From a halophilic archaeon SHRA6 (GTDB taxonomy: Archaea > Halobacteriota > Halobacteria > Halobacteriales > Haloferacaceae): DNA of 64,000 bases. The position numbers were made by a program, and so were the translations under genes. The stretch is taken from NCBI GenBank assembly GCA_005239175.1, contig ML241294.1, positions 248,001 to 312,000 of the forward strand, in the 5' to 3' direction. The notes below the pieces were generated by a model. That model had not been told where the DNA came from. It searched no databases and was given only the letters and a program-made list of their open reading frames with translations. Numbering within the stretch: position 1 is the stretch's first letter; the number at the start of each line of letters is the position of its first letter. Of this stretch, positions 1 to 64,000 are shown in pieces.

Positions 1-333
1 CACATCCGGAACATGGTCCACGGCGTCACCGATGGGTGGGAGTACCGCATGGAAGTGTACTACGCTCACTTCCCGATGCAGGTCAACGTCGAGGGCGGCG
101 ATGTGGTCATCGAGAACTTCCTCGGTGAGCGCGCGCCCCGACGGGCCCCGATTCACGGCGACACAGACGTGGAAGTCGACGGCGAGACGATCGTCCTGAG
201 CGGCCCCGACAAGGAGGCCGTTGGACAGACCGCTGCCGACATCGAACAGCTCACGAAAGTGAAAGGCAAAGACACCCGTGTGTTCCAAGACGGGGTCTAC
301 ATCACCGACAAGCCGCAGGCAGGAGGTGCCTAA
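1..333 (+). CDS. rpl6: Ribosomal protein L6 (uL6), 5'-truncated by window edge
   Basis: Large-subunit protein uL6, which sits near the sarcin-ricin loop. The reading frame is open from base 1, so the start lies upstream and only the C-terminal 110 residues are visible. They hold the second uL6 domain, including the FLGERAPRR segment and the [12 protein letters not shown] strand. The TAA stop (331-333) shares its last A with the ATG of the next gene. Position before L32e is the standard archaeal spc-operon order. Partial only because of the window edge. Confidence 0.95.
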
Positions 334-1058
334 TGGCTGACGAACCCACTGAGCTCGAAGACATCAGCGGCGTCGGTCCATCGAAAGCAGAGGCGCTCCG
401 ATCGGCCGGCTACGAGACCATCGAGGACGTACAGGCAGCGAGCCAATCGGAGCTCTCGGAGGTCGACGGGGTCGGCAACGCGCTCGCAGCGCGGATTAAA
501 GCCGACGTCGGCGGCCTCGAGGTCTCCGAAGAGGCCGAAGCGGAAATCGAAGAGGATGAAGAGCCGGAGGCAGAGGCTGACGCGGAAGAAGACGTTGACG
601 AAGACGTCGAGACGGAACTTCGCCCGCGTGGGCACGCCGACAAAACGCCCGAACTTGACGACGATGTCGAGTCGGCGCTGAAACAAAAGCGCCGTGAGGG
701 TAAGCCGGCGTTCCGACGGCAGGATTACCATATGAAAAAGCGGACGCCCGAATCGTGGCGTCGTCCCCGTGGCGGGCTTTCGAAGCAGCGCCGCGGAATC
801 AAGGGCAAGGGCCCGAAGGTCGAGTCGGGGTACCGAACCCCGAAGGCCGCCCGTGGACTCCACCCAAGCGGCTTCGAGGAGGTCCATGTGCACAACACTG
901 ACGACCTCGAAGGCGTCGACGGCGACACGCAGGCGGTCCGAATTGCCTCCACTGTTGGCGCCCGAAAGCGCGAACAGATCGAGGAGGTCTGTGAGGACGA
1001 GGAGATCCGCGTTCTCAACCCAACCTACATTGAAGTAGAGGTGGACGCCGATGAGTGA
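333..1058 (+). CDS. rpl32e: Ribosomal protein L32e with N-terminal HhH extension
   Basis: Archaeal/eukaryal-specific large-subunit protein (241 aa). The first ~55 residues form a helix-hairpin-helix-like segment ([20 protein letters not shown], then [12 protein letters not shown]). A very acidic linker (~65-95) follows, then the basic L32e core (~125-235, with RRPRGG and [12 protein letters not shown]). Haloarchaeal L32e proteins are known for such an N-terminal extension. The start ATG overlaps the L6 stop by one base, with GGAGGTG at 322-328 as a clear ribosome-binding site. The 3' end overlaps rpl19e by 8 bp, implying translational coupling. Confidence 0.96.
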
Positions 1059-1509
1059 TCTGAAAGCACAGCGGCGGCTTGCAGCCGACATTCTCGACGT
1101 CGGCAAACGCCGCGTGTGGTTCGACCCAGAGGAACAGGGAGAGATCGCCGAAGCGATCACGCGAGACGACATTCGCGATCTCATCGAGCAAGGAACGATC
1201 CGCGCGAAGGACGCAAAGACGAACTCGCGCGGCCGCGCCCGCGAACGGCAGGCAAAGCGTTCCTACGGCCACCGGAAGGGAGCGGGTTCCCGGAAGGGGA
1301 AAGCCGGCGCTCGACAGAACAAAAAAGACGCGTGGATGACGCGAATCCGCGCCCAGCGTGCCCGTTTGAAGGAACTCCGAGACGAGGGCACGATCGACAG
1401 AACGCAGTACCGAGAGACGTACAACAAAGCCAGCGGTGGCGAGTTTGATGACGTCGAGCGGCTCGAAGCGTTCATCGAGAACAACTTCGGAATTGAGGTG
1501 TCAGACTAA
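1051..1509 (+). CDS. rpl19e: Ribosomal protein L19e
   Basis: Large-subunit protein (152 aa) found only in archaea and eukaryotes. It starts with the typical [12 protein letters not shown]...GKRRVWFDP, followed by the Arg/Lys-rich [12 protein letters not shown] and [15 protein letters not shown] stretches that contact rRNA. The acidic C-terminus is typical of halophiles. The start lies inside the end of rpl32e (8-bp overlap) and the TAA stop shares its final A with the rpl18 ATG. Confidence 0.96.
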
Positions 1510-2063
1510 TGGCAACAGGACCACGATACAAGGTGCCGATGCGACGGCGCCGAGAGGTCCGGACGGATTACCACCAGAGGTTGCGCCTGTTGAAATCGGG
1601 CAAGCCTCGCCTGGTCGCCCGGGTGAGCAATGCCCACGTCAGGGCGCAGCTGGTTACCCCCGGACCGAACGGCGACGAAACGCACGCAGCAGCGTCGAGC
1701 GAGGATCTCGCGGAGTACGGCTGGGAGGCCCCAACGGGGAACCTTCCAAGCGCGTACCTCACGGGATACCTCCTCGGCTCGCGTGCGGTCGAGGCAGGTC
1801 TCGAAGAGGCCGTCCTCGACATCGGCCTGAACACGGCGACACCCGGAAACAAGGTGTTTGCCGTACAGGAAGGAGCGATCGACGCAGGGCTCGAAATTCC
1901 ACACAGCGACAATGTACTCGCAGACTGGTCGCGGACGCGCGGCGAGCATATCGCCGACTACGCCGAGCAGCTCGAGGAGCCGCTGTACAGCGGGGATTTC
2001 GACGCAACAGAACTACCCGAGCACTTCGATGATGTGCTCGCGACACTACAGGAGGACGCATGA
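1509..2063 (+). CDS. rpl18: Ribosomal protein L18 (uL18)
   Basis: 5S-rRNA-binding large-subunit protein (184 aa). The N-terminus [24 protein letters not shown] is the archaeal/eukaryal (L5-type) signature, and [18 protein letters not shown] is the uL18 core strand. It starts on the A of the preceding stop and overlaps rps5 by 4 bp (ATGA). Confidence 0.96.
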
Positions 2064-2707
2064 GCCAACGCAACAACGACGGCTGGGAGCCACGAACGCG
2101 GCTCGGCCGAAAGGTGCAGGCCGGCGACATCACGACGATGGAGCAGGCACTCGCCTCGGGGCTCCCACTCAAGGAGCCACAGATCGTCGACCAACTCCTC
2201 CCGGGGCTGGAAGACGAAGTGCTTGACATCAATATGGTCCAGCGAATGACCGACTCGGGCCGCCGTGTCAAGTTCCGCTGTGTCGTCGCGGTCGGTAACC
2301 GCGACGGCTACCTCGGCTACGCACAGGCCCGCGACGACCAGGTTGGTGGCGCAATTCAGAAGGCGATCGATGTCGCCAAGCTGAACGTCATCAAGGTCGA
2401 TCGCGGCTCAGGGTCGTGGGAGGACCGCGCAGGCGGTGTCAACTCACTCACCCGGAAAGCGACCGGCAAAGCGGGCTCGGTCACCGTTGAGATTATGCCT
2501 GCTCCGCAGGGGCTCGGATTGGCGGCTGCAGAGACGGTTCGGGCGATCCTCGAACTCGCCGGTATCGAGGACGCGTGGACCAAATCTGACGGCAACACGC
2601 GGACGACGGTGAACCTCGCAAAAGCGACGTTCAACGCGCTCGAAAACGCTGCCCAATCTCGGACGCCACAGCGCGTTCGTGAGATTCAGCGGGAGGCTGG
2701 AGAATGA
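2060..2707 (+). CDS. rps5: Ribosomal protein S5 (uS5)
   Basis: Small-subunit decoding-fidelity protein (215 aa). The N-terminal S5 double-stranded-RNA-binding fold is visible around residues 60-125 ([23 protein letters not shown]), and the C-terminal domain around 140-200 ([30 protein letters not shown]). AGGAGG lies a few bases before the ATG, inside the end of rpl18. The ATGA overlaps at both ends point to coupled translation. Confidence 0.96.
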
Positions 2708-3168
2708 AGGCAGTCGTCCAGCTCCGCGGTGAGGTCAACATGAGCCACGACGTCCGTGACACGCTGTCGATGTTGAACCTCCACAGCGTCAACCACGCGA
2801 CGCTCATCCCGGACACGGAGACCTACCGCGGCATGGTTACGAAGGTCAACGACTACGTGGCCTTCGGCGAACCCTCTGCGGAAATCGTGTCGCTCCTCTT
2901 GGCGCGGCGCGGTTCGCCGGCTGAGGGCGAGGGAGACATTGACGACGAGTGGGTCGGCGAACACACCGACTACGACGACCTCGACTCGCTTGCGGAGGCA
3001 CTCATCGCCGAGGAAACAACGCTTCGCGAACAGAACCTCGCGCCAGTGCTCCGACTCCACCCCCCACGGGGCGGACACAAGGGGATCAAACACCCGGTCA
3101 AGGAAGGCGGCCAGCTCGGCCGGCACTCGACCGAAGCGATCGACAAACTCCTGGAGGCAATGCGATAA
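2704..3168 (+). CDS. rpl30: Ribosomal protein L30 (uL30)
   Basis: Large-subunit protein (154 aa), the long archaeal uL30. It has the L30 ferredoxin-like core at the N-terminus ([24 protein letters not shown]...TLIPDT) and the archaeal C-terminal extension with [20 protein letters not shown]. It overlaps rps5 by 4 bp and its TAA stop overlaps the rpl15 ATG by 1 bp. Confidence 0.96.
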
Positions 3169-3659
3169 TGACATCGAAGAAACGACGACAACGCGGATCC
3201 AGAACGCACGGCGGCGGCACGCACAAGAACCGTCGCGGCGCCGGCCACCGGGGCGGGCGTGGGCGCGCGGGACGTGACAAACACGAACACCACAACTACG
3301 CGCCGCTCGGCAAGCACGGCTTCAAGCGACACGAGTCAGTCCAAGACACCGTCCTGGAGGTTCGTATCCAGAAACTCGACGAAGATTCGGCGCTGTACGC
3401 CGCTGACGGCGTGGCCGAAACCGACGGCGACGCGTACGTCATCGACGCGCGCGATGTTGTCGAGGACGGCTACGATGCTGATGTCGTGAAGGTGCTCGGT
3501 GGCGGCCAAGTCAGAAATGAGTTGGTCGTGACGGCTGATGCGTTCACCGCAGGCGCGGTCGAACTCATCGAGACCGCCGGCGGTGAGGCGGTGCTGTCCG
3601 AGCGCGCAGAATCGGCGGAATCAGAAGACCTATCCGAAATGGGTTCGGACGAAAAGTAA
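3168..3659 (+). CDS. rpl15: Ribosomal protein L15 (uL15)
   Basis: Large-subunit assembly protein (163 aa). The basic, glycine-rich N-terminus (KKRRQRGSRTHGGGTHKNRRGAGHRGGRG) is the archaeal uL15 signature. I chose the ATG at 3168 because it begins this signature and abuts the rpl30 stop; the frame stays open upstream to 2949 only as an overlap with rpl30. The stop lies one base before the secY ATG. Confidence 0.95.
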   Translation: MTSKKRRQRGSRTHGGGTHKNRRGAGHRGGRGRAGRDKHEHHNYAPLGKHGFKRHESVQDTVLEVRIQKLDEDSALYAADGVAETDGDAYVIDARDVVEDGYDADVVKVLGGGQVRNELVVTADAFTAGAVELIETAGGEAVLSERAESAESEDLSEMGSDEK

Positions 3660-3660
3660 C

Positions 3661-5121
3661 ATGAGTTGGAAGGAGGTCGCTGAACCGGTACTCACGCGGA
3701 TGCCTGTCGTGGCCCGTCCGACGGGCCACGTCCCGTTCAAGCGGAAGCTGCTCTGGACGGCGGGCGTCCTCGTTGTGTACTTTTTCCTGACGAACATCGC
3801 GCTGTTCGGCCTCGGCGGAGAGGGCAGCGATATCTTTGGGCAGTTCCGATCGATTCTCGCCGGCGGGCAGGGATCGATCCTGCAGGTCGGGATCGGTCCG
3901 ATCGTCACCGCATCGATCGTCTTGCAACTGTTGGGCGGTGCAAACCTCCTCGGATTAGACACGGACGATCCGCGCGATCAGGTGCTCTATCAGGGGCTGC
4001 AAAAGTTACTCGTCGTCATCGTGACGGCGATGACTGCAGCGCCGATGGTCTTTTCTGGCGGCTTCCTGCCAGCAGATCAGGCCCTTGGGGCGCAACTCGG
4101 CATTGGCACCTTCGGCGTGCAGCTCATCATCTTCGCGCAGGTGTTTGCCGGCGGGATCCTCATTTTGTTCCTCGACGAAATTGTGAGCAAATGGGGCGTC
4201 GGCTCCGGTGTTGGGCTGTTCATCATCGCAGGCGTGAGCCAGCAGCTCTTTGGCGGCTTCTTCAGCTGGTCGGCGCTCGGGACGCCGGGATTCTTCTCGA
4301 ACTGGTTCGGGATCATCACCGGCAGCGTCGAACTCGGCCCGACGTTTACCGCCGAGTGGTTCCAGTCGCTGCTGTTCGCGCCGGGTGAACTCCTTGCGTT
4401 GTTCACCACGGTGTTGATCTTCGTGGTCGTCGTCTACGCTGAGTCCGTGCGGGTCGAGATCCCGCTCAGCCACGCGCGGGTCAAGGGCGCACGTGGACGC
4501 TTCCCAGTGAAGCTCATCTACGCGTCCGTGCTGCCAATGATCCTCGTCCGTGCGCTGCAGGCAAACATCCAGTTCCTCGGACAGATCATTAACAGCCAGA
4601 CAACGATGCCGACGTGGCTCGGTGTGTACGCAGAGGGACAGCCGGTCTCTGGGTTGTTTTACTACCTCGCGCCGATCCAGAGCCGCCAGGATTGGATGTG
4701 GTTCCTCGGCTTTACCAATGCCGAGCCGTGGATGATCGGAATTCGCGTCGCGATCGACCTGACGTTCATGGTCATCGGTGGTGCGATCTTCGCGATCTTC
4801 TGGGTCGAAACGACCGGGATGGGCCCGGAGGCGACGGCTCGCCAGATCCAGAACTCGGGGATGCAGATCCCCGGCTTCCGGCGAAACCCACAGGTCGTCG
4901 AGAAGGTCATGGAGCGCTACATCCCGCAGGTCACCGTGATTGGCGGGGCGCTCGTCGGGCTGTTGGCCGTGCTGGCGAACATGCTCGGGACGATCGGGCA
5001 GGTCTCTGGAACGGGACTGCTGCTCACCGTGTCGATCACCTACAAGCTCTACGAGGAGATCGCCGAAGAGCAGCTCATGGAGATGCATCCCATGATGCGC
5101 CAGATGTTCGGCAACGATTAA
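3661..5121 (+). CDS. secY: Preprotein translocase subunit SecY
   Basis: Central pore subunit of the Sec61/SecY translocon (486 aa, about 10 membrane helices). The N-terminus WKEVAEPVLTRMPVVARPTGHVPFKRKLLWT is archaeal SecY. The plug-region serines/glycines and the cytosolic loop YAESVRVEIPLSHARVKGARGRFPVKLIYASVLP are recognisable. The ATG at 3661 follows the rpl15 TAA by one base, the usual end of the spc operon; the frame is open further upstream only through rpl15. A hairpin 10 bp after the stop probably ends the transcript. Confidence 0.96.
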   Translation: MSWKEVAEPVLTRMPVVARPTGHVPFKRKLLWTAGVLVVYFFLTNIALFGLGGEGSDIFGQFRSILAGGQGSILQVGIGPIVTASIVLQLLGGANLLGLDTDDPRDQVLYQGLQKLLVVIVTAMTAAPMVFSGGFLPADQALGAQLGIGTFGVQLIIFAQVFAGGILILFLDEIVSKWGVGSGVGLFIIAGVSQQLFGGFFSWSALGTPGFFSNWFGIITGSVELGPTFTAEWFQSLLFAPGELLALFTTVLIFVVVVYAESVRVEIPLSHARVKGARGRFPVKLIYASVLPMILVRALQANIQFLGQIINSQTTMPTWLGVYAEGQPVSGLFYYLAPIQSRQDWMWFLGFTNAEPWMIGIRVAIDLTFMVIGGAIFAIFWVETTGMGPEATARQIQNSGMQIPGFRRNPQVVEKVMERYIPQVTVIGGALVGLLAVLANMLGTIGQVSGTGLLLTVSITYKLYEEIAEEQLMEMHPMMRQMFGND

Positions 5122-5130
5122 GAGCAGTTC

Positions 5131-5152
5131 TGGAACGTAACCGGACGTTCCA
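5131..5152 (+). terminator. Hairpin terminator after secY
   Basis: Perfect 8-bp inverted repeat TGGAACGT / ACGTTCCA with a 6-nt AACCGG loop, 10 bp after the secY stop. A T-rich stretch (CTATTTTATC) follows about 15 bases later. Position at the end of the ribosomal operon supports a transcript end. Confidence 0.65.
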
Positions 5153-6783
5153 AGCGATCTTCCGCTATTTTATCGAAATTACGTAGTCGGTTCTGCGACT
5201 CGCTCGATTCTGAGTGTGAGCTATCGATCCTCTCTCGCCTTCGTGGCGTTTGATAGCGCCTTTTGGCGAAGTACTGGACGCGTTGTGGCTTCTTGATTCA
5301 CGAGTTGGTCATACACCCGCTCCACCGAGACAGCAAATACCACTGCAAAATAGCTTCCTCTGCAATAGCCTATAGTAACGTTTGCAACTCTTTGCAACAG
5401 CCATCTCGAAATGTAGTCCGAGAGAGCGTGAACCAGCAGTTCCTGAATCGAAGTGGGAAAATAATTGCAAACGGTACTATAGTTCGAGATTGTCTCTCGA
5501 AGGCGCTGGTACGTCTCTTGATTCAACCAGATAAGGCGGTCTCAGATCTTGACCGCTGGCGACGACACAACCATGCAACGGTGACAAAGGAGAAACTGTG
5601 CTCAGATCCTCAGCACATCCGACCCACACTGTCGCTATGTGGAGTAGGGGAGACACTTCGCCTTTCATTTGCCAGCGGTTTGCAGATGAATAAAATCAAA
5701 ACCCGCAGTAATACATTATTAGATTATATATTTTTAGTTTATATACTATAAATCTTATATATTATCTCATAGCTCAGCGCACTCATCAAATCAGGACAGA
5801 GTAACTACATCCTACCGAACAAGAATACTAGTCATAGTATATAGATAATTCAAATCACATGTATCTCATGATAAGGAGAGACTCAATAGCAGGCAAAATG
5901 TAACTGTAATCAAAACAATCGAATATTTTAGTAAAGTACAATTTTAGCTGTTTATTCTTAATTTTCTACAAATATATCTTATTTGCAGTCTGTATAGCAT
6001 TTTTACTAGCCAAGTTTAGTTCTCTGAGAAGCCATCGACTACTTGATAGTTTTATCCATACATATTTACAGAATATTGTCCGCCACGCACTTACGAATAA
6101 ATAGAGATCGCTTGTATCTATCTGTAGATAAATAAGATATCTAATATTAAGTTAGATATACCATTTTTCAACTATATTGAGGGTCAACAGGAGATTTTGT
6201 ATCACGAATGGAAACGAGCCGTCGATCGTGCATCTCAAACCAAGCTGCCTTCTAACCCTAGAGTGCATTCAGCTGCCAGAGACTACTACGTAATTCCAAG
6301 AGCATATCTGGGCGCTATCATTACATACGTACTTTCGTAATATCAGGGGCTAACTTGATGAAAAGAGTTGAAACGAACCTGGTGCGCAACAGCGTGCATA
6401 CAAGATTCGAGGCCATCGTATAATATACCCTTTATAAAATCAGAAATTATCTGACTGTTGGTTTCACGAATGTATTATTCGACACCGATTTTCACACCAG
6501 GGCTACGCCATCAATAATATACCGATCGATAAGGAGACTACTAACAGACCACCCAGCCAAACGCGTCTCAGCCTGGAATTGTTCTGAGTTGCGGTGCTCA
6601 CAACCGCCACCACGATCGAACACTGTCGTACAAGTTGGCGAATAGTCGCGCAGTCTCAAAAAATACGAACACGCGCGTTTCGCGTCGAAAACGACCCAAC
6701 AAGCCGGTAGCCACGTCGTATGGAATGGTCGATCGAAAAAGGTGTATAGCGACCGATGAATCGAGCCACGCACTAACTCGACG
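5153..6783. other. AT-rich gene-free island
   Basis: No convincing gene on either strand. The first 500 bases have ordinary composition and hold a MITE-like insertion (5371-5481). The flanking minus-strand frame stays open across the insertion (about 5221-5526) but I recognise no protein family in it. From about 5690 to 6480 the DNA becomes strikingly AT-rich, with frequent stops in all frames. A small inverted repeat TCAGA-N5-TCTGA lies at 6440-6454. The region resembles decayed foreign DNA between the ribosomal operon and the next block. Confidence 0.6.
5371..5481 (-). mobile_element. 111-bp MITE-like element, copy 1
   Basis: The ends are inverted repeats: TATAGTAACGTTTGCAA at 5371-5387 and TTGCAAACGGTACTATA at 5465-5481, 16 of 17 bases complementary. 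The internal ~75 bp encode no transposase. The reverse complement is identical at 110 of 111 positions to 34757-34867, so the two copies are recent relatives in opposite orientation. The ends fit insertion at a TA dinucleotide, with TA on each side. No autonomous partner element lies in this window. Confidence 0.85.
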
Positions 6784-7455
6784 TCAGGGTTGCTGTCTCA
6801 CCGAGGTCGACGACTGACAGATCGTTGTCTCGAGGAGCGCACGGTGTCCGCGACGGAGCCGCTCGGAGAGTGCCTGATGAGAGACGTCGAAGTTGGTCGC
6901 CAACTCCCCGAGCGTGACTCCCCGGGGGATATCGTAGTATCCTGTTCGAAACGCCTCGGTGAGCACCTCGTGTTGACACTTTGAGAGGCCCGTGCCGCTG
7001 TACTGTAGTGTCTCTGCAAGTTCGTTGACGTGCCGAATCGAGGGATCGAACCCTCGATCGCGCCAGACGTCGTACGCCGACGATACTGCCGCCTGATCGG
7101 GAAACAACACCCGAAAGCTCCAGCAATCGGCTGTGCCGTGCGCGTTGAGCAGTGTCCCCTTGGCCTCGACAAAGGTGTCGGTGACGGCCCGAGTCCTTGC
7201 ACACCAGGTAACTCGATAGAGTGCGTGTTCAGTGTCCACCGACAGCTGTGTGACCGAACTCGTCGTTTCGTCCGCTCGGAGGGCACTGTCTAGTCGATCA
7301 AGATCGGACGACCCAGCCCACAGGAGCGGCATCGCCCGTCTGGGCTCGTGTGCAGCAACCCGGATCGGCTCGAACACCGCGTCTGGCACGCGTTCGAACG
7401 TCTCTGTCAGCGCGAATTCCCCCGGGGAGACGAGTACGTCTACAATGGTTCCCAT
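6784..7455 (-). CDS. Bat-type HTH_10 transcriptional regulator
   Basis: Haloarchaeal regulator of the bacterio-opsin-activator (Bat) class (223 aa). The N-terminal ~150 residues resemble the sensor half found in this family (FERVPDAVFEPIRVAAHE...). The C-terminal ~55 residues are the HTH_10 DNA-binding domain: LTEAFRTGYYDIPRGVTLGELA then FDVSHQALSERLRRGHRALL. I placed the start at MGTIVDV (7455); the frame remains open further upstream but that part looks like non-coding sequence. No GAF or PAS module is obvious, so the signal is unknown. Stands alone between an AT-rich island and mscS. Confidence 0.85.
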   Translation of the reverse strand: MGTIVDVLVSPGEFALTETFERVPDAVFEPIRVAAHEPRRAMPLLWAGSSDLDRLDSALRADETTSSVTQLSVDTEHALYRVTWCARTRAVTDTFVEAKGTLLNAHGTADCWSFRVLFPDQAAVSSAYDVWRDRGFDPSIRHVNELAETLQYSGTGLSKCQHEVLTEAFRTGYYDIPRGVTLGELATNFDVSHQALSERLRRGHRALLETTICQSSTSVRQQP

Positions 7456-7690
7456 ACCGTCGAGTTGTTGGCACGCACGGATTAGTATGATATACGTATT
7501 ACCGTCGATACGCAGTGTGCGTTTTTTCGTGGGTAGTACGCTGAGATTATGTAGCTCGACATGAAAACCAAATATATCGAAAAAACGAAGCAGGGCGCCG
7601 ATGGGCCAGTTTCTCGATCGAGTAAGGTCACAGTACTGTCCGCAGTCGATAGCACAAATAGCGATCTCCAGAAATATACTAGATCCCGTA

Positions 7691-8647
7691 TCAGACCGGC
7701 CCGTCAACACCGATTCGTCCCTGCAGGTTGTGTTCGGAAGCCGGACTAATCGTAATGCCAGCGGTCTCGAGTCGCTGTTTGACCGCACTGGCATATGCCG
7801 ATCGAACGGCAAAGAGATCTCGACCGGTGGGGTCTTCAATCCAGTAGTGAACACGGACGATGACCGCATTGCCCCCGAGCTCGTCGACGTAGACTGCTGG
7901 AGCGGGGGCGGTGAGTATCATGTCCATCGATTTTGCAACCGCTTCGAGGTTGTCGATCGTCTCCTCTACGTCGTCGTCGTATGCGAGTTTAATCTTCTGT
8001 ACAACGCGATGATTTCCTCGCCCGTACGGCCGAGTGAGTTCTTTGCTCGTCAGAATGGTGTTCGGAATCGTCACAAGTTCGCCATCGGGGGTCTCGACAC
8101 GGGTGACCCTGAGCGCGATCGACTGAACGATCCCTTCGCCGTCGGCCCACTTGATGTAGTCTCCGACGTTGAACTCCGGATCGAGCACGAGTGCAATACC
8201 GCTGACGATCGAGCCAATTACCTCCTGTGCGGCGACACCAATAGCCAGCGCAACGGCACTGATGAGGAGTGCAGAATCGCTGAGCAGCCCGCCGTAGCCC
8301 GCGATGGAGATCCCAACGAGCACAGCCAGCAGAACCACAACCACCTGAAAATAGAGGAGGATGGCATTCTGCACTGTCGGATTGTTACGATTCCGTCGGC
8401 GGAGCGTTCGTTTGAGCGCGGGCTGAATGAGAAGCTGGCTGAGGAGAACCACGGCAATAAACCCAGCACTGAACCAGAGTGCTCTGAGAACGAGTGGCCA
8501 GTACTCAGCGAGTTCATTGGGTCCGACCTCAGGAGGAACGGTCGTCAACGGAATCACGACTGCTAGCATTGAACACGCTGAAACTGTTACTGGCCGTCGT
8601 ACAATTTTGGGTATTGGCATAGTGGAATCGTTGTACTCAAGCATCAA
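7691..8647 (-). CDS. MscS-family mechanosensitive channel
   Basis: Small-conductance mechanosensitive ion channel (up to 318 aa), which releases osmolytes on hypo-osmotic shock. Three hydrophobic helices occupy roughly residues 20-40, 50-75 and 95-160. The pore-lining segment is LLISAVALAIGVAAQEVIGSIVSG. The beta domain follows (VGDYIKWADGEGIVQSIALRVTRVETPDGELVTIPN), then the C-terminal alpha/beta domain. The first in-frame Met at 8647 or the one nine residues on (MPIPKIV) may be used. Confidence 0.9.
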   Translation of the reverse strand: MMLEYNDSTMPIPKIVRRPVTVSACSMLAVVIPLTTVPPEVGPNELAEYWPLVLRALWFSAGFIAVVLLSQLLIQPALKRTLRRRNRNNPTVQNAILLYFQVVVVLLAVLVGISIAGYGGLLSDSALLISAVALAIGVAAQEVIGSIVSGIALVLDPEFNVGDYIKWADGEGIVQSIALRVTRVETPDGELVTIPNTILTSKELTRPYGRGNHRVVQKIKLAYDDDVEETIDNLEAVAKSMDMILTAPAPAVYVDELGGNAVIVRVHYWIEDPTGRDLFAVRSAYASAVKQRLETAGITISPASEHNLQGRIGVDGPV

Positions 8648-8778
8648 ATGTCCGCCGAATTACTCAGCCGATCGCGCCACGGAGGTCGATCGTTCTCCAT
8701 CGAGAAGACGATGAGCTACCCAAGCGGCGGCCCTGTCAGCGGAATCAGTGACCGTCAGCGACACCTCGATTACCGGTC

Positions 8779-9759
8779 TCAGGGGGGAACAAACGGCCCA
8801 ACGGAGACCGTACGCCGGGCGATGGTCGCGGCTCGAAGGATGTACGTGACGAACAACGCCAACGGGGAAACGATGACTCCGATCCCGACGCTGACAACCA
8901 CAGGGAGGATTGAGGCCGGTACCGTGATGGAGTTTGTCCGGTAAATGAGGGTTAGTGAGATCACCGTGAGGAGAGCGAGCAGACTCGAATAAATGATCAA
9001 CCGCGAGACGGTTGCAAAATCCTGCTGGATTGCGACCGTTTTGTAGAACTGACGAATGATCGCAATCGATTCGAGCAGTTCTTCGATCGCCTGGAACTCC
9101 GTGCGGGCGGCTTCTGGGAGTGATGCGTGGTATTCGTTCTGCAGGTGGTGAACCGCGGTCATATTCACCGCGTATTGAGGACCAAGTACGACACCAAGCA
9201 CCTCAGTTACCTTCGCGTTCCGTTCGAGTTCTGCGTCAATATTGTCACCGTACTCGACCAGATCCTGCAGCGCGTCCGTGATCTCTCTCGAAGGATTCCA
9301 GTCACTGGAGTCGCTCATTGCCAAGATTCCGGAGGCACGGTCACGCAGCGTCGTCCCGACGAGCGAAAGGAAGTCGGCTGGATCGTTGGGCGTTGAGGAC
9401 ACACCAGCGAGTTCCTTGACGTGCTGACGAAAGTCGCGGGCGCCCTCGAGCCGATCAGTCAGTTGGGTAATCGAGCCAAATACCCGAGAGAGGATGAGTT
9501 GGTTAATGGAAAGCGAGATTGTCACGAGTGTCACGACCCCGGAGGCAAGTCCGCTACTAAATATCATTGCCGCAGAGCTGTTCGGGCCAATAGCGAAGAT
9601 GTCGACGAAAACGAGCGCGCCAACGATACCAGCAATCCCGATGACAAGACAGCCAGCGACGGTTTTTCGCCCTCCTTCAAACAGTACCCAGTCAGCGAGG
9701 TATTCCCATCGTGTCTCTTTGTTTCGTACGGTACTCACCGTTCGAGTGTTGGGAGTCAT
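8779..9759 (-). CDS. Conserved haloarchaeal membrane protein (paralogue A)
   Basis: Integral membrane protein of unknown function (326 aa). There are two N-terminal helices (~33-58, 64-90), a long helical soluble middle (~95-225), and two C-terminal helices (~236-260, 270-305). It is a paralogue of the protein at 13848-14843: both share a SGxxxxVSIxxSIN second helix, then a (D/E)R(L/I)..ARxFR(Q/E)x(V/L)xE stretch and an N(D/P)PxxFLS motif at matching places. Function unknown; not a known transporter fold by eye. Divided from mscS by 131 bp and on the same strand. Confidence 0.75.
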   Translation of the reverse strand: MTPNTRTVSTVRNKETRWEYLADWVLFEGGRKTVAGCLVIGIAGIVGALVFVDIFAIGPNSSAAMIFSSGLASGVVTLVTISLSINQLILSRVFGSITQLTDRLEGARDFRQHVKELAGVSSTPNDPADFLSLVGTTLRDRASGILAMSDSSDWNPSREITDALQDLVEYGDNIDAELERNAKVTEVLGVVLGPQYAVNMTAVHHLQNEYHASLPEAARTEFQAIEELLESIAIIRQFYKTVAIQQDFATVSRLIIYSSLLALLTVISLTLIYRTNSITVPASILPVVVSVGIGVIVSPLALFVTYILRAATIARRTVSVGPFVPP

Positions 9760-9819
9760 CTAATAAAGACACACAGAGCAGCCTGAAAAGCGTCTGTGGT
9801 TCCGATGGTTTGCTGCAGA

Positions 9820-10032
9820 TTACTGGTGTTTGTCGTGAACTGGGAAGGCCACATCGATCGTAGCCTTATACTCAGTAATCGAATCGCCGTCGACGTCTGC
9901 GGTGTAATCCTGCACTTCGATACCACGGATGTCGTTGACTGTTCTACTCGCCTCACGGACCGCTTCCTGTACCGCATCGTCCCACGATTCAGAAGAGGTT
10001 CCCAGCACTTTGATGATCTTGACTACTGTCAT
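9820..10032 (-). CDS. Dodecin
   Basis: Small flavin-binding protein (70 aa) that assembles into a hollow dodecamer and stores riboflavin/lumichrome; the haloarchaeal protein is the founding member. The sequence VVKIIKVLGTSSESWDDAVQEAVREASRTVNDIRGIEVQDYTADV matches the family throughout, including the flavin-stacking W and the GxxV strand. Length is typical. Stand-alone gene. Confidence 0.95.
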   Translation of the reverse strand: MTVVKIIKVLGTSSESWDDAVQEAVREASRTVNDIRGIEVQDYTADVDGDSITEYKATIDVAFPVHDKHQ

Positions 10033-10143
10033 TGTACTTCATATGCTTCTCCGTGCGGAGCCCCACTAACTATGGAGGGGTTAACGGATTTTCCAGTCGG
10101 ATTACTGCCAATTGGGGCTCGGTTGTGCACGGACCCGTCGGTT

Positions 10144-10443
10144 TTAATCTTCCTCGATGACCGAGAGGGCTTCTCGTGGCGCACCGCAATCCGGACAGGC
10201 ATCCGGGATTCCCTCATCAAGTTGGTCCATCTTCCCGCACTCCGTACACCGCCACATCAGGTATCCTTCCCCAAACTCTTGGCCCGGAAGCTCTTCCATC
10301 TCATTTCCATCCGGGGTCGTCGCCTCAACCTCGAATCCCTCCTCTGTGAGACCGCTCACGCGGCCGATCGCTCGCATGGTACTGTCGTAGACTAGTTCTC
10401 CCGGTTTGATCGTCTCGTCGTGGACCTGGCTCTGGTCGTCCAT
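10144..10443 (-). CDS. Haloarchaeal rubredoxin-like zinc-ribbon protein
   Basis: Acidic 99-aa protein. The N-terminal ~55 residues look like a small beta barrel (KPGELVYDSTMRAIGRVSGLTEEGFEV...). The C-terminal third has two Cys-x-x-Cys knuckles, CTECG and CPDCG, separated by 15 residues, as in rubredoxin-like zinc ribbons (YLMWRCTECGKMD...). Probably a metal-binding or nucleic-acid/partner-binding module; the exact role is unknown. Confidence 0.8.
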   Translation of the reverse strand: MDDQSQVHDETIKPGELVYDSTMRAIGRVSGLTEEGFEVEATTPDGNEMEELPGQEFGEGYLMWRCTECGKMDQLDEGIPDACPDCGAPREALSVIEED

Positions 10444-10635
10444 GGCTTCGAATTGATTTGACGGCTATTCAACCTGTCGGCGGTTTGCCCGACGAGCCAC
10501 GACGCCCACGATTGGAGGGCGCTGTTGTCTCTCTGGTAGCAGTCGCACGCGGGGGTACCTGTGTTGGGTAAACACATTATCCGTCCTTGCACACGCCAGC
10601 AACACTGATTAGTTGTCTCAGAGTCGAAAGCCAAT

Positions 10636-10971
10636 ATGTCCGAAAATACCGACGCAGGCGACTCCCGCGAGCAAGGCATCGAATTCGGCTCACTCGCCGA
10701 GGAGCTCGAAAACGAGTCGTATCCGATCTCACACGAGGAACTCCTCAGTCGATACGGTGATCACGAGATCAAATTCATTGACGAACACACTCCGCTGCAT
10801 ACCATTCTCGGTCCGGAAAATGAACGGCAGTACGAGGACGCCGAGGGGGTCCGACAGGCTGTTTTCAGTATGGTCAGTGAGGATGCCGTCGGACGCGAAG
10901 GGTACAGCGATCGTGGCGGAAATCCCTCTGAGGATGAGGATGAGAACGCACCAGAAGAGCAATCGTTCTAA
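10636..10971 (+). CDS. Small acidic haloarchaeal protein (DUF5789-like)
   Basis: Soluble 111-aa protein with a very acidic tail (SEDEDENAPEEQSF). The core reads LAEELENESYPISHEELLSRYGDHEIKF then a region ending in VRQAVFSMVSEDAVGREGYSDRGG, which I associate with a family of uncharacterised small haloarchaeal proteins. No catalytic motif visible. Transcribed divergently from the zinc-ribbon gene at 10144-10443. Confidence 0.75.
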   Translation: MSENTDAGDSREQGIEFGSLAEELENESYPISHEELLSRYGDHEIKFIDEHTPLHTILGPENERQYEDAEGVRQAVFSMVSEDAVGREGYSDRGGNPSEDEDENAPEEQSF

Positions 10972-11137
10972 GTTCTTGCTGTGCTGACTCTTTTTGTAGC
11001 TGTTGGCCGCGCGTCTTAGACTGCCCTCTAGGTCCGTTCCCGTCAAGTCGAAGTCACACCGCGATCCCGGGTCATATACCCGGCTGGCAGTGGCAAGGAA
11101 AATCCTCAATGTCGGTAGCCACCTTGTTTAAATCGCG

Positions 11138-11380
11138 ATGCGAAACAACGTAACACTGACAGACGAGGACGAAGGAAAGAGCGTCATAAACAACAACGGC
11201 GAAACACTGGGCCGTGTGGTCGAAGTCGAACACGGAACGGCACACGTCAAACCGGACCCAGGACTGACAGACTCGATCAAATCTAAACTAGGGTGGGGAG
11301 AAAGCGATGAGGATTCCTACCGCCTCGACGCAAGCAACGTTGAGAGTATCACCGACGACGAGATTCATCTCTCTCGGTAA
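11138..11380 (+). CDS. PRC-barrel-like small protein (copy 1)
   Basis: Acidic 80-aa protein with a PRC-barrel-like pattern: LTDEDEGKSVINNNGETLGRVVEVEHGTAHVKPD, then an SKLGWGESDEDSYRLDASNVESI tail. The same architecture, including LGW followed by an acidic D/E run, recurs in the protein at 18166-18414, so they are paralogues. PRC barrels often bind partners or RNA; the specific role is unknown. Stand-alone gene with its own upstream region. Confidence 0.75.
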   Translation: MRNNVTLTDEDEGKSVINNNGETLGRVVEVEHGTAHVKPDPGLTDSIKSKLGWGESDEDSYRLDASNVESITDDEIHLSR

Positions 11381-11494
11381 ACTCCGTTTGCGACCCTGGG
11401 TAGGGTGACTCCGATCGGCGGTCTTTTTTGTAGGTTTTTCAATGGTGGTTTGGGACCCCGGATGATTTATGTTTGCTTGCAGATAACACATCAC

Positions 11495-12247
11495 ATGGAT
11501 ATTCGTCCCGCAGAGTTGACCGATCGAGAGCGGATCGAGGCAATCGCGCGCGATTCCTTTCAATCGTCGTACTCGCTCAGTCCACAGGAGATCGAGGCCA
11601 TACTCGAAACGGAGTTCGGTGAGGAAACACTCGGCGAACGGCTCGACGATCCGGATACCGTCGTGCTCGTCGCCGACCGCACGGATGGCGAGACAGCGGA
11701 CGTACTCGGCTTCATCGACGTGGCGATCGGAACCGAAGCGACGATCCGGTGGCTGCACGTGGACCCTGAAGCGCGCGGCGAAAATATCGCCACGAGATTG
11801 GTCGATCGGGCCCGAGAAGACGCAGCGATGCCACTCGCCGCACACATTCTCAAAGCCGCCGTCGAGGGCGGCACATTCCTCGAGGACTTTGGCCTCACAG
11901 AGGACGGAACCGACCGGAAAATGATCGGCGGTTCAGAATTCACTGTAACCGTCTTTACTGAGGGCGAGGGAACTGACACCCATACGCCCAATGAACCAGA
12001 AGTCCACATTCCAGACTCTATCAGCGTCAACGGGAGGGACCGAAGCGTCGACCGAGATGAAACCATCCCCGGCAGGGAGGCGCCCTTCTTTCCGATCTAC
12101 ACTGACGACGAGCAGGATGACCCCTACGGATACGTGTGCTCGCAGTGCGGGAGTACGAACGTGTCCGCCGATAGCCTCGACAGACTCGAGTGTGGAGACT
12201 GTGGCAACGTTCACCTGGCCGACGAGTGGGATGACGCGTATCTGTAG
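11495..12247 (+). CDS. GNAT N-acetyltransferase with C-terminal zinc ribbon
   Basis: Acetyl-CoA-dependent acetyltransferase (250 aa). The GNAT fold covers residues ~1-150: MDIRPAELTDRERIEAIARDSF, and the acetyl-CoA loop segment WLHVDPEARGENIATRLVDRA. After an acidic linker comes a C-terminal zinc ribbon (~215-245) with CSQCG and CGDCG. The ATG at 11495 begins the first GNAT strand; the frame stays open 90 bases upstream without family features. Substrate unknown; the ribbon suggests protein or nucleic-acid binding. Confidence 0.85.
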   Translation: MDIRPAELTDRERIEAIARDSFQSSYSLSPQEIEAILETEFGEETLGERLDDPDTVVLVADRTDGETADVLGFIDVAIGTEATIRWLHVDPEARGENIATRLVDRAREDAAMPLAAHILKAAVEGGTFLEDFGLTEDGTDRKMIGGSEFTVTVFTEGEGTDTHTPNEPEVHIPDSISVNGRDRSVDRDETIPGREAPFFPIYTDDEQDDPYGYVCSQCGSTNVSADSLDRLECGDCGNVHLADEWDDAYL

Positions 12248-12404
12248 CTCCAACCGCGAGAGGAGCGGCGATCACCGGATCTTTGGTTCATGGGTCGATC
12301 CCCAAGCAGGTGCGTGCAGAAAGTCGATCGCGTTGAGTCGGCTCGGAGGGACGAACTTAATTGATTGGTGGACGAGAGACAAGACGATGGAGGATCGCTA
12401 ACAG

Positions 12405-13682
12405 ATGAGTCCCCAACATCCAGAAGGGGAAGGAGGGCTCCGCGCCGATGCGGTGGTAAATCAAAAAGACAACGACGCGAATCGAAAAAAAGAAGCGACT
12501 GATGCGGAAGGCAGCCCACAGATCGATATCGGTGTCCTGGTCGCACACTCACCCGGAGGCGATGTAGCGGCGCTCCGATCGTTCGCCGAACAGATGGGCC
12601 AAGACGCTGCCGACGAGCTGATGACAGTCACAGACGCAGCCTGGCAGGTCCACCGTGCGGAACCGGACCCACTTGCAGACCGGACTTCCCGTCGACCGTC
12701 GGAGTTTCTCGACGAAGCCGCACATCATATGGTGAAGCGACCGTATGATCTGGTGGTCGTCGTTACCGACGTTGCCCTGACATCGCGGGGCGAGAAGGCT
12801 GTCGAAGGACTTGCTTCTCCGCTCTCGCGTGTCGTTGTCATCTCAACGCGGCGGCTGCTGCGGCCTCCGGGGCAGCGACCGGCTCAGTCACTGAGTGCAG
12901 AATCAGTCCGCTGGAATGCGGCGACGCTCCTGGTACACCTGCTGGGCCACGTTTTCGGGGCGAGACACGGCGACGGGGTGATGAAACCATTCTCGTTCGA
13001 TCCATCGAGGCAAAGCATCCCGCCGTTCCATGCAGACATCGAGAAGCATCTCCGTCGAAGAACCACCAGCATTCCCGAGGAGGAGGCCTCGCGGGGCGCA
13101 ATTCGAAGCCTGGCGTTTCATGGCCTGAGTCTCCTTCGAAATCCGATGACCGTGTTATCGACGCTTCTGCACAGTCGCGCGCCGCTGATACCGCTGTCGC
13201 TCCCGCGACTCTCCACCGCAGCGGTGACGCCAACCCTGATTCTCGTCTTCAGTGCCGAGGCGTGGGACGTTGGCTTGAACCTGAGCAATGCGATCGCTGC
13301 GCTCTTCGCAACGGCAAGTATCGTCGTGGCTTCGATGCACCTGCTGTTCGTCCAGCAGCTCTCGTTCCCTCGCGAGCGCAGTCAGGTGATTACCGAACAC
13401 ATGGCACTGGTGAATGTGACGGTGTTTTTCATTCTCGTGTTGGCGATGTTCGGGTTGTTCATTCTCGTGGGATCGATCATGCTCTTGATCGAACTGGTGG
13501 TCTTTCCGCCAAATTTGATGACGAACTGGCCGAGTCTTGAAGACCCGAGTGTCGGGATTGTCGACCTCGTTCGGGTCGGCGGCTTCATCAGCACGCTTGG
13601 CGTCCTCTCGGGAGCGCTCGCCGGCGGCATCGAGAACCGGATGGCGCTTCGGCATCTCGCGCTGTTTCTCGATCGGCCGTGA
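12405..13682 (+). CDS. Membrane protein with degenerate metzincin-like domain
   Basis: 425-aa protein, soluble N-terminal half (~40-245) and four to five membrane helices after ~260. Residues 178-188 read HLLGHVFGARH. This matches the metzincin zinc signature HExxHxxGxxH at every zinc-binding His and the Gly, but the catalytic Glu is Leu. GVMKPFSF follows with a Met where matrixins have the Met-turn. I infer a zinc-binding but probably inactive protease-like domain facing one side of the membrane. A helical membrane protein of another family lies directly downstream on the same strand. I know no characterised homologue. Confidence 0.7.
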   Translation: MSPQHPEGEGGLRADAVVNQKDNDANRKKEATDAEGSPQIDIGVLVAHSPGGDVAALRSFAEQMGQDAADELMTVTDAAWQVHRAEPDPLADRTSRRPSEFLDEAAHHMVKRPYDLVVVVTDVALTSRGEKAVEGLASPLSRVVVISTRRLLRPPGQRPAQSLSAESVRWNAATLLVHLLGHVFGARHGDGVMKPFSFDPSRQSIPPFHADIEKHLRRRTTSIPEEEASRGAIRSLAFHGLSLLRNPMTVLSTLLHSRAPLIPLSLPRLSTAAVTPTLILVFSAEAWDVGLNLSNAIAALFATASIVVASMHLLFVQQLSFPRERSQVITEHMALVNVTVFFILVLAMFGLFILVGSIMLLIELVVFPPNLMTNWPSLEDPSVGIVDLVRVGGFISTLGVLSGALAGGIENRMALRHLALFLDRP

Positions 13683-13847
13683 TTCCGAGGGGTCACGAGC
13701 TGACCGCACCGTGACCGAAACGGGAGTCCGTTGGGGACGGTCGTCTCCGCATCCACAGCATTATCCGTCCAGAGGCCCTCTTATCAAGGGAATGAGCCCG
13801 CCACTACCGATAAGGCTATCCACTAGCGAAAGCGAAGAGGTCGTGGC

Positions 13848-14843
13848 ATGAGCGTCACCGCAAGACTCCATCACTGGCGGGACTGGTTTCCGGTCCCGGA
13901 TGAAAATTTTCGCGTAGATCTGGTCCGGTGGATACTGCTGGACGCAAATCGACTGGCGGTGACTGGAGCCCTGCTGACAGTCGTTTTTGTGACGTATATG
14001 GGGGTTGCGACGGTGTGGACCTTCGAGATGCAACGGCTCCTGACGGAGACCTCGACAGTCCAGAGCCTCCTCGACACGTTCTTGAGCGGCATCATCCTCC
14101 TCGTTTCCATTGTGGTTTCGATCAACTCGATCGTTCTCTCACACGACATTGCCTCCATTGAGAATCAAGAGGATCGAATTCGGGCAATTGTCCGTTTCCG
14201 GGAAGACCTCAGCGAGGTGAGTGAGTCAGATGAGAATCCCTCCAATCCATCGGCGTTTCTCAGCGCGATGTCCCGCCTCATCGACGAGCGTGCAAAGGCG
14301 CTCACAACCGGGTTAGATGATGTCGAGCAGAGCTTTGCCGAGGAGATCGAGGAGTACGCAGCCTCCGTTTCTAACGCCGCCGTGCAACTCGGAGACATCG
14401 ACGGGACCTCCGGGGCCGAGTTTTCTATCCTCTGGAAGGGGATCGATTTCGACTACGGGAGTTACATCGATCAGTCGCGGGACCTCAATGGCGCCGATGC
14501 CACCGCCGAAGCCTTTGATGACCTCATCGAAGCGTTCGAACTGTTCGCCGTCGGAAAAGAGTACTTCAAGACACTCTACTACACCCAGGAAGTTTCCAAG
14601 CTTTCGCAGACGCTACTGGTTGTCGCGCTCCCGGCGATTCTGTTTAATGCCTCGACGATCCTCGCGATCAACCAGGAGATTTTCCCTGACTTCCAGATTT
14701 TGGGCATCCCAACCCTGCAGGTGTTCGTAGCCGTCTCATTCACGATTTCGATGGCTCCGTACCTCGTATTGACGTCCTACATGCTCCGGCTCTCGACGGT
14801 TGCACAGGGTACCGCCTCGGGCGGGATCTTTTCACTTAAATAA
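13848..14843 (+). CDS. Conserved haloarchaeal membrane protein (paralogue B)
   Basis: 331-aa membrane protein, same architecture as the protein at 8779-9759. It has two N-terminal helices (~37-60, ~75-100), a helical middle of about 130 residues, and two C-terminal helices (~255-275, ~288-320). Shared motifs include LSGIILLVSIVVSIN and, after it, DRIRAIVRFREDLSEV and NPSNPSAFLSAM. It follows the metzincin-like membrane protein by 165 bp on the same strand and may act with it. Function unknown. Confidence 0.75.
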   Translation: MSVTARLHHWRDWFPVPDENFRVDLVRWILLDANRLAVTGALLTVVFVTYMGVATVWTFEMQRLLTETSTVQSLLDTFLSGIILLVSIVVSINSIVLSHDIASIENQEDRIRAIVRFREDLSEVSESDENPSNPSAFLSAMSRLIDERAKALTTGLDDVEQSFAEEIEEYAASVSNAAVQLGDIDGTSGAEFSILWKGIDFDYGSYIDQSRDLNGADATAEAFDDLIEAFELFAVGKEYFKTLYYTQEVSKLSQTLLVVALPAILFNASTILAINQEIFPDFQILGIPTLQVFVAVSFTISMAPYLVLTSYMLRLSTVAQGTASGGIFSLK

Positions 14844-14974
14844 CCGCGACGATCGCGCTTTTCGATCCGCATGCTTCGGTCGCAATGGGCAGCGGTAGCG
14901 AAGTGAGTGGGATTTCAACTGCCACATTACTTCGATGTCGTGTGGCCGTCTCGATCGCACAACACGTCACACCA

Positions 14975-16180
14975 TCAGGTAGCGTCGCTTTGATCCTCCG
15001 CTGGACCAATCTCGTCGGAATCGGGGTCCTCGCGAATCTCTTCGCTGCTCGCACCTGTTTCGGTGGCGATGTCTGGCTCAGGTCCGATCGCCTCCCCGTG
15101 GAGGAGCGCCGGAAGAACGATGCGAGTCGCCTCGAGCATCAGGATGAAGACGATCGGGAGGAAAAAGAACCCATACCAGCCGAAGAGCATCGGGCCGAGA
15201 ATGTACGCAAAAAGGAGGAGGGTCGCGTTGATCTGTCGACCGGAAATGTACGGCTGGAGGAACGACTGTGGAAGAATATCTAACACGAAGACGTAGACGG
15301 CGAGAAGCGCCCCGACAAAGAGGAGCTGCCCGCCGCCCTGTTGAACCGCCGCGATCGTGATGTAGCCGATCACAGGGAGATAGATGATTTTTCCAACGAC
15401 AAGGGGAATAAGACTGGCGACACCTGTCAGCACGCCGAGGGTGAACACCATCGGAATCTGCATCGCTGGTGGGGCGACCAAGTTCGTTGCTGCGTACGTC
15501 GCCGTCGCCAGAACGGACATGACGAGGATAAATAGGAAGTTGCCGAAAAAGATCGATTCGAGATCGATATCGACAGCAAGGGCGTACGAGTACACGGTCG
15601 TCTCTCGTCCACCGGCCAGTTTGGCAAACCCCCCAGCGATCGACTCATCGTACACGAGCAGCGCGTACGAGAGCGTCACCGAGAGTGCCACCAAGACGAA
15701 TACCCCGAGGATCACGTCGAGAATGTCCAATCCGCTCTGTAGTGCAGATCCGGACAGGACGTTGGTCACTTGATCCAGTGACGGTGGGTTTTGAATCAGC
15801 GACGTGAGATCGGTCCCGTTGCTCCCTCCCAGAACATCCAGTCCAGGAAACTGTGAGGTGAGCATCGAGACTGTACGCTCCCCGAGTAGTGGTTGGAGCT
15901 GTTGGAACACCCGAAATCCCGCATAGATACTAAGCACCAGTACCGGGACCAGGATGATCAATACCGTCAGCGCAGCAGCCAGCGATTTCGAGTCAATGAC
16001 TCGCTCGAAGCGAGTACAGAGCGGTCTGGTCGCGTAGTAGCCGAACAGCCCAAGCGCAAACATACCGACGAACGAATGTGCGATGTATAGCGCCGCCCCT
16101 GCGAGGGCGATCACATACAGCCACCAAAACACGTCACTCCGACGCAGAGCAGTCATTGGTCGCTCCTCACTCGTTTCCAA
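14975..16180 (-). CDS. AI-2E family transporter (PerM-like)
   Basis: 401-aa polytopic membrane protein of the AI-2 exporter/PerM family. It has paired N-terminal helices (~15-55, 68-88), a large amphipathic middle segment (ERTVSMLTSQFPGLDVLGG...), then a helical C-terminal half with FTLGVLTGVASLIPLVVGKIIYLPV and the family's late signature SGRQINATLLLFAYILGPMLFGWYGFFFLPI. The acidic tail is haloarchaeal. Archaeal substrates are unknown; some family members act as Na+/H+ antiporters. Convergent with 13848-14843. Start at 16180 or the Met nine codons in (MTALRRS). Confidence 0.85.
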   Translation of the reverse strand: METSEERPMTALRRSDVFWWLYVIALAGAALYIAHSFVGMFALGLFGYYATRPLCTRFERVIDSKSLAAALTVLIILVPVLVLSIYAGFRVFQQLQPLLGERTVSMLTSQFPGLDVLGGSNGTDLTSLIQNPPSLDQVTNVLSGSALQSGLDILDVILGVFVLVALSVTLSYALLVYDESIAGGFAKLAGGRETTVYSYALAVDIDLESIFFGNFLFILVMSVLATATYAATNLVAPPAMQIPMVFTLGVLTGVASLIPLVVGKIIYLPVIGYITIAAVQQGGGQLLFVGALLAVYVFVLDILPQSFLQPYISGRQINATLLLFAYILGPMLFGWYGFFFLPIVFILMLEATRIVLPALLHGEAIGPEPDIATETGASSEEIREDPDSDEIGPAEDQSDAT

Positions 16181-16337
16181 GGTAGTGATCGCGAACCAGT
16201 CTCAGTTGTGATCGCTCGCCACTGTAGCGGAGGCCGAACCCCCTGATTCGAGAGGGAACGTAGCCGTCTCAACGGACTACCGGCTCCGTCCTGCCAGCGA
16301 CCTCGCCGAGCTGAGCCGAATTTGGTCTGTGAGCGGT

Positions 16338-16892
16338 TCATACCGGGAGGAGCCGGTGACGGTTTTCGGCTGCCGTGGTCAGGTACGCGAGTCCGAGGTG
16401 CACGACCACCATCACCGACAGGAATCCGACGTTGATCCACGCAGCGTTGTACCACACGAGGTCGATCGACCACGGTGCCGCAAAGAACGGCCAGAACGGT
16501 TCGATCGGCGTCGAAATGTCGGGCGCCGAGAGCGTGTCAGCAACCAGGTGGCTGAGACCGCCAGCCAGAAGCCCGAAGAACGAAAACACGAAGAGGCGGG
16601 ACGCGTCGAACTGTTCGCTTTCGATCCAATCGTCGATCCGGGCGGTGAACAGCCCAGCAATAATCGCGCTGGCTACCAGACTCACCACCGTTGCGAACAA
16701 GACCGTGTGCGTCACGCCGTGGTGATGCACCTCCGCGGGAAACAGCATCGTGAGCCACAGATCGATATCCGGAATGAGCGAACTGACCACCGCGAGGGCG
16801 ATGAACCCGACGCTTGCTCGATCGCTCCAGAGAAACCACGCCGGAACGGCAAACAGCAGTCCAAACGCGATGTGTCCCATGATATCTACCAT
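16338..16892 (-). CDS. YdjM/LexA-regulated membrane-bound hydrolase family (DUF457)
   Basis: 184-aa membrane protein of the family annotated as metal-dependent membrane hydrolases. MVDIMGHIAFGLLFAVPAWFL opens it with the characteristic His; SSLIPDIDLWL and HHHGVTHTVLF carry the His/Asp cluster expected to bind metal, and LSHLVADTLSAP closes it. I start at 16892 because MVDIMGH is the family N-terminus. The reaction is not established for archaeal members. Confidence 0.8.
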   Translation of the reverse strand: MVDIMGHIAFGLLFAVPAWFLWSDRASVGFIALAVVSSLIPDIDLWLTMLFPAEVHHHGVTHTVLFATVVSLVASAIIAGLFTARIDDWIESEQFDASRLFVFSFFGLLAGGLSHLVADTLSAPDISTPIEPFWPFFAAPWSIDLVWYNAAWINVGFLSVMVVVHLGLAYLTTAAENRHRLLPV

Positions 16893-17040
16893 TGGTGTGT
16901 CATAGCGGATGTCAACATAAAGCGGGGGTGCTTGTACTCGCAAGTACTCTGGGCCGGTATCCCATCAAAAGTGAATCCACATCGCTCTCGGAGGGATGAC
17001 GCGCCAGAGTACTTTTATCCACCACCCACCACGTATGCGT

Positions 17041-18051
17041 ATGGGTAACACAGATATCGATCCGATAGAGGATGCTGACTCCGAGAAAGATTTGTACGGG
17101 ATTACTTCGTGGGAAGAGCGATCGATACTCGATCGACTCTCGGTTGCGCTGTATTGGGTGGCAATCCGAACTGGCCAGGCAGTGATCGTCGTGCTTGCGC
17201 TTGGGCTTTTCTTGGCCGTCGGCGGAGCGGCCATTTTCCTCGATCCGCCGATCGGACTGTTGACAGCCATCTCGATCGTGCCCGCGTTGATCCTGGCTGG
17301 ATACGTCTGGTACAGTGACGTGACCGAGAACGAACCACTCTCACTGTTAGCGATCACCTTCTTGCTCGGCGTGCTCACGGCGGGATACGCGGCAATTCTC
17401 AACAGCGTCCTTCAGCCGTACTTTTCGGCACTTGGCGCACTCGGAATGGTTCTCTTTTTCTATATCGTGGTCGGACCGGTCGAGGAGTCGGTCAAACTAC
17501 TCGCCGTGCGGCTGTACGCGTACAATGACGATCGGTTTTCCGCGGTGATTGATGGGGCGGTGTACGGGGCTGTCGCCGGACTTGGATTTGCCACGATCGA
17601 GAACGCGATCTATATCAGTCGGGTGGTTGGCGATGTCGGTGGGATGACAATCGGGCTCGGATTGATTGGGATCGGAAGCGATATTACGGCCACTCGTGCC
17701 CTGGCCGGCCCCGGCCACGTGGTCTACTCCGCGTTTGCAGGGTACTACCTCGGATTGGCAAAATTCAACCCCGAGAATCGTGGCCCGATTATCGTGAAGG
17801 GGCTTATCATCGCTGCCCTGATTCATGCGACCTACAACGCGACGGTGGGAATCGCAAGCTCACTAATACAGACGGTCACTGGGCTTCCGAGCATCGCCGC
17901 ATTCTTCATCTACATTCTGCTGTACGTCGGTGGCTTTGGATATCTGCTCTATCGCAAAATCGATCGATACCGGGTCACCTACCGGGCGGCACATACCGAG
18001 AGACAATCCGATAGTGTCGAAGCCGCCGAGACAAACCAAGATCGTCGGTGA
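17041..18051 (+). CDS. PrsW-family intramembrane metalloprotease
   Basis: 336-aa membrane protein, eight or so helices, member of the PrsW/CAAX-protease-like superfamily that includes site-1-type intramembrane proteases. The expected motifs are present: PVEESVKLLAVRLYAY (EExxK), AGLGFATIENAIYI (the E of motif 2) and late histidines in GPGHVVYSAFAGYYLG and LIHATYNA. TTTTAT at 17013-17018 lies 25 bases before the second ATG (17041), so I chose that over 17035; transcripts would be leaderless. Probable role in envelope signalling (inference). Confidence 0.85.
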   Translation: MGNTDIDPIEDADSEKDLYGITSWEERSILDRLSVALYWVAIRTGQAVIVVLALGLFLAVGGAAIFLDPPIGLLTAISIVPALILAGYVWYSDVTENEPLSLLAITFLLGVLTAGYAAILNSVLQPYFSALGALGMVLFFYIVVGPVEESVKLLAVRLYAYNDDRFSAVIDGAVYGAVAGLGFATIENAIYISRVVGDVGGMTIGLGLIGIGSDITATRALAGPGHVVYSAFAGYYLGLAKFNPENRGPIIVKGLIIAALIHATYNATVGIASSLIQTVTGLPSIAAFFIYILLYVGGFGYLLYRKIDRYRVTYRAAHTERQSDSVEAAETNQDRR

Positions 18052-18165
18052 CTGTTCTGTGGGTCATATCCCTATCCGGAACATGGCCAACGGTTGTCAC
18101 GGAGAGATGTAACAGAATCAATTTACACCCGGTTGAAGTGCGTGGCGACGGTACGTTGGGACGCG

Positions 18166-18414
18166 ATGGATAGACCATTTAACAACGAAGATCGACAGAG
18201 GCGTGTAGTGACCGCCGACGGACAGCGTATCGGGAATGTTCGCGACGTCAACAACGATCGCGCAACGATCGAACACTCCGACGACGATGATAGCCTGACT
18301 GAGGACATACTGGAGTTCTTAGGCTGGTCCAGTGATGACGAAACGCACGAACTTCGGCAGGATCAGGTCGAGCGATACAACAATAACGAACTCCGGCTCC
18401 AGTCCCGACGATAA
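18166..18414 (+). CDS. PRC-barrel-like small protein (copy 2)
   Basis: Acidic 82-aa protein paralogous to 11138-11380. VVTADGQRIGNVRDVNNDRATIEH matches VINNNGETLGRVVEVEHGTAHVK, and ILEFLGWSSDDETHEL matches SKLGWGESDEDSYRL. The frame extends 72 bases upstream but similarity to the paralogue begins around the ATG at 18166. Function unknown. Confidence 0.75.
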   Translation: MDRPFNNEDRQRRVVTADGQRIGNVRDVNNDRATIEHSDDDDSLTEDILEFLGWSSDDETHELRQDQVERYNNNELRLQSRR

Positions 18415-18584
18415 CTGAGGCAGTCTCGACCGACGGACTGCTCAGCAACGGTTTTTTCGAGGATACAGTGTCATGAGTCGACCGAATCTATCGGCTCACG
18501 TGCAGAAACCGCCCGACGTGGCGCCGATAGCTACGTTAGATGTCATATCGATACTTTATTGGGTTCCCTCGAACATGTATACCC

Positions 18585-18941
18585 ATGGCAGTAACAGGAC
18601 TTGTTGGTTCGGTAGTTGCATTTGTAATCGCGCTGTTAATCGGTGGGCTCGCTATTTACATTAGCGCGCGCGTCGTCTCCGATATTGATGACTACGGTCA
18701 TGCCGTCATCACCGCATTTGTTGGGGCGATTGCGTGGGCGCTGACCGCGTGGATTCCGTTGATCGGCCCCGTCCTCGCGCTAATCGTGTGGGTCGGCGTG
18801 ATCAACTGGCGGTATCCCGGCGGCTGGGGGAAAGCCGCGATCATCGGATTGGCTGCGTGGGTATCCGCGCTCGTGATCCTCTTCGTGGTGAACTCGATCT
18901 TCGGGCTGGGAATCGGTGCCTTTGGGATACCCGGCGTATAA
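18585..18941 (+). CDS. Small hydrophobic membrane protein
   Basis: 118-aa protein with four membrane helices (~5-28, 40-58, 60-75, 85-110). It contains GWGKAAIIGLAAWVSALVIL and a glycine-rich C-terminus. ACTTTATT at 18553-18560 sits ~28 bases before the ATG, a good leaderless promoter, which decided the start. Followed after 12 bp by the 56-aa membrane protein, so they are probably co-transcribed. Family not recognised. Confidence 0.7.
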   Translation: MAVTGLVGSVVAFVIALLIGGLAIYISARVVSDIDDYGHAVITAFVGAIAWALTAWIPLIGPVLALIVWVGVINWRYPGGWGKAAIIGLAAWVSALVILFVVNSIFGLGIGAFGIPGV

Positions 18942-18953
18942 CGGAAAGATAGC

Positions 18954-19124
18954 ATGTCACTCACAAAACTACTCGGTCTCGCCTGGACAGTCTGGAAAGT
19001 CGCTACCAAGCGGGTCGGACCAGTTGGTGGCCTCGTTGTCGCTGCTGTGGCCGCCATTGGCTACGTGTATCTCGGTCCGTGGCTCTCCGAGAACTATCCC
19101 GCGTTAGCGAAGATCGTCAACTGA
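18954..19124 (+). CDS. Very small membrane protein (56 aa)
   Basis: Short open frame MSLTKLLGLAWTVWKVATKR followed by a single membrane helix (VGPVGGLVVAAVAAIGYVYLGPWL) and a short tail, stop TGA at 19122-19124. Only 12 bp separate it from the preceding membrane protein, which supports co-transcription. Halophile-like base composition and a clear amphipathic N-terminus make it credible despite its length. No family recognised. Confidence 0.55.
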   Translation: MSLTKLLGLAWTVWKVATKRVGPVGGLVVAAVAAIGYVYLGPWLSENYPALAKIVN

Positions 19125-19328
19125 TCGACGAACGAGCATCGTCGCAGTTACAATTCGGTTCGGACGGATTGTCAGAAACGATCGGTTTGCGCCCACACGA
19201 TTCGAGCGGCTGAAGCGCCGTTCGAGCGGGTTGGAATCGAGATGATTGTGAATACCGAAGAGACGGTTATACGCCTTGGGTCGGCAAGCACGACCCTTAT
19301 TCGGTTTATTGTCGTTTCAAGAAGCACG

Positions 19329-19685
19329 ATGAGCTTAGCAGCAACTGTATCTAAAATCAGTAGTCTCACCCACGATCAACGTGAGTGTCTCGAGAACTGT
19401 ACCGAAGCCGCGCAGGTATCTGAGTGGTGTGCTGATGAGTGTCTCGGCGATCCCGAGATGGAAGCGTGTGCCCGGCTTTGCCGAGACGTAGCCGATCTCA
19501 CGACGATGCATGCCCGATTCATGGCTCGCGATTCGGCGTACAGCAATTCCCTTGCGGAAGTGTGCGCCGAGGCGTGTGAGGCCTGTGCCAACGAGTGCAA
19601 AAAACACCGCGCTGAACACTGTCAAGTCTGTGCCAAAGTGCTCCAGATGTGTGCGGAGAGCTGTCGAAAGATGGCGACCGCGTAA
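19329..19685 (+). CDS. Four-helix-bundle copper-storage-type protein (DUF326)
   Basis: 118-aa protein with 14 cysteines spaced along four helices (RECLENC, EWCADEC, EACARLC, EVCAEACEACANEC, EHCQVC, QMCAESC). This is the Csp/DUF326 family, whose bundles hold many Cu(I) ions in the core; the Csp role is copper storage or detoxification. The ATG at 19329 starts MSLAATVSKI; TTTATT at ~19303 is a plausible promoter. The upstream in-frame Met (19242) lacks family sequence. Next gene is a ferritin-like protein, so a metal-handling pair is possible. Confidence 0.88.
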   Translation: MSLAATVSKISSLTHDQRECLENCTEAAQVSEWCADECLGDPEMEACARLCRDVADLTTMHARFMARDSAYSNSLAEVCAEACEACANECKKHRAEHCQVCAKVLQMCAESCRKMATA

Positions 19686-19807
19686 TCGAAGAATCGAACT
19701 GGCGATTTGATCCAGTATTGTGTTGATGCCGTCAAAGTCCCGTCTACGAGGATGTACGGCGATAGCCCCGAACTTACTTATCGGTACATCCCCAAGTATA
19801 ATTCGTT

Positions 19808-20263
19808 ATGTCTACTGAACAGACTGTCGAGCTGTTACGACGAGCCTACACCGCCGAGATAGAAACCGTGATGAACTACCAGACGAACGCGATCGTTCTC
19901 GACGGCGTCAGCGCCGAGGAGATCAAAAACAGCCTTCGCGAAGACGTCCAAGAGGAACTGGGCCACGCTGATCAACTCGGTCAGCGCCTCAAGCAACTGG
20001 GTGCGCGTCCTCCTGGGTCCGCAGAGTTTACTGCGCGACAGGAGTCGCTCCAGCCGCCAGAGGACTCGACGGACGTGCTCGCGGTTATCGAGGGCGTTCT
20101 TGAGGCTGAAAACGAGGCGATCGAAACGTATCGGGATCTAATCAACGCCGCTGAAGCCGAAGACGATCCGGTCACCGAAGATCTCGCCGTGACGATACTC
20201 AGTGACGAAGAGGCCCACCGGACGGAGTTCCAGGGCTTCCGGAAAGAGTACCGAAACGTCTGA
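19808..20263 (+). CDS. Ferritin-like/bacterioferritin-type protein
   Basis: 151-aa four-helix protein of the ferritin-like superfamily. Diiron-type ligands are spaced as expected: E in YTAEIETVMNYQ, EExxH in REDVQEELGHADQL, E in EGVLEAENEAIETYRDL, and EExH in SDEEAHRTEF. Likely iron storage or oxidative-stress defence (inference from family). Ends upstream of a hairpin shared with the convergent gshA operon. Confidence 0.85.
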   Translation: MSTEQTVELLRRAYTAEIETVMNYQTNAIVLDGVSAEEIKNSLREDVQEELGHADQLGQRLKQLGARPPGSAEFTARQESLQPPEDSTDVLAVIEGVLEAENEAIETYRDLINAAEAEDDPVTEDLAVTILSDEEAHRTEFQGFRKEYRNV

Positions 20264-20271
20264 AGCCGTTG

Positions 20272-20305
20272 AGCGGGGACACGCTGTGTCGTCACTGTTC
20301 CCGCT
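20272..20305. terminator. Bidirectional hairpin between ferritin-like gene and gshA
   Basis: AGCGGGGACA (20272-20281) pairs with TGTTCCCGCT (20296-20305): a 10-bp stem with one G-T wobble and a 14-nt loop. It lies between two convergent genes and could end both transcripts. Confidence 0.5.
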
Positions 20306-20349
20306 GGTCCACTGGATAAAAAGACGTACTGATCGGCTAGATGGAACTA

Positions 20350-21456
20350 TTATATTGAAGGAACAGTCGACGTTGGCGCGGCCGATCCGGTAGTCAACGT
20401 GTGCACGTCGGCGCGGAGCCGGCGTGCCTGTTCGATCCGCATCGACCGAGCCTCCCGATCGCTGAGTGTCGACGGCCCGCTGAGTTGCGGCGAAAGCGGC
20501 TGATACTGCGAGAGGTCAAATCCTAGCTGCTGGAGATAGTCGCAGACATCGGGGACGTCAAGCCCGGAGTCGATCGCCTGTCGGCTAAGTTTCTGGACCG
20601 CCGGAAACTTCGGAACCTGAATGCGGTCCCGTCGAACGCCGGGGACGCCGTACGTTAGCGATTTTGTCTGCGTCTGTGAGACCAGCGTCCCGACGTCGAG
20701 CGCCAGTTGAATGACCTGGCTCGGCAACGCTGCATCGGGGGCACGCCACTCGACGGTCGGGTGACACTCCGAGAGCCGAACAGGGTTTAACACCGTATCT
20801 CCGGGAGTAAAGTACTCCGCAACGACCTCCTCGGAAACACCGCGATCGCCGGCTAGTCGTTTGAACGCGGCGTACATGTGTTCGGTACGCTGTTGCCACT
20901 CGTCGAGGCTATCAGTATAATTCCAGAGATCGCAGTATCCACGGAACTCGGAACCACACTTCTTTCGGTAGGCCCGTGCCCGAGAGCAGTCCTCCTCGCG
21001 CGTGCCGCAGTAGTACGGTGAGGAACTCACCAATGCCAGTGCTGGATCAAGCGCCGTCAAGAGATTGAGCTGATCCACAACGTTCTTGTTTTCGAAGTGG
21101 ATGTGCGTCCCGGCGCAGTTCTTTGCGCTCCGCACGCCGTCTCCATAGATTGTTTCGAAGAGCCGACCTCGCTCGCAGTTTGCCGGCACATCCGAATCGA
21201 GTAACGGCGTGCCCAAGGGCACAAGCTGTTTGCCGCTGGCATCTGCTGCCCGTATCGCGGTCTGCAGGATCGTTTTGAGGTCGCCTCTCAGCCGCTTTTC
21301 GTTTTGGTGTGGCTTCGTCTGCACCTCCACGAGCGAACCGATGAATTCGGGCTCGATTCGATCGTGTGCGGCGGCGATCTCCTCTCCGTCACACAACCGT
21401 CCCGTGTGGTCTATGACCCACAGTTCCAGTTCGATACCCGTTTTAATGTCGCACAT
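20350..21456 (-). CDS. gshA: Glutamate-cysteine ligase, GCS2/YbdK type
   Basis: 368-aa ATP-dependent ligase making gamma-glutamylcysteine, the main low-molecular thiol of haloarchaea. The GCS2 fold is clear from the start (KTGIELELWVID, then EFIGSLVEVQTKPH), and the AGTHIHFEN motif holds the substrate/Mg-binding residues. SECHPTVEWRAPDAALP is the late GCS2 segment. The ATG at 21456 lies 5 bp after the HTH gene stop, so both are one transcript. Redox stress role matches nearby metal-handling genes. Confidence 0.9.
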   Translation of the reverse strand: MCDIKTGIELELWVIDHTGRLCDGEEIAAAHDRIEPEFIGSLVEVQTKPHQNEKRLRGDLKTILQTAIRAADASGKQLVPLGTPLLDSDVPANCERGRLFETIYGDGVRSAKNCAGTHIHFENKNVVDQLNLLTALDPALALVSSSPYYCGTREEDCSRARAYRKKCGSEFRGYCDLWNYTDSLDEWQQRTEHMYAAFKRLAGDRGVSEEVVAEYFTPGDTVLNPVRLSECHPTVEWRAPDAALPSQVIQLALDVGTLVSQTQTKSLTYGVPGVRRDRIQVPKFPAVQKLSRQAIDSGLDVPDVCDYLQQLGFDLSQYQPLSPQLSGPSTLSDREARSMRIEQARRLRADVHTLTTGSAAPTSTVPSI

Positions 21457-21461
21457 AGTTA

Positions 21462-21827
21462 TTATACGTTGATCGCGTCGACCCTGCCGGAGGTTCCGTC
21501 GATCGTTTCATCCGTGGTGTAGTCGATGAGGCCGATATTCGCCATCATCGGCAGATGTTGATGGTACAGTGCGATCTCTAATCCTGTTATTGAGTCATCA
21601 GTAACCATCTTCGAGTTCTCGCACGCGTCCTGAATGGTCACCTGTCTGGCCAGCATTCGCACGTCGATCGGCAGTGATTCGCGCCGCAGCGCACAGAGAA
21701 CCTGTCGGCGCCACTTGTTTGCCAGAATTCTGTGTACCTCATTAACCTTGCCTTCGGTGTCAATCACCATCGGCGGGCTGTCGTCGTTGGAGATACTGAC
21801 TCGCACCTGGTGTGTGTTGCTGGACAT
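21462..21827 (-). CDS. Haloarchaeal winged-helix regulator (DUF7344-like)
   Basis: 121-aa protein with a winged helix: VNEVHRILANKWRRQVLCALRRESLPIDVRMLARQV, then EIALYHQHLPMMANIGLIDYTTDETI (the HHxxLPxLxxxGLIDYD pattern of this haloarchaeal family). Directly upstream of gshA with a 5-bp gap, so it may control that operon. No ligand domain is seen. Confidence 0.8.
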   Translation of the reverse strand: MSSNTHQVRVSISNDDSPPMVIDTEGKVNEVHRILANKWRRQVLCALRRESLPIDVRMLARQVTIQDACENSKMVTDDSITGLEIALYHQHLPMMANIGLIDYTTDETIDGTSGRVDAINV

Positions 21828-22193
21828 GCTGTTTCCCTATTGGGAGGATACCCGGAGACACTGGTTGAAGCCTGTGTCTAATATAATTGGGTCGGTTATC
21901 TGCCGGCAGAATGTTTTTGTGGGTCATCCCATCGCAATCGTCGTATTAATCCAGATTCGAGAGAAAAATACTGTGCACAACAGTACATTCATCAAACTGA
22001 ACGTATGTGCGCCTCACGAGGGTTTATCTGGCTCTGTGACAAATATTCTGTATGAAACAACACAGTAACTGGATGCAGAGCCTTCAGAACCAGCGAGAAC
22101 ATATCGTGCGCGACGGACCAAGTAGACGTCCAGAAACTCACTTCAGGACAGGGAGGTTCTTCTCGCGCGGACCACCTCCACAACGGGTCGCCG
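21828..22193. other. Divergent intergenic region
   Basis: 366 bp between the gshA/HTH operon (leftward) and the response-regulator operon (rightward). No further gene is visible. I saw no clear TATA box or repeat in front of either operon. TGCCGGCAG at 21900-21908 is the only short palindrome noted. Confidence 0.5.
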
Positions 22194-22640
22194 ATGAATG
22201 ATCGCCATGGCGAACCCGTGGATATTCTGTTGGTTGAGGATAATCCAGGGGATGTCCGCCTGACACAGGAAGCGTTCAAACAGGGGCACATCAACAACAC
22301 AGTGCACGTCACGACCGACGGCGTCGAAGCACTCGATTTCCTCTGCCAGCGCAACGAGCACACCGACGCACCGCGACCAGACATCGTCCTGCTAGATATC
22401 AATCTCCCAAAGATGAACGGGGATGAAGTCCTTGAGACAATTCGTGGCGATCCGACGCTCAAGAGTCTCCCTGTCATTGTCCTCACGAGTTCCTCAGCCG
22501 AGGAAGATATCATCAAGTCATATGAGCTGCAGGCGAATGCATACCTGACCAAACCCGTCGATCCAGTCGCATTTATTGAGACCATCAGATCCTTCCAGCA
22601 GTTTTGGCTTTCGGTCGTGTTGCTCCCGCCGCATGAATGA
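22194..22640 (+). CDS. Response regulator, Rcp1-like single receiver domain
   Basis: 148-aa stand-alone receiver. VDILLVEDNPGDVRLTQEAF gives the acidic pocket (E15, D16); the phosphoacceptor is D68 in DIVLLDINLP; T98/S99 in VLTSSS and K120 in YLTKPV complete the active site. The long inserted beta4-alpha4 region (NEHTDAPRPD...) is typical of phytochrome-partner receivers. ATGA overlap (22637) with the next gene shows one operon, so this is probably a phosphate shuttle for the histidine kinase downstream. Confidence 0.92.
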   Translation: MNDRHGEPVDILLVEDNPGDVRLTQEAFKQGHINNTVHVTTDGVEALDFLCQRNEHTDAPRPDIVLLDINLPKMNGDEVLETIRGDPTLKSLPVIVLTSSSAEEDIIKSYELQANAYLTKPVDPVAFIETIRSFQQFWLSVVLLPPHE

Positions 22641-24340
22641 CAATGATACACACAAAAACTCCCCACATCCTGCTAGTCGAAGACAATCCGGGCGACGTAC
22701 GCCTGATCGAGGAGATGATTCGCGATTCCGAGCGGCTCCTCCGTCTCGGCGACGTTGACCCATCAGCTACCAGCCGTCTACAGCTTCATCGCGAGGGAGA
22801 ACAATCGGCGGGCCTCGAATATCTCGACGCGAACGATGTCGACCTCGTGTTACTCGATCTGAATCTTCCCGATAGCAGCGGGATCGATACGCTGACCACG
22901 ATATCCAATGGCACCGAACTGCTTCCGATTGTCGTGCTCACTGGACTCGACGATCGACAACTTGGAATCGACTCGATCAAGCAGGGCGCACAGGATTATC
23001 TCGTGAAAGACGAAGTAACGGGTGACATGCTGCTTTGGACGGTTCGTCACGCACTCGAGCGCAATCGACTAGAACGAAACGAGGTTCGGCGCCGAGAGCA
23101 GCTGGAGGTTCTCAACGACCTCAACGAGATCGCCCAAGACATCATTCATATCGTTATCACGGCTTCGACACGCGAAGAGATCGAGCGGGAAATCTGCGAT
23201 CGGCTTGCCGCGTCAGACGCCTATCGGTTTGCCTGGATTGGAGAAACGCAACGAGGAACCAATGAGGTCGAACCACACGCGGCGGCGGGCGCCGGTGAAC
23301 GCTACCTCGATTCGATCTCGATCACCATCGACGAGACCGCGACAGGGCGGGGACCGACCGGGACGGCACTGCGGACACACGAGGTACAGGTCGTCCAGGA
23401 TATCCAGACAGATCCAAACTACGAACCGTGGAAAGAACTGGCCGAACAGCACGGATACCGGGCATCGATCGCGATTCCGATCACCCACGAGGGGGTCCTC
23501 TACGGCGTGTTAAACGTCTATTCGGGGTCGAAAAATGCATTTTCAGCGCCAGAACAGGAGGTGTTCACTCGACTTGGAGAGAGTATCGGCCACGCAATCT
23601 CCGCCATTGAGCGGAAAGCCGCACTTGTCAGCGACGTCGTTCTCGAACTCGACTTCAAAATTACGGGAATCTTTGAGGAGCTGATTGCATTTACTGGCAC
23701 AAATTCGGGAGAGATTCGAATCGAGAATGTGATCGAGTTCGGCGACGAAATATATGGATACGGGACAGCGTCCGGGTTCTCTGAACCAGCGTTTTCTGAG
23801 ATAGTTGCAGGGGCAGACTCTGTCAAAGACTACTGCCAGCTGCCGACGAACTCAGAGGGAGACGAGTTCAAATTCGAACTCGCTCTCGCAGCCGCTCGTC
23901 CGCTGGTTACCGCGGCCACAGTCCACAGTGGCCGGATCCAATCGATGACCATGACCGGCGGCGAGCTTCGGATCGTTATGGAGTTTCCAAGAGGAAACGA
24001 CACCCGCGAGATGGTTGGGCTGGTGCAAGACCACGTCTCGGAGGCGACGCTCGTCTCCAAGCGAACGAGACAGCGATCCAGCGTTCGCGGGGTCGCCGAG
24101 CCGGTACTGGAAAGCCTCACCCAGAAACAACACGAGGCGATCGAAAAGGCGTACACTGCGGGATACTTCAACTGGCCACGAACGAGCAACGCTAACGAGA
24201 TGGCCGAGCGACTGGGAATCAGCTCAGCGACGTTCACGCAGCATCTCCGTATTGCCGAACGAAAGGTCTTCGAGCGGATATTCGAGGGAAAATCGCCCGA
24301 CATGAATGAGAACGACTTGCAGGTACCTCCCGAGGGATGA
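22637..24340 (+). CDS. Receiver-GAF-Bat HTH_10 transcriptional regulator
   Basis: 567-aa DNA-binding response regulator. Receiver domain ~10-130 (VEDNPGD; phosphoacceptor D74; K124). Helical linker to ~155. GAF domain ~155-320 (HIVITASTREEIEREICDRLAASDAYRFAWIG; TGTALRTHEVQVVQDIQTDPNYE; ASIAIPITHEGVLYGVLNVYS). Bat-type middle domain ~330-500, and C-terminal HTH_10 ~510-560 (LTQKQHEAIEKAYTAGYFNWPRTSNANEMAERLGISSATFTQHLR). Operon with the receiver and the kinase. Confidence 0.92.
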   Translation: MTMIHTKTPHILLVEDNPGDVRLIEEMIRDSERLLRLGDVDPSATSRLQLHREGEQSAGLEYLDANDVDLVLLDLNLPDSSGIDTLTTISNGTELLPIVVLTGLDDRQLGIDSIKQGAQDYLVKDEVTGDMLLWTVRHALERNRLERNEVRRREQLEVLNDLNEIAQDIIHIVITASTREEIEREICDRLAASDAYRFAWIGETQRGTNEVEPHAAAGAGERYLDSISITIDETATGRGPTGTALRTHEVQVVQDIQTDPNYEPWKELAEQHGYRASIAIPITHEGVLYGVLNVYSGSKNAFSAPEQEVFTRLGESIGHAISAIERKAALVSDVVLELDFKITGIFEELIAFTGTNSGEIRIENVIEFGDEIYGYGTASGFSEPAFSEIVAGADSVKDYCQLPTNSEGDEFKFELALAAARPLVTAATVHSGRIQSMTMTGGELRIVMEFPRGNDTREMVGLVQDHVSEATLVSKRTRQRSSVRGVAEPVLESLTQKQHEAIEKAYTAGYFNWPRTSNANEMAERLGISSATFTQHLRIAERKVFERIFEGKSPDMNENDLQVPPEG

Positions 24341-24394
24341 GTGGATGAAGCGTATTTTCACGTTCAGACCCAGCACGGAGAGGGATGATTCGAT

Positions 24395-26503
24395 ATGAGT
24401 AGTCCAGTCGTGTTCTTGCGGCACGTGCTCTCGGTCGTTGGCTCGAGACGCGTCATCGGAACGCTCGGCGTTCTGTACGTTACGCTTGCGGTTGGGAGAG
24501 CGCTCGCTGAGTTCATCCAGGGTGTGCCGCCGGTGAGCATCGCAATTATCGGGCTTCTAATCGCCACTCCTGGCGCCCTGCTCCTGTATGGCGCCCACTG
24601 GATATCACAGGCCGATATCGACCCCGAGTTCTATCCAGACATCGCCGGCTGGTGTCTCGCCGGATTGGGGGCGCTGGCAGGCGTACTGTTGCTCTATCAT
24701 ATTCAGCCCGGAGAGAGTGTGGCACGGCCACTGTCGTCCCTACAGATTCTCACGGCACTGAGCAGTGTTGGGGGCCTCACCGTGGGCATCTACGACGCCC
24801 TCGAAAAAACCCGAACCCGTCAACTCGAACAACGCACAGAAGAACTCGAAGAAGTCCAACGAGCCCTTGAAGAGACGGTGGCTGAGTCCAAGAACGCAAA
24901 CGATCGTCTCGAACACTACAAAACGTACACCGGTGACATGTTAGATGCCATCGATGATGTCCTCTACGTGCTCGCCAGAGACGGGACAGTCATACGCTGG
25001 AATACGAGCCTCTGTGAGGTGACTGGCTACGCCCAGACAGAGATTTCGTCGATGCGTATTGGAGCGTTATTCGACGCGACAGATCAAGAGTCGATCGCGG
25101 AGGCAGTCGACGTCGGATTCGAAACCGGGAGCACACAAGTAGAAGGGAAACTCCGGACTAAAGACGGCGAGCGGATCCCCTACGAGTTTGTCGCGTCGAC
25201 GCTGGAAACGCCGGAAGACACGACGGTACTGGCAGGGATCGGTCGAGATATTTCTGAGAACACCGCCCACAAGCAAGAACTCAAACAGCGGGCCCGACAA
25301 CAGGAGGCGATATCCGATCTCGGCCAACTTGCGCTCAATACCGACGATCTCGAAGAACTCATGTATGAGGCCACCCGACGGATCGCAGATATCATGGAAA
25401 ACGAGTACTGTAAAGTGCTCGCCCTCGACGACGAGGGCGAAGAACTCCTGCTCAAGCATGGAGTCGGCTGGAAGGAGGGATCCGTGGGTACCGTAACCGT
25501 ATCCGCCGTCGAAACGGACTCACAGGCGGCCTACACCCTCGAGAACGACCATCCGATCGTCGTCCAGGACCTCACGACGGAAACGCGGTTTCACGGCCCG
25601 GAATTACTGACGAGCCACGGCGTCAAAGGTGGCATCAGTACGATCATCGGGTCCTTCGATGAACCGTGGGGGATTCTTGGAACCCACGACACGCAACCCC
25701 GGACCTTCACCGAAGCGGACGTTAATTTCGTTCAGAGTGTTGCCAACATCCTCGCGGAGGCGATCGAGCGCGACCAGTACCACCGGGATCTCGAACGGTC
25801 GATCGCAGAGTTAGAGGAGTCCAACGAGCGCTTAGAGCAGTTCGCGTATGCGGCCTCACACGACCTCCAAGAGCCACTTCGAATGGTTTCGTCGTATCTC
25901 CAACTCATCGAGCAGCGATATGCCGACAACCTCGACGAGGAGGGACTTGAATTTCTCGAATTCGCCGTCGACGGGGCCGACAGAATGCGGTCGATGATTG
26001 GCGGGCTCCTCGATTACTCCCGCGTGGAGACGAAAGGCAACCCGTTCGAACAGGTGGATTTGACGGCAGTTTTCGAGGAAGTGTACGCAGATCTGCAGCT
26101 CACGATCGAGGCCAGCGATGCGACGATTACAACGGAACAACTCCCGACAGTCAGGGGCGATCCCGATCAGTTACGACAGGTGTTTCAGAACATACTGGAG
26201 AACGCGATTAATTACAGCGGTGAGGAGCCACCGAATATTCAGATCTCCACACGCCGTCGTGGCGATAACTGGATTGTCTCGGTTCACGACGAGGGGATCG
26301 GAATCGCACCGGAGGATCAAGATCGCATCTTTGAGGTATTCCAGCGAGCGGCCAATAGTAGCTCGTGTAGTGGCACCGGGGTTGGTCTCGCGTTGTGTAA
26401 ACGGATTATCGAACGCCACGAGGGAGAGATCTGCGTCGAGTCTGTCCCCGGCGAGGGGACGACCGTTTCAGTTACGCTCTCTGCGGAGGACGACAGTACA
26501 TGA
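24395..26503 (+). CDS. Membrane sensor histidine kinase (PAS-GAF)
   Basis: 702-aa kinase. Four hydrophobic N-terminal helices (~20-38, 47-66, 85-102, 115-132), coiled coil 135-178, PAS ~180-290, GAF ~303-455, HisKA with H489 in AYAASHDLQEPLRMV, then HATPase: N box (ILENAINYS), G1 (DEGIGI), F (DRIFEVFQR) and G2 (GTGVGLALCKRII). All catalytic boxes are intact. It follows the regulator by 54 bp and probably phosphorylates one or both receivers upstream. Stimulus unknown. Confidence 0.92.
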   Translation: MSSPVVFLRHVLSVVGSRRVIGTLGVLYVTLAVGRALAEFIQGVPPVSIAIIGLLIATPGALLLYGAHWISQADIDPEFYPDIAGWCLAGLGALAGVLLLYHIQPGESVARPLSSLQILTALSSVGGLTVGIYDALEKTRTRQLEQRTEELEEVQRALEETVAESKNANDRLEHYKTYTGDMLDAIDDVLYVLARDGTVIRWNTSLCEVTGYAQTEISSMRIGALFDATDQESIAEAVDVGFETGSTQVEGKLRTKDGERIPYEFVASTLETPEDTTVLAGIGRDISENTAHKQELKQRARQQEAISDLGQLALNTDDLEELMYEATRRIADIMENEYCKVLALDDEGEELLLKHGVGWKEGSVGTVTVSAVETDSQAAYTLENDHPIVVQDLTTETRFHGPELLTSHGVKGGISTIIGSFDEPWGILGTHDTQPRTFTEADVNFVQSVANILAEAIERDQYHRDLERSIAELEESNERLEQFAYAASHDLQEPLRMVSSYLQLIEQRYADNLDEEGLEFLEFAVDGADRMRSMIGGLLDYSRVETKGNPFEQVDLTAVFEEVYADLQLTIEASDATITTEQLPTVRGDPDQLRQVFQNILENAINYSGEEPPNIQISTRRRGDNWIVSVHDEGIGIAPEDQDRIFEVFQRAANSSSCSGTGVGLALCKRIIERHEGEICVESVPGEGTTVSVTLSAEDDST

Positions 26504-26677
26504 CCACGAAGACGGGATAAAATGGCAGGGAGGAGCCCGTTCGCAGGAAACCAGTACGCAAAAAAAGGGCCCCGCCAGTCAGGGTGATTTTGAGTTTCGT
26601 GTCGAGTTAGCGCTTGAAGCAGACACCAACGAACTACGGGGGGCAGTATTATCCCAGTTCCGAGCAAATGTGTTGAC

Positions 26678-27193
26678 ATGGCTGCTCGTAGTCCAGACCC
26701 AACCCAGCGAGGTCGCCGACGGATCCGCACCCGCGGATTGGACGTGTTCCACGGATTGATTCGAGGCATCAGCGGCGGCCTCCTCGCCACAGCATTGATG
26801 ACCCTGTACCGGTTCCCGCTCTTTCGCGCCGTTCCGCCGACTGCCGAGTTTTGGGCAACGTACATCAGCGGTGGTGATCCTGAAGCATCCACCGAAGCAG
26901 GGCTTGTGTTACATTTCGTGTATGGTGGGGTTGCCGGAGGCCTGTTTGGAGCCGGGTTCAGTCTACTCGGGTTTCGAACCGAGCGTACCCGCCGGCTCGC
27001 GGCGATCGGTCTCTCTTTCGGGTACGGCCTCGTACTTTCTGTCTTTGGGACCCGTGTGATTTTCAAACACCTGCTCGACCAAGAACTCGATCCGGACGAG
27101 GCAACCATCTTTCATGTTGGCCACGTCATCTACGGGCTAACGCTCGGGACGTGGTTGTGCTCGCGGGAACAAAGCGGCGACGTGTACGAGTAA
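26678..27193 (+). CDS. Polytopic membrane protein
   Basis: 171-aa protein with about four hydrophobic helices (~26-45, 73-100, 107-125, 143-160). RGISGGLLATALMTLYRFPLF opens the first helix and the third is FGYGLVLSVFGTRVIF. Resembles uncharacterised haloarchaeal membrane proteins; role unknown. Rightward, 174 bp after the kinase. Confidence 0.65.
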   Translation: MAARSPDPTQRGRRRIRTRGLDVFHGLIRGISGGLLATALMTLYRFPLFRAVPPTAEFWATYISGGDPEASTEAGLVLHFVYGGVAGGLFGAGFSLLGFRTERTRRLAAIGLSFGYGLVLSVFGTRVIFKHLLDQELDPDEATIFHVGHVIYGLTLGTWLCSREQSGDVYE

Positions 27194-27246
27194 ATGCGGA
27201 CAGGGGTCTCAAATTGTCTCGGCTGACAGCAAAAAATAACTCTCTG

Positions 27247-27262
27247 GGCCGCTCGCGCGGTC
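27247..27262. terminator. Small hairpin between convergent genes
   Basis: GGCCGC / GCGGTC, six base pairs (one G-T) with a TCGC loop, just before the stop of the leftward gene. Preceded by AAAAAATAAC. Weak bidirectional terminator candidate. Confidence 0.35.
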
Positions 27263-27265
27263 AGC

Positions 27266-27805
27266 TTAACTGCTTGAGGAACTGCTACTTTTGTCAACGT
27301 TTTCGGTGTCATGTTCCGACGAGTCGCTCGACTCATCGGTTTTCTCGGCGTAGGTTTTGTCCGAGTCGCCGTTTGTAGCCGTTCGCTTCGAGACCTCTTC
27401 GCCAGCGGCCTCCGTTTTTTCCGCCGCTTCTGAACCCATCTGCTCGACGTGATCGCCAGCTTTCTTCGACTCTGTTTCGACCTGATCGGCGATCGCCTCA
27501 CCGCTGCTTTGGACCGTTTCAGCGGCCTGTTCGGTCACCTCTTGGGTTCGCTCAGCGGTTTTTTCGGCTGCGTCCTTGACGAATTCGCTGGATGTCTGGG
27601 ATTTTCTCCACCAGAGGAGTCCACCAACCGCGCCGGCCAGAAGCAACAACCCAGGGATTCGCCTCCAGCCGCTCGAGTTGCTTACCGGCCTGATTTCGAC
27701 GACCTTGTCGTTCGATCCCTCGATTGCATCGACGACCGCATCTGTAATCTGCTCGTCGTCGGACGTCGATGAGCCGGATGAACCTCCGAATGATAAGCGT
27801 TTCAT
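27266..27805 (-). CDS. Membrane-anchored protein with LEA-like acidic tail
   Basis: 179-aa protein with a single membrane helix (~50-66, IPGLLLLAGAVGGLLWW). A long C-terminal tail of Ala/Glu/Lys/Thr-rich heptad-like repeats follows (KDAAEKTAERTQEVTEQAAETV...), ending in a serine run. Such tails resemble LEA or apolipoprotein-like coiled segments, suggesting envelope stabilisation (inference). No known partner. Confidence 0.65.
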   Translation of the reverse strand: MKRLSFGGSSGSSTSDDEQITDAVVDAIEGSNDKVVEIRPVSNSSGWRRIPGLLLLAGAVGGLLWWRKSQTSSEFVKDAAEKTAERTQEVTEQAAETVQSSGEAIADQVETESKKAGDHVEQMGSEAAEKTEAAGEEVSKRTATNGDSDKTYAEKTDESSDSSEHDTENVDKSSSSSSS

Positions 27806-28050
27806 TGTAACTCGTATTACACAACGAAGCCCACATCCTAAAGTGTTTGTTTAATTGAAATACCAACATACAGTTAAGAATACAGTACACTCTCTCTTGT
27901 GTACCACATTCAAACGGAGACGGATTCGAAACGTACCGCGAGAAGCGGACCCGAGCACGCTCTTTGGGGCAGTCGATCGGTGTTTCGGCGTCACGAAACC
28001 ATCGAGGAAGACGACCAAGGCACTGACCTACAGGAGAGTACGTTCGACGG

Positions 28051-28698
28051 TTACCGAAAACGGTGAATGAACTTGTATGCGGTTCGCATGGCCGCATCGA
28101 GTGGCGTCGTCCGGATGCAGGGCTCGACATTCCCTTCCCGAATCGCGTTGACGACTGCGTCGGGCGTCAACTCTGTCGCTTCGATCTGGGTAGCCGCGCG
28201 TCCGACCTCGAACGGATAGTGCGCATCGCTCCCGGCGACAATCGGGAGCGAAAGAGACTCCGCCAGCGCACGGACTCGATCGGCATTGTCCGGATGCTTG
28301 CCGTTTATTTCCACCGCGTCGAAGCTGGCGCCGCTTTCGCGGACCTGACTGCGGCGAAACGGGTGCGCGATAATCGCGACACAGTCACGTTCGTGTGCCA
28401 GTGAGACGATCTCTTCGGGCGTATTCCGCCCGGAAACAGTGTGGATCGGCGGGTTCTGTCCGACGATCAAGACGTGGCCCATAGTGGTCGTCACTTCGAT
28501 TCCGGGGATAAACTGTGGGTGCTGTGTCGTCGTGTCGATCGCAGGATAATAATCGTGGTTGGTTAGTGCCACGCCGTCAAGATTTTGTTGTCGAGCAAAC
28601 TGTCCCAGCAGTCGGGCCCCGATCGGATCAAATGCGGTCGGTCGCCCTCGCGGTGAATGAAAAAACCGGGTGTGCGCATGGAGGTCTACTGTAAACAT
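28051..28698 (-). CDS. PHP-domain metal-dependent phosphoesterase
   Basis: 215-aa protein. VDLHAHTRFFHSPRG and VALTNHDYYPAID give the metal-binding His/Asp set; IPGIEVTTTMGHVLI, AIIAHPFRRS and VAGSDAHYPFEVGRA are the other PHP motifs. The family hydrolyses phosphate esters or serves nucleases; substrate unknown. I start at 28698 (MFTVDLHAH) because the first PHP motif follows at once. Lies 55 bp behind the lipid-kinase gene on the same strand. Confidence 0.85.
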   Translation of the reverse strand: MFTVDLHAHTRFFHSPRGRPTAFDPIGARLLGQFARQQNLDGVALTNHDYYPAIDTTTQHPQFIPGIEVTTTMGHVLIVGQNPPIHTVSGRNTPEEIVSLAHERDCVAIIAHPFRRSQVRESGASFDAVEINGKHPDNADRVRALAESLSLPIVAGSDAHYPFEVGRAATQIEATELTPDAVVNAIREGNVEPCIRTTPLDAAMRTAYKFIHRFR

Positions 28699-28753
28699 GC
28701 GAGCCTCCAATTGTACCCGAAACGAACTCCAGTCCAATGGCGAACGAGAGGAA

Positions 28754-29665
28754 TCATACTCGATCAGGTGTGGGATTGTACGTATCTCCGACCGCTACCG
28801 CGAGCGACCGAGGACACACATCGAGAGAGAGTTGGTTGTACTGGATGATCTCGCCATCGAGGCTGAACCTGATGGTCTCGGGCGTATCGACAGTGATTGT
28901 CAGTGAGGAGGTCTGAAACCGATCGATATGCGCTGAATCTCGCCCGAAAAGCCGCTCGACGATCCGATCGCCCATCAGATCGAGTGTGTCAGCGTCTTTG
29001 ATGACCGCAACATCGAAGAGTCCGTCTTCCATGTTGGCCTGACAGCCCCCTTCGGTCGTAAATCGTCGCCCGTTTCCCACCAACACGCTGAGGGCTTTAC
29101 CGCTCCAGGCTACCGTTCCCGGTCTGGTTTTGTGGCTGTCGATCGTGAGTGGCAGTGAGTCGAAGTCTGAGAGAGATCGAAGGGTCGTAATCACGTACGC
29201 CAACGTGCCCATCCGATTTTTCATGTCTGCGGACGTCTCGCTGCTCGAGTTAGCAGTCAATCCAGCGACACAGGAGTTCACAAACAGCCGATCGTTGGCT
29301 CGACCGAGATCGATTCGGCGGCGGTCTCCCCCTTTTAATACCGAAAACGCTGCATCGAGATCAGTAATACCGATCTGTTCGGCGAAGTTGTTGCCCGTTC
29401 CGAGCGGCAGGATCCCGAATGTCACGTCCTCGAGCGCATCGGCTTGGTCGATACCTCGAACAACTTCGTTTACCGTCCCGTCGCCGCCGGCGGCCACGAT
29501 CGTCGAGAACCCGGCTTCTGCGGCCTCTCGTGTCAACGAGATCGCGTCACCTGCGTTTTCTGTTAGTTTCAGCGTGTAGCCGAGTATCTCTGCTCGATCT
29601 CGTACCGCCTCCGAGTGGGCGCCGGTCCCGCTTTGTGGATTCTGGATGATTATTGTGTTCGACAT
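28754..29665 (-). CDS. Diacylglycerol kinase-family lipid kinase
   Basis: 303-aa protein of the DAGK/sphingosine-kinase/NAD-kinase superfamily. The nucleotide loop GGDGTVNEVVRGI and PLGTGNNFAEQIGI are diagnostic, and IIIQNPQSGTG is the N-terminal strand. The likely reaction is phosphorylation of a lipid alcohol; in archaea the acceptor could be an archaetidyl or polyprenol lipid (inference). Confidence 0.9.
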   Translation of the reverse strand: MSNTIIIQNPQSGTGAHSEAVRDRAEILGYTLKLTENAGDAISLTREAAEAGFSTIVAAGGDGTVNEVVRGIDQADALEDVTFGILPLGTGNNFAEQIGITDLDAAFSVLKGGDRRRIDLGRANDRLFVNSCVAGLTANSSSETSADMKNRMGTLAYVITTLRSLSDFDSLPLTIDSHKTRPGTVAWSGKALSVLVGNGRRFTTEGGCQANMEDGLFDVAVIKDADTLDLMGDRIVERLFGRDSAHIDRFQTSSLTITVDTPETIRFSLDGEIIQYNQLSLDVCPRSLAVAVGDTYNPTPDRV

Positions 29666-30371
29666 ACTTGTTGTACAACGGGTTCGATATGCGTGTGTCC
29701 CCGATATCAGCTGGACACGCTGTTCTGTGAGATGATAGAACCGAACAGGCTCAGCCTGTTTGTTAGGCGCATCGTAGGTTCGGTAAGCACAGTGTATCCA
29801 GCTGTGCTCGCAATACTGCCTGGAATCCGAGTTGGGTTGAATAGCTGACGCCGTGGGTACCCCCGATGGGCGTCAACGGACAAGACAACCGGGCAACTTC
29901 AATGAATCAAACACCCGAGACGGATTTCAGCGCGATCGTGCGGAGAGTGAGAAATTGCGGCTCGCCCCAGATAAAATCAGTTATTTGTTAATAAAGTTCA
30001 GAGAGTCTGAACAACAAATATATCTAAAAAAATCTATTGTAAAAAGACAGTTATGATTCCGCGTATATAATTTGGAGTGTACTGCTGTCTCTCGTACCGT
30101 TGGTTGCGCGTTCGAACCCGACGGGCGGTGGCGATCGACGGTGGGCTGTAACACACTCAATCAATCACCCGTCACCAACCGTTGTTCCACTGGAGTATTC
30201 CCGGGTCGTGGCTTCCAGGCGGCTGGAGCGGCCGAACAATCGCAGCGGCTGTCCAAGTGGAGATTCAGCTATTGGTTCTAGGGGATTCTTCGCTGATGGT
30301 ATGATCGATGGAACTGGATAAAAAGTACGCGACGCTATGCGTTGTTGAACGAACGAAACCGCAAAAGGGAG
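29666..30371. other. Intergenic region with a palindrome
   Basis: No gene recognised. AT-rich around 29975-30075. GTTCAGAGAGTCTGAAC at 29996-30012 is a perfect 7-bp dyad with a 3-nt spacer, embedded in TTGTT...AACAA flanks, possibly an operator or a terminator. A TTCGAACCC stretch near 30110 looks tRNA-like but folds into no tRNA. Confidence 0.5.
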
Positions 30372-30605
30372 TTACAGAACGAGTGAGATAACCGCGAGCA
30401 CGATGAAGATGATCACGAACCACTTTGCGATCGTCATGCTAATGCCGGCAACACCGCTCGCGCCGACGACACCCGCGATGATTGCCAGGACAAAGAACAC
30501 GATCGCCAGTTCAATGAATCCTCCAGAGAACTGTAACGGCATCAGTTGCAGTAATTCTACGCTGAACGCCGAGCTGCTGGATACTGCCGATTCAATTAGC
30601 GCCAT
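30372..30605 (-). CDS. DUF1328-type small membrane protein
   Basis: 77-aa protein with two hydrophobic helices: [48 protein letters not shown]. This matches the DUF1328 (YtjA) family of short membrane proteins, found in bacteria and haloarchaea, with unknown biochemical role and links to stress. Stand-alone. Confidence 0.85.
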
Positions 30606-31060
30606 ACACAGACTAACGGCCTATGGATATATTGTTATACATAGATTACAGCACCGTTGAGATGTACGCTAAAATTAAATATTATTGATAAAATTAAAAT
30701 ACTATCCAAGTTCATTAAGTATAAATAATATGTTATAAACTATGTATTACGGGTACACCAGATAACGACTATTCACCAACCCGTAGTTCTGTTCTAAAAT
30801 AGCAACCATCGACGAATCACGTGTCCGATTAATTCTACATCCGAGATAAGCGATAGTCAAATAAACAAAATTCGGGCCTGTTGAGCACCGCTGAAGGGAC
30901 ATCGATCGAAATCGGATCGACTCGGTGGGTAAAGTGTAACCGTCAGATTTGTTGGCCCGACCAGGCCGTAGCTCGGACGCGAAAATCAAGATGGCTCATT
31001 GGGAGCCGTTCAAGATCGTCTGCGGAGACAGAGAGATCGACCCGACGGTTCAGGCCGCGA
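30606..31060. other. AT-rich intergenic region
   Basis: 455 bp, very AT-rich from about 30650 to 30760, then ordinary composition. Short frames exist but none has protein-like sequence. No repeat shared with the MITE copies was seen. Confidence 0.5.
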
Positions 31061-31465
31061 TCACTGCTCAGCGGAGGCAGTAGGCGGCTGATGTTCGCCG
31101 TATTTGTCCTCAAACTCCTGAATGAGTTGCCCCATCTTCGCGTACCAGTCGTTGAGCATCCGTTGCATGTCCTCTCTGACTTCTCCGGCGTCAGTCGGCC
31201 GATAGACGTGGTAGTATCCACCCTGCTCGTAGTTGATCTGTTCTTTCTCGATGAATCCCGCCTCTAACAGCCGCTGGACCGCACGGTACACCGTCGATCG
31301 CTCTCTGTCGACATCCTCGGCGATTTCGTCGATCGTCAGCGGTTCAGCACTCGTGACAAGCGACTCAAAACACCGCTTATCCAGGTCTTTGAGCCCGTGG
31401 AAACACTCAAGCAGGCTTTCACACTGCATATCGCTCCGCAACATCTCAGCAAGAGACTTACTCAT
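31061..31465 (-). CDS. TrmB-like winged-helix regulator
   Basis: 134-aa protein. FHGLKDLDKRCFESLVTSAEPLTIDEIAEDVDRERSTVYRAVQRLLEAGFIEKEQIN is a winged helix of the archaeal TrmB/sugar-regulator type (helix 3 RERSTVYRAVQRL). The C-terminus WYAKMGQLIQEFEDKYGEH forms a helix for dimerisation. No effector domain, so it may sense through the short helical tail. Target unknown. Confidence 0.85.
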   Translation of the reverse strand: MSKSLAEMLRSDMQCESLLECFHGLKDLDKRCFESLVTSAEPLTIDEIAEDVDRERSTVYRAVQRLLEAGFIEKEQINYEQGGYYHVYRPTDAGEVREDMQRMLNDWYAKMGQLIQEFEDKYGEHQPPTASAEQ

Positions 31466-31595
31466 TGGTTATTGGAGATATGAGAGCCAGAAATAAATAT
31501 TTTTGTAAGTTGTGTACAAGACACGCGCTTTCGGTCAAGCCGCAGGAGACACTCAACGGCGGGCAGTTTTTGTCCGCAGCAGCCGATGTATCAGT

Positions 31596-32078
31596 ATGGA
31601 ACTTGTTTCGGTCGCTGCGCTGTCTGAAAACGGTGTAATCGGTCGCGGTGGAGAGCTGCCGTGGCCGAGCGTCCCGGCTGATAAGCGACAGTACCGAGCG
31701 CGAATCGCAACGGACCCAGTGATCTTCGGCCGCGTCACGTTTGAGTCAATGCGTGACGATCTCCCGGGAAGTGCACAGATCGTCATGAGCCGATCGATGG
31801 ACGACGATGATGTATCACTCGAAGATGCCTACGTTGTCAGTTCCGTCGAAGAGGCAATCGAGACCGCCGCCGAACTCAGCGAGACTGCCTATGTCATCGG
31901 CGGCGGCACAATATACGAGCTGTTTCAACCGCACGTCGATCGAATGGTGTTGAGCCGAATTCCTGGCACCTACGAGGGAGACACCTACTTCCCATCGTGG
32001 GACGACGCCGAGTGGACGCTTGTCTCAGAGACACCAGACGACGGATTTACGCTCGAAACGTGGGTTCGAAATGGCTGA
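31596..32078 (+). CDS. folA: Dihydrofolate reductase
   Basis: 160-aa NADPH-dependent enzyme reducing dihydrofolate. [24 protein letters not shown] is the classic start with the WP substrate-site residues; [11 protein letters not shown] and AQIVMSRS bind NADPH and [25 protein letters not shown] is the C-terminal signature. The ATG at 31596 begins the first DHFR strand; the upstream in-frame Met (31512) has no family sequence. Confidence 0.92.
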
Positions 32079-32152
32079 GCGTGGTCGGTTGAGTTTATGT
32101 GGCAGGGCAGCGAGCGTGTCCGCGTCAGATCGGTGAGTGTGTCCGTGTCGGC

Positions 32153-32902
32153 TCAGCGATCGTCGTCCGTCTGATCACCGTCACTGCGATCGCCGTCGTC
32201 GCTGTCTCCGGGTGCTTCGTTCTCTTCGAGGTCATCGCTATCGCCACGTTTGATCGCGTCCAGTTCGTCATCGATCGCATCCCCGTCACGGCTGGACGCC
32301 AACTCATCGTCGATTTGATCTGAATCGTCAAAGACGCCTGCTTCCCGGAGCTCCTCCATCGCTTGCGCGCGAGCGGTCGCCTCCTCGGTTTGCTCGTCAA
32401 CTCGATCGAGCGCCGCCGCAATCTCTGTTTTTGCCCCAGCGCGATCGATCGTTTCCTGTGTTGTTTGGGCGGCGAGTCGTGCTTTGAGCACCTCGGCTTC
32501 GCTCTCGAAGGCGTCGATTCGCGCTCGGAGCTCGTTTCGCTTCTCGATGAGTTCTGCCTGAGTGTCTTCGAGTTCGGCGATCCGGTCGGTTAACTCGTCA
32601 AGGCGGGCAATGCGTCGATGTTTCTCTTTGAGGATCGATCGAGCGTCATCGTCGCGACCGTCCGCCACTGCCTCGCGCGCCCGAGTGTTGTACGAGCCGA
32701 TCTCGTCTTCTAACTCCTCGCGTGTCGCCTCCAGGCGCTTTTTTTTCGTCACGAAGTCGGTCAAGCGATCCTCGACGGTCGAGAGCTCATCGCGCAGCTG
32801 TTCGCGGGCGAGATCGATTGCCTCGGCGGGATCCTCCTGCGATTCGAGGATCGCCGCCGCCTTCGAGCCGAGCACATCGGATGCGCGAGAGAACAGTCCC
32901 AT
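32153..32902 (-). CDS. pspA: PspA/IM30-family membrane-stress protein
   Basis: 249-aa coiled-coil protein of the PspA/Vipp1 (ESCRT-III-like) family, which polymerises on damaged membranes. MGLFSRASDVLGSKAAAILESQEDPAEAIDLAREQLRDEL is the amphipathic N-terminus, followed by long helices. The C-terminal ~45 residues are an extreme Asp/Glu tail. I start at 32902 because MGLFSR is the invariant family N-terminus. Confidence 0.9.
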   Translation of the reverse strand: MGLFSRASDVLGSKAAAILESQEDPAEAIDLAREQLRDELSTVEDRLTDFVTKKKRLEATREELEDEIGSYNTRAREAVADGRDDDARSILKEKHRRIARLDELTDRIAELEDTQAELIEKRNELRARIDAFESEAEVLKARLAAQTTQETIDRAGAKTEIAAALDRVDEQTEEATARAQAMEELREAGVFDDSDQIDDELASSRDGDAIDDELDAIKRGDSDDLEENEAPGDSDDGDRSDGDQTDDDR

Positions 32903-32995
32903 ACATCCAATAAGCACAGGAAGAATAAAAATCCGTCCGGGGCGACGAGCGCGCCACTGAAAACCGAGCACTGGGCCGTGTGAAGCGATCGAGCG

Positions 32996-33430
32996 TTACC
33001 GGTGTCGATCGCGGACGGGTGGTTGGGATGGCTGTCGGGGCTCGGCTTCTGCCGATCGACTCCGGTAGAGTTCGAGCATGTCTTCGAGGACGATCGCGTG
33101 TGGATGGTTTGGTTCGTACTGGTGATCGATGAAGTCCTCGGCGTCCGAGAAGTTCCCTCGCAGCGCGTACTTGCGCAACACGACGACGGATTCGAAGAAC
33201 GGAACGTCACCGTCACTACGCCCATCTGTTGCGGTGGCACTCGGGGCGATCTCTCGTTTGATCTCCTCGTAGTCGATCGAGACTGGATCATAGGAGTCGA
33301 CAAGCTGTTCGAGCACGTAATCCGAGGCGAAGCGGTAGAACTCGGATTTGCTCTCGAAGTGGCCGTCAGCAACAAGCGATTCGACCTCCGAGACGACATC
33401 TTCAGAGAACCGGACAGTGCTTTTGACCAT
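32996..33430 (-). CDS. Ribbon-helix-helix transcriptional regulator (CopG-like)
   Basis: 144-aa protein. N-terminal RHH domain: KSTVRFSEDVVSEVESLVADGHFESKSEFYRFASDYVLEQL, with the beta strand and two helices of CopG/NikR-type DNA binders. The C-terminal ~80 residues, mostly helical, contain VVVLRKYALRGNFSDAEDFIDHQY, possibly oligomerisation. Target unknown. Located behind the TRAM gene on the same strand. Confidence 0.85.
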   Translation of the reverse strand: MVKSTVRFSEDVVSEVESLVADGHFESKSEFYRFASDYVLEQLVDSYDPVSIDYEEIKREIAPSATATDGRSDGDVPFFESVVVLRKYALRGNFSDAEDFIDHQYEPNHPHAIVLEDMLELYRSRSAEAEPRQPSQPPVRDRHR

Positions 33431-33495
33431 TGTCGATGTGATTGTTTTGATGACTATTTAGTCCTTTGCAGGAATATACCTAAAATGTATGACCA

Positions 33496-33903
33496 CTACT
33501 GGTGGCCTGAGACAATCTCTGCGAACCCAACCGTCGGTGTAACCGTCTCGATACGGACGGTGAGCAGATCGCCCGGCTCGCCGTTCGGGACGACGAGCAC
33601 GTAGCCGCGATCGACCTTCGCAATCCCGTCACCCTGGTCGCCGATCGATTCGATCTCGACACGACGGACCTCCCCCTCTTCGACAGGCGGTTGATCAACT
33701 TGATCGCGGTTTGACGGACTCGCCACCGATCGATCCTCGGTGTCACCGAGGTCGGGATTGTCCAGTAGCGCAACCCGGACAGTCGTCCCTGCGCCGATCG
33801 AGCCCAACGAGACTTCTCGTTCAGGGATTGATAAGACGATTTCATCGCCGTCGCGTTCGGCCGTTGCAGTATACAAACAGAGAAGATCCTCTGAAATGTT
33901 CAT
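33496..33903 (-). CDS. TRAM-domain protein
   Basis: 135-aa protein. The C-terminal ~60 residues are a TRAM domain (VRRVEIESIGDQGDGIAKVDRGYVLVVPNGEPGDLLTVRIETV), an OB-like fold that binds RNA; haloarchaea use TRAM proteins as cold-shock/RNA chaperones. The N-terminal half (SEDLLCLYTATAERDGDEIVLSIPEREV) is a separate small domain. A decayed relative of the N-terminal half lies at 46434-46590. Confidence 0.88.
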   Translation of the reverse strand: MNISEDLLCLYTATAERDGDEIVLSIPEREVSLGSIGAGTTVRVALLDNPDLGDTEDRSVASPSNRDQVDQPPVEEGEVRRVEIESIGDQGDGIAKVDRGYVLVVPNGEPGDLLTVRIETVTPTVGFAEIVSGHQ

Positions 33904-34087
33904 CGTGGTAATAATACACAGCCACGTGTATCAGTCTATCGTTGTTTGCGGCACATTCAGCTACGGGTAGCCTTTTGCTAGCACCAGTTGCGAACAACTA
34001 TTTTGACTTTTGTGACACCTTAGAACAGATCGTACGACATTCGGTTCAAAAGCGTTGGAACCGATCGTTCTGAACAGCAGTAGAAAC

Positions 34088-34105
34088 ATAATTGCAAACG
34101 TTACT
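34088..34105 (+). repeat. Solo end of the MITE-like element
   Basis: ATAATTGCAAACGTTACT matches the terminal 18 bases of copy 1 (ATAATTGCAAACGGTACT) with one change. The opposite end was not found nearby, so this is probably a decayed relic. Confidence 0.55.
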
Positions 34106-34756
34106 GTCCGTGCTGTGCACGTTCGGGGTCAAACGTCATCTTCGTTTCCAATATCTGAATGCAGAATCGAGGCCAAGTACACCTTTGTCTGTCATACATA
34201 TCAGTTTAAAGTATAAGACAGTTATTTTATATTATGTGTAACGCCTGTCGATCGAAACTCGTGGGTGGATGCCAGAGGGCGGTCGACAGTTCGTTCCCGA
34301 GCTGGACTGGTCATGGCCGATTCACTGGGTTAATTCGAGTTGGCTCAAACAGGTGCTGCCGGTTACAGGGTAGTATAAAATAGCTTCACTTCAAGGTGTT
34401 TTGATCTAGATCCGAGGATGATTTTCTGTCTTGGATGCCCGAAAGTGGTCGTGTCCACGTTCCTGAGTATCGCGAAGGGTATCGCATCGGATGTAGATTG
34501 TACCCCCCTAACCTCAGTGTTGGGCGGCGGCGTGCAAATCCGTGGGTAGTAAATATCGGTTATAGTATAGTATAGTATTTATTCTGTATTAGTGTTATGT
34601 TATTAATCGATCGTCCATGGCTGCAGAATTCCAATTTCGGGTTCGGTTATCGAGACAGATCAGCGAGAGTACGCAGTGGCTGTCCAGCGTTGTTACTATA
34701 GCTCAAAACACACCTCGAGCAAAGTCTCCCGTGAGACGGTGAACGTGAGTGGTTGC

Positions 34757-34867
34757 TATAGTAGCGTTTGCAATTATTTTCCCACTTCGATTCAGGAACT
34801 GCTGGTTCACGCTCTCTCGGACTACATTTCGAGATGGCTGTTGCAAAGAGTTGCAAACGTTACTATA
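34757..34867 (+). mobile_element. 111-bp MITE-like element, copy 2
   Basis: Inverted ends TATAGTAGCGTTTGCAA (34757-34773) and TTGCAAACGTTACTATA (34851-34867). The whole 111 bp equals the reverse complement of 5371-5481 except one base in the eighth position. Inserted in the AT-rich island upstream of the TrmB-like gene. Near-identity over 29 kb distance indicates recent movement or recent duplication. Confidence 0.85.
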
Positions 34868-35429
34868 TTGTGTGTTTGGAGCGAGATTTCATCAGTCAGT
34901 GAGACAGGCGGTACATTACAAATTTAATGCTGTAACATCACCGAGAACAGATAACAGCCGCTGAGCCGCCGTTTGAGTAGTTGGGAGGAATCCACACAGA
35001 TGAACGTCTTATCGTTTTATACCCACATCCGCTTGCACTCGAGCGAGTAGTGTTTGTTGCAGCGGCTCGCATGGGCCACCCAACCCATTACACTCGTACA
35101 TTTGTGATACCAATGGCGCGACTGGGCTAAATCCGACAGCCAGAGACCGGATTCTGACTCTCCGAAACGCAGAGAATGCACGTAAGACAGGTGTGTTTGT
35201 ATCATAATGGCTATACAGCCCGAATCTGCGTGAAACCGAATCCAGACAGAAAAGATATAATAAAAATTTATACATATTGAATTCTGCCGATAGAAGGCCT
35301 AAAAAATGGTATTTCGGTATGCGTTTTGCTGTTGTAAGAAAGTATGTACAGACACAACATAAATTATCAGATATGTTTGCTGCGTTGTATTGCCCATAGA
35401 TTTTTCCTAACCGGCCATGACGTTGATGT

Positions 35430-36545
35430 ATGGACGCTGACGCACTCCGCAAAGCGCTCAAAAATACAGACCTCAAAAAGTACGAAGCAGCCGCGTATCT
35501 GACGCTGATTGAACACGGTGGGATGGCTGCCGTTGATGTCTCGAGTAAGTCTGAGATCCCGACGTCACAGGTATATGATACGCTTCGCTCGCTGGAAGAG
35601 CGAGGGCTCGTCGAAACGATCGATGGGGAGCGGCTCCGAGCAAAGCCAAATGACCCGGAGGCCATGCTGGATGAACTCCGATCGCGGGGGTCGTTGCTAA
35701 CAAACGCGGCAGATGTGCTTGAGGAACGATGGGAGGAACCAGATTCCGATGAGCACCGCGTTGGCGTAGTGAAACGCCCCGAGACGGTGTACGAGCGGAC
35801 GCGAAACCAGCTAAACGAGGCAAATTTGACTGCTGAGTTTACCATGTCGTTTGAACAGCTTGAACTGTTGCTTCCAGAGCTCAAAGATGCTGCAGACCGC
35901 GGCGTCTTCGTCCGCATACACCTCTATGCAGAGCCAGATCTGCAACAGAAAGCTGCGAAGTTAGGACTCAATGATACTAATCTGCACATTCGAGTTGGGA
36001 CGATTCCAGGGCCGTTTTTGTCGATTATTGACCGCCATTGGCTGTTTTTCACGCCGAACACGCGTGCTGACGAAGACTATGGCGTCCTCATTAACGATTA
36101 CATCCTCTCGTTCATTACCCACTGGTACTTTGTGAGCTGTCAATGGCACATGTGGGAACCGCTGTTCGATACCGACGTTTCATGGACCCAGTACGATTCA
36201 CTCGAAGAGTTCATGCGAGATATCGTCCCCCTGTTCGATGACGGCGCAGAAGTTACTGTCGATATCAACGGAAATTACATTCAGAGCCGCGAGAGCTGTG
36301 TCATCCGTGGACAGCTCACAGGTGCGTTCTACCCCTCCCGATTTGGGGGTGAGAAAAAGCAACTGGCCCTGGAAGATCTCTCGAGCTACGCAACGGTGTA
36401 TCTAGATACCGGTGAAGAAATCCTCTCAGTTGGGTCGTGGGGCGCAGTGTACGAGGACGTTGAAGCCCACCGAATCAGAATCGAATCGATCGAGTTCCCA
36501 ATGGAGCCCACGATGGCAGAGTCCGATCAAAGTGGTCGGTACTAG
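35430..36545 (+). CDS. TrmB-family sugar-responsive regulator
   Basis: 371-aa regulator. N-terminal winged helix ~1-80 (LRKALKNTDLKKYEAAAYLTLIEHGGMAAVDVSSKSEIPTSQVYDTLRSLEERGLVETI), helical linker ~85-130, then a large C-terminal sugar-binding domain (TrmB effector fold) to 371. TrmB proteins sense sugars and control sugar transport and metabolism; the neighbours here are a beta-glucosidase and an ABC transporter, so this is probably their regulator. Its TAG stop shares CTAG with the convergent glucosidase. Confidence 0.88.
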   Translation: MDADALRKALKNTDLKKYEAAAYLTLIEHGGMAAVDVSSKSEIPTSQVYDTLRSLEERGLVETIDGERLRAKPNDPEAMLDELRSRGSLLTNAADVLEERWEEPDSDEHRVGVVKRPETVYERTRNQLNEANLTAEFTMSFEQLELLLPELKDAADRGVFVRIHLYAEPDLQQKAAKLGLNDTNLHIRVGTIPGPFLSIIDRHWLFFTPNTRADEDYGVLINDYILSFITHWYFVSCQWHMWEPLFDTDVSWTQYDSLEEFMRDIVPLFDDGAEVTVDINGNYIQSRESCVIRGQLTGAFYPSRFGGEKKQLALEDLSSYATVYLDTGEEILSVGSWGAVYEDVEAHRIRIESIEFPMEPTMAESDQSGRY

Positions 36546-38770
36546 TCGTCCGGGTGGGTAATCTTCACAGTGGCCGTTTGCTCAGCTACCTCGACAGTAT
36601 ACGTACCCGGTTCGACCTCTCGACTCCCGTCTCGGGTGGCAACGCCGAGCGATGCGGCAGAGAGATTGATTTCAAACATCCCAGACTCGCCGGCCGCAAG
36701 CGACAACCGGTCAAACCCACGAAGTTCTCGTACCGGCCGTACTCGCGAACTCACGTGCGGTTTGACGTACAAATCCACCACGGCGGTGCCGCGCCGTTCG
36801 CTTGTGTTCGATACTGGAAGTGTAACTCTCGTCGATTCGTTGGGACCGATCGTCGTCTCACTTAGTTCGATCTCACCGTATTCGAACGTCGCATAGCTTT
36901 GCCCGTGACCGTATGCGAAGAGCGGATCATACGAGTCAACATGCTCGTCGGGACCGATCGGCGTCGGATGCGGCATGTAATTGAATCGGGTTGGGAGGTG
37001 TCCAGCAGAGCGCGGCATCGAGATTGGAAGCCGGCCGCTAGGATCGTTCTGACCATAGAGGGTTTCTGCGACGGCTTTCCCCCCCATTGTCCCCGGATAA
37101 TACGCCATCAACAGTCCTGCGGTGTGGTCTGCGAGCCAGCGTACCGCAAGCGGACGGCCTGTAACAAGAATCCCGATGACAGGAATGCCGGTCTGGACAA
37201 TCGCGTCGACGAGATCGCGTTGTGCATCAGGGAGTGTGAGTTCCGTACGGTTGGGGAACTCGTGGGTGTCAGTCCCACTGATCTCGTTCGGACCGAACTC
37301 GTGGAGATACCAGTTTTCTCCGACCGCCACAACAGCCACATCGGCAGCCTCCGCGGCTGCCGCCGCAGCATCAATATCCTCTCGCTCAGCGATCTTGGCC
37401 CCACGTTCGTATGTGACTGTGCCCGTCGACATCGATTCGATCGCATCACGAATCGTGATGACATCAGTGCCTGCTGAATCAGGCACGCTCCAGCCACCAA
37501 GTTGGTTGATCGGATCGGCAGCGTTCGGTCCCGCGACAAGGATGTCGTCATCGGGATCAAGCGGCAGACGTCCGTCAGTAGAGAGCAGCGTCATCGACTG
37601 TCGAGCCGCTTCGAGCGACTGCTGTCTGTGCTCGTCCGTCCCAACAGTCGCGGTAGCAGTCTGCGGATCAACGAACGGGTCCTCAAACAGCCCAAGTGCA
37701 AATTTCAGCCGGAGGATGCGTCGGACACTCTCATCGACGAGTGTTTCAGGGAGTTCACCAGCCTCAACTAACGACCGGCAATGTTCTGCGTGATCAACCG
37801 CATCAACCGATGCAAGATCGAGCCCGGCAGCGCGCGTTCGGTGTACTGAATCGCGGTGGTCGGTCGTTACCCGGTGGTCGTTGTGGAGCATTCGAACACC
37901 GTTCCAGTCCGAAACGATCGTCCCGTCGAAACCCAACTCCCCGCGGAGATACTCCGTGAGCATAGATTTCGATCCGTGGGCAGGTTCGCCGTTTGTTGCG
38001 TTGTATGCAGGCATTACCGACCCGACGCCCGCACGCAACGCCTCAACGAATGGTGGAACGAACACATTGTGGAGCGCATACTCCGACACCTCTGTTGGTG
38101 AGGCGTCTTCGCCCCGAACAGGTTCACTGTAGGCGGGGAAGTGTTTCGCCGTGGCGATCACAGAGGATGTATCGATGGCGTCTCCCTGGTATCCACGGAC
38201 CTTCGCCGCGGCGAGGTTCCCACAGAGGTACGGACTCTCACCAAACGTTTCGAATGTTCTGCCCCATCTCGGGTCGCGCGCAACATCGCAGGTCGGCGAA
38301 TAATTCTGGTGTGCCCCGGTGGCACGAACTTCTGTTGCGGTAATCGCTGCAGTTGACTCTGCAAGCTGTTCGTTCCGTGTGGCAGCCATTCCAAGTCCAT
38401 TCGGAAACGCGGTCCCTTCAGACACGTATGCATGTCCGTGGACTGCATCGACGTTGAATAGAAGTGGAATACCGAGTCGCGTCTCCGATCGTGCGACATC
38501 TTGTAGCTGATTCACCGTCTCGACGATGTTATCCAACCGCGTGTTGAGCGCTCCCGCCCATCCGAATGACGCCACCGCGCCGATCCCGTGTTCAACGATT
38601 TCTGTTTGTACATCCTCGAGATTCTTTGTTGCGTCAAGCTCCCCCGCCCAGGTGCCGACGAGCTGGCCGACCTTTTCTTCGAGGGTCATCCGATCAAGAA
38701 GGTCTTCAACTCGCTGCGCGATCGGTAGCGACTCGTCTCGATACACCAAAGCCTCAGCTGTGTCTGCCAT
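36542..38770 (-). CDS. Glycoside hydrolase family 3 beta-glucosidase
   Basis: 742-aa enzyme. GH3 N-terminal barrel: LLDRMTLEEKVGQLVG, LLFNVDAVHGHAY, YSPTCDVARDPRWGRTFETFGESP, KHFPAYSEP, and the nucleophile D288 in FDGTIVSDWNGV. GH3 C-terminal domain follows (ILVAGPNAADPINQLGGWS) and a fibronectin-III-like end (GTAVVDLYVKP...RELRGFDRLSL). Start at MADTAEAL (38770), 26 bases after a TTTTATAT box on the minus strand. No signal peptide, so cytoplasmic: it would act on imported beta-glucosides. The acid/base Glu was not assigned by eye. Confidence 0.92.
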   Translation of the reverse strand: MADTAEALVYRDESLPIAQRVEDLLDRMTLEEKVGQLVGTWAGELDATKNLEDVQTEIVEHGIGAVASFGWAGALNTRLDNIVETVNQLQDVARSETRLGIPLLFNVDAVHGHAYVSEGTAFPNGLGMAATRNEQLAESTAAITATEVRATGAHQNYSPTCDVARDPRWGRTFETFGESPYLCGNLAAAKVRGYQGDAIDTSSVIATAKHFPAYSEPVRGEDASPTEVSEYALHNVFVPPFVEALRAGVGSVMPAYNATNGEPAHGSKSMLTEYLRGELGFDGTIVSDWNGVRMLHNDHRVTTDHRDSVHRTRAAGLDLASVDAVDHAEHCRSLVEAGELPETLVDESVRRILRLKFALGLFEDPFVDPQTATATVGTDEHRQQSLEAARQSMTLLSTDGRLPLDPDDDILVAGPNAADPINQLGGWSVPDSAGTDVITIRDAIESMSTGTVTYERGAKIAEREDIDAAAAAAEAADVAVVAVGENWYLHEFGPNEISGTDTHEFPNRTELTLPDAQRDLVDAIVQTGIPVIGILVTGRPLAVRWLADHTAGLLMAYYPGTMGGKAVAETLYGQNDPSGRLPISMPRSAGHLPTRFNYMPHPTPIGPDEHVDSYDPLFAYGHGQSYATFEYGEIELSETTIGPNESTRVTLPVSNTSERRGTAVVDLYVKPHVSSRVRPVRELRGFDRLSLAAGESGMFEINLSAASLGVATRDGSREVEPGTYTVEVAEQTATVKITHPDD

Positions 38771-38942
38771 ACAAACTTCCACTTGGTTACTGGATATAAA
38801 ACTTCGGTGGCCTCCCAAGGCTGCTGAGGGGTGAACGCACATCGACTGGTATTGTGGAAAGAGTCCCCGAAAACGCTGTTATTGATAAAATATATAAATT
38901 TTCGTATAAAATGATTTATTAGGTGATAATCGAACCGCCCTA
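38771..38942. promoter_or_regulatory. Divergent promoter region of the sugar locus
   Basis: Shared upstream region of the glucosidase (leftward) and transporter operon (rightward). Minus-strand TTTTATATCC near 38785-38794 is the likely glucosidase TATA box. TTTATTA at ~38912 lies ~30 bases before the rightward ATG. AT-rich from 38880 to 38925. I found no perfect TrmB-type palindrome. Confidence 0.5.
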
Positions 38943-40751
38943 ATGGCTATGACACGAGACCGCAGGAGTGGTAACATCTACGTTGATCGTCGTCGATTGA
39001 TTCAGGGCGCAGGGGCAGTGGGCGTCTCGGCACTCGCCGGTTGTACTGGGGGTGATAACACTGATGCAGATGATGATAGTGAGGAGTCCGGAGATGGATC
39101 CGAAAACAGTGATGGGGGGTCCGGATCAGACGTTCGTGAGGCCACCATGGTCTCTGCGACGAACAACGGCGTTCCGACAGACATGCATCTAAATCCAATC
39201 GCGACACAGAACTATGACGACATCGTTGGTGCACACGTTTTCGAGCGGTTCGTCGCGTATAACTTCGAGACCCAGGAGTTCGAAATGGCGGGACTCGAAG
39301 ACTGGGCCGTCGACAGCGAGATGTTCACGCTCACCATCAGGGAAGACCTCAACTGGGAGAACGGCGAGCCGGTCACCGCTCAGGACCTCGTGACACAGTT
39401 CCGGCTCGAAAAGAAGACCTCGGGTGCAATCTGGGACTTTGCAGAGAGCGTCGAGGAAGGTGACAATGAGAAGACGGTGGTGTTCCAGCTCACAGAGGAG
39501 ACAAATCCTCAGTTGTTGAAGTACTCGATCGGGTCCCAGTCGGATCGGATATACGCGTATCACCCCGTGTACGAGGAGTTCCTCGATCAGGACGCATCAG
39601 CGGTTCAACAGTTCGAGTGGGAAGAGGATGTCGTCGCCAACGGCTCATTCAGCATCGAGTCCAAAAGCGATCAGGCGTGGACACTCACGCGCAACGACGA
39701 GTACTACAACGCCGACAAGGTGAATTTCACCGAGCTACAGATCCTCCAGCGAGAGGACAACACAGCACTCCAACAAGGAATGAGCGGCGGTGAGCTCGAC
39801 GCGATGTCGAGTATGTTTGCGCCCCCAAACATCGCCAACAGCATGCCCGATCACGTCCAAGAAATCAACACACCCGCGAAGTGGGGATACGGGATCGTGT
39901 TCAACCACGAAAACGAACACTTCGGGAAGCAGCGGGTCCGGAAGGCCATCGCCCACGTCCTGAACCGAGAACAGATCGCTCAAAACGCCGGCCCACGGAC
40001 AAAAGCGGTTCCGGACGTGGTGACAGCGATCGCCGTCGACGATCAAGAGAGCTGGCTTGGCGACCAGATGGACCGGTACGAGACGTACGGTCCCGGCACA
40101 GCACAGACAGATACCGCGGCCGAACTGCTCCGCGAGGCGGGATACAGTAAAAACGACGGCGTCTGGGAGGATGAAGACGGTAACTCGATCAGTGCGCAGT
40201 ACGCGACACCAAGTGGCTGGACCGATTGGACTACCGCGACGGACACCGTCGTCGATCAGCTCAACTCGTTTGGGTTCGACCTCGAGATCGACTCAAAACC
40301 CATCGGTGACTTCTTCGGCGACTACATCGAGAGCAACTTCGAACTCGGCGCGTTTTACTGGCTCCCAGGCGGCGCTCGGTCGTCGTTCCCGTTCTACCCG
40401 CTCCGGTGGGAACTGGTTTGCCCCGACATCGACGGCGGCCACGGATTCCCTACAGGCGAAAAAACGATCCCGGCCATGGACGGATCAGGCGAGATGACGA
40501 TCAATCCGCTCGAAGAGATCAAAGAGATCACGTCGCTATCGAGCGACGATGAGGCGACCGAGATCATCCGGCGTGTCGCCTGGCACCACAACCAGACACT
40601 CCCGTTCATCGCCATCACTGAAAAGCAAGAGCAGACGTGGATCAGCGGACGGAAATTCAATGTTCCTGAAACAGACGATCCGGCCCTCGGGGTGAAGTGG
40701 GCGACACAGTGGCTCCCGCGGGTTGGGAAATTCACCGCAGCAGGAAACTGA
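38943..40751 (+). CDS. Family-5 (DppA/OppA-type) solute-binding lipoprotein
   Basis: 602-aa extracellular binding protein. Tat-type signal (DRRRLIQGAGAVGVSALAGC) with lipobox LAGC (C34), then a Ser/Asp/Gly-rich linker (~35-65), typical of haloarchaeal lipoproteins. Mature SBP_bac_5 domain includes LTIREDLNWENGEPVTAQDL and RVRKAIAHVLNREQIAQNA. Family 5 proteins bind peptides, but in hyperthermophiles several bind cellobiose-type beta-glucosides. The GH3 neighbour favours a sugar here (inference). Confidence 0.88.
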   Translation: MAMTRDRRSGNIYVDRRRLIQGAGAVGVSALAGCTGGDNTDADDDSEESGDGSENSDGGSGSDVREATMVSATNNGVPTDMHLNPIATQNYDDIVGAHVFERFVAYNFETQEFEMAGLEDWAVDSEMFTLTIREDLNWENGEPVTAQDLVTQFRLEKKTSGAIWDFAESVEEGDNEKTVVFQLTEETNPQLLKYSIGSQSDRIYAYHPVYEEFLDQDASAVQQFEWEEDVVANGSFSIESKSDQAWTLTRNDEYYNADKVNFTELQILQREDNTALQQGMSGGELDAMSSMFAPPNIANSMPDHVQEINTPAKWGYGIVFNHENEHFGKQRVRKAIAHVLNREQIAQNAGPRTKAVPDVVTAIAVDDQESWLGDQMDRYETYGPGTAQTDTAAELLREAGYSKNDGVWEDEDGNSISAQYATPSGWTDWTTATDTVVDQLNSFGFDLEIDSKPIGDFFGDYIESNFELGAFYWLPGGARSSFPFYPLRWELVCPDIDGGHGFPTGEKTIPAMDGSGEMTINPLEEIKEITSLSSDDEATEIIRRVAWHHNQTLPFIAITEKQEQTWISGRKFNVPETDDPALGVKWATQWLPRVGKFTAAGN

Positions 40752-40801
40752 ACCGTGAAAGAAGCTAATACGAACCCAAACTAACTGGACACACAACACA
40801 G

Positions 40802-41803
40802 ATGGGACACTACTATTTGCGGCGGACAGCCCGAGTATTCGTGACGATCTGGCTGGTCGCCAGCCTGTCTTTTGGATTAATCCGACTGCTCCCAGGCGGT
40901 CCGTTCACGCTACTGCGTGCGAACCTGCTGAGACAGGGGGTGCCTGCATCGGAGGTCGATGCGCGGATCGCGAATCTCCAGAACATTCGGCCGAACGCGC
41001 CGCTGTGGGAGCAGTACTTCGATTACATGTTCGCGGCCGCCCAGGGGAACTTGGGAACGTCAATCTCGCTCGACGAGCCGGTCTCACAGGTCATCGCGGA
41101 GGCGGTGCCGTGGACGGTGTTCATCGTGCTCGTTTCGACGATCCTAATCTTCGTGTTCGGTATCCTGCTCGGAGCGATCCAAGCGTACTGGGAGGGATCG
41201 CGATTTGATCAGCTCGTCTCGGGCGTCTCGATCACGCTGATGTCCGTGCCGTTCTACGTCGTCGCGGTGCTTGCGCTGTTCGTCTTTGCGTACCAGTTCG
41301 GGTGGTTCCCACCGGCGGGAACGATCGGCCCGACGGTCGAACCGGGACTGACTCCGGAGTTCGTACTCAGCGCGCTAAAGCACGCCGTGTTGCCGATCTT
41401 CTCGTATACCATCACGGGAATCGGCGGACAGGCGCTAGCGATGCGAGGGAACAGTATCCAGGTACTCGGTAACGATTACGTCGAGGTCGCTCGGCTTCGC
41501 GGCCTCTCGGACCGCCGGATCGCGACTCGCTACGTCGCGAGAAACGCCATTTTGCCCCTCTATACGGGATTCCTCCTCCTGTTGGGGTTCCGGCTCGGCG
41601 GAACCGTGATCCTCGAGCAGATCTTCTCGTACCCAGGCCTCGGATACTACATGTGGTCTGCCTTAGAGTCGAACGACTATCCGTTGATGATGGGGACGTT
41701 CCTCGTCATCACTATCGCGCTGGTGATCGGCGTCTACATCGCAGATCTCACCTACGGGATAATAGATCCGCGTATCAGCCGGGGTGAGACAGATGCCTAC
41801 TGA
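40802..41803 (+). CDS. ABC transporter permease (DppB-type)
   Basis: 333-aa permease with six membrane helices. RRTARVFVTIWLVASLSFGLIRLLPGGPF is the N-terminal family pattern; the EAA-loop segment EVARLRGLSDRRIATRYVARNAILPLYTG contacts the ATPases. Starts 50 bp after the binding protein and overlaps the second permease by 11 bp. Confidence 0.92.
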   Translation: MGHYYLRRTARVFVTIWLVASLSFGLIRLLPGGPFTLLRANLLRQGVPASEVDARIANLQNIRPNAPLWEQYFDYMFAAAQGNLGTSISLDEPVSQVIAEAVPWTVFIVLVSTILIFVFGILLGAIQAYWEGSRFDQLVSGVSITLMSVPFYVVAVLALFVFAYQFGWFPPAGTIGPTVEPGLTPEFVLSALKHAVLPIFSYTITGIGGQALAMRGNSIQVLGNDYVEVARLRGLSDRRIATRYVARNAILPLYTGFLLLLGFRLGGTVILEQIFSYPGLGYYMWSALESNDYPLMMGTFLVITIALVIGVYIADLTYGIIDPRISRGETDAY

Positions 41804-42803
41804 GACCGAAGACAAAGAGAGCGTTAGCTGGCAGAGCGATAGCGGCGTGTCGGCCGACGTAACCCGAGGCGAACGGCTGTCTGAGTTCTTCGAAGAACGG
41901 GTGCGAAAGCCCGCGATCGTCGCGTGGGCCGACCGGCGGACCCGCATCGGGTTGGTGATCCTCGCGTTCTACATCGGCATGGCTGTCGTTGCCGTGTTCG
42001 ATCTCTACCGTGCCCCATCAACCAATCAGGCACCACAGCTTATCGGACCGTTCGAGAGTTGGGCGTACCCACTCGGCACCACGATGTCCGGCGTCGATCT
42101 CCTGTCGTTGATTATCCATTCCACCCCAGACATCCTACTCATGATCATCGCCGGTGGCGTCTGGGCGACAGCCATCGCGGTGCTTGTCGGGACACTCGCT
42201 GGCTACAAAGGCGGGATGGTCGATCGTGTGCTGATGTCCATCTCGGACGTGGTGATGGCGATCCCCGGCCTCCCGCTGGTGATCATCCTCGCTGTAACGT
42301 TTAATCCGAAGAATCCGATCGTCCTCGGGATCTTGATCAATATCAGCTACTGGGCAGGCTTAGGACGGTCGCTGCGGTCGCAAGTGCTCACGATCCGCGA
42401 AGATAGTTACGTCGAGGCGTCCCGGACGATGGGCGTTGGAACACCGCGCATCATTCTGAAAGACATTATCCCGAACCTGATGCCGTATGTGACGGTGAAC
42501 TTCGTCTTCGCAGCCCGTTACGTCGTGTTCGCGTCGATCGGGCTGTTCTTCCTCGGCGTGTTGCCGTATTCGGTGCAAAACTGGGGCGTGACGTTGAATT
42601 ACGCGTACAGCGGCGGTGCGTTGCTAACCTGGGAAGCCGCTCACTGGCTGCTCTTTCCGATGATCGCGATCATGGGGCTGTCACTTGCGCTGATCCTGCT
42701 TGGACAGGGGATGGACCGGGTGTTCAATCCTCGGGTCCGAACGCGCCTTGCAGAAAGTTCCGAATCGACGAGAGCGACCGACGACACCACGGAGGGATAC
42801 TAA
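41793..42803 (+). CDS. ABC transporter permease (DppC-type)
   Basis: 336-aa permease. N-terminal soluble segment to ~45, then helices. EAA segment VEASRTMGVGTPRIILKDIIPNLMPYVTVN. Start at 41793 follows GGGGTGAG by a few bases, inside the end of dppB; a GTG/ATG nine bases upstream is less likely. Next gene starts directly after the TAA. Confidence 0.92.
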   Translation: MPTETEDKESVSWQSDSGVSADVTRGERLSEFFEERVRKPAIVAWADRRTRIGLVILAFYIGMAVVAVFDLYRAPSTNQAPQLIGPFESWAYPLGTTMSGVDLLSLIIHSTPDILLMIIAGGVWATAIAVLVGTLAGYKGGMVDRVLMSISDVVMAIPGLPLVIILAVTFNPKNPIVLGILINISYWAGLGRSLRSQVLTIREDSYVEASRTMGVGTPRIILKDIIPNLMPYVTVNFVFAARYVVFASIGLFFLGVLPYSVQNWGVTLNYAYSGGALLTWEAAHWLLFPMIAIMGLSLALILLGQGMDRVFNPRVRTRLAESSESTRATDDTTEGY

Positions 42804-43883
42804 ATGACGACTACATCAGATCAGTTGCACCGCCCAAGAGATGGCGTGTCCGACCCAATCTTAGAGGTCAAAAACGCGAAAGTCACCTACGACGGTGGAG
42901 AAACATACGTCCTCGACAACGTGACGTTCTCGATCGAACGCAACGAGATACTCGGCGTGGTGGGCGAAAGCGGGAGCGGAAAGTCGATGCTCGCCTCAGC
43001 ACTACTCGATGCAATTCCGGCGCCAGGTCACCTGTCGGGCGAAGTGCTCTACCACCCGGATCAAAACACGACCGTCGATGTCCTGGAGTTCACCGACTCA
43101 GAGCTCATGGAGTACCGGTGGGCAGAGGTCTCGATGGTGTTTCAGGGGGCAATGAGCTCGTTCAATCCCACGATGAAAGTAGGGGCCCATTTCAAAGACA
43201 CGCTGAAAGCCCACAACCGAGTGGTCCCAGAGGGGCTGGACTTTGCGCGCGAGCTCCTCTCGGATCTGTATCTGGACCCCGAACGGGTTCTCGATTCGTA
43301 TCCACACGAGCTCAGCGGCGGTATGCAACAGCGTGCGCTCATCGCATTGAGTCTCCTCCTTGAGCCAGAAGTGCTCGTGATGGACGAACCGACCGCCGCG
43401 CTCGATCTCTTGATGCAGCGATCGATTCTGCTGTTGCTCGAGGAGATCAAAGAGAAATACGACGTGACCATGGTGTTCATCACCCACGATTTACCGCTCG
43501 TCGCGTCACTTGCCGATCGAATGGCTGTCATGTACGCTTTCGAACTCGTTGAGGCCGGTCCTCGCGATCAGATCATCGGAGATTCGGGACATCCGTACAC
43601 GCGAGCGCTGCTCAATTCGACCCCGAACATCGATGCACCGCTTGAGGACATGCAACCAATCCCCGGAAAGAGCCCTGCGCCGGTGAACGTTCCAGCAGGC
43701 TGCTCGTACGCCGATCGATGTCCGCTGGCAACCGACACGTGCAGACAGGACGACCCAGTATTCGAAGATATCGGAGATGGGCACATCGTTGCCTGCCATC
43801 ATTGGCAGCAGGCCACTGAAGAGATTGAACTGACATTTAACCAGGACGAGGGTGGCGAGTCAGTCGAGGGGGAACTGCGATGA
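42804..43883 (+). CDS. ABC transporter ATP-binding protein (DppD-type)
   Basis: 359-aa ATPase. Walker A GESGSGKS (54-61), ABC signature LSGGMQQRALIA, Walker B VLVMDEPTAALD, H-loop FITHDLPLV. C-terminal oligopeptide-transporter extension with the cysteine cluster CSYADRCPLATDTC. Four-base overlap with the next ATPase. Confidence 0.93.
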   Translation: MTTTSDQLHRPRDGVSDPILEVKNAKVTYDGGETYVLDNVTFSIERNEILGVVGESGSGKSMLASALLDAIPAPGHLSGEVLYHPDQNTTVDVLEFTDSELMEYRWAEVSMVFQGAMSSFNPTMKVGAHFKDTLKAHNRVVPEGLDFARELLSDLYLDPERVLDSYPHELSGGMQQRALIALSLLLEPEVLVMDEPTAALDLLMQRSILLLLEEIKEKYDVTMVFITHDLPLVASLADRMAVMYAFELVEAGPRDQIIGDSGHPYTRALLNSTPNIDAPLEDMQPIPGKSPAPVNVPAGCSYADRCPLATDTCRQDDPVFEDIGDGHIVACHHWQQATEEIELTFNQDEGGESVEGELR

Positions 43884-44968
43884 GTCGACTCGAGAATCGT
43901 GGTCCCAACAGTGTCACGGATGAGCCACTGATTTCCGTCGAAGATGTCAAGGTCCATTTCGAAAAAGAGCGAAGTCTGTTCGAGATGTTCAGCGAGCCAG
44001 ACGTTGTCAAGGCCGTCGACGGCGTGTCCGTAGACATCGGAGAAAACGACGTGCTCGCTCTTGTCGGAGAGAGTGGATGCGGGAAAACGACACTCGGAAA
44101 GACGATTATTGGGCTTCAAAAACCGTCTGCTGGTACAATCTCCTACCGCGGGAGAGACATCTGGGAAACGAAAGCTGGAAACACCGATCTCTCGTTTGCG
44201 GACATTCGGTCGTCGCTGCAGATCATTCACCAAGACCCCGGCAGTTCGTTGAATCCGAACCGCCGAATCGTTGAGACACTCTCAGAACCGATCAGGCTAA
44301 CCCATCCTGCCATCACAGCAGGCGAGCGTCGCGCACGGATCCACTCGCTGTTAGAACGCGTTGGGATGACGCCGGCACGGGATTTTGCGAGTCGGTATCC
44401 ACACCAACTCAGCGGCGGTGAAAAGCAGCGTGTTGCCCTGGCGCGTGCGTTACTGATGAACCCCGATGTGATTCTCGCCGATGAGGCGATCAGCGCGCTT
44501 GATGTCTCTTTGCGGGTAGAAATGATGGATCTAATGCTCGATCTCCAAGAAGAGTTTAATACGTCGTTTGTCTTCATTTCGCACGACCTCTCCAACGCTC
44601 GGTACTTTGCAGAACACGGCGACGGCCGCGTGGGCGTAATGTACCTTGGAAACCTGGTTGAGGTGGGTCCACCAGAACAGCTTATCACCGATCCACAACA
44701 TCCGTATACTGAGGTATTGCGATGGGCAACGCCAAATCTTGCATTGGATGCCACCAACGCCAGTGAGCCGCCAATGCGGAAAATCGACATTCCCGATCCA
44801 GTGAACCCACCCAGTGGCTGCCGATTCCATACCCGCTGTCCAAAAGCGAGAGAAGCCTGCACACAACTGCAACCGGAGTTGAGAGAAGTCAGTGATTCCC
44901 ATCAGGTCGCGTGTTTCAGATCGGACCCGGATCACGAGTACTGGGAGAGCAGTGAGCTCGAGGACTAG
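43880..44968 (+). CDS. ABC transporter ATP-binding protein (DppF-type)
   Basis: 362-aa ATPase. Walker A GESGCGKT (63-70), signature LSGGEKQRVALARAL, Walker B VILADEAISALD (Glu present, Asp variant of DEP), H-loop FISHDLSNA. C-terminal Cys segment CRFHTRCPKAREAC. Forms the heterodimeric motor with the preceding protein. Last gene of the transporter operon. Confidence 0.93.
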   Translation: MSRLENRGPNSVTDEPLISVEDVKVHFEKERSLFEMFSEPDVVKAVDGVSVDIGENDVLALVGESGCGKTTLGKTIIGLQKPSAGTISYRGRDIWETKAGNTDLSFADIRSSLQIIHQDPGSSLNPNRRIVETLSEPIRLTHPAITAGERRARIHSLLERVGMTPARDFASRYPHQLSGGEKQRVALARALLMNPDVILADEAISALDVSLRVEMMDLMLDLQEEFNTSFVFISHDLSNARYFAEHGDGRVGVMYLGNLVEVGPPEQLITDPQHPYTEVLRWATPNLALDATNASEPPMRKIDIPDPVNPPSGCRFHTRCPKAREACTQLQPELREVSDSHQVACFRSDPDHEYWESSELED

Positions 44969-45029
44969 ATGGACGGTGTATGAAGATTTGATCAAGAAAC
45001 ACTTTGGGTACTGATTCACACAACACTGT

Positions 45030-45260
45030 ATGACACTTCGAAAAACGCTCTTCGATGCGGTATGTGGCCAACGCGACCAGATACCGCTCGTTCTAGCCGT
45101 GTGTATCGTGATGGGGCTGCTCCTCATTTTTCCGCTGGCCTTCTTAGAACGTGGGACGGTCGGATACACCATCGCCGTACTTGATGGGATTATCGTGTTG
45201 GTTTGTCTTACGCTTCTCGGGCCAGTGTACTGGTACTGTACAAAACGGACAATAGAGTAG
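45030..45260 (+). CDS. Small membrane protein, unknown
   Basis: 76-aa protein with two hydrophobic helices (~18-38 IPLVLAVCIVMGLLLIFPLAF and ~47-70 IAVLDGIIVLVCLTLLGPVYW). Short basic start. Lies 61 bp after the transporter and 9 bp from the convergent epimerase. No family recognised. Confidence 0.6.
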   Translation: MTLRKTLFDAVCGQRDQIPLVLAVCIVMGLLLIFPLAFLERGTVGYTIAVLDGIIVLVCLTLLGPVYWYCTKRTIE

Positions 45261-45269
45261 ATTATATTC

Positions 45270-46160
45270 TCATTTGGAGAACGAAGGCCCACGAACCGCC
45301 GCATCCTCTGCTGTCTTCCATGAGTGTTCAGGCACCCAACCAAGCATCGATTTGGCCTTCGTGATTGAGAACGCCGACTGTTCTCCGGTGAGGTCACACT
45401 CATCTGGGAGTGATCCATAGCCTGCCCGGATTGCGCGGGCTGTTTCGACGCCGAGGAAGTTATCGGGTCCAAACACATTGAACACTTCATGACCGTCGAT
45501 ATCTGTGTGTACTGCAGCCTCAATGAATGAAACGACGTCGCGAATATCGATGTACGACCAGAAGTTGCCGAACCGCTCGGCAGTTTCGAGCGCAAACGCC
45601 TCCCTGATTGGTGTGATTTTGTAGTTGCCAGGATACTGGATCCACGTTGGGCGCATCGTGATGACAGAGATATCGAACGCGTTCGTGACTCGTTCTGCGG
45701 CTGATTCCCCGGCTAGTTTTGATGTCTCATATCCGTTCCACGGTGCCACCGGATGTTCTTCGTCGATCGGGAGATACTCTGGCAGTTTTGGTTCTGGCCA
45801 ATGCGTCCCGTACACGGTTTCGCTTGATGTCCAGACAACATCTGCACCCACGCGCCCAGCCGCTTCTAATACGTGATACGTGCTCAACACGTTATTTTCG
45901 TAGACATCACTGCCGGCGTGATTCTCCTCGTGTGGCAAATTTCCTAGGTGTACAACAGCGGACGGTTCGGTATCGAGCACAGTTTCGAGCACGGAGCCGT
46001 AGTCGCACAGATCAACCGCTTGAAAGTTCACGTTTTCCACATCGGTTGATGCCGGGAGGGTTTGATCAACCGCGACGACGTTGCTGTGTCTTCGTAATGC
46101 ATCAGTAACCCACCGACCGACCCCACCAAGCGCGCCTGTGATGAGAATATCAGGTGACAT
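45270..46160 (-). CDS. NAD-dependent epimerase/dehydratase family protein
   Basis: 296-aa short-chain-type sugar enzyme. Nucleotide motif ILITGALGGVGRWV near the start, VVHLGN, catalytic triad region WTSSETVYGTHW and YETSK (Tyr-x3-Lys) in NGYETSKLAGES. Substrate segment TMRPTWIQYPGNY. Family members include UDP-sugar epimerases and uronate dehydrogenases. Placement after the sugar transporter suggests sugar or sugar-acid oxidation. Start at 46160 (MSPDILITG) precedes the first strand. Confidence 0.85.
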   Translation of the reverse strand: MSPDILITGALGGVGRWVTDALRRHSNVVAVDQTLPASTDVENVNFQAVDLCDYGSVLETVLDTEPSAVVHLGNLPHEENHAGSDVYENNVLSTYHVLEAAGRVGADVVWTSSETVYGTHWPEPKLPEYLPIDEEHPVAPWNGYETSKLAGESAAERVTNAFDISVITMRPTWIQYPGNYKITPIREAFALETAERFGNFWSYIDIRDVVSFIEAAVHTDIDGHEVFNVFGPDNFLGVETARAIRAGYGSLPDECDLTGEQSAFSITKAKSMLGWVPEHSWKTAEDAAVRGPSFSK

Positions 46161-47565
46161 AGCTGCTAATAATTGGCGAGACACATAGTAGTTTATCCAG
46201 ATGGGAGTACAGTTGTGACCAGAATAGTATATTGTGACTACTCTAACGACCGAAATCGTTGACTATCCTAACTGAGACAAAAACCGTGAATGCAGATCTG
46301 TGCAGACGTACGTGTTTATTTCGGGATCGATATGGTCACTCTCTGGTAATTGCTACCCAACTGGAGTCATAGATCGAGCCAACAAGCGAGGAAACACACT
46401 TCGGAGGGGTAGCCCCTACCGATCGTTCTTCGATATTGGCGTGATCAAGTCGCCGACCAACGCAACGGGAACCATTGCCCCCGTATCGATCGCTCCAAGT
46501 GAGGCCGGCTGATCGGGAATCGAGCTGACAATCTCATTGTCGTCGCGTTCGGCCGGTGGAGCAGACAATAAGGTCGTCTGAGATTTTCATCGTATTACGA
46601 CCTGTGGGCACCGGTGGATCGTTGGGCACTGACTTGGTCGTGGACGATCACGGATTTCGGTGTTCAATCTGGTAGCCTGAAGGGCATATAGTATACTGAT
46701 ATTGTTTGCTTTAACAATACCATAAAATAAAATATTTCATATATGTTTTGGAAATTAATACTGTCTGTTTAAGTATCTTACAGTAGCACTTATCCATCGA
46801 GCACTTGGCATGGTCGATCGTGATTAGATTGTCTCTGAATCGCCGCCACCAGCGGCGTGCACTTGTCTGACTGCCACGCCAAAACAAGTGAAAGCGTCAA
46901 TTCGTATCAATGCCGTCTGAACTACTTCTCAATGTAATTCTGCACTGCGAATTGAGTCCACCGCTCAGATTATATCAAAACAGGGCAGTCGGATCCCTCT
47001 GAGAGCCACTATGACGTTTGAGATACACACAAGTACAAGTTCTCAAACACGCTGCGCAAGCGATTCGGTTGCAGCAATATCCATTATTTTGAGCAATAAA
47101 TTTGAGTCTATATCAATTATCCTATAGAACTGGTTTGCCATCAGTCTTGAGCTATTTTTATAATCGACGGCATTTGAGGGCTCGGCCGTCGACGCGATCG
47201 AAAATCCAATTTCATACAGTTCCGTGAGACCAATCAAGACCGAATAGCTCTCAGACTGCAGTGATGCCCCGTACCGGCAATGCGGTCGAATACAGTTGTA
47301 CTCCGAACAGATCTGAGAGTAATAGCTCTTACTCCGAACCGCTTGCCTATGAAGTTCTCTAAAATAGATAGTACCGAAAAATATTTTACTGTCTTATTTG
47401 ATATGTTCTAATTTTATTGCCATGGTATTGTATATTTATTACAATATTATAGGTATCACTGTACAATCCGCCTCCAACAGTCGGCCGTCTCGTTGGTATA
47501 CTGTTCTTAAAAAAAAGGAACATGTTCGTGGGAAATATTAACACGATGAGCGTGCAACAGATTGT
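46161..47565. other. AT-rich gap with pseudogene
   Basis: 1.4 kb with no intact gene. Includes the decayed TRAM-protein relic (46434-46590) and very AT-rich DNA at 46690-46780 and 47340-47460. A 64-codon minus-strand frame (47043-47237) reads like a protein fragment but I recognise no family. TACTCCGAAC is repeated at 47299-47308 and 47330-47339. Confidence 0.55.
46434..46590 (-). pseudogene. Decayed relative of the TRAM-domain protein
   Basis: From ATG at 46590 the minus strand reads MKISDDLI, close to MNISEDLL of the TRAM protein at 33496-33903. A stop then appears, but a shifted frame continues as ERDDNEIVSSIPDQPASLGAIDTGAMVPVALVGD, matching ERDGDEIVLSIPEREVSLGSIGAGTTVRVALLDN. So a frameshift and loss of the C-terminal TRAM part have inactivated it. 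Confidence 0.75.
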
Positions 47566-48192
47566 ATGAGCAGGGAGTCTACTTCTGGACCAGCATGTGT
47601 CTGGAACAATTCCGGGTGTGAAGGCACACCGTACTGTCCACCCCGATGCCCACGGTTTATTGACTACGCTGGGTCTGCTTGCGTCGTCCGACTTGCGGAA
47701 TCTGCTGATCGCGAGGAGATCGTGGACATGTACGACAGACTCGATGTTCATAGCCGAACAATGGGGGTTCCACCGACCGATCGACCACGAATCGAGTCGT
47801 GGATTGAGAGGCTGCTTGCAGACGGATGGAACCTCGTGGCAGTGGCCGATTCGATCGTGATTGGCCACGTCGTCGTGATTCCGGCGGATTCGGAGACACC
47901 ACAGTTCCTCATTTTCGTCGACGACGAGTACCAAAACCGGGGAATCGGCACAGAACTAATCAAGCAACTCATCGCCTACGCCGACGAGCACGATCACGAA
48001 CGGTTGACTCTCGACGTTTCGACGGGCAACGACAGAGCAATAACAGTCTACCGAAACGTCGGTTTTGAGGTCGTCGAACGGATGCGAACTGAACTCGAAA
48101 TGGAACTCCCGCTTCGGGATTCGCTGACGAACCGACTCCGTCGGCCGCCCGCTGCTCGTGAGAACCCTGAACTACCCGACCGAGAAAACTAA
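47566..48192 (+). CDS. GNAT acetyltransferase with N-terminal Cys-rich segment
   Basis: 208-aa protein. Residues ~10-30 are Cys-rich (CVWNNSGCEGTPYCPPRCPRF), a possible zinc knuckle seen in some haloarchaeal GNATs. The GNAT fold follows (VVRLAESADREEIVDMYDRLD; IFVDDEYQNRGIGTELIKQLIAYA carries the acetyl-CoA loop QNRGIG; LTLDVSTGNDRAITVYRNVGFEVVERM). Substrate unknown. Starts upstream of the UbiD operon, on the same strand but with its own promoter. Confidence 0.82.
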   Translation: MSRESTSGPACVWNNSGCEGTPYCPPRCPRFIDYAGSACVVRLAESADREEIVDMYDRLDVHSRTMGVPPTDRPRIESWIERLLADGWNLVAVADSIVIGHVVVIPADSETPQFLIFVDDEYQNRGIGTELIKQLIAYADEHDHERLTLDVSTGNDRAITVYRNVGFEVVERMRTELEMELPLRDSLTNRLRRPPAARENPELPDREN

Positions 48193-48235
48193 GCATATCC
48201 GCCAGTCTTCAAGCGGCGACTGCCACTGGGAAGGC

Positions 48236-48243
48236 TTTATTTA
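48236..48243 (+). promoter_or_regulatory. TATA box of the UbiD operon
   Basis: TTTATTTA, about 29 bases before the ATG at 48272. This spacing implies a leaderless transcript and decided that start over the in-frame ATG at 48245. Confidence 0.5.
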
Positions 48244-48271
48244 TATGTGTGGAAATATCGTGATAGAGTAT

Positions 48272-48772
48272 ATGTGTGGCGAGTATGTAACGTCGGAAGC
48301 CAACCTTCCGGAGGAGCCGACGACCGGCGAAATACGGCTCCAGGTGACCGACAAAGAGACGAAAAAAATATTCACGACCCGCGCACGGGTCGGACGGACT
48401 CCCGAAGCGCTCGAAAATCCGGAGCCGTTAACCGTCGTACAGGGGCCACACGAGAACATCAAAGAAGAGTGGTATATCGAGATTATCGAAACAGATCCCG
48501 ACGGCAATCGAATTGACATCGAGTTGCTCGATTCAATCATCGAAGACCTCGACGATGAGCCAAACGTCATCAACACTCGATCGACCGAATTGAAAGTGTT
48601 ATTAGAGTATCTCACACGAACCGGCAAGTACAACTCTGTCTCAGAAGCGAGTCGATCAGTAATGCTCGACTGGATCGCTGATCGGCACCCTGAGCTATTA
48701 TCGGCATATGTCGATCGGAAGGTCGAAGCCGACAGGGAAGGCCTGTTGACCGATCTCCGAAGCGACAAATGA
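48272..48772 (+). CDS. Unknown protein heading the UbiD operon
   Basis: 166-aa acidic soluble protein. First ~95 residues beta-rich (TTGEIRLQVTDKETKKIFTTRARVG...), the last ~60 helical (STELKVLLEYLTRTGKYNSVSEASRSVMLDWIADRHPELLSAYVD). The latter has a faint ribbon-helix-helix or small-dimer look but I am not sure. ATGA overlap with the UbiD gene shows translational coupling, so it may regulate or bind the decarboxylase. Not a family I recognise. Confidence 0.65.
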   Translation: MCGEYVTSEANLPEEPTTGEIRLQVTDKETKKIFTTRARVGRTPEALENPEPLTVVQGPHENIKEEWYIEIIETDPDGNRIDIELLDSIIEDLDDEPNVINTRSTELKVLLEYLTRTGKYNSVSEASRSVMLDWIADRHPELLSAYVDRKVEADREGLLTDLRSDK

Positions 48773-50274
48773 GTACTGACTCTCTTCGAGCGTACGTCGA
48801 TCGGCTTGCCGCCCACGGAGATCTTGTGCAGATCGACGACCCGGTGTCGTGGAACCTCGAAGCAAGCGCGTTGACGATGCGGCTCAACGAGGCCGACGGG
48901 CCGATCCCGCTATTCCGAAACGCCGATGGCGCACAGTTACTCGGCGACCCGTATCGTGGAAGTCAATGCCGCCCATGGGACCGGATTGCAACGGGACTCG
49001 GCCTCTCGCGTGAACTCTCCCGACGGGAATATTACGAAGCCGTGATCGATCGACTCAGAAACCCAGTCGACCCAGTCACGGTCGATCGGGAGGACGCGCC
49101 CTGTAAATCCGTCGTCGAGACCGAGGAGCCGGATCTGTTGGAGTTACCGTGGCCGTTTATTCACGCCGGTGACGGTGGACGATACTCGAACCTCCACACA
49201 ATGGTTGCACCGGATCCAGACTCCGAGTGGGTCGATTGGTCGTATCACCGCGCGATGATACACGACAGCCAGTCAGCCAGCGTGTTATTGTTGGCCGGCG
49301 AGCAGACGCCTAACCTCTATTATTACAAGTACGAGCGCCGCGAAGAGCCGATGCCGGTCGCGATCGTCGTCGGCGCGGAGCCAGCAGTTCAGGCAACCTC
49401 GGTGATGTGGATTCCGACCGGTCGCAGTGAGGCTCGCTACGCGGGCGGGCTGAAAGGAGGGCCGATCGAACTCGTCGAGTGTGAGACAAACGATCTTCTC
49501 GTCCCCGCGTCTGCAGAACTCGTCATCGAAGGACGAATCGTGCCAGGTGCCCGTCGAGACGAAGGACCGTTCGGCGATTACTTTGGCTACATGCATGGAC
49601 CGCGGCGATCGATGCCAGCGCTGCAAGTCGACGCAATCACCCACCGGCCACGGCCAATCATTCCATACTGTGTCGAAGGAAGCGGCGTCGGCCGCACAGA
49701 GAACACGACCAGCTCCATGGAGGCTGCCTGTGTTGGCCCTGACGCGACCTTGGGGCTTCGGGCGGCTGGCTACGAGGTCGAGTGCTGTGGTCCGTGGCAA
49801 TCGACCCCGCGGACAGTGTACACAATCTCGACGCCGACAAAATCCTCCGAGCGACTCCACGAACTCGCGAACTTCATTTACACGACCTGGGGAATGTTGC
49901 ATGTCGACTTCTTCGTGTTTGTCGACGAGGATGTCGATCCGCTCGATCAGCGAGCAGTGCTCGACGCGCTCGCGAGACACGCCGATCCGAGCGAAGACTT
50001 CCACCAGTTCGGCCGCGAGAACATGCCAAAGGTCCCGCTTAATATATATCAAACCCCGAGCGAGAAGGGCAACATCCAGACAGGAACCTCGAAGGCAAAA
50101 ACCGCAAAAGCGTACATCGACGCAACGCGAGACAGGTCCCACGCGAGCCCCGAGGCCGATCACCGCGCACTGTCGCGCGCAGACGCAAGGGAGATCCTCC
50201 GCGAAGCAGGTGTTGCGGTCGGTGAGTCCGACCCAACAAGATCGAACCTGTCGAGTACTGGTGATCAAACATGA
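48769..50274 (+). CDS. UbiD-family decarboxylase (intact)
   Basis: 501-aa enzyme of the prenyl-FMN-dependent UbiD family, which reversibly decarboxylates aromatic or unsaturated acids. R161 in YHRAMIHDSQSASVLLLAG, and the E265/D270 pair in RDEGPFGDYFGY, correspond to the catalytic Arg-Glu-Glu/Asp set; SAELVIEGRI precedes it. AGGLKGGPIELV is the FMN-contact segment. Activity needs prenyl-FMN from UbiX, for which no gene is in this window. Coupled by ATGA to both neighbours. Substrate unknown; the aromatic-degradation cluster suggests an aryl carboxylate. Confidence 0.88.
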   Translation: MSTDSLRAYVDRLAAHGDLVQIDDPVSWNLEASALTMRLNEADGPIPLFRNADGAQLLGDPYRGSQCRPWDRIATGLGLSRELSRREYYEAVIDRLRNPVDPVTVDREDAPCKSVVETEEPDLLELPWPFIHAGDGGRYSNLHTMVAPDPDSEWVDWSYHRAMIHDSQSASVLLLAGEQTPNLYYYKYERREEPMPVAIVVGAEPAVQATSVMWIPTGRSEARYAGGLKGGPIELVECETNDLLVPASAELVIEGRIVPGARRDEGPFGDYFGYMHGPRRSMPALQVDAITHRPRPIIPYCVEGSGVGRTENTTSSMEAACVGPDATLGLRAAGYEVECCGPWQSTPRTVYTISTPTKSSERLHELANFIYTTWGMLHVDFFVFVDEDVDPLDQRAVLDALARHADPSEDFHQFGRENMPKVPLNIYQTPSEKGNIQTGTSKAKTAKAYIDATRDRSHASPEADHRALSRADAREILREAGVAVGESDPTRSNLSSTGDQT

Positions 50275-51644
50275 CGGCGGTTCGAGCGTTGATAGATCGA
50301 TTGGTCGACAGCGACGAGGCGGTGACAGTCGACAAACGGCTCCACTGGGACGGAGAGGTCACTGCTGTCGCCGCAGAGGCGGCGCGAACGGGCGGACCCG
50401 GGATCGTATTCGCCGATACCCCGGGAGAACTTGGGCTCGCGAGTGGGACCCTCGCAGCGACGAACGGGTTTCGTTCCCAGTCACCGTCAACGTGGTCACG
50501 ACTGTGTGCAGCACTCGATCTCGAATCGTCGTCGTATCGAGCGTTGTTGTCAACGATTGCGACAGCAGCCGAGGCCGAACCAGATCGAGCACCGATCGAG
50601 GCAACAGTGTCAGTCGAGCCGGATCTGTATAACCTGGGGCTTCCGACGCTCGAGCCGGGTGGACGGCCCACAGTCACTCTCGGAGTGATCGCCGGGAAGG
50701 TCGATTCGGAAGTAACCTGGGCACCCATCCGAGGTGATGTTCAACGCTATGATCACCTTCGGCTGTCCGTTCCGAAAGCGTTCGCCACGCGGTGTGCGCC
50801 AAAGGCTGAGGTGGTGGTCGCGCTCGGTGTGCCGCCTGGCGCGTATTTCGCGGCGATCGAACGCTGGACGCTAGATCGGCCCGACGCTGCGGTATTGCCG
50901 CGAGCTGCGGGACTCACCGACGTTTCAGTTGGGACCCATGGATCGATACTCGTTCCCGCAGAGAGCGAGTCGCTGCTTGCGGGAAATATCACCTCCCAAG
51001 TCACCCAGCCCGAAGGGCCGGCGGCCGCATGGGAACAGCTGTGTGAAACCGAATCAATCGACGTTTCGATCTCGACAATTACGACCCGCCCAGAGCCGAT
51101 CGTTCCTATCGCTCCGCTCGGAACGCCGCTGGCAGACGACGTGGCAATCACAGGACTGATCGAAGCGGCTCGACTGTTCAGACGAGTCAACAACTATTGG
51201 GGTGTCGCGCCAATGCAATGGATTCAGCTCCCTGCCGAGGCTGGATTAGGGTTTTGTATCGTTTCGAGTGAAATCCTGTATGCAGGATTCGACTGGCAGC
51301 TCGCGAACGCGCTGTTTTCATTTTCGGACCTCTTCGACAAGGTGTTAATCCTCGACGAAGCGGCTGACCCGAGCGACCTTCCACGGGCGATCGACAACAT
51401 GTGGGTCAAAGCCCACCCTGCAAACGACTGGGTATTCAGCGGGCCGAACGCGCCGGCACCGACTGCCCCCGAGTATCGGACAGACGGTGAGCCCGGCTCT
51501 GAGCTGTATATCAACGCCACGTGGGATGTCAGCTGGGATGAAGAATACATCGCCCCACGGGTGACCTATGAAAACTCCTATCCTGAGAACATCCGCGAAC
51601 GGGTTGAAAAGCGGTGGCGCGATCTTGAACTGGAGGATCTATGA
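50271..51644 (+). CDS. Degenerate UbiD-like paralogue
   Basis: 457-aa protein similar to UbiD along its length (PDLYNLGLPTLEPGGRPTVTLGVIAGK; DHLRLSVPKAF; C-terminal VNNYWGVAPMQWIQLPAEAG...VLILDE). The active-site motif EGPFGD/E reads EGPAAA (E248 kept, A253 in place of the second acid, FG lost), and the AELVIEG segment reads SESLLAG. It is therefore probably inactive alone and may be a partner subunit of the intact UbiD upstream. ATGA overlaps at both ends. Start fixed by the overlap. Confidence 0.75.
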   Translation: MTAVRALIDRLVDSDEAVTVDKRLHWDGEVTAVAAEAARTGGPGIVFADTPGELGLASGTLAATNGFRSQSPSTWSRLCAALDLESSSYRALLSTIATAAEAEPDRAPIEATVSVEPDLYNLGLPTLEPGGRPTVTLGVIAGKVDSEVTWAPIRGDVQRYDHLRLSVPKAFATRCAPKAEVVVALGVPPGAYFAAIERWTLDRPDAAVLPRAAGLTDVSVGTHGSILVPAESESLLAGNITSQVTQPEGPAAAWEQLCETESIDVSISTITTRPEPIVPIAPLGTPLADDVAITGLIEAARLFRRVNNYWGVAPMQWIQLPAEAGLGFCIVSSEILYAGFDWQLANALFSFSDLFDKVLILDEAADPSDLPRAIDNMWVKAHPANDWVFSGPNAPAPTAPEYRTDGEPGSELYINATWDVSWDEEYIAPRVTYENSYPENIRERVEKRWRDLELEDL

Positions 51645-52594
51645 GCGGCTTCGATCGAATCGCTGTCGGCACAGGCTCACCAGAGGGCGTCAATAGCGTC
51701 TACGTACTCGCCGATCGTGGCGTTGTCATAGATCCCGGTCCGCCAACAGCGTGGACTGCACTCCGGAGCGGGCTTGAGCGATCCGGCCTACACATCAACG
51801 AGATCGAGCACGTGATCGTGACACACTGGCACGCAGACCACGCAGGGTTGGCCTGCCGGCTCGCGTCCGCTGCGGATGCGACACTGCACATGCACGAAGC
51901 AGACGCGCCGCTTGTCGGCACCTACGCGGAATCACGGGTCGAACGGATCGAGCGCGACCGCTCGACGCTGGAACGATGGGGCGTCCCTACGGCGGTACGA
52001 GACGCAGTTATCAATGGCGACACGCCGTCGCCGCTTCCCGACACCTATCCGATCGATGGCCACCACGACGGCGACACGGTCGCTGGACTCGAACTCATCC
52101 ACACTCCAGGACACACCGCCGGACATACCTCGATCGTCGCTGCGGAGGCGGTGTTCCTCGGCGACCTACTTTTACCGACGTATACCCCGAACGTCGGGGG
52201 CAGCGACACCCGTCTGGATGATCCACTCGGGGTGTACCTCCAATCACTCGATCGGCTGAGCGACCGGGCTGCAGGTCGGAGCGGCGAACCGGGACACGGA
52301 ACCACACTACCAATCAATGAAGCGGTCGAGACCGTTCGGGCCCACCACCGTGAGCGGGCCAAACGCGCCTACAAGATTGTCGCAGAGCGATCGAACGCAA
52401 CACCGTGGACGGTCGCAACCGAGTTGTTCGGTCACATGGCGGGCGTTCACGCGAAGTTCGGTCCCGGAGAAGCGGCCGCACATCTCGATCGGTTAGCCGA
52501 AATCGGGGTCGTCGATCGAATCGAAACTGCTGGGGAACCGGTCCGTTATGCGATTTCCTCGCCGTTTCCATCGGGAACAAACTTGACGCCGTAA
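51641..52594 (+). CDS. MBL-fold metallo-hydrolase, LACTB2-like
   Basis: 317-aa protein. HWHADHAGLA is the metal motif HxHxDH; ELIHTPGHTAGHTS and VFLGDLLLP give the remaining ligands. The C-terminal ~65 residues (HRERAKRAYKIVAERSNATPWTVATELF...) resemble the winged-helix tail of LACTB2-like hydrolases. The family hydrolyses thioesters or nucleic acids. In an aromatic-CoA cluster a CoA-thioesterase role is plausible (inference). The 3' end overlaps the convergent HMGS-like gene by 49 bp. Confidence 0.85.
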   Translation: MSGFDRIAVGTGSPEGVNSVYVLADRGVVIDPGPPTAWTALRSGLERSGLHINEIEHVIVTHWHADHAGLACRLASAADATLHMHEADAPLVGTYAESRVERIERDRSTLERWGVPTAVRDAVINGDTPSPLPDTYPIDGHHDGDTVAGLELIHTPGHTAGHTSIVAAEAVFLGDLLLPTYTPNVGGSDTRLDDPLGVYLQSLDRLSDRAAGRSGEPGHGTTLPINEAVETVRAHHRERAKRAYKIVAERSNATPWTVATELFGHMAGVHAKFGPGEAAAHLDRLAEIGVVDRIETAGEPVRYAISSPFPSGTNLTP

Positions 52595-53982
52595 CGCGGG
52601 ACGCCTTCCTGTTCGTAAATGCGTCTGATTGACGCAGTAACTCGATCGCCGACAGACGCGTGTTCGAGGTCTGCGTCGGTGAGTTGGCCGGGGAGCCGAA
52701 TCGAGCCGTCGCCAGCGGGGAGTTCGACGATCGCTGCGCCGTAGGCGCCGTCGCGCTGTTGGTAGCGTGCAAACTCCGGCGGGGCACCGCCCTGGCCGAT
52801 CGTCGCCAGCGCGACAATCTTACCGGTTCGGTTAGCGGGGACTGACTCGAATTCGACGCGAGCGTGACAGGATTGACACGCACCCCGTGGCGGAAACGAA
52901 ACGGCCCCACACTCCGGGCACTTCCCGGCAATCAACCGGTATCGAGCGTCCAACGATTCGCGCCACGTCGGGAGGCTGACGTTCGCCCCGCCGCCGCCGA
53001 CCTCACGTCCTTTTAGATGATCTCGGCGACGGAGGTAGTGCGTATACGAGATCGACACACCAGTGTCGAGATCCGAAAGCCCAGCAACGTCGATCGACCG
53101 CTGGGCGTCAGCCACCTCGCAGGCAAACGCTGCGGCGGTTCCGCCGCCAAAAAAGGCGGCTACGGTTTGGGCATCATCTGTCGCGGCTGCCAGGGCAGCG
53201 AGGAGCCCGATCGGGACCGTTGCCGCACCTGCATCGCCAATTCGGTCGGCGACGAGTCCAGCCGAGACCGCAGCATTGTCGATCGGCAACGAGCGAGCGA
53301 GGCGGTACGGCAGCGATCCGTTCGGCTGATGGATTGCAGCCGCATCAATTGTCTCGTCACCCTTGTTGAGCGCTGAGACCGCCTGTGAGAGCGCGGTTGA
53401 CATCGCATTCCGCTCATAGGTCGTGATTCCGAGTGAATCGATCGCGTCGTCTGTTCGGAACCGGATGCCGGGAGATTCGTCGGCGTACCACGTCCCGTCG
53501 CGAACAGCGATCACTGCGTCGTCGTCAATGAGCAGCGCCGCTGCCCCGGCACCGAGCGGATGATCGCTTTCGGCAGGGTCACCCCGTGGGCAGTCCGTTG
53601 CGAGGACGAGCACTCGGCCGCTCGCATGCAGTGCGGCGTCGATTGCTTCCGCGGCAGCGGCAGTGTGGTTTGTGTGGACTGACTGGCCGACCGATCGGGG
53701 GAGTCCGAGCGCCCGGACAACACGGCTTGCAAAGTCGCCTTCGGCGACCGGTGGAGTTGTGCTCGCGATCGCGAGGCGGTCGAGGGCTGATCGATCGACA
53801 TCGCAGTCCTCGAAGAGCCGGGCTCCGGCAGCAATCGCCATCGTTATCGCGTCCTCGTCGGCCGCCGGAACCGCCTTCGTCTCGACGCCTGCGGCTGTCG
53901 AGTGGCCCCACGCCTCGACGATCTCATCAGTTGATAGCCGCGCGCGTGGAACGTACACGCTGGCTGCGTCGATTCCCCTCAT
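52546..53982 (-). CDS. HMG-CoA-synthase-like/DUF35 fusion lacking the Cys
   Basis: 478-aa fusion. Residues ~1-310 are the HMGS/KAS-III-like thiolase fold (IDAASVYVPRARLSTDEI; AAIHQPNGSLPYRLA keeps the His). Where HMGS has its catalytic Cys, this protein has H106 (VHTNHTAAAAEA), so condensation is unlikely. Residues ~338-470 are DUF35: zinc knuckles C355/C358 and C369/C372 (KCPECG; ACQSCH), then an OB fold. DUF35 proteins bind acyl-CoA and partner with thiolases. ATGA overlap with the thiolase gene upstream makes a two-protein acyl-CoA complex likely. Confidence 0.8.
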   Translation of the reverse strand: MRGIDAASVYVPRARLSTDEIVEAWGHSTAAGVETKAVPAADEDAITMAIAAGARLFEDCDVDRSALDRLAIASTTPPVAEGDFASRVVRALGLPRSVGQSVHTNHTAAAAEAIDAALHASGRVLVLATDCPRGDPAESDHPLGAGAAALLIDDDAVIAVRDGTWYADESPGIRFRTDDAIDSLGITTYERNAMSTALSQAVSALNKGDETIDAAAIHQPNGSLPYRLARSLPIDNAAVSAGLVADRIGDAGAATVPIGLLAALAAATDDAQTVAAFFGGGTAAAFACEVADAQRSIDVAGLSDLDTGVSISYTHYLRRRDHLKGREVGGGGANVSLPTWRESLDARYRLIAGKCPECGAVSFPPRGACQSCHARVEFESVPANRTGKIVALATIGQGGAPPEFARYQQRDGAYGAAIVELPAGDGSIRLPGQLTDADLEHASVGDRVTASIRRIYEQEGVPRYGVKFVPDGNGEEIA

Positions 53983-55151
53983 GCGGACACCTCCTCGCGC
54001 TCGAAGATGTGAACTGTGGTTCCGCCGCCGCTGCCGCCGACGTTGTGCGCGAGCGCGTACTGGAGATCGTCGATCTGGACACTTGCGGTCCCGTGGAACT
54101 GCTCGAATAGTTCGACGACCTGACCAGTTCCAGTTGCGCCGATGGGGTGGCCCTTCGATTTGAGCCCGCCGCTCGTATTCGTCGGAAGATCGCCGTCTGG
54201 ATCGGTAACTCCCTCACGGAGCAGGGTGGCGGCCTCACCGCGTTCACAGAAGCCAAGATCCTCGTAGGCGAGCAGCTCTGCGATCGCAAAGCAGTCGTGC
54301 ACCTCTGCGAGGTCGATCTCCTCTGGGCCAATTCCTGCTTCCTCGTAGGCCGCCTCTCCCGCACGGATGCTCGCAGGGATCCCAGTGAGAGTCTCTCGTT
54401 GAAACAGACCAACGCGGCCGCTTGAGGCGCCCGCGCCGGCGACACGCATCGATGTCTCACCGAGCTCCCGGGCGGCATCTTCACTCGCGACGAGCACCGC
54501 GCTCGCACCGTCGGTAGTCGGACAACAGTGATAGAGATTGAGCGGATCCGCCACGGACGGTGCGTTCATCGCGTCTTCGAGGGTACACTCGAAGCCGAGG
54601 TGGGCTTTCGGATTCTTCGCGCCGTTGGCGTGGTTTTTAACCGCGACCCGGCTGAGGTCCTCGATCGTCGTATCGTACGCCCCGATGTGGGCGCTTGCCA
54701 TCTGTGCGTACACGCCAGCAAAGGTTGTGCCGCTCATTCGCTCCCACTCGGTCTCGCCACTTACCCCCAGCCACCATCGCGTATGGTCTGAGCTGGTGTC
54801 TGTCATCACTTCGTAGCCGCCCGCCAACGCGATGTCGACCATCCCCGATCGGACAGCAGTCACTGCCTGTCGGAGCGCGAAGCCGCTAGCCGCACAGGCG
54901 TTTTCGACCCGCGTTGTCGGGATGCCATGCAATCCGACGTGCTCTGTGACCGCCGGAGCGCTGAGGCCGATCTGTCGACCCCCGACCCCGAGTGTCCCAA
55001 GATACGCCTCGTCGATCGCGTCGGGCGAAAACGCGGCTGGTGCGCTCTCAAGTGCGCTGTCAAAGGCCGTCTCGAAGAGCGACAGATACGTCTCGTCGGG
55101 ATAGGAGCCGAACGGCGACTGTCCGGCACCAATGATATACGCCTCATTCAT
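53979..55151 (-). CDS. Thiolase-family acyl-CoA enzyme (SCP-x-like)
   Basis: 390-aa thiolase. NEAYIIGAGQSPFGSYPDE opens it; the nucleophile is C86 in VENACAASGFALRQA; HDCFAIAEL and SKGHPIGATGTGQV are the other conserved His motifs. The last canonical CGGGG segment reads HNVGGSGGG, as in SCP-x-type thiolases. I place the start at 55151, just after the minus-strand promoter. Pairs with the DUF35 fusion; thiolytic or retro-aldol cleavage of a CoA ester (inference). Confidence 0.87.
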   Translation of the reverse strand: MNEAYIIGAGQSPFGSYPDETYLSLFETAFDSALESAPAAFSPDAIDEAYLGTLGVGGRQIGLSAPAVTEHVGLHGIPTTRVENACAASGFALRQAVTAVRSGMVDIALAGGYEVMTDTSSDHTRWWLGVSGETEWERMSGTTFAGVYAQMASAHIGAYDTTIEDLSRVAVKNHANGAKNPKAHLGFECTLEDAMNAPSVADPLNLYHCCPTTDGASAVLVASEDAARELGETSMRVAGAGASSGRVGLFQRETLTGIPASIRAGEAAYEEAGIGPEEIDLAEVHDCFAIAELLAYEDLGFCERGEAATLLREGVTDPDGDLPTNTSGGLKSKGHPIGATGTGQVVELFEQFHGTASVQIDDLQYALAHNVGGSGGGTTVHIFEREEVSA

Positions 55152-55230
55152 AGATAGCTGTGGACACCCGGCTGGTAAAAAAGTACAGGTGTGGGTGGTA
55201 TTATATGGGTGTACCTCGCTATCGAACAGT
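55152..55230. promoter_or_regulatory. Divergent promoters: thiolase and acyl-CoA dehydrogenase
   Basis: TATTATATGG near 55199 is ~27 bases before the rightward ATG; the minus-strand CTTTTTTACC near 55176-55183 is ~25 bases before the leftward ATG. GTACAGGTGT ... GGGTGTAC between them forms an imperfect inverted pair that could serve a shared regulator. Confidence 0.5.
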
Positions 55231-56385
55231 ATGAGCCTGATAGCGCGTGCGCTCACCGACGAGCAAATCGAGTACCGAGACCGGGCCGCTTCGTTCGTTG
55301 AGGAGGTTGTCGAACCCCGGGCCGAAGAGATAGAAGCGAGCGATGAGTTCCCCCGTGACGTAATGGAAGCCGCGGGCGACCGCGGATTGCTCGGCATTCT
55401 CCTCCCGGAGGAATACGGCGGTGAAGGGGCTGATTTCGTCTCTTACTGCGCGGCGATCGAAGAGATTGCCAGCGCGAGCGGTGCAGTCGCCGAAAGCATC
55501 CAAGGACACACCTTTGCCGCGCTGCCGATTGCTGCCCACGGCACGACAGCCCAAAAGAAGGCGTATCTCGAAGCGATGGCACGCGGCGAGTCGATCGGCT
55601 CGATGTTGCTCACAGAACCGGATGCCGGAAGCTCTCCAAGCGAGCTTTCGACCACCGCAACACTCGACGACGGGCACTACCGGATAACCGGCGAGAAGTC
55701 ATTCGGCACAAACGCTGGGGTCGCAGATGTTCATCTCGTCGTCGCCAGAAAACGACCTGCGCCCGAGTCAGGCCACGGGGTAAGTGTCTTTCTCGTTCCT
55801 GGACCGGACAACGCCGCCGGCTTTGGGTTCGATCGAGCCGAGTTCATGGGAATGCGCGGGCACGTAACGGGTGATTCGACCTTTTCCGACGTCGAAATTC
55901 CTGAATCGGCGCTGTTGGGAGAGATCGGCCAGGGCTTTCGGATCGCGATGGGAACGATCGACCGCGCGCGGACTGGCCTCGGCGCGATCGGCACGGGAAT
56001 CGCGACCGCAGCCTTCGAGGATGCCGTCGCCTACGCCGGCGATCGAACCCAGGGCGGCCAAGCAGTCGGCGAATACCAGGCGGTGCAGGTACTCATCGCG
56101 GAGATGGATACGAAACTCGACGCTGCCAGACATCTCGTCTACCAGTCGGCGTTCGCGATCGCCGACGACGAGGCCGATACGCGCCTATCGAGTAAAGCGA
56201 AGTACGCTGCCAGTGAGGTTGCCGAATACGTGACCCGGAACGCGATTCAGGTCCACGGTGGCAGCGGCTATCGGAAGGACAAGCCCCTCGAACGCTATCA
56301 CCGTGACGCCAAGATCCTGAGCATCATCGGCGGGACTACCGAGATCCAAAAGACGACGATCGCAAAACAGGCCCTAGATCTGTAA
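55231..56385 (+). CDS. Acyl-CoA dehydrogenase
   Basis: 384-aa FAD enzyme oxidising acyl-CoA to enoyl-CoA. N-terminal helical domain starts LIARALTDEQIEYRDRAASFVEEVVEPRAEEIE; FAD/CoA strand segment SMLLTEPDAGSSPSELSTTATLDDGHYRITGEKSFGTNAGVADV; catalytic Glu region HGGSGYRKDKPLERYHRDAKI...GGTTEIQKTTIAKQAL. Start at 55231 fits the TATA spacing. No mitochondrial-type extension; length typical. Confidence 0.92.
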   Translation: MSLIARALTDEQIEYRDRAASFVEEVVEPRAEEIEASDEFPRDVMEAAGDRGLLGILLPEEYGGEGADFVSYCAAIEEIASASGAVAESIQGHTFAALPIAAHGTTAQKKAYLEAMARGESIGSMLLTEPDAGSSPSELSTTATLDDGHYRITGEKSFGTNAGVADVHLVVARKRPAPESGHGVSVFLVPGPDNAAGFGFDRAEFMGMRGHVTGDSTFSDVEIPESALLGEIGQGFRIAMGTIDRARTGLGAIGTGIATAAFEDAVAYAGDRTQGGQAVGEYQAVQVLIAEMDTKLDAARHLVYQSAFAIADDEADTRLSSKAKYAASEVAEYVTRNAIQVHGGSGYRKDKPLERYHRDAKILSIIGGTTEIQKTTIAKQALDL

Positions 56386-56418
56386 GGTCGATTGGACGGA
56401 TCTGACAACCTGAGAGGC

Positions 56419-57525
56419 TCAGCCGTCCATTCGAAGAATCGGCTTGATTACCTCGCCGGATTCAGAGTCCTCGACAGCCTGTTGGATGTCCTCGAAGTCG
56501 TAGTAGGTGACAAACTCGTCGAAGGGGAACCGACCCTGCTGGTAGAGCTCAACGAGGTCAGGGATGAACTGCTTTGGATGTGAGTCACCCTCGATAATCC
56601 CACGAACCGTCCGGCCAAAGAGCACAGTGTTGACGTCGAGAGATACCTCGGTTCCGAGCGGTGGTGCTCCAATGACCCCACAGGTGCCGCCCTGCCGGAG
56701 CACATCAACCGCCTGTCGGAGCACCGTCGGCTGCCCGGTCGTTTCGAGGGCATAGTCGGCACCACCGCCGAGTTCCTCCTGGATCGCCTCGATCGGATCG
56801 TCGATCGTTTTGGGGTTGATCGTCGCCGTCGCACCCAAATCAGCAGCCTTTTCGAGTCGACTGTCGACCAGATCGAGCTGGACGATATCGGTACAGCCCT
56901 TGATTTGTGCACCCAACAGCGCACTCAGCCCGACCGATCCGGCTCCGAAGATGACGATCGACGAGCCGGCCTGCGGGTCCAAGGAGTTGATAACGCCACC
57001 CGCGCCAGTCTGAATCCCACAGCCGAGTGGACCAAGCAGTTCGAGCGGCGCGTCGTCGGGGACGACGACCACGTTTCGCTCGGTTGCGATCGCCTTCGTC
57101 GCGAACGAGGATTGGCCGAAGAACATCCCAGAAAGCGTCTCTCCATCCTTGGAGATTGGCGAGGACCCGTCTCCGGTGCGGCGGCCGGCGAAGTTGTGCT
57201 CGAAGAACGACTCACAGTAGGCGACATCACCGGTACGGCAGTTCTGGCAGCCGTTGTCGTAATCGAACGAGAGCACGACATGGTCGCCAACCTCGATGTC
57301 AGTGACGTCTTCGCCGACCGCGTCAACGACACCGGAGCCCTCATGACCGAGTACCGCCGGAAGCGGCGTCGGATAGTACTGATCGCGAACAGAGAGGTCG
57401 GTGTGACAGACGCCGACCGCAGTCATATCAATGCGAACCTCGTCGGCCTGTGGCTCACCAAGTTCGACCGACTCGAGTTCGAATGTTCCTCCCTCCTCGC
57501 GGACAACCGCAGCTGTAATGTCCAT
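56419..57525 (-). CDS. Zinc-dependent alcohol dehydrogenase
   Basis: 368-aa MDR enzyme. Catalytic-zinc motifs VGVCHTDL and GHEGSGVVDAVGEDV; structural-zinc lobe with three Cys (GCQNCRTGDVAYC), an Asp where the first Cys is expected. Rossmann motif GAGSVGLSALLGAQ, then an acidic strand end (VQLDLVD), favouring NAD. Resembles aryl/benzyl alcohol dehydrogenases. The minus-strand TTTATTA near 57549 gives a leaderless promoter. Confidence 0.88.
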   Translation of the reverse strand: MDITAAVVREEGGTFELESVELGEPQADEVRIDMTAVGVCHTDLSVRDQYYPTPLPAVLGHEGSGVVDAVGEDVTDIEVGDHVVLSFDYDNGCQNCRTGDVAYCESFFEHNFAGRRTGDGSSPISKDGETLSGMFFGQSSFATKAIATERNVVVVPDDAPLELLGPLGCGIQTGAGGVINSLDPQAGSSIVIFGAGSVGLSALLGAQIKGCTDIVQLDLVDSRLEKAADLGATATINPKTIDDPIEAIQEELGGGADYALETTGQPTVLRQAVDVLRQGGTCGVIGAPPLGTEVSLDVNTVLFGRTVRGIIEGDSHPKQFIPDLVELYQQGRFPFDEFVTYYDFEDIQQAVEDSESGEVIKPILRMDG

Positions 57526-57595
57526 GAGGAATGTTCACATAAATACGTAATAAACGTTTGTGTTACTCGGAACCGATACACCCGACAGAGCGGAG

Positions 57596-58438
57596 TTACT
57601 CGGACGATCCTGGCTCTTTTTCGCCCGTCTCGACCGCAAGGAAGTCCGGTTCGCGTTTGTCGAGGAACGCATCGACCCCCTCTTTTGCGACATCGGATCC
57701 GAGCAGGCGGTTCTGGAGCTCACGTTCGTGTGCAAGCGCGTCGGACAACGGCAGTTCGAGTCCTTCGTTGACCGCAAGCTTGTTGTTGCCGACCGCGAGA
57801 TTCGGCTTTTCGGTGATCATCGCCGCGAACTCAAACGCGGCGTCTTCGACTTCTTCGGGTGGGTGTATTTCGTCGAAGATCCCGCGTTCGGTCGCCTCAG
57901 CGGGCGTGAGCGTCTCGCCGGTGATCATCATCTTGAGGGCGGTCGATCGATCGATGTAGCGTGGCAGCAGTTGGGTGCCCGCCTCTCCGGCGATCAGCCC
58001 GAGGTTGATCTCAGGCATCCCAACGTTGTACGAGTCGTCGTCGCCGACATACCGGAAGTCACACGCCAGCGCGAGTTCGAGCCCACCACCCATGCAGTGG
58101 CCGTTGACGAGCGCAATGAAGATCGTGTCGGTTGTCCGCATCTTCATAATCACTTCTTTGCTCGTCTGGCTGGCGTAGCCAATCTGTTGACCCGACTCTG
58201 TCTGGAGTTCGCCGATGTCGAACCCGGTGGAAAAGAACTTCTCGTTCTCGCTGCCGAAGATCGCGACGCGCACGTCGTCGTCGAAGCGGATCGACTCGAC
58301 CGCACGCTGTAATTCTAGCAACACGTCGATGTTGTGGGCGTTCGCAGGGGGGCGATTGAGCCGAAGCACACCAATGTGATCCTCGGTTTTCGTCGTGAAA
58401 TACTCTAGGTCCAGCTCGTCGAACGGCTTGAGTGGCAT
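57596..58438 (-). CDS. Enoyl-CoA hydratase/isomerase
   Basis: 280-aa crotonase-fold enzyme. Oxyanion strand AIFGSENEKFFSTGFDIGEL, NGHCMGGGLELALACDFRYVGD, MPEINLGLIAGEAGTQLLPRYID (a Glu and Gly-rich loop of the active site). Usually hydrates enoyl-CoA; in Paa pathways it may isomerise an epoxide or oxepin-CoA. I use ATG 58438 over the GTG 9 bases upstream because a CTTATAGG box is 27 bases before it. Confidence 0.88.
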   Translation of the reverse strand: MPLKPFDELDLEYFTTKTEDHIGVLRLNRPPANAHNIDVLLELQRAVESIRFDDDVRVAIFGSENEKFFSTGFDIGELQTESGQQIGYASQTSKEVIMKMRTTDTIFIALVNGHCMGGGLELALACDFRYVGDDDSYNVGMPEINLGLIAGEAGTQLLPRYIDRSTALKMMITGETLTPAEATERGIFDEIHPPEEVEDAAFEFAAMITEKPNLAVGNNKLAVNEGLELPLSDALAHERELQNRLLGSDVAKEGVDAFLDKREPDFLAVETGEKEPGSSE

Positions 58439-58509
58439 ACACTCCACCCATAACCATCCACCTATAAGTAGCTTTCTTCAACCCGAGAGTACGCCGGAAA
58501 CGACCGAAC

Positions 58510-58523
58510 CGACGCACGCGTCG
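58510..58523. terminator. Palindrome downstream of the paa operon
   Basis: CGACGC-AC-GCGTCG, a 6-bp perfect inverted repeat about 40 bp after the last paa-operon stop (leftward transcription). No T tract follows, so this is a weak terminator candidate. Confidence 0.3.
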
Positions 58524-58563
58524 CTGGCCAACCACGCGTTCCGGTCCCGACGGTAAACCGCGT

Positions 58564-58740
58564 CTACCGCCCCGTATCGGGATTCTTTCCGTCGTACTTG
58601 ATTCGCTCGAACACTGTATCGCAGCCGTTGCAGTAGTACTGTGTCTTCGAGATCTCGCTGCCGAACGCAGATTCCTGTTCTGTATCCCCAGATCCACAGA
58701 ACGGGCAGACCGCATCCGGACCCGCAATATCACTCGGCAT
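58564..58740 (-). CDS. Stand-alone PaaD-type zinc-ribbon protein (58 aa)
   Basis: 58-aa protein. VCPFCGSGDTEQESAFGSEISKTQYYCNGCDTVFERIKYDG corresponds to the C-terminal zinc ribbon of bacterial PaaD (CPxCGS...FGS...C..C...F..FK), with four Cys. In bacteria it is fused to the MIP18 half; here the MIP18 half is a separate gene (59705-60106). The ATG at 58740 lies 2 bp after the paaC stop, so it is the last gene of the paa operon. Confidence 0.8.
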   Translation of the reverse strand: MPSDIAGPDAVCPFCGSGDTEQESAFGSEISKTQYYCNGCDTVFERIKYDGKNPDTGR

Positions 58741-58742
58741 AG

Positions 58743-59507
58743 TCAGTTAATTTCGAACAGCTTGTTTTCGGTCCCGCGGAGCTGTCTGAGGTCTGCCTCC
58801 GAGATCGATCCGCCGCCAACGCGACGGCGTGCCTCGTCCCACGTGTCCGGATCTGGGGCGTCGAAATCGACGCCATCCAAGGACACGGCAGTCCCCTCGA
58901 AAAGATCCGTGTAGTGGGCGATGAACGCTTCGCGGATCTCGGCAACCGATCGGTCCGTGAACCCGCTCGTGAAGACCGGATCGGTCTCCTCGTCGTAGGT
59001 CGCAGGACCAATAAACGACAATGCCTGTGGAAGCGTCGTCTCCAGTGCGGCCTGGATCGTGTCAGGGGCGCTCTCAGCGAGCGTCTCTAGACGAGCGTCG
59101 TGGTATTCCAGGTGGAAGTACTCGTCTTCGCCCATTTTGGTAAGCATGCCCTGGAGATCCTCGATCGCGATTGCGTCGAGAAGATACCACGCCGCGCGAT
59201 CAGCCGGGGCAGTCGACGCCATGTAGGTCGGCCACTCGCCGTCGATCGAATCCAGACAGGCCGCGTTGGCGAACTCGGTCGCGTCACGATCGCCGTGGAT
59301 CCACTCAAGATCACGCCCCTGTGCTTGGAGCCGGCTCGCAAGCTGTCGAACGTGACCGATCTCCTCTTGAGAGGCGCTCGCACCACCGATGTCGTCTTCG
59401 AGTGAGGGGCCTGCAAGGGCCCACTGACCGTAGCGGTGACCGAGGATGAGCTTCGTATCCACTATCGCTTGCATGTAGTCGACAGCAGGATCGGGCCACT
59501 CGTCCAT
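58743..59507 (-). CDS. paaC: Phenylacetyl-CoA epoxidase subunit PaaC-like
   Basis: 254-aa four-helix-bundle subunit of the Paa-type ring epoxidase. DTKLILGHRYGQWALAGPSLEDDIGGASASQEEIGHVRQLASRL (QEEIGH) and MGEDEYFHLEYHDARLETLA (EYFH) fit PaaC. In bacterial enzymes PaaC is the structural partner of catalytic PaaA. Starts 1 bp after the paaB stop. Confidence 0.85.
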   Translation of the reverse strand: MDEWPDPAVDYMQAIVDTKLILGHRYGQWALAGPSLEDDIGGASASQEEIGHVRQLASRLQAQGRDLEWIHGDRDATEFANAACLDSIDGEWPTYMASTAPADRAAWYLLDAIAIEDLQGMLTKMGEDEYFHLEYHDARLETLAESAPDTIQAALETTLPQALSFIGPATYDEETDPVFTSGFTDRSVAEIREAFIAHYTDLFEGTAVSLDGVDFDAPDPDTWDEARRRVGGGSISEADLRQLRGTENKLFEIN

Positions 59508-59508
59508 C

Positions 59509-59703
59509 TCAGATCACCCCCGGCGTCTCGGCTTTGACCTCGAGAATGTGCTCGCGACGGACGACCGCAAGGTAATCCCAGTCCTCTTCGTCGAACGTGT
59601 TGCGCGCGTACATCCGAGCGAGCCGATCGCTATCGGCGGTCACGTTGCCGATATGGAGCGTCTCGTCTCCCTGGTTGATCCGCGCAAAGACTTCGTATTT
59701 CAT
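59509..59703 (-). CDS. paaB: Phenylacetyl-CoA epoxidase subunit PaaB-like
   Basis: 64-aa protein, shorter than bacterial PaaB (~95 aa). YEVFARINQGDETLHIGNVTADSDRLARMYARNTFDEEDWDYLAVVRREHI matches PaaB, a small subunit that bridges the PaaA/PaaC dimers. Single-base gaps to its neighbours. Confidence 0.87.
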   Translation of the reverse strand: MKYEVFARINQGDETLHIGNVTADSDRLARMYARNTFDEEDWDYLAVVRREHILEVKAETPGVI

Positions 59704-59704
59704 A

Positions 59705-60106
59705 TTAGAGGCTAATTCCGGAGTTTCGCATCTTTTCGCGCACGTCCGAGGTCAACATGTCCTTTGTCCAAACTGGGTCCCACACGACATCGATGTCGAC
59801 AGCGGCAACACCGTCAACGACACGAAGACCGCTTTTGATGTCGTTTTCGATGAACCCGTAGGCCGGACAGCCCATACACGGGTAGGACATCTCGACTGTG
59901 ACCTGTCCGTCGCGTTCGGTCACATCGTAAATCATCGCCATCTCGACGAGGCTTACTGGGATGTGTGGATCTGGAATTTCGTCAAGGACGTCCCAGAGCT
60001 CCGACTCCAGCGCAGTTGCCTCAGTGCGCCGGCGCTGGATGAATTCGCTGTCTGTCGCCCTGGTATCCGTGTCGGCCGCACCGGTGTCCGCGTGTGAAGT
60101 CGACAT
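59705..60106 (-). CDS. paaD: PaaD-like MIP18/DUF59 protein
   Basis: 133-aa protein of the MIP18/SufT fold, probable iron-sulfur maturation factor for the oxygenase. DPHIPVSLVEMAMIYDV is the family motif, and SYPCMGCPAY carries the CxxC-like cysteines (C77, C80). It lacks the C-terminal zinc ribbon of bacterial PaaD, which is encoded separately at 58564-58740. Placed between paaA and paaB, unlike the ABCDE order of bacteria. Confidence 0.85.
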   Translation of the reverse strand: MSTSHADTGAADTDTRATDSEFIQRRRTEATALESELWDVLDEIPDPHIPVSLVEMAMIYDVTERDGQVTVEMSYPCMGCPAYGFIENDIKSGLRVVDGVAAVDIDVVWDPVWTKDMLTSDVREKMRNSGISL

Positions 60107-60107
60107 G

Positions 60108-61043
60108 TTACACCTCGACGCTGACCCGGCCAGACTGGATCATATTGACGTACTGTTCGTTTGCCGGACCGCGCGATCGCCACCGATCGATGACATCCGA
60201 CCACGAGATCGGCTCGTCGAACCGCCACTGTTTGTTCGCCTCGTCGAACGCAACCGGCATGTCGTACTCGAGGACGTACTCGTCGGCTTCCTCGTCGTAG
60301 TGCGCCGGCACGTCGAGGTCGAGTTCGTTCATGAGCGGCATCGCACGGCCGAGCCAGTCTTCGCGAAGCTCGTCGTTCGACTTGCCTTTGATTCGGTATT
60401 CGAGCTGATCGTCGTGTTTTTTCTTGTCGTCGGGCAGTCCGAACCACTCGAGCGCCATCGGGAACATCCAGTCGATCGCCTCCTGGACCTTCGCTTTCGT
60501 CTTGTCGTTTTTGTTCGCGAGTCGGCGCATCCACGTCTCACCATGGCGGAGGTGGAATTGCTCTTCTTTGTTAACCTTCGTCAGTGCGCGTTTCCACGGC
60601 GCGTAGGAGGTGTTCTCGTGGATGTCTCCAAGCAGGACAATCCCTGCTCTGTCGAACATCCCGTGTGCACAGACGAGCTCGGCGAAGTTGTCGATGTGCT
60701 GATCGAAACCATAGGTGTTTCTGAACTCGTGAGGCTCGCGCTCGTAGATCAGGTCGTGGCGATCCTCTCCGAGGTTCTCGAGTAGTCGGTACGCAATGTG
60801 TCCGTGGCCCAGTTCGTCCTGGAGGACGCTGATGCAGGACGCTCGGGCGTCTGCTGACGGTGCGTTCAATGATTGCTCGTAGTACGCAGGCGCACTCATC
60901 AGCTCGGTGTCCGCAGACACGGTGAGGATCTGCTTGAGCGCCTTCTTGTAGCCGTCGGTCATTTCGTCAGTCGATTCAATCATCTTCCCGTTTTGAACCT
61001 GTTTCTTTAGTTGTTCTTCCGTAGGCATGTCGAAATCTTCCAT
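60108..61043 (-). CDS. paaA: Phenylacetyl-CoA epoxidase catalytic subunit PaaA-like
   Basis: 311-aa diiron oxygenase subunit. YYEQSLNAPSADARASCISVLQDELGHGHIAYRLLENLGED carries ligands E..H (DELGHGHIA) and KVNKEEQFHLRHGETWMRRLAN gives EExFH. Expected to insert O2 across the aromatic ring of an aryl-CoA. The TATA-like element 61062-61071 precedes the ATG by ~25 bases, with a TGTATACA element upstream. First gene of the operon paaA-D-B-C-zinc ribbon. Confidence 0.88.
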   Translation of the reverse strand: MEDFDMPTEEQLKKQVQNGKMIESTDEMTDGYKKALKQILTVSADTELMSAPAYYEQSLNAPSADARASCISVLQDELGHGHIAYRLLENLGEDRHDLIYEREPHEFRNTYGFDQHIDNFAELVCAHGMFDRAGIVLLGDIHENTSYAPWKRALTKVNKEEQFHLRHGETWMRRLANKNDKTKAKVQEAIDWMFPMALEWFGLPDDKKKHDDQLEYRIKGKSNDELREDWLGRAMPLMNELDLDVPAHYDEEADEYVLEYDMPVAFDEANKQWRFDEPISWSDVIDRWRSRGPANEQYVNMIQSGRVSVEV

Positions 61044-61061
61044 CTACCCATTGTAGTCGAG

Positions 61062-61086
61062 AGTGTATAATTGTTTTCTGTATACA
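61062..61086 (-). promoter_or_regulatory. paaA promoter with TGTATACA element
   Basis: Minus-strand AATTATACAC (61062-61071) is the TATA box, spaced for a leaderless start at 61043. The palindrome TGTATACA at 61079-61086 lies directly upstream, where a regulator would act; TGTATA recurs at 61092-61097. Confidence 0.5.
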
Positions 61087-61118
61087 ATCGCTGTATATCC
61101 GAGTTCCCACAGACGCCG

Positions 61119-61403
61119 CTATGGCCCTTGACTGGTTTTCAGCTTGAGATCGGATCGTGGTTTCGCAATACACGTTAGCGCGTATCCGTCCTCCTTTTCA
61201 CTCGTCGAGAGAAACATCCCCTGGGTCTGTTCGACCTCGCCTTCCTCGACGCGCAGTGCCGAACAGACGCCACAGACACCCATCCGGCACTGATATGGGA
61301 GATCCATTCCGGACTCTTCGGCGACCTCCAAGATCGGTCGGTTCGATGGCACCTCGATCGTTCGCCCCTCGTCGACGAACTCTACTGTGTAGTACTCGAC
61401 CAT
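61119..61403 (-). CDS. Stand-alone [2Fe-2S] ferredoxin
   Basis: 94-aa plant-type ferredoxin. LPYQCRMGVCGVCSALR plus a later Cys (YALTCIAKP) gives CxxxxCxxC...C. Bacterial PaaE joins a FAD/NAD reductase domain to such a ferredoxin; here only the ferredoxin half exists, so another reductase must feed it. Coupled to the GNAT gene (2-bp gap) and 75 bp before paaA, so it is the probable electron donor of the oxygenase. Start at 61403 (MVEYYTVEF). Confidence 0.88.
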   Translation of the reverse strand: MVEYYTVEFVDEGRTIEVPSNRPILEVAEESGMDLPYQCRMGVCGVCSALRVEEGEVEQTQGMFLSTSEKEDGYALTCIAKPRSDLKLKTSQGP

Positions 61404-61405
61404 GG

Positions 61406-61903
61406 TCACTGACCCTGGTCTGTCGGCCTCTCGTATACGTGTTCGACCGGCTGAAAGCCCTGATCCTCGTAGAATTTCATTGCGTGTGAGTCGCCGTGAA
61501 TCGTGTCGACACGGTAGAAGTCGACGTCTTTGTCCGATTCGGAGAACCACTCGTGGGCGGCGTCGAGCAGCCGTTCCCCGAGACCATTACCCCGGTGGTC
61601 TGTCTCGACAAAATGGCCGTTGATATACCCGTGGTTTTTCAGCCGAAAAATCGGATGGTTGCCCATAATGCGTGCCTCCAGCGCCCCGACGATTGCCGCG
61701 GATCCTTCGGGCTCGGCGACAAGAACAGTACCGTACTTCGATCCGAGCAGCTGGTTCTCAAAATATTGGAGCCACCGGTCATCTGCGCTTTCGTTGTGGT
61801 GGTAGCGGCGATCGAACTCCGAAAGGTGATCGGTGAATCCGTGCCACAGCTCAAGCAGCGCTTCTCCGTCGTCTGCTGTCGCCGTTCGTATCTGATACGA
61901 CAT
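61406..61903 (-). CDS. GNAT acetyltransferase in the paa cluster
   Basis: 165-aa protein. IRTATADDGEALLELWHGFTDHL opens the fold; GHFVETDHRGNGLGERLLDAA is the acetyl-CoA loop (RGNGLG); HAMKFYEDQGFQPVEHVYERP closes it. Not found in bacterial paa operons. Co-transcribed with the ferredoxin; may detoxify an intermediate or acetylate a protein, unknown. Confidence 0.85.
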   Translation of the reverse strand: MSYQIRTATADDGEALLELWHGFTDHLSEFDRRYHHNESADDRWLQYFENQLLGSKYGTVLVAEPEGSAAIVGALEARIMGNHPIFRLKNHGYINGHFVETDHRGNGLGERLLDAAHEWFSESDKDVDFYRVDTIHGDSHAMKFYEDQGFQPVEHVYERPTDQGQ

Positions 61904-62327
61904 AACCGATCAGTCGTGGTGCTACTACTAAAAATCTCACGTCGTCAGTCTCGAAACGAGATACCGAGATAATCGGTAAACAGTAGATGTATACAAAAAC
62001 TGTTTTCGCTATTTTCGCTCTTCATTACACACATATGATTGTAATTTTTTGCTTGGGTTTGAGAGGGTCGCTCGTACTAGCTGAACACGTCAATTGTACA
62101 CGATTATTATTGTTAATTTCGGGTAGAGCCTACGTAAATGAAATGCGTATACGAATACTGTATTCAATTTTGTATACGGCTACAACAAGGGTTTCATGCC
62201 ACGAAAACGTCGATTAGCTGCAGGGCTATGACCCAGAAATCCGGCGATAAACTAAGAGAACGTAGACGCGCTCTGTCGCTAAATACCAACGATCGACCAG
62301 CAACTCCGAGTGGTTTACGCGGCCAGT
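61904..62327. other. Regulatory-rich intergenic region
   Basis: 424 bp between the ligase stop and the GNAT/ferredoxin operon start. No gene seen; AT-rich near 61985-62175. Contains the inverted-repeat cluster 61949-61995, and further GTATAC cores at 62147-62152 and 62172-62177. Confidence 0.6.
61926..61995 (-). promoter_or_regulatory. Operator-like inverted-repeat cluster
   Basis: Upstream of the GNAT/ferredoxin operon, from the gene outward: TTTTAGTA box 61926-61933 (TATA candidate); TCTCG-AAA-CGAGA 61949-61961; TACCGA-N5-TCGGTA 61962-61978; TGTATACA 61988-61995. Three perfect dyads in 50 bp is far from ordinary. Confidence 0.55.
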
Positions 62328-63959
62328 CTACTCGCGTTCCTTGTCACGGAGTTCAGTACGGCGGATCTTGCCGGTCTCAGTCCGCGGCAGTGACACAACG
62401 AATTCGACGGCACGCGGATACTTGTACGGCGCAAGCGTCTGTTTGACGTGTGTCTGTATCTCGTCAATTAGTTTCTCGGAGCCTGTTTCTCCGTCTGCGA
62501 GGACAACGAACGCCTTGACAATCTCGCCACGTTCCTCGTGTGGGCTGCCAACGACAGCAACTTCAATGACTGCCTCGTGTTCTTCGATGACCGCCTCGAC
62601 CTCAGGCCCGGGGATATTGTAGCCGCTGGAGACAATGAGATCGTCGCTTCTGGATTTGTACTCGAAGCGGCCGTCGGCGCGCTGAATAAAAATGTCCCCT
62701 GGCAGCGACCAGCCGTCTTCGATCGCATCCGCTTGCTTGTTTGGACGGTTCCAGTACGCGATGCCAGTCGGTCCACGGACGGCCAACAGTCCGGCCTCAC
62801 CACGCGGGAGATCCTCACCGGTGTCAGGGTCGATGATTTTACACTCGTATCCGGGTACTGGATAGCCCGTCGCAGTGGGGTCAACCTCTTCGTCGTAGCG
62901 GTGACTGATGAATATGTGAAGCATCTCCGTCGTGCCGATACCGTCGAGCAGTTCGACGCCGTATTCGGACTCAAAGTTATTGAACGTCGTTGGGGTAAGT
63001 GGTTCACCCGCGCTTAGTCCGAGTCGAAGCGACGACACGTCGTACGCTTCGGGACCGTCAGGGAACTTCGAGAGAATCTGATTGAATCCGGTGGGAATCG
63101 ACGCGAGTACCGAAATCCCGTGAGTTTCTGTCGCTTCGAGGAGATCGCCGGGCGACGCGTTTTCGACGAGACTGGTGCTCGCCCCGAACCGGAACGGGAA
63201 GGTGACGAGACAACCATAGCCGTAGGCGAACGGCAACGGCGGGTTCCCGCCAAACACGTCGTCGGGAGTCGGCTCGATGCAGTATCGCGCGTAGGTGTCT
63301 GCGGTCGCGAGCACGTTTCGGTGGGTGTGGATCGCCCCCTTCGGTTCGCCGGTCGTCCCGCTCGTGTACAACATCAACGCGAGGTCGTCGCGGTTAGTGT
63401 CGTAAGCGGTAAGTTCTGGCTCTGCGTCGGCGAGAAGCTCCTCGAACTGATGGTGGTCGTGGTCGACATCCTCACCAGCGACGATCACCGACTCGACGGA
63501 TTCGAGGTTCGGGAGCGCGTTTTCGACCTCCTCGAGCAGCTGATCGTACACGATCACGGCGCTGGCTTCCGCGTTGTTAATGATGTGGACGAGTTCTTTC
63601 GCACGAAGGAGCTTCATCGACGGCAGCGCGACCGCGCCGATCTTCTGTACTGCGAGACAGGAGACGATCGCTTCCGGTCGGTTCGTGAATCGGGCGACGA
63701 CGCGATCGCCCGGCTCGATGCCGAGATCGACAAGTGCGTTGCCGAGACGATTGACCTGCGCCTGCAGGTCGGCGTAGGTGATAACATCGTCCTCGAATTT
63801 GATCGCGGGCCGATCGCCGTGACCCGCCTCGACATGGCGGTCGACCAACTCCTCGACGACGTTTATTTGGTGTGGGTAATGTGCCTCTGGTACGGCGTGA
63901 ACGTACTCCGGGGAGATATCCGCGTCAGGTAAGTACTCCGTTGGTACTGTCGGCTGCAT
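62328..63959 (-). CDS. Benzoate-CoA-ligase-like acyl-CoA synthetase
   Basis: 543-aa AMP-forming CoA ligase. YTSGTTGEPKGAIHTH is the phosphate loop; DGIGTTEMLHIFIS, SLPGDIFIQRADGRFEYKSRSDDLIVSSGYNIPGPEVE and PRTETGKIRRTEL give the remaining ANL motifs (Lys near the end). Overall it is closest to benzoate/4-hydroxybenzoate-CoA ligases, rather than the phenylacetate ligase PaaK, so the aromatic substrate may be a benzoate-type acid. Leaderless-type minus-strand TAAAACT box near 63981-63988. Confidence 0.87.
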   Translation of the reverse strand: MQPTVPTEYLPDADISPEYVHAVPEAHYPHQINVVEELVDRHVEAGHGDRPAIKFEDDVITYADLQAQVNRLGNALVDLGIEPGDRVVARFTNRPEAIVSCLAVQKIGAVALPSMKLLRAKELVHIINNAEASAVIVYDQLLEEVENALPNLESVESVIVAGEDVDHDHHQFEELLADAEPELTAYDTNRDDLALMLYTSGTTGEPKGAIHTHRNVLATADTYARYCIEPTPDDVFGGNPPLPFAYGYGCLVTFPFRFGASTSLVENASPGDLLEATETHGISVLASIPTGFNQILSKFPDGPEAYDVSSLRLGLSAGEPLTPTTFNNFESEYGVELLDGIGTTEMLHIFISHRYDEEVDPTATGYPVPGYECKIIDPDTGEDLPRGEAGLLAVRGPTGIAYWNRPNKQADAIEDGWSLPGDIFIQRADGRFEYKSRSDDLIVSSGYNIPGPEVEAVIEEHEAVIEVAVVGSPHEERGEIVKAFVVLADGETGSEKLIDEIQTHVKQTLAPYKYPRAVEFVVSLPRTETGKIRRTELRDKERE

Positions 63960-64000
63960 GGTTACAGCTACTTCATCATAGTTTTAAATGAAATACCTGT

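Follow-up and report, generated by a model that had tools for sequence, protein, structure and literature searches.

The halophilic archaeon SHRA6 carries a module of three overlapping genes, hereafter up, P1 and P2, in which a UbiD-family protein (P1) is encoded between a small protein of no known family (up) and a degenerate UbiD paralogue (P2). The three genes occur in an identical set of Halobacteria genomes and adjoin each other. P2 has lost its active-site residues, the metal-ligand positions of P1 are altered, and the host genomes nearly always lack UbiX. The module might, with a probability of roughly 0.4, be an active/decayed UbiD-fold heteromer, widespread in Haloarchaea, that has abandoned prenyl-FMN (prFMN) and (de)carboxylates its substrate with a different cofactor or with none. 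A search of the open-licence literature found no paper on the module.

Structure of the module

The module is located on the forward strand of the window (the whole 64,000-nucleotide stretch of DNA analysed here). It begins with up (48272–48772; 166 aa), whose final 4 bp, ATGA, overlap P1 (48769–50274; 501 aa). As originally predicted, P1 and P2 (50271–51644; 457 aa) are two forward-strand ORFs that share a 4-bp ATGA overlap; the third of three successive ATGA overlaps joins P2 to the gene of an MBL-fold metallo-hydrolase (51641–52594, forward strand; Pfam PF00753, E=3.4e-23). The predicted motifs are likewise present, AELVIEG...EGPFGD with R161 in P1 and SESLLAG...EGPAAA in P2. That prediction included neither the up gene (48272–48772) nor the changes at the metal-ligand positions of P1. 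A TATA-like stretch, TTTATTTATA (48236–48245, forward strand), was spotted by eye 27–36 nt upstream of the up start codon and is a possible promoter of the operon, which might be leaderless.

P1 and P2 belong to the UbiD superfamily (PF20695/PF01977/PF20696 domains, UbiD fold), P2 weakly: P1 matches PF01977 with E=1.6e-65, while P2 matches PF01977 (8.9e-10) and PF20696 (1.9e-11) weakly but over the cut-off for both, and PF20695 under the cut-off. Database records label both proteins alike as 'UbiD family decarboxylase', despite the missing active site of P2.

The start of up was picked from the lengths of its homologues, mostly 160–168 aa; the longest ORF starts at 48158. The upstream 204-aa ORF was rejected as a UbiX, having no family match in Pfam. 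Searches with up gave no hit in the PDB up to E=10, and no Pfam family matched it consistently; RefSeq plasmid records call it a 'hypothetical protein'. By eye, its C-terminal half raised the suspicion of a ribbon-helix-helix regulator; a ParD match was found in only 1 of 43 members (E=0.077).

Distribution and phylogeny

Strong P2 matches were found in 24 of the 170 genomes of the family, and strong P1 matches in the identical 24. Among 391 Halobacteria genomes, P2, up and strong P1 matches were each found in 85, and comparison of the lists showed these to be the same set, with no genome containing one of the three alone. P2 homologues without P1, named beforehand as a finding that would speak against a partner subunit, were thus looked for in the 170 family and 391 class genomes and not found. 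Moreover, up, P1 and P2 are mutually adjacent in 60 of 60 named haloarchaeal loci, and P1 and P2 overlap by exactly 4 bp in 50 of these. The proposal of a catalytic and a degenerate paralogue that are co-conserved and coupled is borne out by this distribution. In the scan of genome contigs a single P2 sequence as query gave no match, and an alignment as query gave 60 loci, every one of them haloarchaeal; the genome scan uses short exact patterns, which distant relatives may escape.

The module is present in at least 92 haloarchaeal genomes and P2 is conserved in 25 genera. RefSeq plasmid records show it to be frequent on haloarchaeal megaplasmids. Two genomes (G303 and G356) each have two copies on separate stretches.

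Phylogenetic analysis placed P1 and P2 in distinct clades, each with a support of 100/100. Six sampled species branch in the same order in both clades, which fits a pair inherited together. A simple recent duplicate or a pseudogene was ruled out for P2, given the separate clades, the full-length ORF and the conservation in 25 genera.

Active site of P1 and absence of UbiX

Comparison of 61 P1 homologues showed that R173, E277 and an Asp at position 282 are kept in all 61, which gives a complete E(D)-R-E/D triad, as is the equivalent of E233. The Mn2+-binding residues of Fdc1 are H191, E233, N168 and K391 (PMC4947166). In P1, H191 is replaced by Gln, within an ungapped stretch of the alignment, and K391 by Trp, both in 61 of 61, and the N168 position is unconstrained (mostly D/R/S/H). 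In the numbering of P1 itself, R161, E265, D270 and E221 are kept and D156, Q179 and W374 are changed. P1 therefore lacks the Mn2+/prFMN-phosphate ligand set of Fdc1, although N168, H191 and K391 are not universal in other UbiDs. At the N168 position the UbiX-dependent HudA carries Ser (PMC3650080), other archaeal UbiDs do not retain K391, and Asp occupies the H191 position in five of seven UbiDs from haloarchaeal genomes that encode UbiX; for these reasons the metal-site changes alone are not decisive. N168 is Asn in 7 of 7 haloarchaeal and 27 of 27 other archaeal UbiDs compared. Several ordinary haloarchaeal UbiDs encoded in genomes with UbiX (L117–L121) have a PGKD/PGRD loop in which Asp stands in the place of the metal ligand His191 of Fdc1.

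The best solved-structure relatives of P1 by sequence are Fdc1 and HudA. Its structural model is poor (pLDDT 63) and still matches HudA with E=9e-29.

The SHRA6 genome (99.3% complete) contains exactly two UbiDs and a single PF02441 protein, whose reading frame of 396 aa is typical of CoaBC. A UbiX elsewhere in this genome was ruled out with two models (PF02441 and TIGR00421), so the earlier remark that no ubiX is in view is true well beyond the window, UbiX being missing genome-wide. Of the 170 family genomes, exactly eight contain a second, UbiX-like PF02441 protein, and these are the same eight that have ordinary UbiDs. In 68 of 68 further module genomes the PF02441 protein is of the ~400-aa type only, and UbiX is present in 20 of 20 further ordinary-UbiD genomes. 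In total, UbiX was found in 0 of 90 module-only versus 28 of 28 ordinary-UbiD genomes (Fisher p=9.7e-28, a value uncorrected for relatedness, which overstates independence because the genomes are related). The UbiX-specific model TIGR00421, applied to a subset, gave 8 of 8 ordinary-UbiD versus 0 of 38 module-only genomes. The genome of Haloferax volcanii, used as a control, yielded neither a UbiD nor a UbiX hit. Two genomes (G038 and G092) have both the module and UbiX, and these also have an ordinary UbiD.

The original view that P1 has all the residues required to decarboxylate with prenyl-FMN is consequently not supported: R173, E277 and E282 (as Asp) are in place, but three of the metal-ligand positions are not, and the genomes are without UbiX. 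Since co-expression of ubiX is described as obligatory for UbiD (PMC10865409), the module either functions without prFMN or receives it by an unknown route. UbiX synthesises prFMN, the cofactor on which every known UbiD depends, and the retention of the module without UbiX suggests a probable UbiD enzyme of two parts that has dispensed with the usual cofactor supply. Given the rebuilt metal/phosphate site and the lack of UbiX in the hosts, the enzyme probably works with a flavin that is not prenylated, with some other cofactor or with none.

It is unlikely, in our judgement, that the module encodes a normal prFMN-dependent heteromeric UbiD whose prFMN comes from an unrelated flavin prenyltransferase, possibly up or the product of a gene elsewhere. 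The triad and the E233 equivalent of P1, intact in 61 of 61, as well as the obligate linkage of up, a protein matching no known family, are compatible with such a supply; however, we know of no flavin prenyltransferase other than UbiX, and the Mn2+ ligand positions of P1 are altered. Accessory proteins that bind prFMN and resemble neither UbiX nor UbiD in sequence do exist, for example LpdD, but the obligate need for ubiX stands against this alternative (both PMC10865409).

Genomic context

The module was found in two kinds of context. Context A, seen in the window and in roughly half of the named loci, includes a CoA ligase, Paa-type oxygenase genes, a ferredoxin, an enoyl-CoA hydratase and an acyl-CoA dehydrogenase, often with an MBL-fold protein and a thiolase. 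The MBL-fold gene lies beside the module in 25 of 60 named loci, exclusively in context A. In the window, a variably conserved set of acyl-CoA neighbours (52546–56385) comprises an HMG-CoA-synthase-like/zinc-ribbon protein (reverse strand), a thiolase (reverse strand) and an acyl-CoA dehydrogenase (forward strand). It is followed on the reverse strand (57596–63959) by an aromatic-CoA catabolic context that the context-A loci have in common: enoyl-CoA hydratase, PaaC-like, PaaD and PaaA-like oxygenase genes, a 2Fe-2S ferredoxin and a benzoate-CoA-ligase-like enzyme. The gene at 52546–53982, beside that of the thiolase, encodes a fusion of an HMG-CoA-synthase-like protein with a zinc ribbon of the ChsH2 type, and it recurs in some context-A loci.

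Context B was found in Natrinema, Natrialba, Natronorubrum, Halorientalis and Haloarcula, where the module is followed by a CoA ligase, an acyl-CoA dehydrogenase, biotin-dependent carboxylase subunits and a MaoC hydratase, with paaA nearby in one record. One of the two copies in G356 scores as the context-A type and the other as the context-B type. The common thread of both contexts is a carboxylic acid that feeds CoA-dependent catabolism.

The occurrence of the module in two different kinds of aerobic CoA-thioester context, combined with the missing UbiX and the changed metal site, would also suit a UbiD-fold scaffold that has left decarboxylation behind and performs some other reaction on intermediates of CoA pathways, for instance isomerisation, hydration or thioester handling. 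We regard this reading as improbable, since an Arg-Glu-Asp triad invariant in 61 of 61 P1 homologues would be difficult to account for unless the acid-base chemistry were related.

Loss of the active site and shifted conservation in P2

In 61 P2 homologues the loop of the H191 type is deleted and the E233 equivalent is replaced without exception, R173 is retained in only 26, and the positions of E277 and E282 vary freely. P2 thus lacks both the catalytic triad and the metal site of a prFMN-dependent UbiD decarboxylase, and an active enzyme of this type was ruled out on the basis of these residues. The loss is not a chance event, because all 61 homologues share it while the ORF stays full-length. 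P2 has 53 invariant residues, clustered C-terminally: 8 of the 193 positions of the cofactor domain are invariant, compared with 42 of the 170 that make up the C-terminal domain. Mean pairwise identity is 0.39 in the cofactor domain and 0.62 in the C-terminal domain of P2, and 0.71 and 0.66, respectively, in P1. The dimer contacts of HudA are made chiefly via the C-terminal domains (PMC3650080). The structural model of P2 has a UbiD fold (pLDDT 74.5), with a Foldseek match to HudA of E=5.8e-22.

A shifted catalytic acid in P2 had been named as an observation that would speak against a non-catalytic partner, and here the outcome is divided: the E277 and E282 positions themselves are unconserved, and W254-E255, two residues past the lost acid, is invariant in 61 of 61. 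An acid therefore persists near the P2 site, and P2 may not be completely inert. The same invariant pair could support a chemistry of its own if P1 and P2 were separate enzymes that are merely co-transcribed, a very unlikely arrangement in view of the otherwise poorly conserved cofactor domain of P2 and its strict co-occurrence with P1.

Comparison with known systems

Phenylphosphate carboxylase of Thauera/Aromatoleum resembles the module in having two paralogues of ~53–54 kDa and a small subunit, all required together; the alpha and beta subunits, PpcA and PpcB, are UbiD-family proteins (PMC7976604), and its operon also feeds CoA ligation (PMC6114531). In contrast to the module, it is anaerobic and oxygen-inhibited, and it needs K+ and Mg2+/Mn2+ (PMC6114531); the third gene of the module, up, differs by having no Pfam match. 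The module was ruled out as a phenylphosphate carboxylase, because P1 and P2 score far under the PpcA/PpcB equivalog cut-offs: 152.8 and 33.5 bits for TIGR02723 (cut-off 564.6) and 93.3 and 20.4 for TIGR02724 (cut-off 468.95).

Naphthalene carboxylase of culture N47 is likewise encoded by a cluster of UbiD-like subunits, four in that case, and followed by CoA ligation, and it has been proposed to form a complex of ~750 kDa (PMC12016498). However, by its description, it is set apart as an anaerobic system with a proposed prFMN cofactor and another gene set. Fdc1 and HudA (PA0254), which among solved structures are nearest to P1 (by sequence) and to P2 (by sequence and fold), have the same triad as P1 but are homodimers that obtain prFMN from UbiX/Pad1 and have His at the H191 position, where every P1 has Gln. 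In VdcC/VdcD, a UbiD catalytic subunit is accompanied by a small partner thought to steady the catalytic loops (PMC8379154). VdcD belongs to the zinc-ribbon proteins and has two CXXC motifs, a type of motif that the alignment of up does not show, and the partner set of the module, unlike that of VdcC/VdcD, includes a UbiD paralogue.

Proposed function

We see an even chance that the module encodes an obligate three-component UbiD-type enzyme, a UbiX-independent (de)carboxylase composed of a catalytic P1 together with P2 and up. Based on Pfam and the residues of the 61 homologues, P1 is the putative catalytic subunit and would bear the Arg-Glu-Asp triad. P2, its putative non-catalytic partner, would be a decayed paralogue that surrendered the cofactor site and retained the C-terminal oligomerisation domain, and with this combination it probably takes the place of one of the two subunits found in a typical UbiD homodimer. 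In such a heteromer P2 would probably shape or close the active site of P1, and up may be a third subunit or a maturation or regulatory factor. Operon coupling is no proof of contact between P1 and P2; the linkage, as read from the gene order, is consistent with a complex. The likeliest reaction would be the (de)carboxylation of an aromatic or alpha,beta-unsaturated acid, which might then be activated by the adjacent CoA ligase and oxidised by the products of the Paa-type oxygenase or acyl-CoA dehydrogenase genes.

As a clade that keeps the triad and is nearly always found without UbiX, the module allows UbiD chemistry without prFMN to be tested directly against the existence of a second prFMN synthase. 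Moreover, the strict pairing of an active with a decayed paralogue represents a natural test of how labour is divided between the two halves of a UbiD dimer.
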